Below, piece by piece: positions 1 through 64,000 of a stretch of DNA of 64,000 bases. The first letter of the stretch is position 1. Each line of letters starts with the position of its first letter. Location of the stretch: positions 372,001-436,000 of the forward strand of contig NZ_CP046122.1 of NCBI RefSeq assembly GCF_009707365.1. Direction: 5' to 3'. Made by a program: the position numbers and the translations under genes. Under the pieces are notes generated by a model. That model saw nothing but the letters and a program-made list of their open reading frames with translations. It ran no database searches and was not told the origin of the DNA. The stretch comes from Microlunatus sp. Gsoil 973. Lineage in GTDB: Bacteria > Actinomycetota > Actinomycetes > Propionibacteriales > Propionibacteriaceae.

Positions 1-1
1 C

Positions 2-2059
<2,058 letters not shown>

Positions 2060-2061
2060 TC

Positions 2062-2105
2062 CGCCGAGGGGTCACATAATTCCTCATATTCGCGGTGTGT
2101 CGCGG
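2062..2105 (-). repeat. Palindromic-element repeat, copy A (direct copy of the left arm of the hairpin)
   Basis: This 44 bp segment begins three bases after the leuS stop and matches the left arm of the adjacent inverted repeat at an offset of 52 bp, with several substitutions. Read on the minus strand it encodes RHTANMRNYVTPRR, the same short peptide pattern as the other copies. Strand is given for that peptide orientation. No ribosome binding site or complete gene accompanies it. Confidence 0.75.
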
Positions 2106-2113
2106 TCGCAGCC

Positions 2114-2236
2114 CGCCGAGGGGTCACTAAATCCCTCATCCGCGCGGCGTGTCGGGCCTCCCATCCGGAACTTGGTCTCTGGATGGGAGGCACGACACGC
2201 CGCGCATATGAGGGATTATCTGACCCCTCGCCGGCT
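2114..2236. repeat. Long inverted repeat (copies B and C of the element), possible bidirectional terminator
   Basis: Two copies of the element face each other: arm B at 2117-2166 and arm C at 2181-2230. The arms are complementary at 44 of 50 positions and are separated by a 14-nt loop (2167-2180). The hairpin fills the gap between the convergent leuS and permease genes and reaches the permease stop codon. There is no T-tract, so it is not a textbook intrinsic terminator, although such a hairpin could stop or protect both transcripts. A further single copy lies inside tgt at 41584-41634, so this is a dispersed family and not a private terminator. Read in one frame, copy C encodes ARHAAHMRDYLTPRR. 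Confidence 0.85.
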
Positions 2237-3227
2237 AGAAGAGGCTCTGCTTGGCGACCCGGCGGGCCAGCCAGTTGGCCAGCAGGATCAGGATCAACGA
2301 GATCACTGACTTGAACAGGCCGATGGCGGTTGCATAGGAGTACTGCGGGATCTGGGACTGGAAGGCGATCTGGAACGAATAGGTGTCCAGCACCTGCGAC
2401 ACCGACAGGTTGTTGGGGTTCTGCAGCAGCAGCACCTTCTCGAAACCGCTGTTGAGCAGCTGCCCCATGTTCAGGATCAGCAGGGTGATGGTCACCGGGA
2501 GGATGCCCGGCAGATCGATGTGCCAGATGCGGCGGAGGATGTTCGCACCGTCCACCCGGGCGGCCTCGTGCAACTCCGGGTCGACGCCGGCCAGCGCGGC
2601 CAGGAAGATGATCGCGGAATAGCCGAGCGTCTGCCAGGCCCCGGACCAGACGTAGGTGTGCCGGAAGGCACTCGCCGACAGGAAGTCCACCGGACCGCCG
2701 AAGATCGCTGCGATCGGCCGGTTCACCACACCGGTGGTGGGTGAGAACAACATCAGGATCATGCCGACCAGCACCACGGTCGAGATGAAGTACGGGGCGT
2801 ACGTGATCAGCTGGACGGTCTTCTTGAACCGCTGGTTGCGCAACGAGTTGAGCAGCAGCGCGAGGATGATCGGCAGCGGGAAGAGGGCGAGCAGAGCGTA
2901 GATGTTGAGAACCAGGGTGTTCTTGATGACCGGCCAGAACAGGTAGGAGTGGAAGAACTGGGTGATGTACTTCGTACCCGCCCAGGGACTCCCGGTGATA
3001 CCGAGGGTGATGTTGTAGTTCTTGAAGGCCAGGACCAGCCCGTACATCGGCCAGTAGAGGAAGATGATCGAGAAGACCAGGGGTGGCAGCAGCAGCACGT
3101 AGAGCTGCCAGGACCGGCGCATCCGCAGGCCAAGTCGGCGGCTGGCCCGCTGATTGCCGTCCGGGGCGCCGGGCACCTCCGGCTTCTCGATCTTCACCGT
3201 TGTCGTCGTCATATCGGTGCCCGTCAT
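2235..3227 (-). CDS. Carbohydrate ABC transporter permease (LplB/MalF type)
   Basis: Inner-membrane permease of a sugar or oligosaccharide importer. The 330-residue protein has a short charged N-terminus and about six membrane segments, the first near residues 38-60 (LYVLLLPPLVFSIIFLYWPM). The EAA loop that contacts the ATPase is visible as ELHEAARVDGANILRRIW. Its start overlaps the stop of the upstream permease gene by 4 nt (ATGA), so translation is coupled. It is the last gene of a three-gene operon (binding protein, MalG-type permease, this gene). No ATPase gene is nearby, as is usual for the LplABC group, which tends to share one MsiK/MsmK-type ATPase encoded elsewhere. The substrate cannot be read from the sequence. 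Confidence 0.93.
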   Translation of the reverse strand: MTGTDMTTTTVKIEKPEVPGAPDGNQRASRRLGLRMRRSWQLYVLLLPPLVFSIIFLYWPMYGLVLAFKNYNITLGITGSPWAGTKYITQFFHSYLFWPVIKNTLVLNIYALLALFPLPIILALLLNSLRNQRFKKTVQLITYAPYFISTVVLVGMILMLFSPTTGVVNRPIAAIFGGPVDFLSASAFRHTYVWSGAWQTLGYSAIIFLAALAGVDPELHEAARVDGANILRRIWHIDLPGILPVTITLLILNMGQLLNSGFEKVLLLQNPNNLSVSQVLDTYSFQIAFQSQIPQYSYATAIGLFKSVISLILILLANWLARRVAKQSLF

Positions 3228-4114
3228 TTGATTGAGCCGATCAGTGCGCCCTTGACGAAGTGCTTCTGCACGAACGGGTAGGCGATCAGTGGCGGGATCA
3301 TCGCCACAACGATCATCGCGTACTTGAGCTTGTCGAACAGTTCGCGGCGCTTCAGGAGTTCTGCGACGTCACCGCCACCGATCATGCCCGGGTTGACCGC
3401 GCTCTGGGAGAGCAGTTCGCGCAGCACCAGCTGCAGCGGCATCAGGCCGGGGTCGCTGGTGTAGAGGAACGCGTTGAACCAGCCGTTCCACTGGGTGATG
3501 CCGTAGAACAACAGGTTGACCGCGATGATCGGCTTGCTCAACGGGATGGCGATCCGGAAGAAGAAGCGGAAGTCGTCGGCACCGTCGACCTTGGCCGCCT
3601 CGAGCATCTCCTGCGGCACGTTCATCTGGTAGAAGGTGCGGGTGATGATCACGTTGAAGACGCTCATCGCGCCGGGCAGGATGACCGCCCAGCGGGTGTC
3701 GAGCAGGCCGAGCTGGCGGACCACGATGTAGGTCGGGACGATGCCGGCCGACACCAGGGTCGGGATCAGGAAGAAGAACATGATGATCCGACGGAAGGGC
3801 AGATCGTCCCGGGACGCCGCGTAGCCGGCCAGCACGGTCAACGCGGTGCCGAGCAGCGCCCCGCCGATCGTGTAGACCGCGGAGTTGGCGAACCCGATGA
3901 GCAGGTTCGGCGAGTCCATGATCGTCTTGTACGCGTCGATCGTCGCTCCGACCGGCCACAGGTAGACGCTGTTGTCGGCGATCGCCTTGGCGCTGGAGAA
4001 GGACGCGCTGATCACGTAGATCATCGGGTACAGCACCATCAGGGTGAAGACCGTCAGGACGCTGTAATTGAGGACGAAGTATGCGCGGTCCCCGCGCGTG
4101 TCACGGATCCGCAC
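3224..4114 (-). CDS. Carbohydrate ABC transporter permease (YtcP/MalG type)
   Basis: Second membrane subunit of the same importer, 296 residues with about six membrane helices starting at residues 13-36. The cytoplasmic EAA motif reads EMLEAAKVDGADDFRFF, which docks on the ATPase. The GTG start lies one base past the stop of the binding-protein gene, and its own stop overlaps the next permease start by 4 nt, so all three genes form one tightly packed unit. The C-terminus (FVQKHFVKGALIGSIK) is the usual ending for this family and supports an intact protein. Confidence 0.93.
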   Translation of the reverse strand: MRIRDTRGDRAYFVLNYSVLTVFTLMVLYPMIYVISASFSSAKAIADNSVYLWPVGATIDAYKTIMDSPNLLIGFANSAVYTIGGALLGTALTVLAGYAASRDDLPFRRIIMFFFLIPTLVSAGIVPTYIVVRQLGLLDTRWAVILPGAMSVFNVIITRTFYQMNVPQEMLEAAKVDGADDFRFFFRIAIPLSKPIIAVNLLFYGITQWNGWFNAFLYTSDPGLMPLQLVLRELLSQSAVNPGMIGGGDVAELLKRRELFDKLKYAMIVVAMIPPLIAYPFVQKHFVKGALIGSIK

Positions 4115-4115
4115 G

Positions 4116-5873
4116 TCACTTGGGCCTAGTGTCGTACGCCTTCTGGTAGACGTCGAGATAAGTCTGCAGATTCATCGCAGCAAAGGAATCGACGTAGGCC
4201 TTCCAGTCGGCGTCGCTCTCGATGTCCTTCTTCCCCAGCGCGAAGTTCGACATGCCCTGTTTCACCGCCTGCGAGATCGAGGTCGCGGTGTCGGCGACCT
4301 GCGATGCCGAGTCGTCAGGAATGATCACCGGCGGAAGCTGCATCTCCTTGGGCTCGGCGTACTTCTCGTAGTCCTTACCCGCGGAATACAGTCCGGCCTC
4401 GTACGTCGGGGCCTTGGGATCTACCTGCTGGCCGCCGCGGTAGTCGAGCGACCGGTACATCGTCGCGTACTGGTTCCACGACTGGCCGGCCGGTGCCGGC
4501 CACTGGATGTCCCGCCACAACGCCTGCTCGCCGTCGATGCCGTCGGCGCCGTCGTCACCCCAGAACCAGTTCTTCTCGGCGATGCCGTCGTACATCCACA
4601 TGATCGATTCCAGGTCCATCTGGTAGTCCGACCACTGGACCAATGTCCCCGGATCCTTGCAGGCGCTGGTGATCTGCAGGCCGTTGGTGCTGAAACCGTA
4701 GTAGTCCCACTGCGCGGTCTGATTGCCGCTCGGTCCCTTCAGCGGCGGAACGGCGACGTAGTCGCGCCACGGGGCGTTCTTGTCCAGCGTGACCGGGTTG
4801 AAGAAGGAGCCCCACCAGTACACCCGGGCGAAGCCGACCTGACCCTTGTTGCCCGCGGTCTGCAGCTCGGTGTCGGACATGGAGAAGTTCTGCGAGGTGA
4901 GCGTGCCGTCCTTGTTCAGCTGCCGCAGATAGCGCAGCGCCTCACGCCATTCGTCCTTCGACGGCGTGAACTCGACCTTGCCGCTGTTCAGCCGCATCCA
5001 GCCACCGTTCTGGTCACCCGGTGGGGAGTAGAGGAACGGCTGCATCATGAAGTTGTCCAGCGGGTTGTTCACGCCGGAGGCGAACGGTACGAAGCCGTTC
5101 TTCCCCGAGGGGTTCTTGTTCTTGAACTCCAGCAACACCTGGCGCAGCTCGTCGGTGCTTCCCGGCACGTCCATGCCGATCGACTGGAGGTACTTCTTGT
5201 TGATCCACGCGCGGCCCTGGCTGCTGCGGCAGTGGTAGCAGTCGTTCACGCCCGGCATCTGGTACATCTTGCCGTCGGTGCTGGCCTTCAGACTGCGAAG
5301 GTCCGGATAGTCCTTCATCGTCTGCTGGGTGCGCGGAGAGTAGTGGGAGATGTAGTCGTCGAGAGCGATGAAGGTGCCCTGCTGGCCGTACAGAGAGATC
5401 TGCGCGGGCGTGAACGGGATGCCCATGAAGGCGTCGGGCAGGTCACCGCCTGACAACATCGCGTTGATCTTCGTCAGATCCGAGCCGCCGTTCGGATTGG
5501 TGATCAGCACCTCCTGGAACTGCACCTTGACCCCGGTCTGCTTCTCGAACCACTCGGTGGTCTTGTTCTTGTTCCAGTCACCGACCACCTGGGTGTCCTG
5601 CGGAACAACGATCTTGAATGTCGTCTTGCCGTCGGCGAACGGCTTCTTCACGGTCGCGTGCGGACCGATGTAACCGTCCTTGTACATCGGACCGTTCTCG
5701 ATCTCGGGCCCCAACTTCACCGGAGCGCCCGTCGGCTTGTTCCCGCTGCTCCCCGGGGTCTTGGCGTCGGAGCTGCAGCCGCTCAGCAAACCGAGCCCGC
5801 CAACCGCACCAATGCCTGCGACACCGGCCCCAAGCAGTGATCGGCGGGAGATCCGAGATGGTCCTCCGGTCAT
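4116..5873 (-). CDS. Extracellular solute-binding lipoprotein of sugar ABC importer (LplA/YtcQ type)
   Basis: Membrane-anchored receptor that delivers a carbohydrate to the permeases encoded downstream. The 585-residue protein starts with a twin-arginine-like signal (SRISRRSLLGAG, residues 6-17) and a lipobox LSGC with the lipidated Cys near residue 33, so Tat export and lipid anchoring are likely. Its length of 550-590 residues is typical of the LplA group and longer than MalE-type receptors. The ATG is preceded by GAGGAGAG at good spacing. It is the first gene of the operon and is divergent from a FadR-type regulator, the probable local controller. No substrate-specific motif is recognised; oligosaccharides of plant cell walls are typical ligands of the group, which is inference here. 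Confidence 0.93.
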   Translation of the reverse strand: MTGGPSRISRRSLLGAGVAGIGAVGGLGLLSGCSSDAKTPGSSGNKPTGAPVKLGPEIENGPMYKDGYIGPHATVKKPFADGKTTFKIVVPQDTQVVGDWNKNKTTEWFEKQTGVKVQFQEVLITNPNGGSDLTKINAMLSGGDLPDAFMGIPFTPAQISLYGQQGTFIALDDYISHYSPRTQQTMKDYPDLRSLKASTDGKMYQMPGVNDCYHCRSSQGRAWINKKYLQSIGMDVPGSTDELRQVLLEFKNKNPSGKNGFVPFASGVNNPLDNFMMQPFLYSPPGDQNGGWMRLNSGKVEFTPSKDEWREALRYLRQLNKDGTLTSQNFSMSDTELQTAGNKGQVGFARVYWWGSFFNPVTLDKNAPWRDYVAVPPLKGPSGNQTAQWDYYGFSTNGLQITSACKDPGTLVQWSDYQMDLESIMWMYDGIAEKNWFWGDDGADGIDGEQALWRDIQWPAPAGQSWNQYATMYRSLDYRGGQQVDPKAPTYEAGLYSAGKDYEKYAEPKEMQLPPVIIPDDSASQVADTATSISQAVKQGMSNFALGKKDIESDADWKAYVDSFAAMNLQTYLDVYQKAYDTRPK

Positions 5874-6178
5874 GGTTCTCTCTCCTCATCGAGTGGATCG
5901 TCCGACGACAATCGTCACCAGAGATGATCCGATGAATCCGCCGGTTCCGCAAGTGAGGTCGGGCAACTTTCTACAACGATCCGGGCCGTGTCCGGACCGT
6001 AATGTTTCGGTAGCACGTAGGTGAGAAGCCGGATAGTCCCTTGTCCGATGGCGATTCGAGGCAGTCGGTCGGTTCTCAGACCAAGGCCGGACGGCTGGAC
6101 AGGTGACGTCTGCGCTGGGATGATGGTAGTCCACAGAGGTCCTATGTTTAGGGGTTTCCTCGATCGGAGTTGCTGCGA
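5874..6178. promoter_or_regulatory. Divergent control region between the ABC importer and the FadR-type regulator
   Basis: This 305 bp non-coding gap separates divergently transcribed genes and must hold both promoters. Two short inverted repeats are visible: GACGA-CAA-TCGTC at 5904-5916, about 31 bp upstream of the binding-protein start, and TGGTAGTCCA at 6124-6133, about 45 bp upstream of the regulator start. Either could be an operator for the GntR-family protein, whose sites are usually short palindromes. No convincing -35/-10 pair could be chosen on either strand. Confidence 0.4.
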
Positions 6179-6907
6179 ATGGCCTTGTCGTCGACGACGC
6201 TGACCGACTCCGCGATCTCCGAACTCAAGCAGATGATCGTGAGCGGCGAGCTGGTCCCCGGGCAGCGACTGCCCCGGGAGGCCGATCTGGCCGAGAGGCT
6301 CGGGCTGTCCCGCAACTCGCTGCGCGAGGCGGTCAAGGGGCTCTCGCTGGTCGGTGTGCTCGACGTCCGGCAGGGCGACGGGACCTATGTCGCGAGTCTG
6401 GATTCGGAGTCGCTGATCGGCCGGATCGGCTTCGTCGTCGATTTCCATCGAGACGACGAGGTGCTGCACTACCTGCAGGTACGACGCATTCTCGAGCCGG
6501 CTGCCAGCGCCATCGCCAGTCTGCGCCTGACCGACGCGGAGATCGACGCGTTGGACCAGCACCTTGATCAACTCGACCCCCGGCCCTGTGTCGAGGACCT
6601 GGTCGCTTCGGACCTGGAGTTCCACCGCATGATCGTCGCCGGCTCGCAGAACCCGGTGTTGATCTCGCTGTTGGACAGCCTGGCCGGACCGATTCAACGC
6701 GCCAGGCTGTGGCGCGGCAGTACGGAGGAGAACGCGCTCTCCCGCACGACCGATGAACACCGCGCCATCGTCCGAGCCCTGCGGGCACGCGTGCCCGAGG
6801 TGGTCAGCGCGGCGGTGACCACCCACATCTTCGGCGTCGAGCACTGGCTGCTGTTCGCCCCGCCCGACATCCGACGGCGGACCAGCCCGACACCGGAGCC
6901 CGCGTGA
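6179..6907 (+). CDS. FadR/GntR-family transcriptional regulator with FCD domain
   Basis: DNA-binding regulator that responds to a small organic acid or sugar derivative. The N-terminal winged helix-turn-helix (about residues 1-70) contains LPREADLAERLGLSRNSLRE and the GDGTYV wing. The C-terminal all-helical FCD ligand domain (about residues 85-225) has DLEFHRMIV and the TDEHRAIVRAL segment that supply metal-binding Asp/His residues in this family. ATG at 6179 is preferred over the in-frame TTG at 6170 because GGAG sits 9 nt before the ATG. Divergent from the ABC importer and upstream of a PhyH-family dioxygenase, it probably controls one or both. Confidence 0.9.
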   Translation: MALSSTTLTDSAISELKQMIVSGELVPGQRLPREADLAERLGLSRNSLREAVKGLSLVGVLDVRQGDGTYVASLDSESLIGRIGFVVDFHRDDEVLHYLQVRRILEPAASAIASLRLTDAEIDALDQHLDQLDPRPCVEDLVASDLEFHRMIVAGSQNPVLISLLDSLAGPIQRARLWRGSTEENALSRTTDEHRAIVRALRARVPEVVSAAVTTHIFGVEHWLLFAPPDIRRRTSPTPEPA

Positions 6908-6978
6908 TCATGATGCCCTGCGGTGCGGGATAGGATCGTCGACGCCGAAAGTCGACGTCGACGACCAGGAGTACTGGT

Positions 6979-7806
6979 GTGTCCAGCACAACGAGCCGGT
7001 CTACAACACACCCCGGGCTTGACGCAGCTGCCCTGCGGGCCTGGGATCGCGACGGCTACCACGTCCAACGCAACCTCTTCAGCATGACCGAGGTGTCGGC
7101 CGTCCGGGCGCGATTCGACAGGATCGCCGCACGCGGCGAGCCGATCCCGGGCCACTGGGCGCCGCAGGCAGACAGCGATGACGTCCTGGGACGATTTCCG
7201 CGGGTGATGCATCCGCACGACTTCGACGCCGAGAGCAAGGCTCTGCTGCTCGATCCGCGGGTGCACCGGATCCTCGTCCAGCTGATGGGCGATGAGGTGC
7301 TGGCCTGCCAGACGATGTACTACTTCAAACCGCCGGGCGCCCGCGGGCAGGCGTTCCATCAGGACAACTACTACCTGTTGGTGCAGCCCTACACCTGCAT
7401 CGCGGCGTGGCTCGCGGTGGATCGTTCCTGGCCGGAGAACGGCGGGCTGATGGTCACTCCGGGCACCCATCGGGCGGAACTTGAGTGCCCGGAATCGGCC
7501 GATCCGACGCAGAGTTTCACCGACGACTATGTCGCTCCTCCGACCGAACCGATCGGACTCGATCTTGCTCCCGGCGACGTGTTGTTCTTCACCGGTTCGG
7601 TGATCCACGGTTCCGGTCCGAACACCACAGACGACAGCTGGCGACGATCGTTCATCAGCCACTACCTACCGTCGGCAGCGACGCACATCGGCGGCTGGTA
7701 TCTACCGCACATGTACGACTTCGACGGGCGCCCGGTGACCCGCGACACCACAGCGTGGGGCGGCCCCTGTGGCGAGGACAGCCCGAAGTTCCGCGGCTTC
7801 CACTAG
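6979..7806 (+). CDS. Phytanoyl-CoA dioxygenase (PhyH) family Fe(II)/2-oxoglutarate oxygenase
   Basis: Non-heme iron oxygenase of the PhyH family, 275 residues and probably cytoplasmic. The iron-binding facial triad is visible as HQD in AFHQDNYYLL (about residue 131) and a distal His in VIHGSGPN (about residue 213). The Arg in WRRSF is positioned to hold 2-oxoglutarate. A GTG start is used, with AGGAG about 8 nt upstream. The gene follows the FadR-type regulator in the same direction after 71 bp and may belong to its regulon. The family hydroxylates many small molecules, including sugar-acid and lipid derivatives, so no substrate is assigned. Confidence 0.88.
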   Translation: MSSTTSRSTTHPGLDAAALRAWDRDGYHVQRNLFSMTEVSAVRARFDRIAARGEPIPGHWAPQADSDDVLGRFPRVMHPHDFDAESKALLLDPRVHRILVQLMGDEVLACQTMYYFKPPGARGQAFHQDNYYLLVQPYTCIAAWLAVDRSWPENGGLMVTPGTHRAELECPESADPTQSFTDDYVAPPTEPIGLDLAPGDVLFFTGSVIHGSGPNTTDDSWRRSFISHYLPSAATHIGGWYLPHMYDFDGRPVTRDTTAWGGPCGEDSPKFRGFH

Positions 7807-7829
7807 AAACGTCAGGTGCCCGGCGGGGA

Positions 7830-8465
7830 TCAGTACGCGACCGAGAGGTGCTCGCGATGGTGCTCGCCGCCGTCGACCACGTCCATGATCGCCAGCGCGA
7901 AGTCGGTGCCTGAGATCTCCGATCCGCCGTCCTCGGTGAACAAGGCGACCTCACCACCGATCCGGTACCTGCCGGTCGACTCGCCCGGAGCGAAACTGCC
8001 GTAACCGCCGGCCGGGCTGATGAACAGCCAGTCCAGCTGGGCCGGCGCCTCGGTGTTGAGCCAATCCCGGACGGCCTCCATCTCCAGTGCTTCGGCTCGG
8101 AACTGCTCGGGCACGTCGCCCTCGGCGAATCGCGGCTGGTCGGGTGCCGGCCGCAACGAGGAGAATCCGCCGATCACCACGAATCCGGCTCCGTCGGCGA
8201 CTGCTGCACCGGCGTAGTCCCGGTAGAGCCCAAACACCCGTCCCTCGAGGTCACCGCGGGGTGACAGGGCGGCGATCACCAGGTCGGCGCCGTCGATGAT
8301 CCGTGCCGCGTTCGCGGCGTCCCCAGTCTCGTACCTGACACCTTCGACCGGCGCGTTCGGCCGATGCCGGCTCCAGGAGACGACGGTGTGCCCGCGGCCG
8401 GCCGCCTCACGGGCCAGGTTGCCTCCGGTGTAGCCGGTACCTCCGATGATGGCAATGGTCGACAT
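7830..8465 (-). CDS. NAD(P)-binding oxidoreductase, atypical short-chain/NmrA-like (YwnB/YesF type)
   Basis: Rossmann-fold protein of 211 residues that begins at once with the dinucleotide-binding motif AIIGGTGYTGGNLARE (GxxGxxG). A basic patch SRHRP after the second strand suggests a preference for NADP(H). The C-terminal FALAIMDVVDGGEH segment matches the end of the family in which the protein acts as an anti-sigma-like or quinone-reductase-like factor; the reaction is unknown. AAAGGAG lies 8 nt before the ATG. It converges on the PhyH gene and is downstream of the LLM flavin enzyme with an 18 bp gap, so those two are probably co-transcribed. Confidence 0.85.
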   Translation of the reverse strand: MSTIAIIGGTGYTGGNLAREAAGRGHTVVSWSRHRPNAPVEGVRYETGDAANAARIIDGADLVIAALSPRGDLEGRVFGLYRDYAGAAVADGAGFVVIGGFSSLRPAPDQPRFAEGDVPEQFRAEALEMEAVRDWLNTEAPAQLDWLFISPAGGYGSFAPGESTGRYRIGGEVALFTEDGGSEISGTDFALAIMDVVDGGEHHREHLSVAY

Positions 8466-8483
8466 GAGCTGGCTCCTTTCAGG

Positions 8484-9506
8484 TCAGCGCCAGCCGAGCG
8501 CCGGCGCAACCTCGGTCAGGATGGCGGAGAGCAGGTGGGCGTTGTAATCGACGCCGAGCTGGTTGGGCACGGTCAGCAGCAGGGTGTCGGCAGCGGCGAT
8601 GGCTTCGTCCCCGGCCAGCTGCTCGACAAGAACATCAGGCTCGGCGGTGAACGACCGGCCGAAGACCGCCCGGGTCTTGTCGTCGATCCAACCCGTCTGA
8701 TCCTGATCATTGCGCTCGGCGCCGAAGTAGCGGCGATCCGCCTCGGTCACCAGCGGAATGATCGAGCGGCTCACCGACACTCTCGGCTCACCTTGGTGAC
8801 CAGCCTCCTGCCAGGCTGTCCGATACGCCTCGATCTGCTTACGTTGCTGGACGTGCAGCGGTTCTCCGGTCTCGTCGTTCTTCAGCGTCGAGCTCTGCAG
8901 GTTCATCCCCAGCCCGGCCGCCCAGCGCGCTGTGCTGTCCGATCCGGCACCCCACCAGATCCGGTTCCGGAGTCCTTCGCTGTACGGCTCGATCCGCAGT
9001 AGGCCGGGAGGATTGGCGAACATCGGGCGCGGATTGGGTTCGGCGAAGCCCTCGCCCTTGAGCACCTCCAGGAACACCTCGGTGTGCCGGCGGGCCATCT
9101 CCTGGTCGGTACCACCCTCGGTCGGCTGATAGCCGAAGTAGCGCCAACCGTCGACGACCTGTTCGGGCGACCCGCGGCTGATGCCCAGCTGCAACCGCCC
9201 ACCGGAGATCAGGTCGGCAGCGCCGGCGGTCTCGGCCAGGTACAGCGGATTCTCATACCGCATGTCGATCACGCCGGTGCCGATCTCGATCCTCGACGTG
9301 CGGGCCGCGATCGCCGACAGCAACGGGAAGGGCGAGGCAAGTTGCCGCGCGAAGTGATGGACCCGGAAGTAGGCGCCGTCCGCACCGAGTTCCTCGGCCG
9401 CGACCGCCAGTTCCACCGACTGCAACAGTGCGTCCGCCGCGGTTCGCGTCTGCGAGTACGGCGACGGCGTCCAATGCCCGAAGGACAGGAATCCGATGCT
9501 CTTCAC
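8484..9506 (-). CDS. LLM-class (luciferase-like) flavin-dependent oxidoreductase
   Basis: TIM-barrel flavin (FMN or F420) enzyme of the bacterial luciferase superfamily, about 340 residues. Family marks are the N-terminal SIGFLSFGHW strand, ELGADGAYFRVHHFARQLASP, the GTGVIDMRYENPLYLAE segment and RLQLGISRGSPEQ. The GTG at 9504-9506 is chosen because homologous proteins start at the VKSIGFLSFGHW segment; a TTG four codons upstream (9518) is the alternative. The gene is followed closely by the NAD(P)-binding protein and preceded by the EEP-family gene on the same strand. The substrate cannot be predicted. Confidence 0.87.
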   Translation of the reverse strand: MKSIGFLSFGHWTPSPYSQTRTAADALLQSVELAVAAEELGADGAYFRVHHFARQLASPFPLLSAIAARTSRIEIGTGVIDMRYENPLYLAETAGAADLISGGRLQLGISRGSPEQVVDGWRYFGYQPTEGGTDQEMARRHTEVFLEVLKGEGFAEPNPRPMFANPPGLLRIEPYSEGLRNRIWWGAGSDSTARWAAGLGMNLQSSTLKNDETGEPLHVQQRKQIEAYRTAWQEAGHQGEPRVSVSRSIIPLVTEADRRYFGAERNDQDQTGWIDDKTRAVFGRSFTAEPDVLVEQLAGDEAIAAADTLLLTVPNQLGVDYNAHLLSAILTEVAPALGWR

Positions 9507-9534
9507 AACCCGTTCCAACGCGGGTGGCGGCGAA

Positions 9535-10545
9535 TCATTCCCGGCTTCCGGCGAGTTGCGCGACCAAACCGAGATGGTCGGTGCCGGCCACCCGGAAGGT
9601 CTTGATCGACAGCGCCGTGAGTCGCCGGTTGACCAGCACGTGATCGATCTCGATCAAGGGCGGCATGACCCGATGGTCTGCCGGGTAGGTCGGCATCCAT
9701 CCGGCGCCGGTGATGTCGGTTGCCGAGATGAAGCCGTGTCGGGCCATGGCACGCATCGGTCCATGATCATCGGTGGCATTGAAATCACCGGCGATCACCT
9801 CGGGCCCGGTGTCGAGCGCCTCGGCCCGCTGCAGCAGTTCGGCATGTTCCACGCGCCACCGGCTCCCGCCACACAAGGGATTGCACGGGTGAGCGGCGAT
9901 CACGTTGAGCTTGCCGGTACCGGGAAGGGTCGTCGAGGCGCTCCACTGTTGGTTGGTCGACGGCAACGGCCGACCACCGGTCAGCGGATAACGGGACAGG
10001 ATCAGGGACTGGTTGCCGGTGAGGATCCGGTTCGGAACCGAGTAGGGGAAGCGTGCACCGAGCCGGGAGCGGACGGCGTCGAAGGCGGTCGGTGTGACTT
10101 CGACCAGTACGACGATGTCGGCATTCTCCGCCTGTGAACGGATCTGGTCGACGTCGGCTGCTCCCCATTTCATGTTCAGGCTGATCACCGTGAACGGTCG
10201 ACCCGTCACCGGTCGAGGGCTGGCCACGAACTGTGGCCCGATCCAGATGACCTGCATGATCAGCAACCATGCGCTGATCATGGTCAGCACGGCGGTCGGC
10301 GCCCGCCGCCTGGCGCGGAGGAGGGCGATTCCGAAACAGAGCAACGAGATCAGCGCGGCGATCAGGCCGTACGGGATGAAGGAGGCGGTCAGCGCGCTGG
10401 CGTCATCGGTCGGCGGGACCAGGTAGAGGAATGCCGCGGTCAGTGCCGGGAACAGGGTGAGCAGGCCGAGGCCGAACCACAATGCCTGGAAGCGTCGGGG
10501 TTCCGGAGCCGTCCAGATCCGCGGCGCGTGATCATCGGTCGTCAT
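9535..10545 (-). CDS. Membrane-anchored endonuclease/exonuclease/phosphatase (EEP) family protein
   Basis: Metal-dependent phosphoesterase fold carried on an N-terminal membrane anchor, 336 residues. About three hydrophobic helices lie at residues 20-110 (for example LWFGLGLLTLFPALTAAFLYLV). The EEP domain follows, with SLNMKWGAAD, VVLVEVTP (metal-binding Glu), GGSRWRVEHAELL, the catalytic AGDFNATDDHGPMR and the final EIDHVLV with the Asp-His pair. This matches the group annotated as vancomycin-resistance VanJ-like or DNase-like proteins; no specific role is assigned. Its ATG overlaps the stop of the upstream GNAT fusion gene by 4 nt, so the two are translationally coupled. Confidence 0.85.
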   Translation of the reverse strand: MTTDDHAPRIWTAPEPRRFQALWFGLGLLTLFPALTAAFLYLVPPTDDASALTASFIPYGLIAALISLLCFGIALLRARRRAPTAVLTMISAWLLIMQVIWIGPQFVASPRPVTGRPFTVISLNMKWGAADVDQIRSQAENADIVVLVEVTPTAFDAVRSRLGARFPYSVPNRILTGNQSLILSRYPLTGGRPLPSTNQQWSASTTLPGTGKLNVIAAHPCNPLCGGSRWRVEHAELLQRAEALDTGPEVIAGDFNATDDHGPMRAMARHGFISATDITGAGWMPTYPADHRVMPPLIEIDHVLVNRRLTALSIKTFRVAGTDHLGLVAQLAGSRE

Positions 10546-11633
10546 CGGCCTCGCCGGGCGACGTGTGGATTGCGGCGGAGCATCTTGATCTCGGGCGGAT
10601 AGGGCGGGAACTCCGCCGTGTGTGACTCACCCGATTCGGTCCACCCTGCTGCGATGTAGAACGCCCGCGCCGTGTCGTTGTCCTTGAGCACCCACAGCCC
10701 GATCTCCCCGGTCTCCAGATCGGCGAACAGATCGTCCTCCGCGGCCCTCAGCAGGGTGGTACCGACACCCCTGCGCTGGAAGGCGGCGGCCACCCCGAGA
10801 TGGTGGACGACCTGTTGGCCATAGCAGGCGTACCCGGCCGGTTCGCCGGCCACCTCGGCGATCAGGGTCAGCCTGGCACGGTCGTTGAGGACCTCGCTCC
10901 ATCGCCGACGGACCTCGTCGGTCGGGTAGGGATGGTCCGCGGGCGGGAAGATGTGGCCCAGCGTGGCCAGGCTTGCGGAACGTTCCAGTTCGGTCAACAA
11001 CTGCTCCTCACCGGCCCGCGCGAACCGGAGGCGTATCGGATCGTCTGCTCCCTCGGTCTGCGGTTCGGGCAGGCGGTAGCTCTCCCAGGCGTTCTGCAGC
11101 TCCTCGCAGATCCGACCGGCCCTGGTCGGCCGGCCGGAGCGGACGGCCGCCAGGGGCAGCTGTACGCACCAGGCCTCCGCCTGCCGGTCAGCGGTACCGA
11201 CCAGCAGTCCGTCGCGGCCCGGTCTGATGATCGTGATGTCGGCCAGGTCGAAGCGGTGGCGGCGGAACGGGTTGACGATCCTGATCTCGTCGCCGGACAG
11301 GGTCAGCCGCGGATGGATGCCGAGACGCCAGCCGAAGAAGAGCACGACGACGGCCAGCGAGGAGATGATCGCCAGCACTGGTAGCTGTCGGCCGCCGAAT
11401 GCGGTGACGCCTGTTGCCAGGCCGATGACTGCCGCCGCGGGGATCGCCAGACCGACGACCAACATCAGGCAGGACACCAGGACCAGCGTGCCGCGCGAAG
11501 TCCGCCACGTCCGGGCGGGCGGCACGATGTCGCGTGACGCGGCATGTCGGAACGGAATCGCCTCTGCCGGCTTGGTCGCTGTCATCTCGAACCCGATCTT
11601 CTCTGGCACCGGTCGGTCGACGGTGAGCGGCAC
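10542..11633 (-). CDS. Fusion protein: membrane PH-like domain plus GNAT N-acetyltransferase
   Basis: The 363-residue protein has two parts. Residues about 45-190 hold two membrane helices (LVLVSCLMLVVGLAIPAAAV and a second at about 83-103), then a PH-like strand region (RLTLSGDEIRIVNPFRRHRFDLADITIIRPGRDG), as in actinobacterial PH-domain membrane proteins. Residues about 195-355 form a GNAT acetyltransferase with the acetyl-CoA loop AAAFQRRGVGTTLLRAAEDD and the late motif NDTARAFYIAAGWTESG. The joined architecture would place the acetyltransferase at the cytoplasmic face of the membrane. The start may be the GTG at 11633 or the ATG at 11585; neither has a clear ribosome site. The stop overlaps the EEP gene start. 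Confidence 0.8.
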   Translation of the reverse strand: MPLTVDRPVPEKIGFEMTATKPAEAIPFRHAASRDIVPPARTWRTSRGTLVLVSCLMLVVGLAIPAAAVIGLATGVTAFGGRQLPVLAIISSLAVVVLFFGWRLGIHPRLTLSGDEIRIVNPFRRHRFDLADITIIRPGRDGLLVGTADRQAEAWCVQLPLAAVRSGRPTRAGRICEELQNAWESYRLPEPQTEGADDPIRLRFARAGEEQLLTELERSASLATLGHIFPPADHPYPTDEVRRRWSEVLNDRARLTLIAEVAGEPAGYACYGQQVVHHLGVAAAFQRRGVGTTLLRAAEDDLFADLETGEIGLWVLKDNDTARAFYIAAGWTESGESHTAEFPPYPPEIKMLRRNPHVARRGR

Positions 11634-11825
11634 GCCGTGGCGTCGCCGACAGCGCGTGTCAACGCTACCGTCTGACGAGTCCGCGCACCGGCGATCGGAG
11701 AGTTCCGGGCCGGACGGACGGAGGTTGCCGGTGGTTATCCCCAGCTCCGGCGGGGTCTCGAAGCGTTGTCCACAGTCTCGGTCCTTGGGTGAATCACAGC
11801 GTCTCCCTGTTCTTAGTGTTCGGGT

Positions 11826-12836
11826 GTGCCGGGGACGAGCCGATCAGACGAGACGGGCGGGGAGATCGATCAGCGGCTTGCTCGACTGCTGGATTCCTGG
11901 CCGCGACACGCCAGTTCCGGAGTTGCCGCCGGAGTAGACGCCGGAGTTGGTGCCGCCGAGCCGGAGGAGTTCAGCCGCTCGATCCAGGACGAGGTCGCCG
12001 ACTGGCTTCAGGAGGCCTCACCGATCCGGCCGGAGGTGCGGCTCGCCGCGGACGACCGGGAGCGTCCGGTAACCGGGTGGGTAGCACGGCTCCGTGAACG
12101 GTACGGCGGCGGCCCGGTGTTCGGCCGTCCGCAGTTGGCGGTGGTGTTGGCGATCCTCGTGCTCGGCTTCTGTCTCGCCGGTTGGTCGGTGTTGCGCGCC
12201 CGGCCGGTGCCGCTGCCGCCAGGGTCGACCGACGGCCGGGCGGCAGCATCCGGTGTGCCGACGAGCCACCCGTCGGGGACCACCCCGAGGCCGCGGAGCA
12301 CCGGCGTGCCGTCCGGCGACCCGAGTCCGGCGGCCGAGAGCACATCGGCGGAACCGATGATCGAGGTGCACGTGCTCGGCGCCGTCCGAGACCCCGGAGT
12401 GGTGAACCTGCTAGCGGGTGCCCGGGTGCAGGATGCGGTTGACCGGGCCGGCGGCCTCAGGAAGTCGGCGGCGCTGGGCGACCTCAATCTCGCCCAGCCA
12501 TTGGCCGATGGACAGCAGGTCTTCATCGCCCGTCACACCGGGCACAGCGAAGTACGCGACCCGGTGGCGGTGCCACCGAACGGCACGGGTGGCACCGCGG
12601 GGCCGTCGGCCCGGCCGGGGACCGCCGGATCCTCGGCGGCGGGCCCGGTGATCAACCTGAACACCGCGACAGCTGATCAACTCGATCAACTCCCCGGAGT
12701 CGGTCCGGTGACCGCGCAGAAGATCATCGACTGGCGCACCAACCACGGCCGGTTCGTGTCCATCGAGGAGCTGCAGGAGGTGGACGGGATCGGACCCAAG
12801 ACCTACGCCGATCTCGCGCCGATGGTGACCGTCTGA
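11826..12836 (+). CDS. comEA: Competence protein ComEA (membrane-anchored helix-hairpin-helix DNA receptor)
   Basis: Binds double-stranded DNA at the cell surface and feeds it to the ComEC channel. The 336-residue protein has one membrane anchor (LAVVLAILVLGFCLAGWSVL, about residues 104-123), a Pro/Ser/Thr-rich spacer, an SLBB domain (IEVHVLGAVRDPGVVNL, about residues 178-235) and a C-terminal pair of helix-hairpin-helix motifs (LDQLPGVGPVTAQKIIDWR and LQEVDGIGPKTYADL). The GTG start has no clear Shine-Dalgarno sequence, so a leaderless transcript is possible. TGATG links it to comEC with a 1 nt overlap. Confidence 0.93.
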   Translation: MPGTSRSDETGGEIDQRLARLLDSWPRHASSGVAAGVDAGVGAAEPEEFSRSIQDEVADWLQEASPIRPEVRLAADDRERPVTGWVARLRERYGGGPVFGRPQLAVVLAILVLGFCLAGWSVLRARPVPLPPGSTDGRAAASGVPTSHPSGTTPRPRSTGVPSGDPSPAAESTSAEPMIEVHVLGAVRDPGVVNLLAGARVQDAVDRAGGLRKSAALGDLNLAQPLADGQQVFIARHTGHSEVRDPVAVPPNGTGGTAGPSARPGTAGSSAAGPVINLNTATADQLDQLPGVGPVTAQKIIDWRTNHGRFVSIEELQEVDGIGPKTYADLAPMVTV

Positions 12837-15196
12837 TGACCGGCGCGCTCACCGAACGGGGGACCGGCGAGCCGGCCGCTGTTGATCTTCGGCTGGCGCC
12901 GGTTGCGGCGGCGGGATGGCTCGGTGCCTGGCTCGGCACCGGCGGACGCTTCTGGTTGCTGCTGGTCGGTGCCGCCGGGCTGTTGTTGTTGATCACGCCG
13001 GCAATCGTCCGCCGGTCCTGGTGGGCGGCTGCAACGGCTGCGATGCTGGCCGGCACGCTGATCATCGGCTGGGCGCACCTGGAGGCGTTACAGCGTTCGT
13101 CGGTCGGCAGGCTGGCCGGCAGCGGAGCCGTCGTCAGGGCGGAGGTACGGCTGACCGGTGACCCGAGGATCAGGCCGGCCCAGGGGATCCGCCCTGCCTT
13201 CCTGACCGTGCGCGCGGACGTCGTGTGGATCAGCGGACGCGGGCAGACCTGGCGGGAGCGGGCACCGGTGCTGGTCACCGCAAGCGCCGATCAGCTGCCC
13301 GCGTGGCGACGCTTCATCGCAGGGAACCGGGTGCGGACCGGCCTCCGGCTGCAGCCGCCCGACCCGGGATCCGACATCGCGGCGATCGCTCGTGTCCGGG
13401 CGGCGCCGGTAGTCACCGGCCGACCGGGACCGGCGGACCGGGCGGTGGAGAGGGTTCGATCCGGTCTCCGCGGCGCAGTGGCGCGCGGTTCACCGGAGGC
13501 GAGGGCGCTGGTGCCGTCGCTCGTGCTGGGCGACACCTCAGCGATCACCGACGCGATCACCGAGGACTTCCTCAGCACCGGGCTGACCCACCTGACCGCG
13601 GTCTCCGGCGCCAACCTCGCTCTGATGCTGGCATTCCTGGTGGTGCTGTCCCGATGGATCGGTGTCCGCGGGTGGTGGCTGCGGCTGGTCGGACTGGCCG
13701 GCGTGATCATGTTCGTGGCGCTCTGCCGGGCGGAGCCGTCGGTGCTCAGGGCCGCCGCGATGGGGCTGGTGTCACTTGCGGCTCTGGGGATGTCCGGACG
13801 GTCGACCGGGATGCGCGGCCTGTTCGTAGCGATGATCATGCTGCTGGTCGGTGATCCGTGGCTGGGCCGTTCGCCGGGTTTCGCGCTGTCCGTCCTGGCC
13901 AGCGGTGGAATCGTCTGGTGGGCAAGGCGTTGGGCCGCGGCACTGCAGACCTGGCTGCCCCGGGTGATCGCCGAGTCGATCGCGGTTCCGCTGTCGGCCC
14001 ACCTGGCCACCCTGCCCGTGGCAACCGCCATGTCCGGTCAGGTGAGCATGGTCGGCATCGTCACCAATGCCCTGGCCGGACCGTTCGTCGGACCGGCGAC
14101 GATCCTCGGCTTCAGCGCCGCAGGGTTGTCCCAGATCAGCCCGTTCCTGGCCGGGCTCGTCGGTCGGCTGGCGTGTTGGTCGGCCCAGCCGGTGTTGTGG
14201 ATCGCACACATCGGAGCAGCACTTCCCGGGGCGATCTGGATCTGGCCGGCCGGCGTTGTATCGCTCGGGCTCTTGTCGACGATCTGTCTGACGCTGGCTT
14301 CGGCGATGCCGCAGGTGCTTCGACGGCCATGGCTGGCCGGCGGGCTGTCGCTGCTGATGATCATCGGCATCATCCGCGCACCGGTGCAGCCGGGGTGGCC
14401 GCCGAAGGACTGGCTGCTGATCGTCTGTGATGTCGGTCAGGGAGACGGCATGGCGGTCAACACCGGGCCCGGCCAGGCGATCGTGATCGACTCGGGTCCG
14501 GAGCCCAAGCCGATGCGCACCTGCCTGGACCAGCTGGATGTGCGCACGGTGCCGCTGTTGATCTTCACCCATTTCCATGCCGATCACGTCGGCGGCCTGT
14601 CCGGAGTGCTGGCCGGCCGGCGGGTGAACCGGATCTGGGTGTCGCCGTACGCCTCACCGCCCGGCGGTGCCGAAGACGTCAGCAGGGCCGCCGCGCGTCT
14701 GCAGATCCCGATCGCCGTGCCGACGGTCGGCACCGAGGCGCAGGTCGGGCCGGCGGCACTTCGTGTGGTCGGGCCGATCGATCGGCGGCCGAACCCGCTG
14801 GTCATCGAGGACGGCCGGTCGTCGATGGAGAACAACCTGAGTATCGCGACCATGATCACGATCGACGGCGAGCGTCTGCTGCTGACCGGTGACGTCGAGC
14901 CGGAGGAACAGCGACGGATCGTCGCGTCCGGCATGGATCTGGATGCCGACGTGCTCAAGGTGCCCCACCACGGTTCGTCACGCCAGGACGCGGAGTTCAT
15001 CGCGGCGACGCATGCCCGGGTCGCGATCGCCAGCGCCGGGGTGCACAACGACTACGGGCATCCAGCCGCCAAGACGGTGCGACTGCTGCGATCCGACGGC
15101 ATGACCACGCTGTGCACCTGTTGGACCGGCTCGGTCGCTGTGATCAGAGAGGGCGCGGGGATCGGGGTGGTCACTCAGCACCGGGTGCGGCAGTGA
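12836..15196 (+). CDS. comEC: ComEC/Rec2-family DNA translocation channel
   Basis: Multi-spanning membrane protein of 786 residues proposed to carry single-stranded DNA across the membrane. The N-terminal part (DUF4131-like) begins with membrane helices at about residues 18-75. The central Competence domain carries TGLTHLTAVSGANLALMLAF (about residues 245-265) and many helices. The C-terminal third (about 530-786) is a metallo-beta-lactamase-type domain with CDVGQGDGM, FTHFHADHVGGL (about residue 577), LTGDVEPEEQ and VPHHGSS. It starts inside the comEA stop codon, so the two proteins are coupled. In most actinobacteria holA follows directly; here about 8.7 kb of metabolic genes intervene. Confidence 0.95.
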   Translation: MTGALTERGTGEPAAVDLRLAPVAAAGWLGAWLGTGGRFWLLLVGAAGLLLLITPAIVRRSWWAAATAAMLAGTLIIGWAHLEALQRSSVGRLAGSGAVVRAEVRLTGDPRIRPAQGIRPAFLTVRADVVWISGRGQTWRERAPVLVTASADQLPAWRRFIAGNRVRTGLRLQPPDPGSDIAAIARVRAAPVVTGRPGPADRAVERVRSGLRGAVARGSPEARALVPSLVLGDTSAITDAITEDFLSTGLTHLTAVSGANLALMLAFLVVLSRWIGVRGWWLRLVGLAGVIMFVALCRAEPSVLRAAAMGLVSLAALGMSGRSTGMRGLFVAMIMLLVGDPWLGRSPGFALSVLASGGIVWWARRWAAALQTWLPRVIAESIAVPLSAHLATLPVATAMSGQVSMVGIVTNALAGPFVGPATILGFSAAGLSQISPFLAGLVGRLACWSAQPVLWIAHIGAALPGAIWIWPAGVVSLGLLSTICLTLASAMPQVLRRPWLAGGLSLLMIIGIIRAPVQPGWPPKDWLLIVCDVGQGDGMAVNTGPGQAIVIDSGPEPKPMRTCLDQLDVRTVPLLIFTHFHADHVGGLSGVLAGRRVNRIWVSPYASPPGGAEDVSRAAARLQIPIAVPTVGTEAQVGPAALRVVGPIDRRPNPLVIEDGRSSMENNLSIATMITIDGERLLLTGDVEPEEQRRIVASGMDLDADVLKVPHHGSSRQDAEFIAATHARVAIASAGVHNDYGHPAAKTVRLLRSDGMTTLCTCWTGSVAVIREGAGIGVVTQHRVRQ

Positions 15197-15232
15197 CCCT
15201 CCCGTCGATCTCCGACATCCTGCGGGACACAG

Positions 15233-16162
15233 TCACCGCGGTACGCCGAGTTCGGCCAGTCTTGCCGCGAGCGTCTCGTGTTGTCCCACGTCGAGGCCGA
15301 CGGCCGGCGGAACCATGTCGGCCGCGCAGACGCCCGCCCAGGCGAGCGCCGCCTTCCAGCCCGACGGTGGGGGACCGACCCGGCAGGCCATCACCACCTG
15401 ATAGAGCTGCTGCTGCACCCGGCGGGCTCGAGCAAGATCACCCGACGCGGTCGCATCGTAGATCTCCCGGCCGAGACCTGGAACGAGGTTGGCGCTCGCT
15501 GCGATCGTGCCGACGGCACCCAGGGTCAACGATGCGAGCAACATGGAGTCACTGCCGGTCAGCACGGCGAGGTCGGCTCCCGCTGTGGCATAGAGCACGG
15601 ATTCCAGGTACTCGAAGTCCCGGCTGCTGTCCTTGATGCCGACGATGCCGGGCAGGCCGGCCAGCTCGCCGACCGCTGCCGGCGGCAACATGATCTTGGT
15701 CATCGACGGGATGTTGTAGAGGATGATCGGCAGCGCGGCAGCCGAACTCACCGCTGTGAACCAGGCGACGACGCCGTGGGCGGGAATCGGATAGTAGGAC
15801 GGCGGTGCCAGCAGCACAGCGTCCGCTCCGGCGTCGGCGAGGTCGCCGATCTCGGCGACCGCATCGTCGACGGTCATGGCCGAAGCGCCCGGAACCAGGA
15901 GTCGGTCCGGTCCGACGATCTCGCGGATCAGCCGGGTCACGTCGGATCGTTGTGCCCGGGTCAGCCGCGGGCCCTCACCGGTCGAACCGGTCGGGCAGAT
16001 CGCGTCGACCCCGCCCTCGGTGACCCGCGACAGCAGCCGTTCCATCGCCGACCTGTCAAGATCACCTTCGACGCCGACCGGAGTCGCCAGTGCGACGTGT
16101 ACCCCGTGCAGGTCGTTGTGGGTCACCATTCGGCGAACCGTCCGTCTCTGTTCCGGTGTCAT
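15233..16162 (-). CDS. Dihydrodipicolinate synthase (DapA/NanA)-family aldolase or dehydratase
   Basis: Class I (Schiff-base) TIM-barrel lyase, about 309 residues. The family core is clear: GVHVALATPV, the substrate-carboxylate loop CPTGSTGEGPRLT, the Tyr of ILYNIPS, and the Schiff-base Lys in VGIKDSSRDFEYL. ATG at 16160-16162 is chosen because GGAAGG lies 5 nt upstream; the longer open frame to 16243 has no such signal. It is probably not the lysine-pathway DapA. It sits beside FAH and ketoglutarate-semialdehyde-dehydrogenase-type genes, and DapA relatives include 2-keto-3-deoxy-sugar-acid dehydratases and aldolases. A role in sugar-acid breakdown is therefore the best guess. Confidence 0.85.
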   Translation of the reverse strand: MTPEQRRTVRRMVTHNDLHGVHVALATPVGVEGDLDRSAMERLLSRVTEGGVDAICPTGSTGEGPRLTRAQRSDVTRLIREIVGPDRLLVPGASAMTVDDAVAEIGDLADAGADAVLLAPPSYYPIPAHGVVAWFTAVSSAAALPIILYNIPSMTKIMLPPAAVGELAGLPGIVGIKDSSRDFEYLESVLYATAGADLAVLTGSDSMLLASLTLGAVGTIAASANLVPGLGREIYDATASGDLARARRVQQQLYQVVMACRVGPPPSGWKAALAWAGVCAADMVPPAVGLDVGQHETLAARLAELGVPR

Positions 16163-16301
16163 CATGTCCTTCCGCGATCGTCGTTGGACCCGGCGTGCTG
16201 AATGATGCATGATCAGATTACCGGCTGACGAGAATGTGATCACTGGGCATGGGTCTCAACGAGACTGTTGTTCCGTTGTCCACCGGTTCCGTACGGTCGA
16301 C

Positions 16302-16560
16302 GGATCGTCCCGACCGGACCTGCCGATCGACGGCTATCTGGACGGCGAGCTCGTGCTTTCCCGTAGCTTCGCCGCAGATCCGGCCGGCGACCGGCTGCTG
16401 ATGCGCGCCGACGACGACACCGTGCTGGCCGACGGCGTGGACGCGACCCGGATCGAATTCCGCGCCGTGGACCGGTTCGGTGCGCCGCGGCCGTATGTCG
16501 ACGGCGACGTTCGCCTGCAGGTGGACGGGCCGGTCGACCTGATCGGAGACCACGGTTGCG
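16302..16560 (+). pseudogene. Remnant of a glycoside hydrolase family 2 gene (C-terminal domain only)
   Basis: This stretch has no start of its own but translates in frame to a piece that strongly resembles the C-terminal beta-sandwich of actinobacterial GH2 (beta-galactosidase-like) enzymes. Visible are DGYLDGELVLSRSFAADP, LLMRADDDTVLADGVDATR and FRAVDRFGAPRPYVDGDV, up to VDLIGD. The usual continuation after the GD is lost, and the whole catalytic domain is missing upstream, where only 60 bp separate it from the DapA-family gene. It happens to share the frame of the downstream FAH gene with no stop between them, which makes a misleading 552-codon open frame. It is best read as the scar of a deletion. 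Confidence 0.7.
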
Positions 16561-16685
16561 ATCCCGGCCGGAGAATGATCATCCCGACACCCAACGCGAC
16601 CCGCGAAACGCCGCTGGAGCGCGGGACCGTACGCTCGAACCACCCATCCGGTGTGCTCACGACGGAGACCGAGGAGTTGATCACC

Positions 16686-17867
16686 ATGAGCCGGTTGTGT
16701 GATCCGGCCGACCTGCTGCCGACCGACAGCGCCGACGCAACGCTCGTCGGTCGCGTCCACGACCCTGCCGAGAACGGTCCGGCAGTCGTCGCTGTCCGAG
16801 GCGACCAGCTCGTCGACCTCAGCCACCTCGCGCCGACGACCAGCGAGCTGCTCGACCTGCCCGATCGAGTTGATCTTGTCCGTTCCTCGGAGCCGCGGAA
16901 GAGCTGGCCGTTGTCGGACGTCCTTGCCGCCACCGTCGATGAGGCGTCCGATTCCGGCGCGGTACGGCTGTTGAGCCCGATCGACCTGCAGGTGATCAAG
17001 GCGGCAGGCGTCACCTTCGCCAAGAGCATGATCGAACGAGTGATCGAGGAACGGGCCAAGGGCGACTACACCCGCGCCGAAGCGATCCGGACGCAGATCA
17101 ACGACGCGATCGGCGGCACCATCGCGGGCCTTCGACCGGGATCCCCGGAGGCCGAACGGGTGAAGTCGATCTTGATCTCCGAGGGGCTGTGGTCACAGTA
17201 TCTCGAGGTCGGCATCGGCCCGGATCCGGAGATCTTCACCAAGGCTCCGGTGTTGAGCTCGGTTGGTGCGGGCGCCTCGATCGGGGTGCTGGCCAGGTCG
17301 ACCTGGAACAATCCCGAACCCGAGGTCGTGCTGGCCGTGACCAGTGCCGGTGGCCTGGTCGGCGCCACGCTGGGCAATGATGTCAACCTGCGTGATTTCG
17401 AGGGGCGCAGCGCACTGCTGCTGACTGAGGCCAAGGACAACAACGCCTCCTGCGCCATCGGCCCGTTCATCCGGCTCTTCGATGAGCGGTTCACCGTCGA
17501 GGACGTCCGCACCCTGGTCGTCGATCTGAAGGTCACCGGCGCGGACGACGACTACACGCTGTCCGAGCAGAGCTCGATGAGCGAGATGAGCCGACCCCTG
17601 GAGGAACTCGTCGATCATGCGATCGGTGATCATCACCAGTACCCCGACGGCTTCGTACTCTTCACCGGGACGCTGTTCGCACCGACCCAGGACCGGGATA
17701 CCGCGGGCATGGGATTCACCCACCATCACGGTGATGTCGTCTCGATCGGCACCGATCGACTCGGAATGCTGATCAATCGCGTGTCCACCGCCGAGGACGC
17801 ACCGGACTGGACCTTCGGAATCCGGGCGCTCATCGCCAATCTCGCCGGCCGCCGCCTTCTCGGCTGA
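16686..17867 (+). CDS. Fumarylacetoacetate hydrolase (FAH)-family protein, probable 2-keto-3-deoxy-sugar-acid dehydratase (XylX-like)
   Basis: The 393-residue protein has an N-terminal extension and a C-terminal FAH catalytic fold. Landmarks are IKAAGVTFAKSMIERVIEER (about residues 101-120), EIFTKAPVLSSVGAG, the metal-site segment PEPEVVLAVTSAGGLVGATL (glutamates), GNDVNLRDFEG and TKL-like LLTEAKDNNASC. Length and these blocks match the group that includes 2-keto-3-deoxy-xylonate dehydratase and relatives. The partner aldehyde dehydrogenase follows at once, giving the last two steps to 2-oxoglutarate (pathway inference). ATG 16686 is preceded by GAGGAG; the open frame extends upstream only through the GH2 remnant. 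Other FAH reactions (acylpyruvate hydrolysis) cannot be excluded. Confidence 0.85.
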   Translation: MSRLCDPADLLPTDSADATLVGRVHDPAENGPAVVAVRGDQLVDLSHLAPTTSELLDLPDRVDLVRSSEPRKSWPLSDVLAATVDEASDSGAVRLLSPIDLQVIKAAGVTFAKSMIERVIEERAKGDYTRAEAIRTQINDAIGGTIAGLRPGSPEAERVKSILISEGLWSQYLEVGIGPDPEIFTKAPVLSSVGAGASIGVLARSTWNNPEPEVVLAVTSAGGLVGATLGNDVNLRDFEGRSALLLTEAKDNNASCAIGPFIRLFDERFTVEDVRTLVVDLKVTGADDDYTLSEQSSMSEMSRPLEELVDHAIGDHHQYPDGFVLFTGTLFAPTQDRDTAGMGFTHHHGDVVSIGTDRLGMLINRVSTAEDAPDWTFGIRALIANLAGRRLLG

Positions 17868-17968
17868 GCGATACCCCCGAATCGTCGCGGGTACGGCACA
17901 CGGGACAGAATCGAAGCCGCAGCAAGATGAACCAGCCATGACCGACCACGCAGAGGAGCGGAACTCCG

Positions 17969-19435
17969 ATGAGCCAGGCAACCGTGCCCGACACGACGGT
18001 AGGCGAACTCAACCATCGCGCGGAGGCCGCACATCAGGCGTATCTGGCAGCGCGTGACGTCCCGCCGAACGAGCGCAAGAGCTGGCTGTACGCGATCGCG
18101 GACGGTCTGGACGCGAACTCGCTGGAACTGATCGACCTCGCCGACCAGGAATCCCATCTCGGCGGGACCCGGCTGGCCGGCGAACTGAAACGCACCAGCT
18201 TCCAGCTGCGGCTGCTGGCCGACGAAGCGGCCTCCGGCGAACCGCTGCAGTTGGTCATCGACCATGCCGACCCCGACTGGGGGATGGGTCCGCGCCCCGA
18301 CATCCGCCGGATGAATGTGCCATTCGGCGTCGTTGGCGTCTTCGGCGCGTCGAATTTCCCCTTCGCCTTCTCCGTCATCGGCGGCGACTCGGCGGCTGCC
18401 CTGGCAGCCGGCTGCAGCGTGGTGCACAAGGCCCACGAGGCGCACCCCCGGCTCGCGGTCCGTACCGCCGAGATCGTCATCTCGGCTCTGGACGGGGCCG
18501 GTGCGCCAGCGGGCCTGTTCAGTCTGGTCACCGGCGTCGACGCCGGCGCGGAACTGGTCCAGCACCCACTGGTGCAGGCTGTCGGCTTCACCGGTTCGAC
18601 GCGCGGCGGACGGGCGCTGTTCAACATGATCGCCGACCGACCGGAGCCGATCCCGTTCTACGGCGAACTCGGCAGCACCAACCCCGTGTTCGTCGCCCCG
18701 GTGGCCTGGCGGCAACGGCCTGCCGAGATCATCAGCGGTTACCTCGGATCGGCTGCAATGGGAGTCGGCCAGTTCTGCACCAAACCGGGACTGTTGATCG
18801 TGCCGGCCGGGGCCGACCTGCCGGCACTGCTGGCCGGCGCCGATGTCGGCCGACGTCTGGGACAGATGCTCACCCAACGACTCGAGGACGGCTTCCTCAC
18901 TGCACTGCAGGAGATGAGGGAACGCCACGGCATCAGCACCCTGGCCGGTGGTGCCGGCACCGACGAGCTGACCGTGCTGAGCACAACGGCGGAGAATGTG
19001 CTGGCCGAACCGGAGATCCTGCAGCAGGAGATGTTCGGCCCGGCGACGTTGATCATCGAGTACAGCAGGGACGGTGCGCTGGTCGATCTTGCCGAGGCGC
19101 TGGACGGCCAACTGACCGCGACGCTGCAGGCCGATGATGACGACGATGTCGACGGGTTGGTCCGGGTGCTCAACCGCAAGGCCGGCCGGCTTCTTTGGAA
19201 CGGTTGGCCGACCGGTGTCACGGTCAGCTACGGCCAACAGCACGGCGGTCCGTACCCGGCGTCCACCGCATCGGCGACGACCTCGGTCGGCACCGCCGCG
19301 ATCCAGCGGTTCCTGCGACCGGTCGCCTACCAGGACTTCCCCCAGCAGCGGCTGCCCGCCTTCCTGCGCGACGACAATCCGCCGCCGGGGCTGCGTCGCC
19401 GGGTGGACGGTGTCTGGACCGAGACGGGTCTGTGA
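17969..19435 (+). CDS. Aldehyde dehydrogenase, 2-oxoglutarate-semialdehyde dehydrogenase type
   Basis: NAD(P)-dependent aldehyde dehydrogenase of 488 residues. Visible motifs are the Rossmann entry GVFGASNFPFAFSV (about residue 127), GFTGSTRGGRALF, the general-base Glu in YGELGSTNPVFV and the catalytic Cys in GQFCTKPG (about residue 268). The FPFAF and GQFCTKPG forms are those of the ketoglutarate-semialdehyde dehydrogenase subgroup, not of betaine or succinate-semialdehyde enzymes. With the FAH-family gene 101 bp upstream it would complete a non-phosphorylative sugar-acid route to 2-oxoglutarate. The next gene overlaps its stop by 4 nt (GTGA). GAGGAG precedes the ATG by about 10 nt. Confidence 0.9.
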   Translation: MSQATVPDTTVGELNHRAEAAHQAYLAARDVPPNERKSWLYAIADGLDANSLELIDLADQESHLGGTRLAGELKRTSFQLRLLADEAASGEPLQLVIDHADPDWGMGPRPDIRRMNVPFGVVGVFGASNFPFAFSVIGGDSAAALAAGCSVVHKAHEAHPRLAVRTAEIVISALDGAGAPAGLFSLVTGVDAGAELVQHPLVQAVGFTGSTRGGRALFNMIADRPEPIPFYGELGSTNPVFVAPVAWRQRPAEIISGYLGSAAMGVGQFCTKPGLLIVPAGADLPALLAGADVGRRLGQMLTQRLEDGFLTALQEMRERHGISTLAGGAGTDELTVLSTTAENVLAEPEILQQEMFGPATLIIEYSRDGALVDLAEALDGQLTATLQADDDDDVDGLVRVLNRKAGRLLWNGWPTGVTVSYGQQHGGPYPASTASATTSVGTAAIQRFLRPVAYQDFPQQRLPAFLRDDNPPPGLRRRVDGVWTETGL

Positions 19436-20525
19436 GCCGACCGGCCGGGGGCCGTGCACCGGTCACGGTCGGGGTCGTGGGCACGGGATGGCGTTCGGAC
19501 TTCTTCCTCCGCATCGCCACCGCGCTGTCCGACCGCGTGCGATTGGTCGGACTCGCCACCCGCAGTCCGGAGAAGGGCGCGGTCGTCGAAGCGGCCTGGT
19601 CGATCCCGACGGTCGGTGACGTCGAGACGTTGATCGATCGGTTCCGGCCGGATTTCGTGGTCTGTTCGGTTCCCTGGGCGGTCACACCGGGAATCATCGA
19701 ATCGGTTACCGGGCACGGGCTGCCGGTCCTGGCCGAGACGCCGCCGGCACCAGATCATGCAGGCCTGGTCCGGCTCTGGCAGGACCTCCCCGATCCCGGC
19801 CTCGTGCAGGTCGCCGAACAGTACCCGTACCTGCCGATCATGCAGGCCTATCGGGTGATGATCGACGCCGGGCTGCTCGGCTCGGTCACCTCGGCGCAGA
19901 TCTCCTGGACCCAGCAGTATCACGCCGTCGCACTGTTACGCGCCCTGCTCGGCGACCCGCCCGGACCGGTCGTGGTCAATGCCGAGGCGTACGAATCACC
20001 GGTGACCGAAAGCCTGGGCCGGGACGGCTGGCCGGACCAGGAACGCACGAGCACGGTCCGGCAGGTGGTCGCCATGATCAACTTCGCCGGACGACTCGGG
20101 GTCTACGACTTCACCGACGATCAATGGTTCCATCCGCTGCTGGCGCGCCGGATCAACGTCCGCGGCAGTCACGGCGAGATCGTCGACCACCGGCTGACGC
20201 GGCTGTTCGACCCGCGAACCCCGCTCACCGAGACGCTGGCCAGACGACAGACCGGACTCGACGGCGATCTGGAAGGATTCGATCTCGACACCCTGTCGCT
20301 CGGCGGCCGAGTCTGGTATCGCAATCCCTACCAGGGAAAGAGATTCTCCGACGAGGACATCGCCATCGCAACGCTGTTGACCCGGATGGCCGAGTGGATC
20401 CGCGAGGACGGCCCGCCGCCCTACCCATTGGCCCGGGCGAGTCAGGATCATGCCATCGCACTGGCGATCAACGAGTCCGCGGCCACGGGTCGGCGCATCG
20501 AGGTCACCGCCGCCCGTGGCGGTGA
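19432..20525 (+). CDS. Gfo/Idh/MocA-family oxidoreductase (stop codon displaced by a one-base loss)
   Basis: Rossmann-fold sugar or polyol dehydrogenase. The N-terminus carries VTVGVVGTGWRSDFFLR (GxGxxG-like) and the family segment GLPVLAETPPAPDH, where EKP is replaced by ETP; a C-terminal alpha/beta domain follows. The start GTG overlaps the aldehyde dehydrogenase stop. As printed, the frame fails to stop at the natural end and runs antisense through the TetR gene to 20913. Adding one C to the run at 20513-20515 creates a TGA at 20523-20525 and a 364-residue protein of normal length. The coordinates given here use that natural end. The gene belongs with the FAH and aldehyde dehydrogenase genes. 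Confidence 0.8.
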
Positions 20526-21159
20526 ACCCGTCGAACAACGTCAGCAGGTCCTCGACCAGCTGCGGCCCGAGTGGCGCGTGCCCGATCAACAGACGGTGAT
20601 AGATCGGAGCGAAGAGCAGATCGATCGCCGCCTCCACGTCAAGATCATCGCGGATCTCCCCGCTGGTCATTCCGCGGCGCAGGATGTCGGCTGCGACGTC
20701 CCGCCGCGGCCGGTGCCAGTGTTCGCGGAGGTCCGTGGCCAGTTGCGGATCGGACACCGCGCCGGCGGTGACCGCCCGGATCGCGGCAGCCGTCGGCCCT
20801 TCCTCGGTGAACAGCTCGATCAAGGACCGCATCTGCTCGGCCAGCGCCTCCCGGGCCGACAGCCCCGGCTGGTGTTCGATACCGGCCCTGGACCGTTCCA
20901 GCAGCCCGTTTAGCAGGATCGCGCCGGGGGAGGGCCACCACTTGTACAGGGTGACCCTGCTGACACCGGCACGGGAGGCGATCGCTGACATCGACAGCGC
21001 GGGCAGACCGCCCTCGGCCGCCAACTGCACGGCCGCTTCCAGGATCGCGGTCCGGACCTGCTCGCTGCGTGGGCGCCCGGGTCGTCGCCGCTGCTGACCA
21101 CGCTGCCGACCAAGCTGCTGAGCACCGCGCGGGCGGGTACTGGGCTGCTGCACAATCAT
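20504..21159 (-). CDS. TetR-family transcriptional regulator (stop codon displaced by a one-base loss)
   Basis: Repressor with an N-terminal helix-turn-helix (about residues 33-80: RTAILEAAVQLAAEGG, SMSAIASRAGVSRVTLYKWW) and a C-terminal ligand/dimer domain of the TetR_C type (TEEGPTAAAIRAVTAGAV, DLDVEAAIDLLFAPIYHRLL). As printed, the frame misses its stop and continues to 19996 through the neighbouring oxidoreductase, giving 387 codons. One extra base in the run at 20513-20515 gives a stop at 20504-20506 and 218 residues, the normal size. The start ATG lies beside a 19 bp imperfect palindrome. It is divergent from the beta-hydroxyacid dehydrogenase/PoxB pair, its likely target. Confidence 0.85.
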
Positions 21160-21160
21160 T

Positions 21161-21179
21161 ACTGAACAGAGCGTACACT
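21161..21179. promoter_or_regulatory. Candidate TetR operator
   Basis: The 19 bp sequence ACTGAAC-agagc-GTACACT is an imperfect palindrome (5 of 7 arm positions pair) that begins 2 bp from the TetR start codon. It lies 43 bp before the divergent dehydrogenase start. Size and location fit an autoregulatory TetR site covering both promoters; this is inference. Confidence 0.5.
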
Positions 21180-21221
21180 ATTATTGGATTCGAAGGTTCG
21201 GGCACCAAGGAGGCTGGATCG

Positions 21222-22103
21222 ATGCAGGTTGCAGTGCTGGGCACCGGGATCATGGGCGTCGGCATGGCGCATTCGCTGCTGCGAGCGGGGCATCCGGTCA
21301 GGGTGTGGAACCGGTCTGCCGAACGGGCCAGGCCACTCGGCGAGGACGGGGCAACCGTCGCCGAGACGATCGAGGCCGCGGTCGACGGCGTGGACGCGGT
21401 GATCACCATCGTGTACGACGCTGCAGCGGTGGACGCGGTTGCCACAGCGATGCTCCCGGCCATGGATCCCGCGGCGGTATGGCTGCAGGCTTCGACGATC
21501 GGACCGGACGCGGCGGCTGATTTCGGCAGACGGGCCGACGCGGCCGGTATCGCCAATCTCGATGCTCCGGTGGTCGGCACCAAGGCTCCGGCCGAGGCCG
21601 GCCGACTGTCGACGTTGGTCTCCGGAGACTCGGCCGTCATCGACAGGGTCCGGCCCGTGCTGGAGGCGATCTCGGCCCGGATCACCGTCGCCGGGGACCG
21701 GCCGGGTCAAGCGAGCGCGCTGAAGCTGGTCTGCAACGCCTGGATCGGATTGCTCACCGCCGGGATCGCGCAATCGATCGGCCTGGCCGAGGCGGCCGGT
21801 CTCGATCCACGGCTCTTCGGTGAAGCCATCAAGGACACCGCGGTCGACTCGGCCTACGCCCAGGTCAAGGGTCCGTTGATGATCGATTCATCCTTCCAGC
21901 CGCCGTCCTTCCCGGTCGACGGCGTGATCAAGGACCTCGGCCTGATCAAGGACCTGGCGACCGCGACCGGGATCCGGACCGACCTCATCGAGACGGTGCG
22001 CCGCATCTTCACCCAGGCCGGTGCAGCCGGTCACGGCCAGGACGACATGGCCGCGGCAGCCACCCAGTTCGCCGTACCCACCAAGGAGCAACCCTCGACA
22101 TGA
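21222..22103 (+). CDS. NAD(P)-dependent beta-hydroxyacid dehydrogenase (3-hydroxyisobutyrate dehydrogenase family)
   Basis: Dehydrogenase of about 293 residues. The N-terminal nucleotide motif is VAVLGTGIMGVGMAHSLLRAGH (GxGxMG) with WNRS at the end of beta-2, which favours NADP(H). LDAPVVGTKAPAEAGRLSTLVSG is the substrate-binding signature, and the catalytic Lys lies in SALKLVCNAW. ATG 21222 is selected because AAGGAGG precedes it by 8 nt; the open frame extends further upstream without meaning. The poxB start overlaps its stop by 4 nt (ATGA). Succinic-semialdehyde or glyoxylate reductase activities are also known in this family, so the substrate is open. Confidence 0.9.
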   Translation: MQVAVLGTGIMGVGMAHSLLRAGHPVRVWNRSAERARPLGEDGATVAETIEAAVDGVDAVITIVYDAAAVDAVATAMLPAMDPAAVWLQASTIGPDAAADFGRRADAAGIANLDAPVVGTKAPAEAGRLSTLVSGDSAVIDRVRPVLEAISARITVAGDRPGQASALKLVCNAWIGLLTAGIAQSIGLAEAAGLDPRLFGEAIKDTAVDSAYAQVKGPLMIDSSFQPPSFPVDGVIKDLGLIKDLATATGIRTDLIETVRRIFTQAGAAGHGQDDMAAAATQFAVPTKEQPST

Positions 22104-23824
22104 CAACCGTCGCAGAGAACATCGTCGCCCACCTGGCCGCCAACGGTGTCCAGCGGATCTACGGGATTCCCGGCGACTCGCTCAACGGCCTCACCGACGC
22201 GCTGCGCAAGGACGGCAGCATCGACTGGACGCTGGTCCGTCACGAGGAGGCCGCGGCATTCGCGGCCGCCGGCGAGGCGGCGGTGACCGGCGAGCTGGCG
22301 GTGTGCGCCGGCAGCTGCGGGCCGGGCAACCTGCACCTGATCAACGGCCTGTACGAGGCCCACCGCAGCCGGGTGCCGGTGCTGGCCATCGCAGCCCAGA
22401 TCCCGAGTGACGAGATCGGCAGCAACTACTTCCAGGAGACCCACCCGCAGGAGTTGTTCGACGACTGCAGCAGCTACGCCGAGCTGGTCTCCCGGCCGGA
22501 GCAGATGCCCCGTGTGCTCCAGTTGGCCATCCGGTCGGCGATCGAGAACCGCGACGTCGCCGTGGTCGTCATCCCGGGCGACGTCGCGCTGGCCGAGGCC
22601 GTCTCGGACCGGGTTGCGACGATCACCGCCACCTCACCGACCGTCGTGCCGTCCGAGACCGAGCTGGACCGAGCCGCCGAGATCCTCAACCAGGGCGAGA
22701 AGATCACCATCCTCGCCGGCGCCGGCACCGCCGGAGCCCACCCGGAGTTGATCAAGATCGCCGAGGTTCTTGCCGCTCCGATCGTCCACCCGCTGCGCGG
22801 CAAGGAACATGTCGAGTACGACAACCCCTACGACGTCGGCATGACCGGACTGATCGGCTTCTCCTCGGGTTACCGGGCGATGGAGGACAGCGACACCCTG
22901 TTGATGCTCGGCACGGACTTCCCCTACCAGCAGTTCTACCCGCGACAGGCCAAGATCATCCAGGTCGACATCCGTGGTGATCAGCTGGGCAGGCGGGCCC
23001 AACTCGATGTCGGTCTGGTGGGCGACACGAGGGACACCCTGCAGGCACTGCTGCCGCGGCTGAACCGACACCGCAACCGGAAACACCTGACCAGCGCAAC
23101 AGACCACTACCGCCGGAGCCGGAAGAAGCTCGATGACCTGGCCACCGATGATCACGGACGCAGCCCGCTGCACCCCCAGTACGTCGCACGGATGGTCGAC
23201 GAACTGGCCGCCGACGACGCGGTCTTCATCCCCGATGTCGGCTCGCCGGTCGTCTGGGCGGCCCGGTATCTGACCATGAACGGCAGGCGACGACTGATCG
23301 GCTCGTTCAACCACGGGACGATGGCCAACGCCCTGCCGCAGGCGATCGGCGTCCAGTCGGTCGACCGGTCGCGGCAGGTCGTCGCGCTGTCCGGAGACGG
23401 GGGGCTCGCCATGATGTTGGGCGAGTTGATCACCGTCGCCCAGCACAAGCTGCCCGTCAAGATCATCGTGTTCAACAATTCGTCACTGAACTTCGTCGAA
23501 CTCGAAATGAAGGCGACCGGCTTCGTCACCTACGGGACAGGGCTGGACAATCCCGATTTCGCCACGGTTGCCGAGGCAGTGGGGATTCGCGGTGTCAAGG
23601 TCACCAGTCCCAAGGAGCTGAAACCGGCCTTGAAGGAGGCGTTCGGTCACGACGGACCGGTGCTGATCGACGTTGTGACGGAACGGCAGGAACTCACCAT
23701 CCCGCCGGCGATCACCGCCGAACAGCTCAAGGGGTTCACCCTCTACGCGATCCGCACCGTGCTGTCCGGCCGCGGCGACGAGTTGCTCGACCTCGCCAGC
23801 ACCAACCGCCGCCAACTGCTGTAA
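22100..23824 (+). CDS. poxB: Thiamine-diphosphate-dependent pyruvate dehydrogenase/oxidase (PoxB type)
   Basis: 574-residue enzyme with the three-domain layout of pyruvate oxidases. The N-terminal Pyr domain has the catalytic Glu in VRHEEAAAFAAAGEA (about residue 50) and GSCGPGNLHLINGLYEAH. A central FAD-binding domain runs from about residue 185 to 340. The C-terminal PP domain has the ThDP/Mg motif GDGGLAMMLGELITVAQ through IIVFNN (about residues 433-462). The likely reaction is oxidative decarboxylation of pyruvate to acetate at the membrane, with electrons passing to quinone. Start ATG overlaps the stop of the dehydrogenase gene, so both are one TetR-flanked unit. Other ThDP enzymes of this fold are less likely given the PoxB-like C-terminus. 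Confidence 0.88.
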   Translation: MTTVAENIVAHLAANGVQRIYGIPGDSLNGLTDALRKDGSIDWTLVRHEEAAAFAAAGEAAVTGELAVCAGSCGPGNLHLINGLYEAHRSRVPVLAIAAQIPSDEIGSNYFQETHPQELFDDCSSYAELVSRPEQMPRVLQLAIRSAIENRDVAVVVIPGDVALAEAVSDRVATITATSPTVVPSETELDRAAEILNQGEKITILAGAGTAGAHPELIKIAEVLAAPIVHPLRGKEHVEYDNPYDVGMTGLIGFSSGYRAMEDSDTLLMLGTDFPYQQFYPRQAKIIQVDIRGDQLGRRAQLDVGLVGDTRDTLQALLPRLNRHRNRKHLTSATDHYRRSRKKLDDLATDDHGRSPLHPQYVARMVDELAADDAVFIPDVGSPVVWAARYLTMNGRRRLIGSFNHGTMANALPQAIGVQSVDRSRQVVALSGDGGLAMMLGELITVAQHKLPVKIIVFNNSSLNFVELEMKATGFVTYGTGLDNPDFATVAEAVGIRGVKVTSPKELKPALKEAFGHDGPVLIDVVTERQELTIPPAITAEQLKGFTLYAIRTVLSGRGDELLDLASTNRRQLL

Positions 23825-23869
23825 CCGTCGGCGCCTCGCGCTGTGGGCGGGTGATGAAAGGATGGGCCC

Positions 23870-24844
23870 ATGGCTCGGGCGGTGAAGACCTACGGACATG
23901 TGGTGCTGATCAGTGGGCCTGAATCCCTGCTCGCGGACCGGGCCGTGGCCGAGCGATTGGATGCGGCACGCAGCCAGGACCCAGACGTGGAGATCGCCCA
24001 GGTGGACGGCGGAGAGCTCGACCCGGGAACGTTCGCCGAGATCACCGGCGGATCACTGTTCTCCAGCCATCGGATGGCGGTGATCCGTGACCTCGGATCG
24101 ACCCCTGCCGACGTGCAGACCGCGATTCTCAGCGTCGTCGACAAGCCACTGGATGACGTCGGCCTGGTCCTGGTCCATCCCGGTGGCGTCAAGGGCAAGG
24201 CACTGATGGACAGACTCAAGAAGGCCCGGGTCGAGACGATCGACTGCCCGACACCCAAGACCTGGGACCTGCCCAAGCTGGTGGCCGCCGAGGCCAAGCG
24301 AGTGGGTGCGTCGATGGACTCCGAGACCGCCCAGGCGGTCGTCGACGCGGTCGGACACGACCTGCGGTCGTTGGCTTCAGCCGTCGCCCAGCTCGCCTCG
24401 GACAGCGACCAACGGGAGATCCCGCGGACGCTGGTGCACCGGTATTTCGGCGGCCGTGCCGAGGTGACCAGCTTCGCAGTGGCCGACGCCGCCCTGGCCG
24501 GCCGAGCCGGTCAGGCCATGGAACAACTGCGCTGGGCGCTGTCGACCGGCGTGGCGCCGGTACTGGTGACCAGCGCCCTGGCGTCCGGGCTGCGGGGGCT
24601 GGGGAAGTACGTGTCCGCGGCCGGTGGCGGGATGCGCGACGCCGACCTGGCGCGCGAGATCGGCGTACCACCCTGGAAGCTGAAGACCATGCGGTCGCAG
24701 GCCCGCGGTTGGGATGAGCGTGGCCTGGCCCATGCCCTGCGCGCCGTCGCGACGGCCGACGCAGAGATCAAGGGTGCGGCCGACGACGCCGAGTACGCCC
24801 TGGAGCGGGTGGTCCTCGCCGTGACGCAATCCCGAACCCGCTGA
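23870..24844 (+). CDS. holA: DNA polymerase III delta subunit
   Basis: Clamp-loader subunit that opens the sliding clamp during replication, 324 residues. The N-terminal region (VVLISGPESLLADRAVAERL) has the degenerate, ATP-free AAA+ fold of delta. FSSHRMAVIRDL is the clamp-binding segment, and DLRSLASAVAQLA with the C-terminal collar domain (EIGVPPWKLKTMRSQARGW) completes the family pattern. AAAGGA lies about 8 nt before the ATG. It converges on rpsT with a shared hairpin terminator. It would normally follow comEC directly, but it is displaced here. Confidence 0.93.
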   Translation: MARAVKTYGHVVLISGPESLLADRAVAERLDAARSQDPDVEIAQVDGGELDPGTFAEITGGSLFSSHRMAVIRDLGSTPADVQTAILSVVDKPLDDVGLVLVHPGGVKGKALMDRLKKARVETIDCPTPKTWDLPKLVAAEAKRVGASMDSETAQAVVDAVGHDLRSLASAVAQLASDSDQREIPRTLVHRYFGGRAEVTSFAVADAALAGRAGQAMEQLRWALSTGVAPVLVTSALASGLRGLGKYVSAAGGGMRDADLAREIGVPPWKLKTMRSQARGWDERGLAHALRAVATADAEIKGAADDAEYALERVVLAVTQSRTR

Positions 24845-24864
24845 CCCGCAGCAGCCGAACGCAG

Positions 24865-24904
24865 AAAATCCCGGCCCACCAGAGGGGACCGGGACTTTCC
24901 TTTG
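24865..24904. terminator. Hairpin terminator between holA and rpsT
   Basis: TCCCGG at 24869-24874 pairs with CCGGGA at 24889-24894, and inner C/G runs extend the stem. The hairpin is flanked by AAAA on the left and TTTCCTTT on the right, so it can act for both convergent genes. Confidence 0.7.
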
Positions 24905-24917
24905 ACGCGGGTGCTGC

Positions 24918-25181
24918 TCAGCCGAGCTTGGCGGCGTGGGCGGCGATGGCCGACTTGCGGTTCGCTGCCTGGTTCTTGTGGATCACGCCCTTGGACGCGG
25001 CCCTGTCAAGCTGCCGGGTCGCGTGCCGCGCGGCGGCCTGAGCCTTCTCGGCGTCGCCGCCCTCGGCGGCCTCGCGGAACCGGCGCACGGCAGTGCGCAG
25101 CGACGACTTGACGGCCTTGTTGCGCTGACGCGCGACCTCGTTCGTCTTGATCCGCTTCATCTGGGACTTGATGTTCGCCAC
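24918..25181 (-). CDS. rpsT: 30S ribosomal protein S20
   Basis: Small primary 16S rRNA-binding protein of 87 residues, the normal S20 length. It is basic and helical, with the family start [14 protein letters not shown] and end [16 protein letters not shown]. The start is GTG at 25179-25181, shown by the conserved N-terminus; the longer frame upstream is not coding. An 80 nt leader with a 14-nt tandem repeat separates it from a clear promoter. Confidence 0.97.
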
Positions 25182-25197
25182 GGGGCAAGCCTCTAAT

Positions 25198-25225
25198 GTC
25201 TCGAAAGGTTGGTCTCGAAAGATTG
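25198..25225. repeat. 14-bp tandem repeat in the rpsT leader
   Basis: GTCTCGAAAGGTTG at 25198-25211 is repeated with one change at 25212-25225. It lies in the 5' untranslated region of rpsT, 17 nt before the start codon. It may be part of a leader structure; S20 is known to regulate its own translation in other bacteria, but a link here is inference. Confidence 0.6.
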
Positions 25226-25266
25226 GTTGATGCAGGTGCGCCCGCTGACACCGGACGCGACGAGCA

Positions 25267-25295
25267 ACTCTAACAGTGGACGTCAGCCCGTCCAA
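25267..25295 (-). promoter_or_regulatory. Sigma-70-type promoter of rpsT
   Basis: Reading the minus strand, TTGGAC (-35, 25295-25290) and TAGAGT (-10, 25272-25267) are separated by exactly 17 bp, matching the vegetative sigma consensus at most positions. Transcription would begin near 25260, giving a leader of about 80 nt. Confidence 0.6.
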
Positions 25296-25350
25296 ATTGC
25301 GCTTCGCAGACGACGCCGCATCGGCCGAGCCGAAATCGGTGCCGGCCGCC

Positions 25351-26166
25351 TCACACTCCCCAGCCATCCCGCTGTGCCCGCGCCTGGTAGAGCAGAACGC
25401 CAGCCGAGACGGCGACGTTGAGCGAATCCGCTCGACCGAGCATGGGGATCTTGACCCGTTCGAATCCGCCCCAGACCGCCGACGGGCCCGAGTGCTCGTT
25501 GCCCAGGACGATCGCGGTCGCCCCGGACCAGTCCGCCGCGGTGTAGCTGCGGCCGCCTCCGGCATCGGCGACCCTGATCATGATCGACCGTCCGGCCAGC
25601 CACTCGACGGCTTCGGCAGGTGACTCGATGACGACGTGCGGGACGGTCAGGTTGCGGCCGCGGCTGCCCTTGAAGACGGCGTGACCGGTAACCCGGGTGC
25701 GTACCCCGGTCATGATCAACAGATCGGCACCGGAGGCGTCCATCGTCCGGATCACCGTCCCGAGGTTGCCGGGACTCTCCAGGCCGTCGGCGACCACGAC
25801 CAGCGCGTCGGCGGGCAACTGAACCCGGTCGGCGTTCCACTGCGGCAGTCGGATCACCGACGCCATCGCGTCGGCCTCCCGACGACGGTCGGAGAGTCGT
25901 GCCATCGTCCTTGCCGACACGCGGTGTGCAACCGGAGCCCGGGCGAGCATCATCCGGGCCAGCTCCCGGCCCTCGTCGGAGTACAGCAGCTCAGGCGTAC
26001 AGAAGAAGGCGTCGACAGCGACGTGGGAATCCAGGACTGCGCGATGTGCCCACAGCCCCGAGATCAGCAGCGTCCCGGTTTCAGCGCCCCGGCCGGTCAG
26101 TAGTGCTCTGCGGACGTCGGGATGCGCCGCGCCGACCTGACGCAGCTCCCGCAGCTCCGCGGCCAT
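25351..26166 (-). CDS. TrmH/SpoU-family RNA 2'-O-methyltransferase
   Basis: SPOUT-fold methyltransferase of 271 residues that modifies ribose 2'-OH in rRNA or tRNA. The three signature motifs are present: [20 protein letters not shown] (about residues 131-150), [11 protein letters not shown] (about 220) and [20 protein letters not shown] (about 240), together forming the knotted SAM site. The N-terminal 110 residues form a substrate-binding extension like that of SpoU_sub_bind proteins, although variable in sequence. The gene lies between rpsT and lepA on the opposite strand to lepA. Which RNA is the target cannot be told from sequence. Confidence 0.9.
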
Positions 26167-26323
26167 GGTAGGTCCACCTCATGGCCACATCGTCGCCGGA
26201 GCTGTTCGCGTGCCGCAACCGGATTTCTGCCGGACGCGCGGAAATTCGGTCGTGGCAGCGGGCGTGGGATGATGGGTTGTCTTACCCATCGACTGCCAAC
26301 GACCAGGAACGGACGCCGCCTCA

Positions 26324-28192
26324 GTGACCTCCGCAGCCGCTCACCGCCTCGGGTCGGCACCGCAACCGGGCCGGACCGACGCCGCGATCATCCGGAACTT
26401 CTGCATCATCGCCCACATCGACCACGGCAAATCCACCCTGGCCGATCGGATGTTGCAGCTGACCGGTGTGGTCGACGAGCGTGCGATGCGGTCGCAGTAC
26501 CTGGACCGGATGGACATCGAACGCGAGCGGGGCATCACCATCAAGTCCCAGGCGGTTCGGATGCCCTGGACGGTGTCGAACCAGACCTTCGTGCTGAACA
26601 TGATCGACACGCCCGGGCATGTCGACTTCACCTACGAGGTGTCGCGTTCGCTCGAGGCCTGCGAGGCGGCGGTCCTGCTGGTCGACGCCGCCCAGGGGAT
26701 CGAAGCCCAGACCTTGGCCAACCTGTATCTGGCGCTGGACGCCGACCTGCACATCATTCCTGTGCTGAACAAGATCGACCTGCCCGGCGCCGAGCCGGAG
26801 AAGTACGCCGAAGAGCTGGCCGGGATCATCGGCGGCGATCCGTCGGAGGTGCTGCGCGTCTCGGCCAAGACCGGTGAGGGCGTACCCGAACTGCTCGACC
26901 AGATCGTCGCCCAGACGCCGGCACCGATCGGGCAGAAGGACGAGCGGGCCCGGGCGTTGATCTTCGACTCGGTCTACGACACCTACCGCGGGGTGGTCAC
27001 CTACGTCCGGGTCGTCGACGGCCGGATCAGCCACCGTGACCGCATTCTGATGATGTCCACCAAGGCTGCCCACGAGGTGTTGGAGGTCGGGGTGATCTCG
27101 CCCGAACCGACCCGCACCGAATCGCTGTCCGTCGGCGAGGTGGGCTACCTGATCACCGGTGTGAAGGACGTCCGGCAATCCCGGGTCGGCGACACGGTCA
27201 CCCTGCAGGCGCGGCCGGCCTCCGACGCCCTGGCCGGCTACCGGCATCCCAATCCGATGGTGTACGCGGGTCTGTATCCGATCGACGGCGCTGACTACCC
27301 GGAGTTGCGCGAGGCGCTGGACAAGCTGCAACTCAACGATGCGGCGCTGGCCTACGAGCCGGAAACCTCGGGCGCGTTGGGATTCGGCTTTCGTGCGGGG
27401 TTCCTCGGCCTGCTGCACATGGAGATCGTCCGGGAACGGCTGGAACGGGAATTCGATCTTGACCTGATCTCCACTGCACCGAGCGTCGTCTACCGGGTGG
27501 TGATGGAGAACGGTGCCGAGCACACGGTCACCAATCCGTCGGAGTTCCCGACCGACGGCAAGGTCGCCGAGGTGTACGAGCCGGTCGTCCGGGCGACCAT
27601 CCTGAGCCCGGCGGAGTACATCGGAACGATCATGGAACTGTGCCAGGCGCGCCGCGGGATGCAGTTGGGTATGGACTACCTGTCCGCCGACCGGGTGGAG
27701 ATCCGCTACACGCTGCCGCTGGCCGAGATCGTCTTCGACTTCTTCGACGCGTTGAAGTCCCGTACCAAGGGCTTCGCCAGCCTCGACTACGAACCCTCCG
27801 GGGAACAGCGGGCCGACCTGGTCAAGGTCGACATCCTGCTGCACGGCGAGCCGGTCGACGCGTTCTCCGCGATCGTGCACCGGGACAAGGCGTACAGCTA
27901 CGGCGTGGAGATGGCCGGCAAGCTCAAGGAACTCATCCCGCGGCAGCAGTTCGAGGTGCCGATCCAGGCGGCGATCGGGTCGCGGGTTATCGCACGGGAG
28001 ACCATCCGCGCGATGCGCAAGGACGTGCTCTCCAAGTGCTACGGCGGCGACATCACCCGTAAGCGCAAGCTGCTGGAGAAGCAGAAAGAGGGCAAGAAGC
28101 GGATGAAGATGGTCGGCCGGGTCGAGGTGCCGCAGGAGGCCTTCGTCGCGGCGCTGGCGACCACCGAGCCGACGAAGGACGCCAAGAAGTAG
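26324..28192 (+). CDS. lepA: Elongation factor 4 (LepA) GTPase
   Basis: Ribosome-associated translational GTPase, 622 residues, close to the family norm plus a short N-terminal tail. G1 AHIDHGKST (about residue 30), G2 ERGITIK, G3 DTPGHVDF and G4 NKIDLP are intact. The EF-G-like domains follow, with SLDYEP and the LepA-specific C-terminal region [17 protein letters not shown], ending in [28 protein letters not shown] is the start; no strong ribosome site is seen. The sulfotransferase-like gene begins 8 nt after the stop and is probably on the same transcript. Confidence 0.97.
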
Positions 28193-28199
28193 CAGCGCC

Positions 28200-29258
28200 G
28201 TGACGTCCCGTCTGCTGCTGCACATCGGCCTGCCGAAGAGCGGCTCGAGCGCGATCCAGGCCTACCTGGCCGACAACTCCGGACGGCTGGCCGCCGGCGG
28301 GTTCCGCTGGCTGCCCGGGTCACGCGGGTCGAATGCCACCGAACTCGCTGTCGCGTTCTCCCATCGGGACAACGCGATCGCTGCCGCCTACGGGATGGGT
28401 TCGGAACGGGACCGGCGCGCGCTGCGGGATCGGATCGCGGGCCGGCTCACCGACCGCACGGATGGCGATGATCACGATGTGATCATCTCCAGCGAGCATC
28501 TGTCGGGCATGTTGCGCACCCGGGCGGAGATCGCAGAGCTGGCCGGATTCCTCACCGGCCTGGGGTTCTCGCCGATGATCATCGGTGTGTTGCGGCGCGC
28601 GGACTACTGGCTGCCGAGCTCCTACGCCGAGGCGGTGCGCAGTGGCCGGGCGATCAGCCTCGGTCCGGCGTTCGTCGAACGCCGCGCCCATCTCCTTGAT
28701 CATCAGACCCTGTCCGGCCGGTGGGCGTCAGCGTTCGGCGACCTCCGACTGATCCCCTACCTGGAAAGCGACAAGAGCAACCCGGCAGCGATGCCGCACC
28801 GCTTTCTCGCGGCCTGCGGTCTTCCACCGGCCGAGACGGCGGACTGGCCGCCGCCGGTGCGGCTGTCCCGTCCGGGACTGAGTGCAACCGCAGTTGAGGT
28901 GTTGCGGCGGATCGGGCCGGAGTTCGACCTCGCTCAGTGGTCCGCCGCCGACCGGCAGCGGCTGGTGGAGCTGCTCAACCATCGGCATCCCGGCCGCGGT
29001 GTGCAGCTCACTCCGGCGGCCGCCCGGGCGCTGGCCGATCACGGGTGGGTCAGGACCGGGATCGACGCCGGCCCGTTCGCCTGGGGCGACGACTGGCCCG
29101 AGTGGCGGGAGGCCGGCCCGGCACCGACTGCCGAGACGTCCGCCCCGACCCCCGCTGAGATCGAGGCCACCCGGGAGGCGGTGCGTCACTCGAGCCTCGG
29201 CCGGCGGCGGCCGATCACCGGCCGGGCTCGGCGACTGCTGCAGCACATCCGCCGGTAG
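28200..29258 (+). CDS. Sulfotransferase-like P-loop protein of unknown function
   Basis: 352 residues. The N-terminus LLLHIGLPKSGSSAIQAYL (residues 5-23) resembles the 5'-phosphosulfate loop of PAPS-dependent sulfotransferases (PKSGTT). The segment IIGVLRRADYWLPSSYAEAV (about residues 137-156) fits the 3'-phosphate binding region with Arg and Ser. The rest is less conserved, and the C-terminus ends in a Pro/Ala linker and an Arg-rich tail (RRRPITGRARRLLQHIRR). A role in sulfating a cell-surface glycan is possible but unproven; similar proteins are often annotated only as hypothetical. GTG start, 8 nt downstream of lepA. Confidence 0.65.
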   Translation: MTSRLLLHIGLPKSGSSAIQAYLADNSGRLAAGGFRWLPGSRGSNATELAVAFSHRDNAIAAAYGMGSERDRRALRDRIAGRLTDRTDGDDHDVIISSEHLSGMLRTRAEIAELAGFLTGLGFSPMIIGVLRRADYWLPSSYAEAVRSGRAISLGPAFVERRAHLLDHQTLSGRWASAFGDLRLIPYLESDKSNPAAMPHRFLAACGLPPAETADWPPPVRLSRPGLSATAVEVLRRIGPEFDLAQWSAADRQRLVELLNHRHPGRGVQLTPAAARALADHGWVRTGIDAGPFAWGDDWPEWREAGPAPTAETSAPTPAEIEATREAVRHSSLGRRRPITGRARRLLQHIRR

Positions 29259-29293
29259 CTGCTCCTCGCCCACGTCGCGGCGGGTCGCCGGCG

Positions 29294-29932
29294 TCAGTTG
29301 AAGTCGAGACCTCCGGTACGCGTCCGCTTCAGTTCGAAGAAGTGCGGGTTGTCGGCCAGCATGACCGCGCCGTCGAACATCCTGAGGGCCTCCTCGCCCC
29401 GCGGGATCGCGTTCAGCACCGGGCCGAAGAAGGCCACACCGTTGACGTGGATCGTCGGCGTGCCGACATCGTCGCCCACCGGGTCCATGCCTTCGTGGTG
29501 CATCTTCTTGAGGGCCTCGTCGTAGTCGGTGCCGTCCGCGGCGTCGGCCAGTTCGGCGGGCAGTCCGACCTCGTCCAGGGACTCCTTGATCACCAGGTCG
29601 TACCGCTCGTCGCCCTTGTCCTTCTTGTAGCCGAGGTTGTGGATCCGGGTCCCCATCGCGGTGTAGAGCTCACGGAGGATCGGCTCACCCTTGGCCTCGA
29701 CCGCCGCCATCGCCACCCGGACCGGCCGCCAGGCCGGCACCATGCCCTTGGCGTAGTCCGGATTGAGGTCGCGGCCAGAATTGAGCACCGCGAGACTCAT
29801 CACCCGGAAACGCAGGTCGATGTCTCGTTGTTTCTCCACCTCGAGGATCCACCGTGAAGAGATCCAGGCGAACGGGCAGATCGGATCGAAGTAGAAGTCG
29901 ACCTTGGGACGCTCGGCGTCGCTGGCAGTCAT
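29294..29932 (-). CDS. DsbA-family thioredoxin-fold protein (mycothiol-dependent nitroreductase/Rv2466c-like)
   Basis: 212-residue cytoplasmic protein of the DsbA/FrnE fold. The active site appears as [13 protein letters not shown] near residue 18, with a single Cys (CPFA) where redox DsbA proteins have CPxC, so a monothiol mechanism is expected. [16 protein letters not shown] contains the cis-Pro loop. The ATG at 29930-29932 is chosen because AGGAG lies 5-6 nt upstream; the longer open frame to 30025 has no signal. A 12 bp palindrome sits 30 bp upstream. In mycothiol-using actinobacteria, relatives reduce mixed disulfides or activate nitro drugs; that role is inference. Confidence 0.82.
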
Positions 29933-29961
29933 CAGCACTCCTGGAGGGGACGTGGAAAATA

Positions 29962-29973
29962 AACTGGTCAGTT
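29962..29973. promoter_or_regulatory. Candidate operator upstream of the DsbA-family gene
   Basis: AACTG-GT-CAGTT is a perfect 5+5 inverted repeat in an AT-rich island (AAAATAAACTGGTCAGTTGAAC) that contrasts with the GC-rich surroundings. It starts 30 bp upstream of the DsbA-family start codon, where a promoter would be. The shape resembles operators of TetR-type repressors, but no regulator gene is adjacent. Confidence 0.45.
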
Positions 29974-30058
29974 GAACGGTACGCCGCCGCTCTGACCCGG
30001 CCGGAGCGTCCCGCCTGTTGAACACCGGGACAGATACCCCGACCGATATCGTCTGATC

Positions 30059-31253
30059 ATGACAACCGTGCCGACCGGGCCGCCCCCCTGCCCGCCCTGC
30101 TCAGCAGACGGGATCACCCGGCAGGCCGCTCGGACTGCCGCTGTGGGGTGTGGTCGTCGCTGCCGGATTCGTCGTCCTCTGCGCGGGGCTGCGCGAGGTC
30201 TCGAACATGATCGGACCCGCATTCCTGGTGATCACCCTGGTGATCACCTTCCAGCCGGTGCGCAATTTCCTGATCAAGCGCCGGGTGCCCGGTTGGATCG
30301 CCAGCGTGGTCGTCCTGCTGCTGATCTTCCTGATGATGCTGATGATCCTCGGCGCGGTCGCGTTGTCGGTCACCCAGCTGGTCCAGGAACTGCCCCGGTA
30401 CGCCGCAGCGTTCCAGAACATGTACGACTACGGCCTGGACACCGCCAAGAAGCTCGGCATCAACACCAGCGACTGGCGCAACCTGCTCAGCAAGATCGAT
30501 GTCGGCCGGGTCACCGATGCTGCCCAGCGGCTGCTGTCCGGGGTCAGCTCCGGGTTCTCCCTCGGCGGTCTGATCGCGCTCACCGCGATCTTCTTCACCT
30601 TCGACGCGGCCAGCGCCAGCAAACGGCTGCGTCGCGTCCGCCGCATGCGTCCCAACGTCGCCGCCGCGTTCGCCGACTTCGCCGGCCGGGTCCGCCAGTA
30701 CTGGATCGTGACCACGGTGTTCGGGCTGATCGTCGCATCGGTCGACGTCGTCGCCCTCTACATCATCGGCGTTCCGCTGGCGGTGACCTGGGGCATCCTG
30801 GCCTTCGTCACCAACTACATCCCCAACATCGGCTTCATCATCGGCCTGATCCCGCCCGCCCTGATCGCTCTGCTGGAGAAGGGTCCCTGGCATGCGCTGG
30901 CCGTGGTGATCGCGTACGTGGTGATCAATTTCGTCATCCAGACACTGATCCAGCCACGGTTCGTCGGCGACGCGGCGGGGATCAACGCATCGGTGGCTTT
31001 CGTCTCGTTGATCTTCTGGTCGTCGATCCTCGGCGTCCTCGGCGCCTTGCTGGCGGTGCCGGCCACGCTGTTCGTCAAGTGCATCCTGGTCGACCATTCC
31101 GAACGGGCGTCCTGGTTCGGGTTCTTGATCAACTCCGCCTCGTTCCAGAGCAAGAAGCAACCGCAACGGCCGCGCCGTCCGCGGCACAGGCCAACAGAGG
31201 TCGGGGAGCAGGCCACCGACGCAGAAGCGGCGACTCCGGCAGCCCCGGGCTGA
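30059..31253 (+). CDS. AI-2E/PerM-family membrane transporter (N-terminus interrupted by a one-base gain)
   Basis: Multi-spanning protein of the UPF0118/PerM family, with about eight membrane helices including [37 protein letters not shown] and the paired helices after residue 250 ([20 protein letters not shown], the family hallmark). As printed, the ATG at 30059 and the main frame do not join: the six-C run at 30083-30088 appears one base too long. Removing one C gives a continuous 397-residue protein with N-terminus [18 protein letters not shown]. Without it, the only usable start is GTG 30150, which would cut off the first 30 residues. The transported substrate is unknown. Confidence 0.82.
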
Positions 31254-31286
31254 CAAACCCGGTTCTCTGGTCGTAAGGTCCCACTC

Positions 31287-32141
31287 GTGTCAGATGCAGC
31301 CACCACCCTCCCGTCAACCGCGACCGCGCCGGATATCGGCATCATCGGCGGCACGGGGTTCTACTCGTTCCTCGCCGATCCGGAGACCGTCGACGTCGAT
31401 ACGCCGTTCGGCAAGCCCAGTGCACCGATCTCGATCGGCGACGTGAACGGCCGGCGGGTCGCGTTCCTGCCGCGGCACGGCCTGAACCACCAGTATCCGC
31501 CGCATATGGTCAACTATCGGGCCAACCTCTGGGCGTTGCGTGCGCTGGGCGTACGCCAGGTGCTGGGTCCGTGCGCCGTCGGCTCGCTGAGACCCGAACT
31601 CGGCCCGGGCACCTTCGTCGTGCCGGACCAGGTCGTGGACCGCACGTGGGGGCGCAAGCACACCGTCTACGACGTCGAGGGCCCGGTCGTGCACATCGGA
31701 TTCGCCGACCCGTACTGCCCGCGCGGCCGCAAGGCGTTCCTGAACAGTGCGACCGCAGGGACCGGTGAGCTGGTCGACGGCGGCACGCTGGTGGTCATCA
31801 ACGGACCGCGATTCTCCACCCGCGCCGAATCCCAGTGGCACGCCGCGGCAGGGTGGTCGGTGGTCGGCATGACCGGGGTCCCGGAGTCGAGCATCGCCCG
31901 GGAACTGGCGATGTGCTACTCAACGGTCTGCCTGGTCACCGATCACGATGCCGGCATCGAAGGCGGCGAGGCCGTGTCGCACGCCGAGGTGGTCCGCCAG
32001 TTCGGTGCCAACATCGGCCGGCTCAAGGGCTTGCTGCTGGACGTGATCGCCGCGCTTCCCGACCCGGAGAGCGACGAGACGGCCGCCTGCAGCTGCCGCC
32101 GCGCGCTGGACGGCATCGAGTTGCCGATCCGGATACCCTGA
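31287..32141 (+). CDS. mtnP: S-methyl-5'-thioadenosine/purine nucleoside phosphorylase
   Basis: Trimeric class II nucleoside phosphorylase of 284 residues that splits methylthioadenosine (or a related 6-oxopurine nucleoside) with phosphate and so recycles polyamine by-products. The phosphate loop GIIGGTGFYSF is at residue 18. PRHGLNHQYPPHMVNYRANLWAL, NGPRFSTRAES and GMTGVPESSIARELAMCY complete the family. The base-specificity segment reads VTDHDAG, with Asp residues that usually indicate adenine- or inosine-type specificity; the exact base is uncertain. The GTG start lies 33 bp after the AI-2E gene, possibly in the same operon. Confidence 0.9.
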   Translation: MSDAATTLPSTATAPDIGIIGGTGFYSFLADPETVDVDTPFGKPSAPISIGDVNGRRVAFLPRHGLNHQYPPHMVNYRANLWALRALGVRQVLGPCAVGSLRPELGPGTFVVPDQVVDRTWGRKHTVYDVEGPVVHIGFADPYCPRGRKAFLNSATAGTGELVDGGTLVVINGPRFSTRAESQWHAAAGWSVVGMTGVPESSIARELAMCYSTVCLVTDHDAGIEGGEAVSHAEVVRQFGANIGRLKGLLLDVIAALPDPESDETAACSCRRALDGIELPIRIP

Positions 32142-32196
32142 CCCGGATTCTGTGACGCCCTCCGGCGGTGCTCGTCGCGCGGACTAATCTCGACGG

Positions 32197-33414
32197 GTGC
32201 CTTCCACCCTGCCCGACGGTGACCCGGTGCCGCCGAACGGAGAGCTTCCGGCGGCGGCGCTGGCTTCGGTACCCCGGACGCCGTTGAGCATCTACCTGCA
32301 CGTTCCGTTCTGCACCACGCGCTGCGGCTACTGCGACTTCAACACCTACACCGCGACCGAGCTCGGGGACGCCCCGGGCGCCAGTCGGGCCGGATATCCC
32401 GACGCCGTGGTCGCCGAACTCGATCTGGCCCGACGGGTGCTCGGTGATCAGGTGCCGCAGGTCAGCACGGTATTCGTCGGCGGCGGCACGCCGACCCTGC
32501 TGCCGGCAGACGACCTGGGCCGGATGCTCGCTGCGATCCGGGACCGGTTCGGTCTGGCAGCCGATGCCGAGGTCACCACCGAATCCAACCCGGAGTCGAT
32601 CGACCCGACCGGGCTGCGCCGGCTCGTCGATCACGGCTTCACCCGGATCTCCTTCGGCATGCAGTCGGTCCGGCCGCACGTCCTCCGGGTCCTCGATCGG
32701 GTGCACACACCGGGTCGGCCGCAAGAGGCGGTGGCCGAGGCGAAGCAGGCCGGTTTCGCCCACACCAGCCTCGATCTGATCTACGGAACCCCTGGGGAGA
32801 GTCTCGAGGACTGGCGGGCCAGCCTGGTGGCGGCGATCGCCGCCGAGCCCGATCACATCAGCGCCTACTCGCTGATCGTCGAACCCGGCACCCGGTTGGC
32901 CGCCCGGATCCGCCGCGGCGAACTGCCGATGACCGACGAGGACGATCTCGCCGACAAGTACGAGCTCGCCGAGGAGTTGCTCTCGGCGGCCGGCTACCGC
33001 AACTACGAGATCAGCAACTGGTCCACCGATCCGGCCGGTCGCTGCCGACACAACCTCGCTTACTGGCACGGCGCCAACTGGTGGGGCGCCGGACCAGGAG
33101 CGCACAGTCACGTGGGCGGGGTCCGCTGGTGGAACGTCAAGCACCCGGCCGGCTACGCAGCCCGACTCGGCCGAGGAGCCTCCCCGGCCCAGGCCAGGGA
33201 GATCCTGACCGCCGATCAGCAACGGGTCGAACGGGTGCTGTTGGAACTGCGGCTGGACACCGGGCTGGATCCCGGGGTGCTCACCGACCGGGAACGGTCG
33301 CGGCTGCCCGGACTGCACGCCCGCGGCCTGGTGGACACCGACCGTGATCAACTCGTGCTGACCCCGGCCGGGCGGTTGCTGGCCGACGGCGTGGTCCGCG
33401 ACCTGCTCGACTGA
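32197..33414 (+). CDS. hemW: Radical SAM heme chaperone HemW
   Basis: 405-residue radical SAM protein once called coproporphyrinogen III oxidase-like. The iron-sulfur cluster motif is Cys39-x3-Cys43-x2-Cys46 in HVPFCTTRCGYCDF. The SAM-binding FVGGGTPTLL, ESNPESID, RISFGMQSV and DLIYGTPGE follow, and the C-terminal HemN_C domain contains WHGANWWGAGPGAHSHVGG. It lacks the extra N-terminal Cys of true HemN, which supports a heme-delivery role. GTG start. Its DUF3097 neighbour on the opposite strand is a common actinobacterial arrangement. Confidence 0.93.
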   Translation: MPSTLPDGDPVPPNGELPAAALASVPRTPLSIYLHVPFCTTRCGYCDFNTYTATELGDAPGASRAGYPDAVVAELDLARRVLGDQVPQVSTVFVGGGTPTLLPADDLGRMLAAIRDRFGLAADAEVTTESNPESIDPTGLRRLVDHGFTRISFGMQSVRPHVLRVLDRVHTPGRPQEAVAEAKQAGFAHTSLDLIYGTPGESLEDWRASLVAAIAAEPDHISAYSLIVEPGTRLAARIRRGELPMTDEDDLADKYELAEELLSAAGYRNYEISNWSTDPAGRCRHNLAYWHGANWWGAGPGAHSHVGGVRWWNVKHPAGYAARLGRGASPAQAREILTADQQRVERVLLELRLDTGLDPGVLTDRERSRLPGLHARGLVDTDRDQLVLTPAGRLLADGVVRDLLD

Positions 33415-33449
33415 CGCCGCCGGAGCCGAGCGGCGCCCGGAGCCGCGGA

Positions 33450-34376
33450 TCAGTCCCTGGCCAGATGGTCCTGGGTGACGAAGTCGATCAGCACTTCCAC
33501 CTGGGTCAAGAGCTCGCGCTCGAGATCGGACCAGCCGCGTACCTGGCGGAGGATCCGCTGCCAGGCGGCGGCGATGTCGGCCTGGGTCTCGTGGGGCCAG
33601 CCGAGGGCCGCGCAGACGCCCTTCTTCCATTCGACCGACCGCGGGATCTGCGGCCAGGCCTCCAAACCCACCCGCTGCGGTTTCACCGCCTGCCAGATGT
33701 CGATGTAGGGATGCCCGGTGACCAGCACGAACCCGCCACCCGTCCCGGCCGCCACCTGGTCGACGATCCGGGATTCCTTGCTGCCCGGGACCAGATGATC
33801 AACCAGGACACCCAGCCGGCGACCCTTGGTCGGCGTGAACTCGGCGACGATCGCCGGAAGGTCATCGACGCCGCCGAGATACTCCACGACAACGCCCTCG
33901 TGCCGAAGGTCATCGCCCCAGACCTTCTCGACGAGTTCGGCGTCGTGCCTGCCTTCGACGTAGATACGGCTGGGCAGCGCCGTCCTGGCCCGCTCGGCCG
34001 GGCCGGCCACGGAGCCGGACGCCGTCCGTCCGACACCGGATCCCATCGGACCCGGATCCGCCGCCGCACGCTGCGGTCCGCGGGGCGGCAGCTTCAACGC
34101 CACCGGCCGACCGTCGAAGAGGAACCCCGGCCCCACCGGGAAACTGCGGCGCTTGTTGTTGCGGTCCTCGAGCACGACCAGCCCGTTCTCCCAGCGGACG
34201 ACGGCCCCGCACCAGCCGGTCTTCGCATCCTCGACCACGGTGCCGACCTCGAGGATCAGATCCTCGCTCTTGGTCAGATGTGCCTGCCGCCAACCCGATG
34301 CCAGTACGTCCCGGGAATATCGATTCACAACGGTCACTTTAGGCACAGCAGTCACTGAGGTCGCATAAGTCGTCAC
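33450..34376 (-). CDS. DUF3097 family protein
   Basis: 308-residue actinobacterial protein of unknown function. The N-terminal third is SH3-like (GTVVEDAKTGWCGAVVRWENGLVVLEDRN style). After a Gly/Pro/Ala linker comes a TOPRIM-like core: RIYVEGRHDAELVEKVWGDD (Glu in strand 1, about residue 138) and RRLGVLVDHLVPGSKESRI (Asp in DH, about residue 186), then VTGHPYIDIWQAVKP. Such acidic residues suggest metal-dependent chemistry on nucleic acid or nucleotides, which is inference only. It converges on hemW, a conserved neighbour in related genomes. Confidence 0.87.
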   Translation of the reverse strand: MTTYATSVTAVPKVTVVNRYSRDVLASGWRQAHLTKSEDLILEVGTVVEDAKTGWCGAVVRWENGLVVLEDRNNKRRSFPVGPGFLFDGRPVALKLPPRGPQRAAADPGPMGSGVGRTASGSVAGPAERARTALPSRIYVEGRHDAELVEKVWGDDLRHEGVVVEYLGGVDDLPAIVAEFTPTKGRRLGVLVDHLVPGSKESRIVDQVAAGTGGGFVLVTGHPYIDIWQAVKPQRVGLEAWPQIPRSVEWKKGVCAALGWPHETQADIAAAWQRILRQVRGWSDLERELLTQVEVLIDFVTQDHLARD

Positions 34377-34459
34377 GTTCGGCGGGGGAGCGTCGTCGTT
34401 ACCGGTGAAGCAGTAGCAAGCCGGCGGTCCGAACCGTCGACACGAACCAGGAGAAGGAC

Positions 34460-34921
34460 GTGAGGACCATGACCGAACCCAAGCTGGTCGAGCAGGTCGA
34501 CGAGGAAACGGCGATCCGGCACCAGCTCCACATCATGATCGATCACCTCCGGGCCAAGGACCTCGACGGGCTGCGGCAGGTCTACGCCCCGGACGTGGTG
34601 TCCTTCGACGTCGAGCCACCGCTGCAGCACGTCGGGATAGCCGCGAAACTGAGGAACTGGGAGCGGGCGTTCGCGGCCTTCGCGTCACTGGACTACGAGG
34701 TCCGCGATCTTCGCATCGTCGTCGGCGACGATATCGCCTTCGGCCACGGCTTCGGCCGGCTGTCCGGCACGCTGGCCAACGGGGTGACCACCGCAGGAAT
34801 GTGGGTCCGGGCGACGTTCTGCTTCCGCCGGATCGACGGCGACTGGCTGATCGTCCACGATCAGGCCTCGGTGCCGTTCGACGTGGCCAGCGGTCGGGGC
34901 GTGACCGATCTCGAGCCGTGA
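34460..34921 (+). CDS. SnoaL/NTF2-like domain protein (ketosteroid-isomerase homologue)
   Basis: Small cone-shaped alpha+beta barrel protein of about 150 residues. HHIMIDHLRAKDLDGL-type opening, YAPDVVSFDVEPPLQHVG and the final FCFRRIDGDWLIVHDQASVPFD strand match the SnoaL/limonene-epoxide-hydrolase-like group often annotated as YybH. The start may be GTG 34460, with AGGAGAAGG close upstream, or ATG 34469. It stands alone between DUF3097 (divergent) and a metallo-hydrolase (convergent). The substrate is unknown. Confidence 0.8.
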   Translation: MRTMTEPKLVEQVDEETAIRHQLHIMIDHLRAKDLDGLRQVYAPDVVSFDVEPPLQHVGIAAKLRNWERAFAAFASLDYEVRDLRIVVGDDIAFGHGFGRLSGTLANGVTTAGMWVRATFCFRRIDGDWLIVHDQASVPFDVASGRGVTDLEP

Positions 34922-34950
34922 ACGCCCCGGGGTCGGCGAACCGCGCCGGG

Positions 34951-35835
34951 TCAGGCCAACGGCAGCGTTGGCCGATCGCCGGCGCCGGGCTGCCGCTCGG
35001 CCCGAGCACGGAGCTCGGCATAGGCGGCGCCGACCACGCCGGCGATGTGTTGCGCCGGGAACGGCCAGTTTCCCCGGGCGAGTGCCTCGTCCTCCGGTAC
35101 GCCCTCGGCCTGCAGTCGCTCGAACTCAACCCGGACGGCATCGACAGCGTCCCGCTGCTCGCGAACCAACTCGCGGTCGACCGGATCGCCGTGACCGGGG
35201 ACGATGATCACCCCCGGACGAGCCAGGTTGTAGAGCCGGTCCAGCGTCCAGGACCACTCGTCGACCGAGGAATCCGGACCGAAATAGGGCGGGCCGGCAG
35301 ATTCGATCAGGTCGCCGGCGAAGATCACGCCCGGGAAGCCGTCCGCGCCGGGATCGGCGATGTTGACGATCAGGTCGCCGTGGCTGTGTCCGACACCCAG
35401 ATGGGCCACCTCGGCAACCCGTCCGGCGCCCAACTCCACGGCATCGGCGACCGCGATCAGGGTCTCGGGGACGGCCAGCAGGTCGGGGTCGAAGCCCAAC
35501 TCCCGTGCCCCGTCGGCAACCTCAGGGGCGGACAACGTCTCGGCCAGCGATTCGTGGCCCACAGTCCGCACTCCGGCGAACCCACCAAGTCCGAAGGCGT
35601 GATCGAAGTGGTCGTGGGTGACCACCACCGTGGCCAGCGGTCTGTCGGTGAGCCGCGCCACCGCATCACGGATCCGGGCGCCCTGGGCCGGACTCGAGCC
35701 GGTGTCGATTAGCAGCGCCGCTTCCGGGCCGACCACCAGACCGATGTTCACCGATGCCGGCTGCGCGACCAGGCGAAAAACGCCGTCGGCCACCTCTTGC
35801 CACTCGCCGACGACCCACTCACGGGTTTCGCTCAT
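34951..35835 (-). CDS. Metallo-beta-lactamase-fold hydrolase
   Basis: 294-residue metal-dependent hydrolase. The zinc signature HxHxDH reads THDHFDHAFG (about residue 74). GVGHSHGDLIV (third His), IFAGDLIE (bridging Asp) and VPGHGDP (last His) complete the site. The start ATG at 35833-35835 lies 9 bp from the CIRCE element, so HrcA may also influence this gene. An open frame runs antisense through hrcA far upstream, but it is not coding. The function could be thioesterase- or lactonase-like; no specific assignment. Confidence 0.88.
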   Translation of the reverse strand: MSETREWVVGEWQEVADGVFRLVAQPASVNIGLVVGPEAALLIDTGSSPAQGARIRDAVARLTDRPLATVVVTHDHFDHAFGLGGFAGVRTVGHESLAETLSAPEVADGARELGFDPDLLAVPETLIAVADAVELGAGRVAEVAHLGVGHSHGDLIVNIADPGADGFPGVIFAGDLIESAGPPYFGPDSSVDEWSWTLDRLYNLARPGVIIVPGHGDPVDRELVREQRDAVDAVRVEFERLQAEGVPEDEALARGNWPFPAQHIAGVVGAAYAELRARAERQPGAGDRPTLPLA

Positions 35836-35844
35836 ACAGCTAGA

Positions 35845-35871
35845 CTGGCACTCAGGACTTGAGAGTGCCAA
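35845..35871. promoter_or_regulatory. CIRCE element (HrcA operator)
   Basis: CTGGCACTC - 9 nt - GAGTGCCAA is the heat-shock CIRCE inverted repeat (consensus TTAGCACTC-N9-GAGTGCTAA), with 8 of 9 arm positions paired. It lies 69 bp upstream of hrcA, so HrcA represses its own operon (established for the family). It is also 9 bp upstream of the divergent metallo-hydrolase start. Confidence 0.95.
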
Positions 35872-35940
35872 CCAGGGCTTCAGAGCGGATTCCGATCTGG
35901 ATTGGCGGCGACACGGCTGGGGCAGCGAAGGGAGGGCAGC

Positions 35941-36990
35941 ATGCTTGACGACCGCAAGCTGGATGTCCTTCGGGCGATCGTCACCGACTACGTGTCCAGT
36001 CAGGAACCGGTCGGCTCCCGGGCCCTGGTCGAGCGGCACGATCTCGGTGTCTCGCCGGCCACCGTCCGCAATGACATGGCGGCGCTGGAGGAAGAGGGCT
36101 ACATCACCCAGCCGCACACCAGTGCCGGCCGGATCCCCACCGACAAGGGCTACCGACTGTTCGTCGACCGGCTGGGTTCGGTCAAACCGCTGTCCGCGGC
36201 GGAGCGGCGGGCGATCCAGACATTCCTGTCCGGGGCGATGGACCTGGACGACATCCTGAACCGCACCGTACGGCTGCTGGCCCAGGTGACCCAACAGGTC
36301 GCGATCGTGCAGTATCCGACGATGTCGCATGCGACCGTTCGGCACGTCGAGATCGTGTCGCTGTCCACCTCCCGCCTGATGCTGGTGCTGATCAGTTCGA
36401 CCGGACGCGTCGAGCAGCGGTTGCTCGAAGTGACCGAGGTTGACGAGCAGGAGATCGGTCTGCTGCGGACCGTGCTCAACGAGGCGGTCGTCGGCCAGAC
36501 CACGAGCGAGGCCGTCCGGACGCTGAGCAAACTGCTGGCTGACGCCGATCAACCCGATGCGGCGTCGTCGCCGGCCGTGCGGACGTTCACGACCAGCAAC
36601 ACCGGCCGGCTGACAGCGGCCACCCTGCTGGAGATGCTCGGCAGCGACCGCAGCAGCCGCGTTGTGGTCGGCGGGGTGCAGAACCTGACCCGCTTCTCCG
36701 ACGAGTTCGAGATCGTCAAGCCGGTGCTCGAGGCATTGGAGGAGCAGGTGGTGTTGCTGAAGCTGCTCGGCGAGGTCTCCGACCCGGATGTGGTCACGGT
36801 GCGGATCGGCCAGGAGAATCCGTATGAGCAACTCCAGACGACGTCCGTGGTCTCCAGCGGATACGGCAGCCCTGCTGATACCTGGGCAACTCTGGGTATT
36901 GTCGGTCCGACCCGCATGGACTATCCGTCGACGATGACGTCGGTACGGGCCGTTGCACGCTACGTCAGCCGTTTCCTGACCAACGGTTGA
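35941..36990 (+). CDS. hrcA: Heat-inducible transcription repressor HrcA
   Basis: Dimeric repressor of class I heat-shock genes, 349 residues. The N-terminal winged helix ([56 protein letters not shown]) is followed by a GAF-like region and the C-terminal [37 protein letters not shown] block typical of HrcA. AAGGGAGGG ends 3 nt before the ATG. A CIRCE operator lies upstream. dnaJ follows after 77 bp, a conserved actinobacterial pair. The groEL and dnaK genes, other usual targets, are not in this window. Confidence 0.97.
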
Positions 36991-37008
36991 TGCTCCAAAC
37001 GCCCGAAA

Positions 37009-37047
37009 CGAATCGACAGCCCGAAATCGACAGCCTGAATCGATAGA
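37009..37047. repeat. Short imperfect tandem repeat in the hrcA-dnaJ spacer
   Basis: Three degenerate copies of a unit like CGAATCGACAGCC follow one another between hrcA and dnaJ, just before the dnaJ start region. No hairpin of note is formed; it may be slippage-derived spacer DNA. Confidence 0.4.
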
Positions 37048-37067
37048 CAAGGTACGAACACCCACTC

Positions 37068-38252
37068 ATGAGCTCTGACTACTACGAGATTCTCGGTGTG
37101 GCCCGCGACGCCGGTCCGGATGAGATCAAGAAGGCGTACCGGCGCAAGGCGCGGGAGATGCATCCGGACGTCTCCGACGACCCGGATGCGGCGGCCAAGT
37201 TCAAGGAGGTCAGCCAGGCCTACGAGGTGCTGTCGGATCCGCAGAAGCGGGACATGTACGACCGCGGCGGTGACCCCTTCGGCAACGGCGCGTTCAACGG
37301 CGGCGGCTTCGGCGGCTTCGGCAACTTCGGCGGATCCACCGGTGGCTTCGACTTCACCAACCTGGTGGACGCGATGTTCGGCCAGCAGAGCTCACGTGGT
37401 CCGCGGCCCCGCACCCGGCGTGGTCAGGACGCGCTGGTCCGGATGAACCTCGAACTGGCCGAAGCGGCCTTCGGCGTCACCAAGCCGATCAGTGTCGACA
37501 CCGCGGTGGTCTGCCCGCGCTGCAACGGCTCGGGTTCGGAGGACGGCTCGGAACCGGTGACCTGTGGCACCTGCCGCGGGCTGGGCGAGGTCACCCACGT
37601 CCAGCGGTCGTTCATCGGGGACATCCGCACCACCCAGGCCTGCCCGACCTGCAACGGCTACGGCACCGTGCTGCCGAATCCGTGTGTCGAGTGCTCCGGG
37701 GACGGCCGCGTCCGGTCGACCCGGACGATCACCGTCAAGGTGCCGCCGGGCGTATCGTCCGGCAATCGGATCCATCTGGCCAGTCACGGCGAGGTCGGTC
37801 CGGGTGGCGGGCCGGCGGGCGACCTCTACGTCGAGGTGAATGTCGCGCCGCACGAGGTGTTCAAGCGGGACGGCGACAATCTGGAGATGGTGATCAAGCT
37901 TCCGATGACGGCGGCGGCGCTGGGCACCGAGATCGAGCTCCCGACGCTGGAGGCCGACCTTCCGGATGCCGATCCGGAGTCCAAGACGGTCACCCTGGAC
38001 GTTCCCGCGGGAACGCAGTCCGGCACCCGGATCGCAATCGACGGCGCCGGCGTGCCGCGGCTGCGGTCCGGAGGCCGCGGGCAGTTGGGCGTCACGCTGC
38101 TGGTGCAGACCCCGACCCGGTTGGACGAACAGCAGCGCGAGCTGCTCCGCGAGCTCGCCGAGGTGCGTGACGAGACCCGTCCGGAGGGGTCGGTGCAGAA
38201 GCACGGCCGGGGCGTGTTCAGTCGGCTGCGCGACGCGTTCGCCAACCAGTAG
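37068..38252 (+). CDS. dnaJ: Chaperone protein DnaJ
   Basis: Type I J-protein that stimulates DnaK, 394 residues. The J domain (residues 1-70) has the HPD motif in [12 protein letters not shown] Gly/Phe-rich linker ([11 protein letters not shown]) follows. The cysteine-rich domain carries four zinc motifs ([32 protein letters not shown], about residues 145-220). The two client-binding beta domains and the dimerisation tail complete it. It follows hrcA in a heat-shock operon under CIRCE. In actinobacteria this hrcA-linked copy is usually DnaJ2, a second dnaJ being next to dnaK. Confidence 0.96.
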
Positions 38253-38342
38253 CCACAGCTGCAGCTCCGGCAGCCCACCTGGTGCCGCTTGCGGAGTTGA
38301 TCATGGCGGCGTCGCGCTGATCAGCCGCGGGTATCGCGCCGG

Positions 38343-38966
38343 TCAGGAGCCCCCGAGATCGAGCCGCATCAGCCACCGCAGCTTGCGGTCACTGTGGGCG
38401 GTGGTCGGCATCACCGTCTGGAACCCGTGCGCGGCGAACAACCCGGTCGTCCCGACATAGGCGAAGGAGGTGTTCAGCCGTTCTCCTTCCGGGTCGACGG
38501 GATAGCCCTCCAACGCCGGCGCACCGCGGGAGCGCGCATAGTCGATGGCGCCGTCGAGCAGCCGATGGGCAAGACCCTGGCGGCGATAGCCCACCCGGAC
38601 CACGAAGCAGATGACACTCCAGACATCGACATCGTCGACCGTCGGGATCGTTCGGGAATGGGTCAGCCGATGATGGCTGCGTCGGGGTGCCACCGAACAC
38701 CAGCCCGCTGGTTCCCCGCCGACATAGCCGATCACTCCGGGTGGATCGCCCTCCTCGGCGTATCGGCGCAGTCGTTCGCCGCGGGCACGGCCGAAGAGCA
38801 CACGGTTCTCTGCATTGGGTATCCGGGACGGCAGACACCAACAGGCCGGCGCATCCGGATCCTTCGGTGCCAGCACCACCTCGACGTCAGGCCAGCGATC
38901 GGCCGTCGCCGGATACACCTCGATCAGCTTCTCGGCCGGCCCGTGGGCCGGCGTCAGGTCAACCAT
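38343..38966 (-). CDS. GNAT-family N-acetyltransferase
   Basis: 207-residue acetyltransferase. The acetyl-CoA region is VWSVICFVVRVGYRRQGLAHRLLDGAIDYARS (Q/RxxGxG/A motif as RRQGLA). GVIGYVGGEPAGWCSVAPR is the beta-4 strand usual in this subgroup, and FAAHGFQTV is near the end. ATG 38964-38966 is chosen because GGAGG precedes it by 6 nt; the open frame runs 30 codons further with no signal. It sits convergent to dnaJ and divergent from rsmE. The substrate is unknown. Confidence 0.86.
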   Translation of the reverse strand: MVDLTPAHGPAEKLIEVYPATADRWPDVEVVLAPKDPDAPACWCLPSRIPNAENRVLFGRARGERLRRYAEEGDPPGVIGYVGGEPAGWCSVAPRRSHHRLTHSRTIPTVDDVDVWSVICFVVRVGYRRQGLAHRLLDGAIDYARSRGAPALEGYPVDPEGERLNTSFAYVGTTGLFAAHGFQTVMPTTAHSDRKLRWLMRLDLGGS

Positions 38967-39079
38967 CACTGCCTCCACGTCGTGCACCGTTGCGCGTCCC
39001 ATTCCAGCACCGGGCACCGACGACGCCGGAGGCGATCGGGCACGGTGATCTCGCACATCCGGTCGGGGAGAATGGTCGG

Positions 39080-39814
39080 GTGACTGATCCGGTGTTCCTC
39101 GGTGACCTTCCTGACCCGCTTCCCGTCCCGGGTGCGGCGGTGGTCCTGGACGGGCCGGAGGGGCGGCACGCCGCGACCGTACGACGGATCCGCAGCGGGG
39201 AACAGGTGGTGATCGCCGACGGGGCCGGACACGGGATCCGCGGACCGGTGATCAGCGCGGACAAAGCAGGCATCACCGTACGGGTCGAGCAGCTGATGAC
39301 CGCCCGGGAGCCGGAGATCAAGATCACCGTCGCGCAGGCGTTGGCCAAGGGCGACCGGTCGGACATCGCCCTGGAGATGATCACCGAACTCGGAGCCGTC
39401 GAGATCATCCCTTGGCAGTCGGCCCGATCGATCGTCCGCTGGACCGCCGACCGCGCGGACCGGTCCCGGACCAAGTGGCAGACGACCGTCCGGGAAGCCA
39501 CCAAACAGTCCCGGCGGTTGCGGGTGCCTCCGGTCCAGCAGGTCGTGTCGACCAAGCAGCTGGCAACCAAGATCAGCGATCATGACCTGACACTGATCCT
39601 GCATGAGGAGGCGACCGATGGCCTGCCGACGGTGCCGCTGCCGGAATCCGGAAAGATCATGATCATCGTCGGACCGGAGGGTGGGATCGCGCCCGATGAA
39701 CTCGACGCCCTGACGGCTTTCGGGGGCAGACCGGTGTCGATCAGCGACGGCGTCCTGCGTACCTCGACCGCGGCAGCGGTCGCGATGGCCGGAATCCTCT
39801 TGCGTGCAAGGTGA
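39080..39814 (+). CDS. rsmE: 16S rRNA (uracil-1498-N3)-methyltransferase
   Basis: SPOUT methyltransferase of 244 residues that methylates U1498 in the decoding region of 16S rRNA. An N-terminal PUA-like part (GPEGRHAATVRRIRSGEQVVIADG) precedes the knotted SAM domain, with ALAKGDRSDIALEMITELGA, IIVGPEGGIAPDELDAL and SDGVLRTSTAAAVAMAGIL. GTG at 39080 is the start, with GGAG about 9 nt upstream. It follows the hrcA-dnaJ block, as in most actinobacteria. In those genomes phoH comes soon after, but here 6 kb intervene. Confidence 0.94.
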   Translation: MTDPVFLGDLPDPLPVPGAAVVLDGPEGRHAATVRRIRSGEQVVIADGAGHGIRGPVISADKAGITVRVEQLMTAREPEIKITVAQALAKGDRSDIALEMITELGAVEIIPWQSARSIVRWTADRADRSRTKWQTTVREATKQSRRLRVPPVQQVVSTKQLATKISDHDLTLILHEEATDGLPTVPLPESGKIMIIVGPEGGIAPDELDALTAFGGRPVSISDGVLRTSTAAAVAMAGILLRAR

Positions 39815-39877
39815 CGCGCCGCGTCCCGATCATCGCGACAGCTAGGGACGATCCCGCCCGGGCGTAGAGTCACGATC

Positions 39878-41533
39878 ATGAGGACTGTGGCGACACGGAC
39901 CACGGATGTGCTGGTTGTCGGTGCCGGACCGACCGGCCTGATGGCGGCCCTGGTGCTGGCCCGCAACGGTGTGCAGGTCGAGATCGTCGACCCGAAACCG
40001 GGACCGACCCGGGAGTCCCGGGCGCTGGGCGTGCAGGCCAGGTCGATGGAGCTGTACGCCCAACTCGGTCTGGTCGATCAGGTGCTGGCCGGCTCGTACA
40101 CCGCGCCCGCCCTGCAGTTCGGCTGGCAGGACCGCGCCACCCGACGGATCGAGTTGACCGTCCTGCAGGACCAGGTCAGCGAGTATCCAGGGCTGCACGT
40201 CTTCGAGCAGAGCCGCAACGAGCAGTTGCTCGCCGACGCGCTGACCGAGCCGCTGGCCGACCAGGGCCGCACGGTGCGGTGGGGCGAACGGCTGGTGGAT
40301 CTTGTCACCTCAGGCGACAGCGTGCACGCGCTGACCGACGGATCGGGCGAGCTCACCCAGATCGAGGCCCGCTGGTGCATCGGTGCCGACGGCGCCGGGT
40401 CGATCGTCCGGCGGCTGCTGGACATTCCGTACGAGGGCGTCACCGACCCCGGCCGGTTCTGGGTCGCCGACGCGCGCGGCGTCAGCGGACTGCCCGACGG
40501 GGTGATCAACCTACGGTTCGGCAGCCAGGACCTGTTGTTGACCTTCCCGCTCGGCCCGGACGGTCACCAACGGCTGCTCGGCGTGGTGCAGAGCGGGGCC
40601 GACGGCGACCCGACGGCGCCGACGGTGCTTCCGCCGATCGCCGAACGGTACGGCTTCAGCTACCGCGAGGTGGACTGGTTCGCGCACTACCGGGTGCACC
40701 ACCGGACGGCCGAGCGCTTCCGCAAGGGCCGCGTCTTCCTTGCCGGTGACGCCGCCCATGTTCACTCGCCGGTCGGCGGGCAGGGGATGAACACCGGCCT
40801 GCAGGACGCTCACAATCTCGCCCTGGCCATCGTCGATGTGATCGCCGGACGAACCGCTCCGGAGGATCCCGATGGCGACGCCCGCCTGGACCGCTACCAG
40901 GCCGAACGGCAACCGGTTGCCCGGCATCTGGTCGCGCTGACCGACCGCGCGTTCGGCGTGGTGGCCAGTCGGCGGCGCGGCCGCGCGGTCGTCCGCCGGC
41001 AGATCGCGACCCGGTTCGTGCCGCTCGTCGCGACGGTCGTGCCACGGCTCCCGGTGGGGCACCGGCTCGGCGGTTATCTCGGCCAGACCAGGATCCGCTA
41101 CCCGATGTCGGACGCCGCCGATCCGGGCGACGGCCACCAGGACCATCCCGGAGACGACCAGAACCACAATCGCAATCACAAACACGATCACAATCACAAA
41201 CACAGTCGCCATGCCGCTGACGACCGCATCGTCGGGCGCAGGCTGCCGCCGTCCGGTTCCAATCACACGCTGCTGCGGGACTTCAGCTGGCAGCTGCACT
41301 GCTATGCCGGCGGTACGGCACCCGCCGACGACCGTGCCGCGCTCGGACTGCCGGACTGGGTGACCGGCCCGCACCGGCTGCCCGTGGATCCGGCTGCCGG
41401 GCTCGACCCGTCGCGCCTCTACCTGATCCGTCCGGACGGTTTCGTGGCCGCAACGGCCCCGCTCGACGACCCGGCGGTTCTGCAGGCCGCGTTGCGCTTC
41501 CACGGCCTCGCCTCTGGCACACTCGTGCGGTGA
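39878..41533 (+). CDS. FAD-dependent aromatic monooxygenase with His/Asn-rich insert
   Basis: Class A flavoprotein hydroxylase (PHBH/UbiH/rifampicin-monooxygenase group), 551 residues. The FAD motif VLVVGAGPTGLMAALVLARNG is at residue 11, the DG motif in CIGADGAGSIVRRLL (about residue 167), and the GD motif in VFLAGDAAHVHSPVGGQGMN (about residue 288). The C-terminal thioredoxin-like part ends in YLIRPDGFVAATAPL. Between residues about 415 and 450 lies a charged, low-complexity segment with about ten His and several Asn (NHNRNHKHDHNHKHSRH), absent from normal family members; it may bind metal or be slippage-grown. tgt starts inside its stop codon (GTGA). The substrate is unknown. Confidence 0.88.
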   Translation: MRTVATRTTDVLVVGAGPTGLMAALVLARNGVQVEIVDPKPGPTRESRALGVQARSMELYAQLGLVDQVLAGSYTAPALQFGWQDRATRRIELTVLQDQVSEYPGLHVFEQSRNEQLLADALTEPLADQGRTVRWGERLVDLVTSGDSVHALTDGSGELTQIEARWCIGADGAGSIVRRLLDIPYEGVTDPGRFWVADARGVSGLPDGVINLRFGSQDLLLTFPLGPDGHQRLLGVVQSGADGDPTAPTVLPPIAERYGFSYREVDWFAHYRVHHRTAERFRKGRVFLAGDAAHVHSPVGGQGMNTGLQDAHNLALAIVDVIAGRTAPEDPDGDARLDRYQAERQPVARHLVALTDRAFGVVASRRRGRAVVRRQIATRFVPLVATVVPRLPVGHRLGGYLGQTRIRYPMSDAADPGDGHQDHPGDDQNHNRNHKHDHNHKHSRHAADDRIVGRRLPPSGSNHTLLRDFSWQLHCYAGGTAPADDRAALGLPDWVTGPHRLPVDPAAGLDPSRLYLIRPDGFVAATAPLDDPAVLQAALRFHGLASGTLVR

Positions 41534-42906
41534 ACGCAATCGACCCAGCACTTGCCGGGGCCGCCGAACCCGGTGGGGCCACCACGCGCGGCACGACACG
41601 CGGGGCAGATGAGGGAATATCTGACCCCTCGGCGTTCGGGTTCGAGGTGGGGGCGCAGCTGGCCGGCGGGCGGGGCCGTACCGGAGTCATCCACACCCCG
41701 CACGGTGACATCGCGACACCGGCGTTCACTCCGGTCGGCACCAAGGCGACGATCAAGGGCGTGCTGCCCGAGACGATGGCCGAGTTGGGCGCGCAGGCAC
41801 TGCTGGCCAACGCCTATCACCTCTTCCTCCAACCCGGCGCTGACATCGTCGACGCGGCCGGCGGGTTGTCCCGCTTCATGAACTGGCCGGGACCTACGGT
41901 CACCGACAGCGGCGGTTTCCAGGTGATGAGCCTGGGCAGCGGTCACAAGAAGGTGATCTCGATGTCGCTGGCCGACAGCCGCCCCCAGGGCAGCGATGCT
42001 GCCGGTGGTGGCGCCCGGCCGCGGGAGATCTATTCCTCTTCCGGCAAATCCGGGCGACTGGTCGAGATCGACGACGACGGGGTCACCTTCACCTCCCACA
42101 TCGACGGCAGCCGGCGGCGGTTCACCCCGGAGATCTCCATGCAGATCCAGCACCAGCTGGGTGCCGACATCATCTTCTGTTTCGACGAGTTGACGACGTT
42201 GTCCGATCCGCGGCCCTACCAGGAACTCTCGCTGGCCCGCACCACCGCTTGGGCGCAACGCTGTCTCGACGAGCACCTCCGGCTCACCGAGGACCGGACC
42301 CATCGTCCCTACCAGGCGCTGTTCGGCGTCGTCCAGGGTGCCCACTACGAGGACCTCCGGCGCCGTGCGGTCCGCGAACTGGTCGCGCTCCGGGCCACCG
42401 AGGACCCCGGCCGCGGCTTCGACGGCTACGGCATCGGCGGTGCGCTGGAGAAGGAGAACCTCGGCACCATCGTCGGCTGGGTCTGCGACGAACTGCCTGA
42501 GGGCCGTCCGCGCCATCTGCTCGGCATCTCCGAACCCGACGACTTCTTCGCCGCCATCGAGAACGGTGCCGACACCTTCGACTGCGTGTCACCGGCCAGG
42601 GTCGCGCGGAACGCCGCGCTCTACAGCCGGCACGGACGCTTCAACGTCAACACGGCGGCCAACCGCCGCGATTTCCGGCCGGTCGACGAGGGCTGCGACT
42701 GCTACACCTGCACCCACTACACCCGCGCCTACCTGCACCACCTGTTCAAGGCCAGGGAGATCAATGCCAACACCCTGGCGACCATCCACAACGAGCGCTT
42801 CATCGTCCGACTGGTCGACGACATCCGGGACGCCATCGCCGGCGACTACTTCGGCGAGCTGAAGGCGGACTTCCTCGGCCGCTACTACGGCGCTCGGGGT
42901 GGTTAG
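41530..42906 (+). CDS. tgt: tRNA-guanine transglycosylase with a repeat-derived N-terminal segment
   Basis: Exchanges guanine for a deazaguanine base at tRNA position 34 in the queuosine route. 458 residues. DSGGFQVMSLGSGH holds the substrate Asp, FGVVQGAHYEDLRR and GYGIGGALEKENLG line the pocket, and the zinc site is CDCYTCTHYTRAYLHH. An actinobacterial insert at about residues 148-172 (PQGSDAAGG to SSSGKSG) is also present. The GTG start overlaps the monooxygenase stop by 4 nt. The first 34 residues are unusual because nt 41584-41634 are a copy of the palindromic element found after leuS. The element adds about 17 residues in frame without disturbing the conserved core from FEVGAQ onward. 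Confidence 0.93.
   Translation: MNAIDPALAGAAEPGGATTRGTTRGADEGISDPSAFGFEVGAQLAGGRGRTGVIHTPHGDIATPAFTPVGTKATIKGVLPETMAELGAQALLANAYHLFLQPGADIVDAAGGLSRFMNWPGPTVTDSGGFQVMSLGSGHKKVISMSLADSRPQGSDAAGGGARPREIYSSSGKSGRLVEIDDDGVTFTSHIDGSRRRFTPEISMQIQHQLGADIIFCFDELTTLSDPRPYQELSLARTTAWAQRCLDEHLRLTEDRTHRPYQALFGVVQGAHYEDLRRRAVRELVALRATEDPGRGFDGYGIGGALEKENLGTIVGWVCDELPEGRPRHLLGISEPDDFFAAIENGADTFDCVSPARVARNAALYSRHGRFNVNTAANRRDFRPVDEGCDCYTCTHYTRAYLHHLFKAREINANTLATIHNERFIVRLVDDIRDAIAGDYFGELKADFLGRYYGARGG
41584..41634 (+). repeat. Palindromic-element copy D, inside the tgt coding sequence
   Basis: A 51 bp copy in the same orientation as arm C after leuS, with most positions identical (for example GCACGACACGC, ATGAGGGA, TATCTGACCCCTCG). 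In tgt it is read in a different frame from the one that gives ARHAGQMREYLTPRR, so tgt gains the unrelated peptide TRGTTRGADEGISDPS. Confidence 0.85.
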
Positions 42907-42949
42907 CATCACCGGGTATGGGCATCCCACGGTCGTGGGAAGGAGTGAC

Positions 42950-43468
42950 ATGGGCCGTACGGCTCCCGATCTGACTGCCAAGAGTGCCGGCTACCGATAT
43001 CTGCCGGGAAGGGCGAGTCGTCTGATGAACAGGTTCGTTCCGATGGCTGTGAAGGCGTTCTTCATGGTCGTGCTGCACACACCGCTGCACCCGTTGTTGA
43101 GCAGTCGCTGGGCGTCGCTTGAGTTCACCGGCCGGAAGACCGGAAAGGTCTACCACACGCCGATCGCCTACTACCGCGAGGACGATCGGGTGTGGATCAC
43201 GACCGGGTCCCCCTGGTGGAGGAACCTGCGCAACGGCGCGCCGGTGCGGCTGCTGATCCGGCTGCGCGCGTACGAGGGAACGGCCGATCCGGTCGCCGAC
43301 CCGGCCCAAGCAGCTCACCGGCTGCGGCAGATCCTCGACTCGGTGCCGATCCTGGCCTATCCCGGTGACGTACGGATCGTCGGCGGCCAGGTGAGCGATG
43401 CCGAGCTCGACCGGGTAATTGCCGCTGGACGCAAAGTGATCGAGATCCGGCTGCGTCGGAGAACCTGA
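42950..43468 (+). CDS. Ddn-like F420-dependent nitroreductase-family protein
   Basis: Split beta-barrel flavin/deazaflavin-binding protein of 172 residues. Family marks are ASLEFTGRKTGKVYHTPIAYY, WITTGSPWWRNLRNG and VRLLIRLRAYEGTADPVAD. ATG 42950 is selected since GGAAGGAG precedes it by 4 nt; an upstream GTG at 42899 has none and would overlap tgt. A hydrophobic stretch MAVKAFFMVVLHTPLHPL near residue 30 may form a membrane contact, as in other Ddn proteins. It implies that the organism makes coenzyme F420 (inference). The stop lies inside a triple 14-bp repeat. Confidence 0.85.
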   Translation: MGRTAPDLTAKSAGYRYLPGRASRLMNRFVPMAVKAFFMVVLHTPLHPLLSSRWASLEFTGRKTGKVYHTPIAYYREDDRVWITTGSPWWRNLRNGAPVRLLIRLRAYEGTADPVADPAQAAHRLRQILDSVPILAYPGDVRIVGGQVSDAELDRVIAAGRKVIEIRLRRRT

Positions 43469-43504
43469 CAGTTCCGACCTGACAGTTCCGACCTGACAGG
43501 TTCG
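43463..43504. repeat. Triple 14-bp tandem repeat spanning a stop codon
   Basis: ACCTGACAGTTCCG occurs at 43463-43476 and 43477-43490 exactly, then as ACCTGACAGGTTCG at 43491-43504. The last copy contains the inverted repeat ACCTG-A-CAGGT. The first copy supplies the stop codon of the Ddn-like gene, and the third ends beside an ATG at 43505, so the array fills the spacer before the DUF5709 gene. Confidence 0.85.
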
Positions 43505-43540
43505 ATGGAGCAGGTGCAACATGATGACGAGGTGGGAGAT

Positions 43541-44017
43541 ATGACCGATCGAGAGCTGGACCCGAGCGAGTACGACGAGGTCCCCGACGAATCCGAGCAG
43601 TTGGACCAGGACCCGTTCCAGCCCGATTACGGTCTGGAGGACCGCGGCGTCGACGATGCGCTCGACGAGGGTCTGACCACACCGGAGAACTGGTCGGTGC
43701 TGGAGCGCCGCGGAGAACACGAGACGCTCGACGAACGCCTGGCCGAGGAAGTACCCGACACCGGCGACGACCAGCCTGGTGCCGACCAACCCGCCGAGGC
43801 TGACGAGTTCTCCGATTTCGTCGACGACGGCGAGGTCGGGCGGGAACGGGCGGGCCGACTGGTCGACCCGAACGAGGGGATCGGCACCGACGAGGAGTCA
43901 GAACTCATCGGCGAGGACGTCGGTATCGACGGCGCCGCCGCCAGCGCGGAAGAGGCCGCGGTGCACGTCGTCGACTCGCCGGACGAGGGTGACGACCCGG
44001 CCGACGAACGCGGCTGA
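43541..44017 (+). CDS. DUF5709 family acidic protein
   Basis: Small very acidic protein of 158 residues, with about a third Asp and Glu and no membrane segment. The DUF5709 pattern is clear: DPSEYDEVPDESEQLDQDPF, the LEDRGVDDALDEGLTTPENW block, and ERRGEHETLDERLAEEVPD followed by GRERAGRLVDPNEG. The start at 43541 is favoured by AGGTGGGAG upstream; ATG 43505 would add 12 residues. The function is unknown. The acidic, probably disordered character suggests a binding or stress role, but that is a guess. Confidence 0.82.
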   Translation: MTDRELDPSEYDEVPDESEQLDQDPFQPDYGLEDRGVDDALDEGLTTPENWSVLERRGEHETLDERLAEEVPDTGDDQPGADQPAEADEFSDFVDDGEVGRERAGRLVDPNEGIGTDEESELIGEDVGIDGAAASAEEAAVHVVDSPDEGDDPADERG

Positions 44018-44044
44018 GGCAGCCGACGCCGAGCAGGGCCGCGA

Positions 44045-44506
44045 TCAGGCGGCCGGCGACTGCAGGCCCGGGCCCGGCAGCGGCTCGATGTCGACCGCGC
44101 GCATCGGCTCGCCGCAATGTTCACACCGAAGCTGGGCGTGACCGATCTCCCCGCAGGCGCGGTGCCGATGCAACACCGGAGGCCCGGCCTCGCCCGCGAG
44201 CCAACGATCACCCCACCCGGCCATCACGATCAGCACGTCGACGAGTTCAGCACCCTTCGGCGTCAGGTGGTACTCATAGCGCGGCCGGGCATCATAGGGC
44301 CGGCGCTCCAGGACGCCATGAGCGACCAGGTGGTTGAGCCGTTCGGTCAGCACCTTGCGAGAGATGCCCAGGTCGGCCTGAATCTGGTCGAAGCGGGCCA
44401 TCCCGACCCACACGTCGCGCAGGATCAACGGCGACCAGGCTTCGCCGATCACGTCGAGCGTGCGGGCGATCGAGCACGTCATGTCCCCGAACTGTGTGCG
44501 CTGCAT
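44045..44506 (-). CDS. HxlR-family transcriptional regulator with C-terminal Cys/His cluster
   Basis: MarR-like winged helix regulator, 153 residues. CSIARTLDVIGEAWSPLILRD (Cys near residue 11, the redox-sensing position in HxlR/HypR proteins), FDQIQADLGISRKVLTERL and the RPRYEYHLTPKG wing are typical. After residue 110 there is an added HRACGEIGHAQLRCEHCGEP segment with H-x2-C and C-x2-C spacing that could bind zinc. It is divergent from the RibD-like/PNPOx-like gene pair, and a perfect palindrome lies between them, so it probably regulates both. Confidence 0.9.
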   Translation of the reverse strand: MQRTQFGDMTCSIARTLDVIGEAWSPLILRDVWVGMARFDQIQADLGISRKVLTERLNHLVAHGVLERRPYDARPRYEYHLTPKGAELVDVLIVMAGWGDRWLAGEAGPPVLHRHRACGEIGHAQLRCEHCGEPMRAVDIEPLPGPGLQSPAA

Positions 44507-44532
44507 GACAGCAGTCTAGGCTTCGGGGTTCC

Positions 44533-44547
44533 CTGAAGAAACTTCAG
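44533..44547. promoter_or_regulatory. Candidate HxlR operator
   Basis: CTGAAG-AAA-CTTCAG is a perfect 6+6 inverted repeat in the 90 bp divergent spacer, 27 bp upstream of the HxlR start and 50 bp upstream of the reductase start. Its size and place fit a dimer site for the HxlR-family protein. Confidence 0.5.
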
Positions 44548-44596
44548 CTGCTACTGTCTGCAGAGTCTCCTCAAGGAACTCCGAAAGGACAGTCCG

Positions 44597-45154
44597 ATGG
44601 CAAAGGTCTTCACTGCGTTGGCCGTTTCGGTCGACGGTTACATCACCGGTCGCGATCCGGGACCGGGCCGCGGCCTCGGCGACGGCGGCACGTTGTTCGA
44701 CTGGTACGGCAGAGCCGACAACGCCGGCTACTACCAGCACCTCGTGGATCGGGTCGGCGCCGTTGTCACCGGTCGCACCACCTACGACGATTGCGAGGGG
44801 TTCGGCGGCAACGGCCCTCATCCGACCGCGCCGATGGTCGTGGTCAGCCACCGACCGCCGCCTGCGGAGTACGCCGACTCGGACCGGCAGAGCTTCGCCG
44901 GAGACATCGGCGACGCGGTCGAGCAGGCGCGGTCGCTGGCCCGCGGCAAGGACGTCGGGATCCAGGGCGGGGTGACGCTGTCGGCCGCACTCGAGGCCGG
45001 GCTGCTCGACGAGGTGATCCTGCACCAGGTCCCGGTGCTGCTCGGCGGCGGCCGCCGCTATTTCGGTCCACTGTCGGATCAGGTCCGGCTGGGTTTCGTC
45101 GAGGCGGTTCCAGCCGACGGGGTGACCCATCTGCGTTACGAGGTGCTCCGATGA
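44597..45154 (+). CDS. Dihydrofolate-reductase-fold protein (RibD C-terminal family)
   Basis: 185-residue protein with the DHFR-like fold of RibD_C. AKVFTALAVSVDGYITGRD is the N-terminal strand-helix, VTGRTTYDDCEGFGG the substrate loop, and GKDVGIQGGVTLSAALEAGLLDEV carries the GG nucleotide-binding turn. The end LLGGGRRYFGPL is typical. Proteins of this group are NADPH reductases of unknown substrate, often near HxlR regulators, as here. GAAAGGAC lies before the ATG. The downstream gene begins within its stop (ATGA). Confidence 0.88.
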   Translation: MAKVFTALAVSVDGYITGRDPGPGRGLGDGGTLFDWYGRADNAGYYQHLVDRVGAVVTGRTTYDDCEGFGGNGPHPTAPMVVVSHRPPPAEYADSDRQSFAGDIGDAVEQARSLARGKDVGIQGGVTLSAALEAGLLDEVILHQVPVLLGGGRRYFGPLSDQVRLGFVEAVPADGVTHLRYEVLR

Positions 45155-45660
45155 ACCGGCAGGACGTGGCCGCGACGCTGGCGCTGCCGATCGCCCAGGA
45201 GCTGCTGGCGTCGTCGATCCCGGCGCGCCTGGCCTACACAGGTCTCGACGGTCTCCCCCGCGTGATCCCGCTCGGTTTCCTCTTGACCGGCGAGCACTTC
45301 GTGATGGGCACCGTACCCGCCTCGGCGAAGGTCGGTGCGCTGCGGGCGAACCCCGAGGTCGCCATCACCGTCGACACGCAGGACCAATGGCCGCCCCGGG
45401 CGCTGCTGATCCGCGGCCGGGCAGACCTCCAGCAGGTCAGCGGAGTCCCCGACGCGTATGTCGAGGCGTGCCGCAAGCTGATTCCGCCGGCGGACTTCCC
45501 GGCCTGGGAGGCGGGCGTACGCGCCCTGTACGAGGAGATGGTGCTGATCAGCGTCGAGCCGCATTGGGCCCGGTTGCTGGATTTCGAGACGACCGCGCCG
45601 AAGGCCGTCGAGGACCTCGCCCGGCGGCAGCAGGCTGCGGGCAGATCACAGACCGGCTAA
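45151..45660 (+). CDS. Pyridoxamine 5'-phosphate oxidase-family protein
   Basis: 169-residue flavin- or F420-binding split-barrel protein. The opening IAQELLASSIPARLAYTGLDGLPRVIPLGF, then GTVPASAKVGALRANPEVAITVDTQ and ALLIRGRADLQQVSG, are the family core. The end (HWARLLDFETTAPKAVEDL) resembles the subgroup that binds F420 or heme. It is coupled to the RibD-like gene by a 4 nt overlap, so both act in one small HxlR-controlled redox unit (inference). Confidence 0.85.
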   Translation: MNRQDVAATLALPIAQELLASSIPARLAYTGLDGLPRVIPLGFLLTGEHFVMGTVPASAKVGALRANPEVAITVDTQDQWPPRALLIRGRADLQQVSGVPDAYVEACRKLIPPADFPAWEAGVRALYEEMVLISVEPHWARLLDFETTAPKAVEDLARRQQAAGRSQTG

Positions 45661-45852
45661 TCCTTGGGTGGATGGGCCGCGGATCACTAGACTCGTCGTG
45701 TTCCCGTCAACCTAATCTGCGAGGAAGTCCTGAGTAGCACATCCCGGTCGGCCGCGGCAACGGCACCCGAAGCCAAGCGCGCCGACGATGGCCAGTCCGT
45801 AACAGCATCGACCAGCACAGCATCGCCCGATCCGGGTCCGGTCTCCCGCAAG

Positions 45853-46920
45853 GTGACTATCCCGACCTCGATCAACATGGTCAGCGTGCTCGGGCCGGGG
45901 GACGCCTTCCTGCGGATCCTCGAGCGGGACCTGGACGCCGACATCCATGTCCGCGGCAACGAGATCACTCTGGGCGGCACAGCGGCGGCGACCGACATGG
46001 GCGCGGAGGTGCTCGGCGAGATCGTCACCATCGTTCGCACCGGGCAGGGGATGACCAGCGACGGCGTGGAACGGCTGGTCGGCATGATCGCCGACCGCGA
46101 GGGTGCCCGGCCCTCGGACATCCTGACCCACAACATCCTGTCCAGCCGAGGCAAGACGATTCGGCCCAAGACGCTGAACCAGAAGCGGTACGTCGACGCC
46201 ATAGACAAGCACACGGTGATCTTCGGTATCGGTCCGGCCGGTACCGGCAAGACCTATCTCGCCGTGGCCAAGGCGGTCCAGGCGCTGCAGAACAAGGATG
46301 TCAACCGGATCATCCTGACCAGACCGGCCGTTGAGGCGGGGGAGCACCTCGGCTTCCTGCCGGGCACCCTGAACGACAAGATCGATCCGTACCTGCGGCC
46401 GTTGTACGACGCCCTGCACGACATGATCGACCCGGATTCCATTCCGCAGTTGCTGACCTCGGGGACGATCGAGGTCGCCCCGCTGGCCTTCATGCGTGGG
46501 CGCACTCTCAATGACTCGTTCATCATCCTCGACGAGGCACAGAACACCTCGATGGAACAGATGAAGATGTTCCTGACCCGGTTGGGGTTCAACTCCAAGA
46601 TGGTGGTCACCGGTGACATCACCCAGGTCGACCTGCCCGGCGGGACGCGCAGCGGTCTGCGCGTGGTGCAGGGCATCCTGGACCAGGTCGAGGACATCGC
46701 CTTCTGTAACCTGACCAACCACGATGTGGTGCGTAACAAGCTGGTCGGTCGGATCGTCGCCGCCTACGACAGGTTCGAGCAGACCGACAAACAGGCCGAC
46801 AAGCCGTTCGACCGGCAATCCGACCGGCAATCCGACCGGCAGTCCGACCGGCAACCGGGCAGGCGTGGTGACAGGACGGGTGACCGTGACCAGCGCCCGA
46901 CGATGGGACACCGACGATGA
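45853..46920 (+). CDS. phoH: PhoH-family ATPase
   Basis: P-loop ATPase of the PhoH/PhoL type, probably acting with YbeY in RNA or ribosome maintenance. Walker A is GIGPAGTGKTYLAVAKA (about residue 127), Walker B is SFIILDEAQNTS (about residue 225) and TGDITQVDLP follows. GTG 45853 is the first standard start, but the family usually has about 25 more residues. The frame stays open upstream to a CTG at 45730 that follows GAGGAAG, so that may be the true start. The C-terminus carries a 12-bp tandem repeat giving DRQS four times and then a basic tail. ybeY starts inside its stop codon. Confidence 0.92.
   Translation: MTIPTSINMVSVLGPGDAFLRILERDLDADIHVRGNEITLGGTAAATDMGAEVLGEIVTIVRTGQGMTSDGVERLVGMIADREGARPSDILTHNILSSRGKTIRPKTLNQKRYVDAIDKHTVIFGIGPAGTGKTYLAVAKAVQALQNKDVNRIILTRPAVEAGEHLGFLPGTLNDKIDPYLRPLYDALHDMIDPDSIPQLLTSGTIEVAPLAFMRGRTLNDSFIILDEAQNTSMEQMKMFLTRLGFNSKMVVTGDITQVDLPGGTRSGLRVVQGILDQVEDIAFCNLTNHDVVRNKLVGRIVAAYDRFEQTDKQADKPFDRQSDRQSDRQSDRQPGRRGDRTGDRDQRPTMGHRR
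46809..46856. repeat. 12-bp tandem repeat at the 3' end of phoH
   Basis: About four copies of CGACCGGCAATC encode FDRQSDRQSDRQSDRQ. Because the unit is a multiple of three, copy-number change keeps the frame; it lies outside the conserved ATPase domain. Confidence 0.85.
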
Positions 46921-47411
46921 CCGTTGAGATCAACAACGAGTCCGGTTTGGAGGCCGACAGTACCGGCCTCGTCCGACTGGCCGAGTTCACCCTGTCACAG
47001 TTGCGGATCCATCCGCAGGCAGAGTTGTCCATCCTGCTGGTCGACGAGGACACCATGTCGGCCTACCACGAGAAGTACATGGGTGAACCCGGGCCGACCG
47101 ACGTGCTCAGCTTTCCGATGGACGAGCTGCGCATCCCCGAGGACGACGACGAGCCGCCGGTCGGCCTGCTCGGCGACATCGTGCTCTGCCCGGCCGTGAC
47201 CAGCAGGCAGGCCGCCGAACACGGCCGGACACCCGACGCCGAGGCCGAATACCTGCTGGTCCACGGATTGCTGCACCTGCTCGGTCTCGATCACGCCGAA
47301 CCGGCGGAGAAGGCCGAGATGTTCGGCCTCAAGGACAGGTTGCTGCAGTTGTGGGACACCGAACGGGGCGTGCGCATCCACGGCCCGTCCGGTACGGCTC
47401 CGGCGAGTTGA
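46917..47411 (+). CDS. ybeY: Endoribonuclease YbeY
   Basis: Single-strand endoribonuclease for 16S rRNA 3'-end maturation and ribosome quality control, 164 residues. The zinc motif H-x3-H-x5-H reads VHGLLHLLGLDHAEP (about residue 117), and YMGEPGPTDVLSFPMD is the other conserved block. ATG overlaps the phoH stop by 4 nt. The CNNM-type transporter gene follows directly. The order phoH-ybeY-CNNM-CDA-like-era is standard in actinobacteria. Confidence 0.95.
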   Translation: MTVEINNESGLEADSTGLVRLAEFTLSQLRIHPQAELSILLVDEDTMSAYHEKYMGEPGPTDVLSFPMDELRIPEDDDEPPVGLLGDIVLCPAVTSRQAAEHGRTPDAEAEYLLVHGLLHLLGLDHAEPAEKAEMFGLKDRLLQLWDTERGVRIHGPSGTAPAS

Positions 47412-47413
47412 TC

Positions 47414-48754
47414 ATGACCGAACAGGACTGGCTCCAGCTCGTCATCGCCCTGATCCTGGTGATCATCGGCGGCCTGCTGGCCGCAGCCGAATCCGCACTG
47501 CAGTCCTTCTCCCGATCCCGGGCCGAACGGCTGGTCGAGGAGGGCAGGCCGGGTGCGGCGCGGGTGCAGCAGATCATGGACGACCCGCCGCGCTACCTGA
47601 ACACCGCGCTGCTGGTGCGGACGGTCGTGGAGATCTGCTCGATCGTGCTGGTCGCCCTGGTGATCTTCGACGAGTTCAGCCACGACTGGTCCCGGATCCT
47701 GCTGTCGGCGGGCATCATGATCGTGATCAGTTACGTCTGGTGGGGTGTCGCACCGCGAACCATCGGCCGCCAGCATGCCGATCGCATCGCGGTTGCCGTT
47801 GCCGGTCCGCTCGCCCTGATCACCTCCGTCCTCGGGCCGATCCCCAAGTTGCTGATCCTGATCGGGAACGCGCTGACACCGGGCAAGGGATTCCGCGAGG
47901 GCCCGTTCTCGACCGAGGCAGAACTGCGCGAGATGGTCGACCTGGCCGAAGCCAGTCAACTGATCGAGAAGGGCGAGCGGGAGATGATCCACTCGGTCTT
48001 CGAGCTCGGTGACACGGTTGTCAAAGAGGTCATGGTGCCACGCCCCGACATGGTCTACATCGAGGCCACCAAGACGCTCCGTCAGGCCATGTCGTTGTGT
48101 CTACGGTCGGGTTTCAGCCGGATCCCGGTGATCGGCGACGGGCTCGACGACGTGGTCGGCGTGCTGTATCTCAAAGACGTGATCAAGCGGGTGTACGACT
48201 TCCCCCAGTCGGAGAGCACCGAGAAGGTCAGCCAGCTGATGCGGAAGCCGGAATGGTGCCCCGACTCCAAGCCGATCGACGAGTTGCTCCGTGAGATGCA
48301 GCTCAAACACAGCCACCTGGTGATCGTCGTCGACGAGTTCGGTGGCACAGCGGGAATGGCGACGATCGAGGACATCCTCGAGGAGATCGTCGGCGAGATC
48401 ACCGACGAGTACGACCAGGAGAACACCGACATCACCAAACTCGGCGACGAGCGCTTCCGGGTGTCGTCGCGGCTACCGATCGACGAGCTGGGCGAGCTCT
48501 TCGGTCTGCAACTGGAGGACGAGGATGTCGACACCGTCGGTGGCCTGATGGCCAAGGTGCTCAACAAGGTCCCGATCGCCGGTGCGGTGGTCAAGTACGA
48601 CGGACTGGAACTGGTCGCCGAGCGCTCCACCGGACGGCGGAACAAGGTCGGAACCGTCGTCGTCGGTCGCATCGACGACGAATCGACCGAAGCCGACGAG
48701 GACCGTACGATGATCATCGCACCGTCCGACGCCGACCCCGCAAAGGCCTCCTGA
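47414..48754 (+). CDS. CNNM/CorC-type transporter (hemolysin family protein)
   Basis: Membrane protein of 446 residues. The N-terminal DUF21/CNNM domain has about four helices (WLQLVIALILVIIGGLLAAAESALQ; VVEICSIVLVALVIF; ILLSAGIMIVISYVWWG). It is followed by two CBS domains (VMVPRPDMVYIEATKTLRQ and LKHSHLVIVVDEFGGTAGMATIEDILEEIVGEI) and the C-terminal CorC_HlyC domain (FRVSSRLPIDELGELFGLQL). Family members move or sense Mg/Co, and a hemolysin role is a historical name. ATG 47414 is used, 2 nt after the ybeY stop. Confidence 0.92.
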   Translation: MTEQDWLQLVIALILVIIGGLLAAAESALQSFSRSRAERLVEEGRPGAARVQQIMDDPPRYLNTALLVRTVVEICSIVLVALVIFDEFSHDWSRILLSAGIMIVISYVWWGVAPRTIGRQHADRIAVAVAGPLALITSVLGPIPKLLILIGNALTPGKGFREGPFSTEAELREMVDLAEASQLIEKGEREMIHSVFELGDTVVKEVMVPRPDMVYIEATKTLRQAMSLCLRSGFSRIPVIGDGLDDVVGVLYLKDVIKRVYDFPQSESTEKVSQLMRKPEWCPDSKPIDELLREMQLKHSHLVIVVDEFGGTAGMATIEDILEEIVGEITDEYDQENTDITKLGDERFRVSSRLPIDELGELFGLQLEDEDVDTVGGLMAKVLNKVPIAGAVVKYDGLELVAERSTGRRNKVGTVVVGRIDDESTEADEDRTMIIAPSDADPAKAS

Positions 48755-48757
48755 TCC

Positions 48758-49111
48758 ATGACCGCTGAGCTGATCGCACCGACCGATCCCGAGGATCTCA
48801 AGATCATCACGCTGGCCCGGTCGGCGATGGCCAGGACCCAGTCGGTCCAGGGTGCCAGCGTCCGGGACACCGATGGCAGGACCTACGCCGCGGCCACCGT
48901 CGATCTTGATCATCTGAAGCTCTCCGCGGTCCAGGTGGCCGTTGCGATGGCGGTGTCCTCGGGTGCGCCGGGGCTCGAGGCGGTCGCGGTGTCCGGCGCT
49001 GCACCGACCGCCGATGATCTTGCCGTCGTCTCCGACCTTCGGGGGTCCGGCGTCGTCGTCTGGGTCACCGACACCCAAGGTACGGTGACCGACAGGGTCG
49101 CCCTGACATGA
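48758..49111 (+). CDS. Degenerate cytidine deaminase-like protein
   Basis: 117-residue protein with the fold pattern of cytidine deaminase (LARSAMARTQSVQGASVRDTDGRTYAAATVDLDHLKLSAVQVAVAMAVSSG would align to the core). The catalytic His/Cys-Ala-Glu is replaced by Val-Asp-Leu and there is no Pro-Cys-x2-Cys zinc motif; the protein has no Cys at all. It is therefore not an active deaminase. A similar small protein lies between the CNNM-type gene and era in mycobacteria. It starts 4 nt after the transporter stop and overlaps era by 4 nt, so it is co-translated with them. Confidence 0.8.
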   Translation: MTAELIAPTDPEDLKIITLARSAMARTQSVQGASVRDTDGRTYAAATVDLDHLKLSAVQVAVAMAVSSGAPGLEAVAVSGAAPTADDLAVVSDLRGSGVVVWVTDTQGTVTDRVALT

Positions 49112-50040
49112 GCGAATCCCCGCCGGCCTTCCGGTCCGGTTTCGCCTGCTTCGTCGGCCGACCCAACGCGGGCAAGTCGACGCTGACCAATGCCCTGGTC
49201 GGCAGCAAGATCGTCATCGCCTCGAGCAAGCCGCAGACCACTCGGCATGCGGTGCGCGGCATCGTCAACCGCGACGACGCCCAACTGGTGCTGATCGACA
49301 CCCCGGGTCTGCACAAGCCGCGGACCCTGCTCGGCGAACGTCTCAACGATCTTGTCCGGGCCACCTGGTCCGAGGTCGACGTGATCGGCGTCTGCCTTCC
49401 GGCCAACCAGAAGATCGGTCCCGGTGACACCTTCCTGGTCAGCGAGATCGCCAGACTTCCCCAGCGGCCCAAGCTGGTGGCGGTGGCCACCAAATCCGAC
49501 CTGGCCGCTCCCGACCGGATGGCCGAGCATGTGGCCCGAATCCAGGCGCTCGAGTCCGAGCTGTCCATCGAATGGGCCGAGATCGTACCGGTTTCGGCGG
49601 TCGGCGGTGATCAACTGCAGCTGCTGACCGACCTGCTGGTCGGCCTGTTGCCGTCCGGCCCGCAGCTGTATCCCGACGGCGAGATCTCCGACGAGCCGGA
49701 GGAACAGCTGGTCGCAGAGCTCATCCGGGAAGCGGCGCTGGAGGGCGTACGGGACGAGCTCCCGCATTCCATTGCGGTCGAGATCGACGAGATGCGGCTG
49801 CGTGCCGACCGTCCCGAGGACAAGCCGTTGCTGGACGTGTTCGCGTCGATGATCGTCGAGCGCGAGTCCCAGAAGGGCATCGTGATCGGCCACAAGGGGA
49901 GCCGGCTCAAGCAGGTCGGCCAGTCCGCCCGGAAGCAGATCCAGGCCATCCTGGGTACGCCGGTCTACCTCGACCTCAAGGTCAAGGTGCTCAAGGACTG
50001 GCAGCGTGACGCCAAACACCTGAACCGCCTCGGTTTCTGA
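49108..50040 (+). CDS. era: GTPase Era
   Basis: Ribosome-assembly GTPase that binds 16S rRNA near its 3' end, 310 residues. G1 VGRPNAGKSTLTNALVG (residue 15), the switch SSKPQTTRHAVRGI, G3 IDTPGLHKPR and G4 ATKSDL are intact. The C-terminal KH domain has SQKGIVIGHKGSRLKQVGQS. Its ATG overlaps the upstream gene stop (ATGA). A 120 bp spacer then precedes the NIPSNAP gene. Confidence 0.96.
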   Translation: MSESPPAFRSGFACFVGRPNAGKSTLTNALVGSKIVIASSKPQTTRHAVRGIVNRDDAQLVLIDTPGLHKPRTLLGERLNDLVRATWSEVDVIGVCLPANQKIGPGDTFLVSEIARLPQRPKLVAVATKSDLAAPDRMAEHVARIQALESELSIEWAEIVPVSAVGGDQLQLLTDLLVGLLPSGPQLYPDGEISDEPEEQLVAELIREAALEGVRDELPHSIAVEIDEMRLRADRPEDKPLLDVFASMIVERESQKGIVIGHKGSRLKQVGQSARKQIQAILGTPVYLDLKVKVLKDWQRDAKHLNRLGF

Positions 50041-50159
50041 GATCGCACCGGATTTCGGCCGAGGCGATCGTCCGGCAACGCGGGACGCGGCGAAGGTCGC
50101 CGCCTGCGGCGCATCAGCCCGCCGAACGGGGCCTCCCGGGGTCTGCGAGGATGACGGCC

Positions 50160-50498
50160 ATGAGCGAGCGGATCTTCGAGTTGCGCACCTATGTCACCAA
50201 CCCGGGGAAGCTCGCGGCACTGCATCGGCGGTTCCGCGAGCACACCCTCGGGTTGTTCGAACGGCACGGCATGGAGGTGGTCGGCTTCTTCACCCCCACA
50301 GAGGGTCCGGACGCGGAGCGTACGCTGATCTACCTGTTGGCATTTCCCGATCGGGCAACCGCGGATCAGGCCTGGCAGAACTTCCGGACCGACCCCGACT
50401 GGATCAAGGCCAAGGACGAGTCGGAGGTCGACGGTCCGCTGATGGAGCGCATCGAGTCGCAGTTCCTCGACCCCACCGACTACTCACCGGTCCGCTAG
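50160..50498 (+). CDS. NIPSNAP-family protein
   Basis: 112-residue ferredoxin-like-fold protein with the NIPSNAP signature IFELRTYVTNPGKLAALHRRF at the N-terminus and LIYLLAFPDRATADQAWQNF in the middle. ATG 50160 is preferred over ATG 50151 because GCGAGG is 9 nt upstream. The function is unknown; dimeric alpha/beta-barrel proteins of this type often bind small hydrophobic molecules. It stands alone after era. Confidence 0.85.
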   Translation: MSERIFELRTYVTNPGKLAALHRRFREHTLGLFERHGMEVVGFFTPTEGPDAERTLIYLLAFPDRATADQAWQNFRTDPDWIKAKDESEVDGPLMERIESQFLDPTDYSPVR

Positions 50499-50526
50499 CT
50501 CGCCTCCTGGCACAGATCCCCGGGGA

Positions 50527-51534
50527 TCATTCGTCCTTGTCGAGCACCTGCTGATAGGTGTCGAAGACCCGGGACAGCCGGTAGCCGATGGCCTCGTTGG
50601 CGTTGATCATGTAGCTGTTGTCGGCGTTGTTCCAGGTCTCGATCCGTTCGATCTGCGGTTCGGTCTCGGCCAGCCAGCGCATCATCTCCAGCTTGACCAG
50701 CGTGCCGAGGCGATGCCCGCGGTGATCACGATGGACCGCGGTGTCGTACTGCCAGCCGTAGGTCGGCTGGAGCGGCTGCACCATCATCACCGTGTGCCCG
50801 CCGATCTCACCGGTCTGCTTGTGCCGGGCGAAGACGCGATAGAGCTTCTCTCCCTTGCCCTGCGCCGCGGTCTCGAAATCGCGGAGCCGCTGCAGATCGA
50901 ACTTCTCGTCCTCGAAGTCCAGGTCGCCCATCGGTGCGTCGTTGATCGCCGCCGTCACCGCGACCAACTGTTCCAGCACGGCGTCGTCGGTCGGCACCAT
51001 GGTCCGGACCAGCTCGTAGTCGGCCGCCTTGACCTGCGCCTCCGCGTACAGCTTGTCGAGCTGATCATGATCAAGCTCTGCCGGGTACTGGAAACGGCGG
51101 GCGTCGTGGCTGGCGTAGGTGAATCCCTGGCTCCTCAGGAACGTCGCGGCGACCTCGTCGTCGTGGGCACACCCCGCCCAGACGGTGAACCGGCCCATCT
51201 CCCGGGCCCTCCGGAGCAACTCGGCGGCCATCGCCGTCCCGTGCCCCTGCCGGCGGTGATCCGGGTGGACCATCATCCCGACGCTGACCATGTGCAGATT
51301 GTCGCGCTGGGGCGCGTTCAGCCGGATCGACCCCACCGGTTCCGACCAGCCGTCGGGGTAGTACAGGTAGCGTTCGCCCGGTTCCAGGTCCCAGCCGTAC
51401 TTCATGTTCCCGGCGACAAGCTCCGGAAGGGCCGGCGGCTCCTCCGGGTCGTCGACCGCATTGACGGCGTTGAACATGTCGGCGACAAGGGCGACGGCCG
51501 TCACGTCGTCCGGGCTCACCTGCTGATAAGGCAT
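50527..51534 (-). CDS. Double-GNAT N-acetyltransferase
   Basis: 335-residue protein with two GNAT repeats. The first (residues about 20-155) has the acetyl-CoA site VGMMVHPDHRRQGHGTAMAAEL (RRQGHG). The second (about 170-330) has YDTAVHRDHRGHRLGTLVKLEMM and a C-terminal IETWNNADNSYMINANEAIGY, a pattern shared with mycothiol-synthase-like and drug-modifying tandem GNATs. The start ATG at 51532-51534 has AAGGCAGG 7 nt upstream. The frame is open for 22 codons upstream without a signal. The substrate is unknown. Confidence 0.86.
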   Translation of the reverse strand: MPYQQVSPDDVTAVALVADMFNAVNAVDDPEEPPALPELVAGNMKYGWDLEPGERYLYYPDGWSEPVGSIRLNAPQRDNLHMVSVGMMVHPDHRRQGHGTAMAAELLRRAREMGRFTVWAGCAHDDEVAATFLRSQGFTYASHDARRFQYPAELDHDQLDKLYAEAQVKAADYELVRTMVPTDDAVLEQLVAVTAAINDAPMGDLDFEDEKFDLQRLRDFETAAQGKGEKLYRVFARHKQTGEIGGHTVMMVQPLQPTYGWQYDTAVHRDHRGHRLGTLVKLEMMRWLAETEPQIERIETWNNADNSYMINANEAIGYRLSRVFDTYQQVLDKDE

Positions 51535-51596
51535 GGCGAAAGCCTGCCTTGCGACGGCCCCCCGGTCCACCGGATTTCGGTGGCCGGGAGCCCGGA

Positions 51597-53280
51597 TCAC
51601 TGCTGCAGCCAGGCGGTGGCATACCCCGCGAGACGGCTCGGGTGTTCCGGCCCGGATTCACTGCTGTTGCCGGGTCCGCCGGCGCTGCTGAGCAGCAGCT
51701 CGCCGTCGGGCAGCGGCACCGGCGTTGCGCCGAAGTTGGTGACCGACAACCAGCCGTTCGGCCGCCGGAACGCCAAGACCTCCGGTTGCCCGACATCCAC
51801 CCATTCCAGCAGCTCGTCGGCCTGCAGCCGGTGTCTTTGTCGCAGCGCCGACCGATAGAGCTCCAGGGTCGATCCGGGGTCACCGGCCTGCACCGAGACC
51901 GCGTAGCCGCCGAACCAGTCCGGCTGCGGCAGATGCGCTGGGCCGGCGCCGAAACCGTACGAGGTGCCCTCGGCCGTCCAGGGCAGCGGTACGCGACAGC
52001 CGTCCCGACCGATCTCGCGACCCTCGGTGCGGAAGAAGGCCGGATCCTGGCGACGGTCGGCCGGGATGGAGGCGACCTCGGGCAGGCCGAGTTCCTCACC
52101 CTGGTAGAGGTACGCACTCCCCGGCAGGGCCAGGGCCAGCAGGGTCGCTGCCCGGGCCTTGGCCAGCCCGGTGACCCGGTCCTCCTGTTCGGGTGGGCCG
52201 CCCGGCCTTGAGCCAGTCCTGGCCGGCCGACGGACCGAATTCGCCGGCCGGTTCGAGCGGAGGCAGGCCGTAGCGCGTGGCGTGCCGGACGACATCGTGG
52301 TTGGAGAACACCCAGGTGCTCGACGCGCCGGACCGAGCCGCCAGGTCGAGATTCTCGGTGATGATCTTGCGGAACTCCTCGACATCGAAGGTGGCCCGCA
52401 GCAGGTCGAAGTTGAACGCCTGGCCGAGCCCTTCCGGACTCGCGTAACGCACCCGACGATGGGCCGGCACCCACGCCTCGGCGACGGCGGTCAGCGGCGG
52501 GGTGTAGCGGTTGAACACCTTGCGCCACTCGGCATAGATCTCGTGCACCTCGTCGCGGTCCCAGATCGGATGCTCACCGTCGGCGAAGGTGCCCTCCAGC
52601 AACGTCGCATGGTCCGGGAGTTCGTCGGGCAGATCCTTGGTCAGGGCATGGGCGACGTCGATCCGGAAGCCGTCGACGCCGCGATCGCCCCAGAATTCCA
52701 AGGTATGCAGGAATTCCGTCCTGACATCGGGATGGTCCCAGTTGAAGTCGGGCTGTTCGGGAGCGAACAGGTGCAGGTACCACTGGCCGTCTGCAACGCG
52801 TGCCCAGGCCGGCCCACCGAACACCGACTGCCAGTCCGACGGCGGCAGCTCCCCGTTCTCTCCGGTCCCGTCGCGGAAGATGTAGCGGTCCCGGGCGGGG
52901 GAGCCGGGCCCCGCCTGAAGTGCCTCGGCGAACCAGCGATGGCGGTCGGAGCTGTGGTTGGGCACGATGTCGATGATCAACTTGATCCCGACCTCGTGCA
53001 GCAGCGTGGCCAACCGGTCGAATTCGGCCAGCGTGCCGATCCGCGGATCGATGTCCCGGTAGTCGTCGACGTCGTAACCGCCGTCGGCCAGCGCCGACGG
53101 GTAGAACGGGCTCAGCCACACGGCGTCGACGCCGAGGGCGGCCAGGTAGTCGATCCGGGAGATGATGCCCTGCAGGTCACCGATGCCGTCTCCGTTGCCG
53201 TCGGCGAAGCTTCGCGGGTAGATCTGGTACACCACGGCCTGGCGCCACCAGTCTGCCGCGGCACTGCTCTTCTCAACCAT
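51597..53280 (-). pseudogene. GH13 alpha-glucosidase, frameshifted as printed
   Basis: Alpha-amylase-family glycosidase of the oligo-1,6-glucosidase type. Region I is DIVPNHSSD, region II is GFRIDVAHAL with the nucleophile Asp, region III is TAVAEAW with the acid Glu, and region IV is FSNHDVVRH. The C-terminal part is in another frame (from PPEQEDRVTGLAKARAATLL through LYQGEELGLPEV). The C run at 52201-52203 appears one base too long; removing one gives a continuous 560-residue enzyme, the normal length. The break lies after all catalytic residues, which fits a sequence error. ATG 53280 or 53289 is the start. It is divergent from the leuA leader. Confidence 0.87.
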
Positions 53281-53365
53281 GCGCGGCATGCTAATCGCGG
53301 GTGCGGCAGATCCACGCAACGACGGCTGCTAAAGTGCTTCTCGTGGCTTTTCGGCTGCTCCTCCT

Positions 53366-56400
<3,035 letters not shown>

Positions 56401-56404
<4 letters not shown>

Positions 56405-57590
56405 CGGCCGAGGTCCGCGACCGCCGGGCCGTCGTCCGCTGGCGGAACGCGATCATCATCGCGTTCGCCCTGGGCGGCATCGTGATGTCCACCTGGGGCC
56501 CGCGGTTGCCGAGCCTGCGAGCCGATCTCGATGTCGACAACTCCTTCCTCGGCATGATCCTCGGTGGGGTGACCATCGGGTCGATCGGCGGACTGCTGTC
56601 CTCCTCGGCGCTCCTCGGCCGGCTGGGTGCGCGGCTGGCTATCCGTACCACCCTGTGGCTGAGTGCGGTCGGCATCGCCGGCATCGGGCTGGGCGCAGGA
56701 GTCGCCCACAGCGTGGTACTGACCGCCGCCGGCTTCGTTGCCGTCGGGTTCGGCATCGGCTCGGCCGATGTCATGATCAATGTCGAGGGCTCGGCTGTCG
56801 AGCGGGCGGCGGGCCGGACGCTGATGCCGCTGATGCACGCTGCCTGGTCGGCGGGAGTGATCATCGGCTCGGCCATCGGTGCGGCAGCCGCGGCGCTCTC
56901 GATCCCGTTCGCTTGGCAGTTCGTCGGCGAGGCGTTCTTGGTGACCATTGCGACGACGATCGCCACCGGCTTCATTCCGGTGGCCGCCCCCAGCAGGGGC
57001 GGAAGCCGCCGGTCAGGGACCGGATCCGCGACTGGCTGCGCGGCTGGACCGATCTGCGACTGTTGATGATCGGACTGGTGATGCTCGGCGTCGAACTCGG
57101 CGAGGGCTCGGCCAACAACTGGCTCACCCTCGGCGTACGGGATGGCCACGGCCGGTCCGACGCGGTTGCCGCGGCGTACTTCACGGTCTTCGCGATCGGC
57201 GAGACCGTGGCCCGGGTCGGCGGCGGGCCGCTGGTGGATCGGATCGGCCGGGTGATGACCATCCGGGTCACCACTGCGCTTGGCGTCATCGGGCTGTTGG
57301 GGTTCATCCTGGGTGGCCCGGCACCGGTGGTCCTGGTCGGCGTCGTGCTCTGGGCGATCGGTGTCTCGATGGGCTTCCCGCTCGGCATGTCCGCGGCCGC
57401 CGACAGCGGTCCCGATCCGGCGGCCCGGGTGAGCGTGGTCGCCTCGATCGGCTACATCGCCAATCTCGGCGGTCCGCCGGTCGTCGGCGCCCTCTCCGAA
57501 CACGTCGGCCTGCTGAACGCCCTCTTCGTGATCATCGCTCTGCTGCTGGTCGGCTTCTTCTGCGCCGGCTCGCTCCGCCGCCCCGCTTGA
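56401..57590 (+). pseudogene. MFS transporter, frameshifted as printed
   Basis: Major facilitator protein with two six-helix halves. The first half (RNAIIIAFALGGIVMSTWGPRLP, then GVTIGSIGGLLSSSALLGRLGARLAIR, the loop 2-3 motif) is in one frame to about 56990. The second half (LLMIGLVMLGVELGEGSANN through FVIIALLLVGFFCAG) is in another. The G run at 56996-56999 seems one base short; adding one G gives a continuous 396-residue protein. The break falls in the central cytoplasmic loop. The family resembles sugar/drug MFS (FucP/YbjJ-like). GTG start overlaps the upstream gene stop. Confidence 0.86.
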
Positions 57591-57629
57591 CACGCGCCCA
57601 CCCTTGCGGGAGTCGGCCGGGGGCGGGGG

Positions 57630-58958
57630 TCAGCGGGACAGGTCGACGCCGAGTTTCAGGTCGTCGAGGGTGATCGGGGCGCCGGTGCGCAGCGACTCGT
57701 TGCCCATCATCCCGACCGAGATCGAGCGCAGGCCGTCCTTCCAGTCCGAGGGACGCTCCAGCCAATCGTCACCGGGTCCCTGGAAAACGTCCTTCAGCAG
57801 CAGCGCATCGCCACCGCCGTGCCCGCCGACCCCTTCCGGGATGGGCACCTCGACCGCCGGCTGCCAGTGCCGCTGAAGGGTCAGCCGCTGACCGCCGTGC
57901 CGCCCGGCGTCCTCCGGCAGCGCACTGGGATCGACGACCACATTCCCCTCATCGTCGGTGAGCACCGCCGCACGCTCGATCACCTCGAGTTCGGCGCGTC
58001 CCTCGGTGCCGTTGATCGCGACCCGGTAGCCCTCCCAGGGCGAGTGGGCATTGAGTGCGTACGACAGCACCGGGCCGCCGGCGTAGTCCACCACGACCGC
58101 CAGATTGTCCTCGGTGGTCACTCCCCGGCCGAACACGTCCTGATCCCGCCGGTAACCGTCGTACTGCTCGTTGTCCAGGTAGAGCGCCTGCAGCGTCGGG
58201 TCGTTGCGCAGGTCGAGTTCCCACGGCGTGTGCGGTCCGTCGTGGGTGCCGCGCTCCGGTCGCTCACCCACGCCTCGGGCCGCCGCGTTCTCGGCGCCGT
58301 AGAACTTCACCCCGCCGCGGGCGTAGACCTGCTGCGGCACGTCGGCGATCCACCAGTTGACCAGGTCGAAGTGGTGGGACGCCTTGTGGATCAGCAGGCC
58401 GCCGGAGTTGGCCTTGTCGCGATGCCACCGCCGGAAGTAGTCCGCTCCGTGAGCGGTATCCAGCACCCACTCGAAGGTGACCGAAAGCACGGTGCCGATC
58501 CGCCCGGACTTGACCAGTTCCTTCAGGGCGCTGTTCCGCGGCGAGTACCGATAGTTGTGGGTCACCACGACCTGCTTGCCTGACCGCTCCACGGCATCGA
58601 CGATCCGCCGGGCGTAGTCCGGGTTGATGGTCAGCGGCTTCTCCACCACGACGTCGACCCCGGCGTCGAGGCCGCGGACGATGTAGTCGGCGTGGGTGAA
58701 GTCGGGGGTGGTGATGATCACCCGGTCCGCCTGCTGCTCGGCGATCACCTGCTCCAGGTCATCACCGGCTCCGGTGCGGACACCGCTGGTGTCGAACCCG
58801 CGCTGCCGCAGCCGGTCCAGGTGATACTGCACGCGCCCGGGGTTGCGGTCCAGCAGCCCGACCAGTTCGGCATCGCCGGCATGGGCGCCGGAGATCGCGC
58901 CCAGGTACATGGTGACCCGGTGGCCTGTTCCGACAACGACATAGCGTCCCTTGGTCAC
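57630..58958 (-). CDS. Gfo/Idh/MocA-family oxidoreductase of the second ABC operon
   Basis: 442-residue oxidoreductase. The Rossmann entry is VVVGTGHRVTMYL. VIITTPDFTHADYIVRGLDAG and VVVEKPLTINPDY (EKP) follow, with YRYSPRNSALKELVKSG and the long C-terminal domain with SGGLLIHKASHHFDLVNWWI, where His residues fit the catalytic site of the family. It is the last gene of the ABC operon, 36 bp after the MalG-type permease, and so probably oxidises or epimerises the imported sugar. It converges on the MFS gene. The specific reaction is unknown. Confidence 0.9.
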   Translation of the reverse strand: MTKGRYVVVGTGHRVTMYLGAISGAHAGDAELVGLLDRNPGRVQYHLDRLRQRGFDTSGVRTGAGDDLEQVIAEQQADRVIITTPDFTHADYIVRGLDAGVDVVVEKPLTINPDYARRIVDAVERSGKQVVVTHNYRYSPRNSALKELVKSGRIGTVLSVTFEWVLDTAHGADYFRRWHRDKANSGGLLIHKASHHFDLVNWWIADVPQQVYARGGVKFYGAENAAARGVGERPERGTHDGPHTPWELDLRNDPTLQALYLDNEQYDGYRRDQDVFGRGVTTEDNLAVVVDYAGGPVLSYALNAHSPWEGYRVAINGTEGRAELEVIERAAVLTDDEGNVVVDPSALPEDAGRHGGQRLTLQRHWQPAVEVPIPEGVGGHGGGDALLLKDVFQGPGDDWLERPSDWKDGLRSISVGMMGNESLRTGAPITLDDLKLGVDLSR

Positions 58959-58994
58959 TGCATTCCTCTCGTGGAGACGGTTTCTGATCCCGGC

Positions 58995-59906
58995 CTACTT
59001 GATGCCGGTGGTGGCGATGCCCTTGATCAGATAGCGCTGGCCGAACAGGAAGATCAGGAAGACCGGCAGCAGCGAGACGATCGACATCGCGAACATCGCA
59101 CCCCAGTCGCTGCCGCTGGTGGCGTCCAGGAACTGCCGCAGCGCGATCGGGGTCGTGTACTTGTCGGGTGAGGTCAGATAGATCAACGCGGTGAAGAAGT
59201 CACCCCAGGTCCAGATGAAGGTGAAGATCACCGTTGTGGCGATCGCCGGCACCATCAGCGGCAGGATCACCCGGGAGAAGATGCCCCAGTGTCCGCATCC
59301 GTCGATCCGCGCGGCCTCGTCGAGGTCCTTGGGGATGCCGCGGATGAACTGCACGGCGAGGAAGACGAAGAACGCGTCGGTGGCCAGGAACTTCGGCAGG
59401 ATCAGCGGGACGAACGTGTTCACCCAGCCGAGGTTGTTGAAGATGATGTACTGCGGCACGACGACGACGTGGATCGGCAGCATGATCGACAGCAGCATGA
59501 TCGTGAACCACAGCGTCCGGCCGCGGAACTTGAGCCGGGCGAAGGCGTACGCCGCCAGCGAGCAGGACATCACGTTGCCGATGATCGCGCCCAGAACGAC
59601 GATGCCCGAGTTGATCAGGTAATGGCCGAAGGTCGGGCTCAGCGCGTGCCAGCCGTGACCGTAGTTGGCCAGGGTGGCGTCGCGCAGCCACAGTCCGGGC
59701 GTCCGGAAGATCGTGTTGGTCGGCCGGAACGAGCTGATCAGCATCCACAGCAGCGGATAGATCATCAGCAGGCTGCAGGCGATCAGCAGGATGTGCTTGA
59801 TCACCGACCTGATCCGGGACGCTGTTCGGCCCCCACGACCTGGCGTCGTCCGCGGGGTGCCTGCCGGCTCGCGGGTGGTCGGGGTGGGAGCGATGGTGCT
59901 AGTCAT
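58995..59906 (-). CDS. Carbohydrate ABC transporter permease (MalG type), second system
   Basis: 303-residue inner-membrane permease with six helices, from HILLIACSLLMIYPLLWML to the C-terminal FLIFLFGQRYLIKGIATTG. The EAA motif reads DLDEAARIDGCGHWGIF. An N-terminal Pro/Thr/Arg-rich tail of about 30 residues precedes helix 1. Its start overlaps the MalF-type gene stop by 8 nt. No ATPase gene is present in the operon. Confidence 0.93.
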   Translation of the reverse strand: MTSTIAPTPTTREPAGTPRTTPGRGGRTASRIRSVIKHILLIACSLLMIYPLLWMLISSFRPTNTIFRTPGLWLRDATLANYGHGWHALSPTFGHYLINSGIVVLGAIIGNVMSCSLAAYAFARLKFRGRTLWFTIMLLSIMLPIHVVVVPQYIIFNNLGWVNTFVPLILPKFLATDAFFVFLAVQFIRGIPKDLDEAARIDGCGHWGIFSRVILPLMVPAIATTVIFTFIWTWGDFFTALIYLTSPDKYTTPIALRQFLDATSGSDWGAMFAMSIVSLLPVFLIFLFGQRYLIKGIATTGIK

Positions 59907-60855
59907 CGTAGAAGACCCAGTACTTGGAGACGAAGAAGTTGATCGCTGTGAACCCGCCGATGATCACCAGCAGCAGCCAGGCCATCGCCGAGGCGTAACC
60001 CATCTGCAGATTCGCGAATCCCCGGTTGTAGAGGTACAGCGTATAGAACAGCGTCGAGTCCGACGGTCCGCCACTGCCACCGGAGACCACGAAGGCCTGG
60101 GTGAAGGACTGGAACGCGCCGATGATCTGCAACACCAGGTTGAAGAACACGATCGGTGACAACAGCGGCATGGTGATCTTGGAGAACCGCGACCACCGGC
60201 TGGCACCGTCGACGGCGGCCGCCTCGTAGTACATCACCGGAATCTGTCGCAGGCCGGCCAGGAAGATCACCATCGGTGACCCGAAGGTCCAGATGTGCAG
60301 GATGATGATCGTGCCCAGGGCGTACCGCGGGTCGGAGACCCAGCCCGTGTGGCTGTCGATTCCGATCAGCCGCAGTACCTGGTTCACCAGACCGTCGGTG
60401 CCGAAGATCTGTCGCCACAGCACCGCGATGGCCACCGAACCGCCGAGCATCGACGGTAGATAGAAGATCGACCGGTAGAAGGACAGACCTTTCATGCCCT
60501 TGTCCAGCAGGATGGCGATCGCCAGGGCGAGCGCCAACTGCAGCGGGACGCCGACGAACACGTAGATGAAGGTGACCTTCAGGGACTGGTGCAGACGTTC
60601 GTCATGCAGCATCTGCTGGAAGTTGGCCAGTCCCGCCCATTTCGGCGGCTGGAGCAGGTTGTAGTCGGTGAACGAGAGATACAGCGAGGCACACATCGGC
60701 CCGATGGTGATCACCACCAGGCCGATGAGCCACGGCAGCAGGAAGAGGTAGCCGGCCTTGTTGTCCCGGCCGTTCTCCTTGCGTTGCTGTCGCCGCTCGT
60801 CTGCTGTCTTCGCCCGGGTGCGCCGGAGCGAGGTCAGTTCGGAGATTGCACTCAT
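59899..60855 (-). CDS. Carbohydrate ABC transporter permease (MalF type), second system
   Basis: 318-residue permease. LFLLPWLIGLVVITIGPMCASLYLSF is the first helix, and the EAA loop is MYYEAAAVDGASRWSRF. It follows the binding-protein gene by 15 bp and overlaps the MalG-type gene by 8 nt. The sequence family is that of CUT1 importers for di- and oligosaccharides; the substrate is not apparent. Confidence 0.93.
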   Translation of the reverse strand: MSAISELTSLRRTRAKTADERRQQRKENGRDNKAGYLFLLPWLIGLVVITIGPMCASLYLSFTDYNLLQPPKWAGLANFQQMLHDERLHQSLKVTFIYVFVGVPLQLALALAIAILLDKGMKGLSFYRSIFYLPSMLGGSVAIAVLWRQIFGTDGLVNQVLRLIGIDSHTGWVSDPRYALGTIIILHIWTFGSPMVIFLAGLRQIPVMYYEAAAVDGASRWSRFSKITMPLLSPIVFFNLVLQIIGAFQSFTQAFVVSGGSGGPSDSTLFYTLYLYNRGFANLQMGYASAMAWLLLVIIGGFTAINFFVSKYWVFYDD

Positions 60856-60870
60856 CGGCTGACGGATCGC

Positions 60871-62167
60871 TTACTGTGCGTTCTTGATGGCGGCCTGCAG
60901 CTCACTGATGATCTTCGGGGCAGCGGTCTCCGGCTTGTCCTTGCCGAACAGGATGTCGTTGGTGTGCCGCTGCATGATGTCACCGATCTCGCTGCTGCCG
61001 GGCGGCGGAGCCGGCGGCGTCTTGCCGAGTTCCGGCTTGATGTCGTCCAGGTACTTCACCGTCGCCTTGCCGGCATCGGTGAGCTTGGGCTCGATGGCCT
61101 TGACCATCTCGGTGTTGGCCGGAACGCCGCGCTCGTCCAGGCAGATGTTGGCGCACGCGGGATTGTTGACCCACCAGTTGATCAGCTTCCCGACGGCCTC
61201 GGGGTTCTTCGTCCCGGCGTATCCGGACCACAGCATGGACGCCTTGTACCAGGCGTTGCGCTGGGTGGAGTCGCCGGCGACCGTCGGCGGGCGCAACATC
61301 GTCATGGTCTTGCCGGAGGCCTCGTTGATCGCCGCCAGCTGATTGGACCAGTAGAGCGCGAACCCCTGCTTGCCCATCCCGAACGCACTCTGGTCCATCG
61401 ACTTGCCGACCTCTTCGTTGATCGCCGAGGCGGTCGGCATGGCACCAGCGTTCATGAACTCGACCATCATGTTCAGATAGGTGGTCAGGTCCTCGGCGTC
61501 GAACGCCAGACCGTCGGCGGTGTAGAGATCCTTGCCGTTCTGGCGGAGCCAGATCTGCAGCAGGTTGTCGGTGGGGAAGGCACACTGGGTGCCGGTCGTC
61601 CCGGCCGGTCCCTTGGCCTGCAGTTCGACGGAGATGTTCAGATAATCGTCCCAGGTCCACTTGGTGTCGTCCGGCAGGTCGACGCCCGCCTTCTCGAACA
61701 GCTCGGGATCGGCCATCATGGTCAGGGAGTTGATGCCGGCATTCACGCCGACGAGCTTCCCGTCGATCTTGCCGGCGTCAACCGTGCCGGACGCGAACTT
61801 CGAGGTGTCCACGCCGTATTGGCTGAGGTCGAGCAGCGTGCCGTTCTTGGCGTACTGGCTGATGTAGGCCATGTCCATCTGGATGACGTCCGGCGCGTTC
61901 TTTCCCGCGACCTCGGTCGACAACTTGTCCCAGTAGCTGTCCCATTCGCCCGGCTGCGGCTTGACCGTGACCTTGGGATTGGCCTTGGTGTAGGCCTTGA
62001 TGGCCTGATCGGTCTCCCTTGTTCCGGACGTCGTTGCCCCACCAGCCGAAGCTGAGAGTGGCCCCCTCGCCCGACGATGATTTCCCCGAGCAGGCAGTGA
62101 GCCCGAGGGTGCTGATTGACGCGGCGACCGTCGCGCCTGCAAGAAACTGCCTTCTGTTGAAACCCAT
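60871..62167 (-). pseudogene. Sugar-binding lipoprotein of the second ABC system, frameshifted as printed
   Basis: CUT1-type extracellular receptor. The N-terminus MGFNRRQFLAGATVAASI with lipobox LTACS is in one frame (ATG 62165-62167, GGAAGG 7 nt upstream). The rest (ETDQAIKAYTKANPKVTV onward, to the end) is in another. The C run at 62016-62018 appears one base too long; removing one gives NDVRNKETDQAIKAY and a 431-residue protein of normal length. The twin-arginine motif NRRQFL suggests Tat export. It is first in the operon with two permeases and a Gfo/Idh gene, under possible LacI-type operators. Confidence 0.88.
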
Positions 62168-62188
62168 GCGGCAACCTTCCACAGTGAA

Positions 62189-62198
62189 AAACCGCTTT
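62189..62198. promoter_or_regulatory. Candidate LacI-family operator 1
   Basis: AAACCGCTTT has the AAA-n-CG-n-TTT core of LacI/GalR-family sites and lies 22 bp upstream of the binding-protein start. The surrounding CGCTTTCCGCAA recurs in operator 2, 89 bp away. No lacI gene is in the window. Confidence 0.45.
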
Positions 62199-62277
62199 CC
62201 GCAAGCACCGTATGGTCTTCCCCAGCTGAGGTCAACTCCTGCGTGGAAGGTTTCAACGCCGCGGCGGCAGCACTCCG

Positions 62278-62287
62278 TAATCGCTTT
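62278..62287. promoter_or_regulatory. Candidate LacI-family operator 2
   Basis: TAATCGCTTT shares CGCTTTCCG(C/T)AA with operator 1 and lies 111 bp upstream of the binding-protein start, just past the stop of the M1 peptidase gene. Paired operators could support looping by a LacI-type repressor. Confidence 0.4.
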
Positions 62288-62297
62288 CCGTAACGGA

Positions 62298-63923
62298 TCA
62301 GGCCAAGCCGTTCGCGGCGGTCTTGGCCGGCGGTGTTGGGCCATAGATCCAGGCCTGGAAGAAGCCGTCGAGGTCCTTCTTGCTCACTCGCTCGGCCAGC
62401 TGCATCCAATCCTCCAGGCTGTGCACGCCGCCGCGCTGAGCCCACCGCCGCGACAACCGGAAGAACGCGTCGTCGCCGATCACCCGGCGCAGGGCCTGGA
62501 GGGTCATCGGCCCGCGCAGGTACACGGCGTCGAACAGGTGATCGCGGCCGGGGTCGATCATGCTGATCTGCCAGAACCCCGGCTGGTTGGCGTAGGCGTC
62601 GTAGGTCCGGCGCAGTTGATCATCGGCTGACCGGCCGCCGGTCTTCTCGGCCCGCCACCAGGCGGTGAACGATGCGTACGCCTCGCTGATGAAGATGTCG
62701 TCCCATTCCTTCAGCGTGACGTGATCTCCGAACCACATATGGGCCAGTTCGTGGGTGAGCAGGCCGGACGCGTTCGGACGGGTCATGTCCCGCGCGGCAT
62801 AGACCGGCCGGGTCGCCGACTCCAGGCCGTCGTACCAGAGCCGGTGGCCGGGCACCAGTCCACCGATCTCGTCGTAGGGGTAGGGGCCGTAGACGCCCTC
62901 CTCGTCGGAGATGATCTTCGGCGTCCGCGCGAGATTGGCGAACGCCCGGGCCCGGTCCTTCTTGCCCAGCTGGTCGGAGACGGCATAGACGTACGGCCTG
63001 CCGTCGGCGGTGCCCTGTTTGATCTCGTACCGCCCGATCGACAGCAGCGACTGATAGGTGGCCAAGGTCTGGTCGGTCGCCCAGTGCCAGGTGTCGAACC
63101 GCGGTTCGTCGCGGCTGTCGCGAGAGATCAGCCGGCCGTTGCTGATCACGTCGAGCCCGGCCGGTACGCGGACCGACACGTCGTAGGTGGCGGGGTCGGA
63201 GGGGTGATCGTTCGCCGGATACCACCAGGCGGATCCCTCGGGCTCGCTGGCGGCGGTGACCTCGTCATTGGTGACCAGCCAGGGCGTGATGTTGCCGTTG
63301 CGGTAGTCGGCAGGATTCCCGCCGTAGCTGACCGTCACGTCGAACCGCTTGTGTGCCGGGATCGCCCTACTGGGAACGATCCGAACGTCATAGATGCCCT
63401 CCCGGTCGAAGGTGGCCGGTCGACCGTCGACGGTCACCTTGGTGACCGGGAGCACAAGGTCGACGTAGAAGGATCGCAGCAGCTGGTCAGAGCGCGCATC
63501 GATCCTGGTGTTGCCGGAGAGGACCTGCTGCGTCGGTGCCCAGTTCAGGTCGATCGTGTACTTCAGCGCGTTGTAGCCGCTGCTGCCGTAGTCGGGATAG
63601 TACGGGTCACCGACGCCCGGACCGCCGCGATCGTCACTGCCGGTACTGACCGGGGGTCCGGGGTCGTGCGGCACCGTGTGATCCGGAGGGCGTTGCTGTT
63701 GCAGCCAGCGGTCCACCACTGGTGCCGCGTACGGGATCACGACGGCCGAGGCGACCATGATCACGACCAGGGCGATGATCACGATCGTCGACGGCCGCAC
63801 CCTGCGGCGCGGCCGGACCGGCCCGACAACCCGGGGTGGCGGGGTCTGCGGCCCGAACTGCGCGTCGGCCGGGGGTCTCCCGAAGGTTCGCCCGCCCGGC
63901 CCGGGCCGGTCAGCGCTCGACAT
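62298..63923 (-). CDS. Membrane-anchored M1-family metallopeptidase
   Basis: Zinc aminopeptidase of the gluzincin clan, 541 residues. A Pro-rich cytoplasmic tail is followed by one membrane helix (TIVIIALVVIMVASAVVIPYAAPVV, about residues 46-70), so the catalytic part lies outside. The N-terminal beta domain precedes the zinc site HELAHMWFG with the third ligand Glu 18 residues later in IFISEAYASF (about residues 390-420), and YLRGPMTLQALRR follows. The M1 exopeptidase GAMEN motif is not obvious (GGLVPGHRLWYDGLE lies in that place), so specificity is uncertain. Start ATG overlaps the 3' end of the upstream gene. Confidence 0.9.
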   Translation of the reverse strand: MSSADRPGPGGRTFGRPPADAQFGPQTPPPRVVGPVRPRRRVRPSTIVIIALVVIMVASAVVIPYAAPVVDRWLQQQRPPDHTVPHDPGPPVSTGSDDRGGPGVGDPYYPDYGSSGYNALKYTIDLNWAPTQQVLSGNTRIDARSDQLLRSFYVDLVLPVTKVTVDGRPATFDREGIYDVRIVPSRAIPAHKRFDVTVSYGGNPADYRNGNITPWLVTNDEVTAASEPEGSAWWYPANDHPSDPATYDVSVRVPAGLDVISNGRLISRDSRDEPRFDTWHWATDQTLATYQSLLSIGRYEIKQGTADGRPYVYAVSDQLGKKDRARAFANLARTPKIISDEEGVYGPYPYDEIGGLVPGHRLWYDGLESATRPVYAARDMTRPNASGLLTHELAHMWFGDHVTLKEWDDIFISEAYASFTAWWRAEKTGGRSADDQLRRTYDAYANQPGFWQISMIDPGRDHLFDAVYLRGPMTLQALRRVIGDDAFFRLSRRWAQRGGVHSLEDWMQLAERVSKKDLDGFFQAWIYGPTPPAKTAANGLA

Positions 63924-64000
63924 GGGCGAGAGACCTCAGACTGCGATCCAGATGCCAGACCGCGTACGCGGCGGTCAGCCCACTGGCCTGCTTGATCACG
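63910..64000 (-). CDS. C-terminal end of an unidentified gene (5' part outside window)
   Basis: A minus-strand frame enters from the window edge and ends at TGA 63910-63912, giving the last 29 residues (GLTAAYAVWHLDRSLRSLAH is included). It overlaps the M1 peptidase start by 14 nt, as coupled genes do. The fragment is too short to identify. Confidence 0.5.
   Translation of the reverse strand, partial: VIKQASGLTAAYAVWHLDRSLRSLAHVER

What the first reader, a model, noticed from the sequence alone, without database searches (positions are those of the whole stretch)
41584..41634. A copy of the same element is embedded in the coding sequence of tgt
Seen: the element sits within the first 35 codons of tgt and is translated, adding about 17 residues before the conserved enzyme core. 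In-gene insertion of a palindromic repeat that is tolerated as extra peptide is known for Rickettsia palindromic elements; an actinobacterial example would be notable.
Basis: partly seen in the sequence, partly recalled or inferred. Interest (0 to 1): 0.72.

Follow-up and report, generated by a model that had tools for sequence, protein, structure and literature searches.

The report
Translated repeat inside a tgt gene
A short repeated DNA sequence scattered through this actinobacterium's genome has landed, without breaking the reading frame, inside the tRNA-modifying gene tgt and a few other genes, so it is probably made as an extra 14-residue stretch of protein, much like the palindromic elements known from Rickettsia.

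Summary
A 42-nt repeat unit (window 41593-41634) is in frame in tgt as codons 22-35 (TTRGADEGISDPSA). The genome (same genus as Microlunatus endophyticus) has 83 matches to the repeat core, against 3 for a reversed control. M. endophyticus (G012) has 42; the other 55 genomes searched are near control level.

None of 17 relatives' Tgt N-termini has the segment. Translation from GTG 41530 is supported, not proven.

Homologues show in-frame copies elsewhere: a methyltransferase (exactly 14 extra codons, absent in 8 of 8 relatives), a MenE-like protein (two copies, shared with G012), and, less cleanly, RimO-like and MetE-like proteins. A simple gene caller puts 57 of 83 copies between genes and 34 within 13 nt of a gene end on one side. 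An inverted pair folds strongly. An IS110 element sits in the repeat in 5 of 5 copies seen. No RAYT-type transposase was found in 20 genus genomes.

Best reading: an actinobacterial REP-like family that acts like Rickettsia palindromic elements inside genes. Limits: Tgt is 32 codons longer than in its nearest relative, and the repeat explains 13-14. Translation, function and mover are unshown.

The parts
41530..42906 (+). tgt, tRNA guanosine(34) transglycosylase, 458 aa, start GTG overlapping the upstream stop (GTGA)
   Evidence: ORF; TIGR00430 406.7 bits, cut-off 306.75; PF01702
41593..41634 (+). 42-nt repeat unit in frame, codons 22-35, TTRGADEGISDPSA
41536..41592 (+). Stretch between the second codon and the repeat, of unknown origin; G012 Tgt lacks this stretch and the repeat (96 nt in all, junction ambiguous by one codon)
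   Evidence: (best other match in the loci held E 0.06)
41513..41532 (+). Block TCTGGCA(C/T)(A/C)CTCNTGCGGTG ending in the start codon, present in 4 of 18 genomes examined (this one and three relatives); possible leaderless promoter (inference)
39878..41533 (+). Upstream gene with an FAD-binding domain (monooxygenase-like), ending inside the tgt start
   Evidence: PF01494
2061..2102 (-). Repeat copy, intergenic
2113..2154 (-). Repeat copy, intergenic; left arm of an inverted pair
2193..2234 (+). Repeat copy, intergenic; right arm of the pair, which folds into one long hairpin (-101 kcal/mol, z -14.9)

Best explanation
A short REP-like repeat family (42-nt unit, consensus CGACACGCCGCrnAnATGAGGGATTATGTGACCCCTCGGCGG) has multiplied in two related species of one genus. 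By a simple gene caller most copies lie between genes, many of them just after a stop codon. A minority lie inside genes, where the unit's length (a multiple of 3) and its stop-free frames let it be read as about 14 residues. The tgt copy is one of these: it adds a segment before the enzyme core and is tolerated. Shown: the repeat family and its copy number, the in-frame position in tgt, the absence of the segment from 17 relatives, and a clean 14-codon insertion in another gene. Inferred: translation, neutrality, and spread by an unknown enzyme acting in trans.
For: 83 copies against 3 in the reversed control. With a stricter 38-nt pattern: 73 in G000, 21 in G012, 0 in the other 18 of 20 genus genomes, controls 0. 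17 of 17 relatives' Tgt lack the segment. Methyltransferase: 14 extra codons, absent in 8 of 8 relatives. MenE-like: two insertions, both present in G012, absent in the other 7 of 8. RimO-like and MetE-like: 8 of 8 relatives lack the peptide. Frames: on the tgt strand the unit is stop-free in the frame used in tgt in 69 of 83 copies. Start codon: GTG overlaps the upstream stop, and a block ending in it is shared with three relatives; F38 is nearly invariant. AlphaFold2: residues 1-29 below pLDDT 50, first strand at 37.
Against: At tgt the repeat explains only 42 of the 96 extra nt against G012, and N-terminal length varies among relatives anyway. The start-codon block is absent from the other 14 of 18 genomes (best match 5-7 mismatches). 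The AlphaFold2 model is modest (mean 69), also gives low confidence to stretches of the core (71-88, 98-102, 118-130, 135-176), and residues 30-35 of the repeat are not in the low stretch. The RimO-like and MetE-like cases carry extra codons beyond the unit and align loosely. No transcript or peptide data. No mobilising enzyme was identified.
Confidence: 0.85

Rival explanations
1. The repeat lies upstream of the true tgt start, as untranslated leader; translation begins at GTG codon 40 (41647).
For: GTG at codon 40 exists. Di Nocera and colleagues warn that most REPs in N-terminal coding regions may be extragenic because of misannotation (PMC3733652, passages).
Against: It would remove nearly invariant F38 and cut into strand 37-43. 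No other ATG/GTG/TTG lies between codons 1 and 40, and GTG 41530 overlaps the upstream stop in a block shared with three relatives, two of which have different DNA upstream of it (by eye).
Confidence: 0.1
2. The tgt copy is a working cis element (for example an mRNA hairpin near the start that tunes tgt translation) and the peptide is incidental.
For: The copy folds as RNA with z -2.2 on the coding strand, 7 of 200 shuffles folding as well.
Against: Copies inside other genes sit mid-gene or at the C-terminus and in both orientations, which does not fit one regulatory role.
Confidence: 0.15
3. Intergenic copies are transcription terminators kept by selection, and genes such as tgt caught one by local duplication or rearrangement rather than transposition.
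For: 34 of 51 called gene ends on the GGCGG side lie within 13 nt of the unit, against 4 of 43 on the other side (G000); in G012 18 of 21 against 2 of 22. The inverted pair tested folds very strongly.
Against: The methyltransferase shows an insertion of exactly 42 nt with no other net change. Only 10 of 83 copies match the G012 repeat-bearing loci held on both flanks and 6 more on one, which suggests spread after the split, though loss in G012 is not excluded.
Confidence: 0.2

Closest known systems
Rickettsia palindromic elements (RPEs)
   Same: Short palindromic repeat, many copies, in frame inside unrelated genes, read as extra peptide (described in PMC10969869, passages, and PMC3733652, passages).
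   Different: The RPEs first reported are about 150 bp (PMC10969869, passages); this unit is 42 nt and in another phylum. No sequence comparison with RPEs was made here.
REP elements, GTAG- and CGTC-tagged (Di Nocera et al. 2013, PMC3733652, passages)
   Same: 20-40 bp scale, inverted dimers, location downstream of coding regions, some intragenic copies, no dedicated transposase for the CGTC class, targets for IS elements.
   Different: No GTAG or CGTC tag is evident: the conserved end is CGACAC and the bases outside it are poorly conserved. The phyla listed in the passages seen do not include Actinobacteria, and that word has 0 occurrences in the main text.
IS110/IS621 targeting of REP sequences (PMC11208160, passages)
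   Same: An IS110-family element is inserted at one fixed position in this repeat in 5 of 5 copies in the loci held.
   Different: Bridge RNA was not examined; different repeat and host.

Membership tests
REP-like element | Short, high-copy repeat | tested here: met
   42-nt unit, 83 copies against 3 in the control
REP-like element | Palindromic, hairpin-forming unit | tested here: inconclusive
   Consensus folds at -12.3 and -14.2 kcal/mol, but RNAalifold on 77 copies gives no structure on one strand and a weak one (-2.8) on the other; tgt copy z -2.2 and -3.0, copy at 2061 z -0.84. Covariation was not counted
REP-like element | Mostly intergenic, downstream of genes, with inverted dimers | tested here: met
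   By a simple, unbenchmarked gene caller 57 of 83 intergenic, 15 partly and 11 fully in CDS; 34 of 51 gene ends within 13 nt; five pairs at 78-nt spacing
REP-like element | GTAG or CGTC tag at one end | tested here: not met
   Column profile of 82 copies
REP-like element | Associated RAYT (Y1_Tnp) transposase (GTAG class) | tested here: not met
   0 of 20 genus genomes match PF01797; 5 of 14 control genomes do
Rickettsia palindromic element | In-frame insertion into unrelated genes, absent from homologues | tested here: met
   methyltransferase (clean), MenE-like (two copies), Tgt, and, more loosely, RimO-like and MetE-like
Rickettsia palindromic element | Sequence homology to an RPE family | not tested
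   No RPE sequence was fetched or compared
Rickettsia palindromic element | Segment is transcribed and translated | not testable with these tools
   No RNA or proteome data

The most novel reading that the evidence does not exclude
A protein-coding selfish palindrome in Actinobacteria that spreads without any RAYT, perhaps moved in trans by another recombinase such as the IS110 enzyme that already recognises it, and that is kept inside genes mainly in one frame per strand (TTRRxxEGxSDPSA or PAEGSxNPxxxRRV). Of ten in-gene cases that I picked by hand in the two genomes, nine use those two frames, although other frames are open about as often. Against it: among the five flagged but untested G000 copies, two use another frame, and hydropathy does not explain a preference (the other open same-strand frame is the more hydrophilic). 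The probability was lowered from 0.2 to 0.15 for these reasons.
Probability: 0.15. Interest if true: 0.72.

Novelty: new member of a known kind. Interest (0 to 1): 0.55.

Why it matters
In the papers seen (passages only), palindromic repeats read inside genes are described for Rickettsia and, as REPs, for other bacteria such as Opitutus terrae and Thauera, not for Actinobacteria. This genome has a small, countable family, a sister species with about half as many copies, shared and unshared insertions, and a transposon that hits the same repeat. That makes it a tractable place to ask how such elements move and how often proteins gain segments from them.

Tried and rejected
Rfam gave no match in the window at its gathering thresholds. 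PF01797 (RAYT) gave none. An exact scan of viral contigs with the repeat core gave 0 matches, and the IS110 transposase gave no confirmed relative there. A selA copy first thought to be N-terminal was rejected: the gene caller places it between genes, and the G012 counterpart is read in another frame. The caller put 11 of 83 copies fully inside CDS: five are backed by homologues (Tgt, methyltransferase, MetE-like, MenE-like twice); NrdA (942615) is supported by Pfam only; five (1700141, 1700204, 1862525, 2720348, 2756530) were not tested and are not counted. The RimO-like copy is not among the 11, because the caller starts that gene after the repeat; homologues suggest otherwise. The G012-only cases: L209 and L219 lie in variable stretches and are not clean insertions; L228, at a C-terminus, was not aligned. 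A comparison of the 60 codons before the MenE-like C-terminal copy was out of register and is disregarded. Literature searches: (the last two listed nothing). Judged by titles and abstract starts, none of the listed papers describes this repeat or an actinobacterial RPE-like case; the library lacks most subscription journals, and one RPE original was not held, the other not sought.

Full report
What is there. The window's tgt frame runs from GTG 41530 to 42906 and is a tRNA guanosine(34) transglycosylase (406.7 bits, cut-off 306.75). Codons 22-35 (41593-41634) are a copy of a repeat that also occurs three times near 2061-2234. The core gives 4 matches in the window and a mean of 0 in 100 shuffles.

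The family. In the genome (G000, 4.9 Mb, one contig) the core has 83 matches with up to 3 mismatches, against 3 for the reversed pattern. Among 57 genomes searched, G000 included, G012 has 42 and the other 55 have 0 to 5, near their controls. A stricter 38-nt pattern gives 73 in G000, 21 in G012 and none in the other 18 of 20 genus genomes. G012's contig length equals that of NZ_BMMZ01000004.1, Microlunatus endophyticus, and the search places G000 in the same genus; no call named the window's species. The column profile of 82 copies shows a 42-nt unit with invariant GACCCCTCG and strongly conserved CGACACGCCG.

Where copies lie. A simple codon-usage gene caller, written here and not benchmarked, puts 57 of 83 copies between genes, 15 partly and 11 fully inside coding sequence. 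On the GGCGG side, 34 of 51 called gene ends lie within 13 nt of the unit; on the other side, 4 of 43. In G012 the figures are 18 of 21 and 2 of 22. Inverted pairs occur; the window's pair at 2113-2234 folds into one long hairpin (-101 kcal/mol, z -14.9), whereas the two single units tested fold modestly (z -0.84 to -3.0). The placement is as described for REP elements (PMC3733652, passages).

Is tgt translated through it? The nearest relative's Tgt starts in the same context but has 2 codons before AFGFE where G000 has 34, so G000 is 96 nt longer, 42 of them the repeat if the shared junction codon is counted with it. 17 of 17 relatives examined lack the segment. GTG 41530 overlaps the upstream stop and ends a 20-nt block found in 4 of 18 genomes, this one and three relatives; the other 14 lack it. 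The only other ATG/GTG/TTG before codon 78 is GTG at codon 40, which would lose F38, nearly invariant in 28 proteins, and part of the first strand of the model. The model puts residues 1-29 below pLDDT 50, but also several stretches of the core; its mean is only 69. So the added part is most likely a flexible tail, and translation itself is inferred.

Other genes. Homologue alignments show: a DUF7059/methyltransferase protein with exactly 14 extra codons that 8 of 8 relatives lack; a MenE-like AMP-binding enzyme with one internal copy in the opposite orientation and one C-terminal copy, both also in G012 and absent from the other 7 of 8; a RimO-like protein with a longer N-terminus holding the peptide (8 of 8 lack it); a MetE-like protein likewise, in a loosely aligned stretch. 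Domain labels come from Pfam, where the MetE-like hit is just below its cut-off; the names MenE, RimO, MetE and NrdA are recalled. A ribonucleotide reductase N-terminus also carries a copy but was not compared with homologues. Between G000 and G012 the MenE-like internal copy shows 9 identical, 2 synonymous and 4 changed codons, and the C-terminal copy 5, 1 and 8, which gives no sign of strong constraint on the peptide.

Mobility. 10 of 83 copies match the G012 repeat-bearing loci held on both flanks and 6 on one flank, so most positions are not shared with those loci; loss in G012 is not excluded. PF01797 (RAYT-type transposase) was found in 0 of 20 genus genomes, with 5 of 14 controls positive. 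An IS110-family element is inserted at the same point of the repeat in 5 of 5 copies seen in the loci held. For two of these, G012 loci match the flanks on both sides; the exact empty sites were not aligned. IS110 elements are known to target REP sequences (PMC11208160, passages).

Verdict. The element is a REP-like family that acts like Rickettsia palindromic elements when inside genes. It lacks the GTAG/CGTC tags and a RAYT, its single-unit palindrome is imperfect, and sequence kinship with RPEs was not tested, so it is not filed as a member of those named families.

Noticed in passing
L085, L087, L090, L098, L102 (G000 near 2720530, 2893270, 3030079, 3608150, 4292533): IS110-family transposon of about 1.4 kb inserted at one fixed position in the repeat in 5 of 5 copies seen in the loci held.
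   Followed up: partly
L113 (G004), positions 1994-2009 minus: Another relative's Tgt N-terminus contains a different repeated motif (CTTCGACAGGCTCAGG, three matches to its pattern in this locus) apparently read in frame, which suggests that the site accepts unrelated repeats.
   Followed up: partly
L117 and L044 (G001, G015) upstream of the Tgt core: Long open stretches before the Tgt core made of repeated CGCCCTGAG-like units (seen by eye).
   Followed up: no
L069, L076, L093, L094, L096, L100: Six called genes run into the repeat from the GGCGG side and end at a stop codon inside it, so the repeat supplies their last residues.
   Followed up: no
G000 374065/374117, 590546/590598, 2262525/2262577, 2263889/2263941: Tandem copies with a constant 52-nt spacing.
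   Followed up: no
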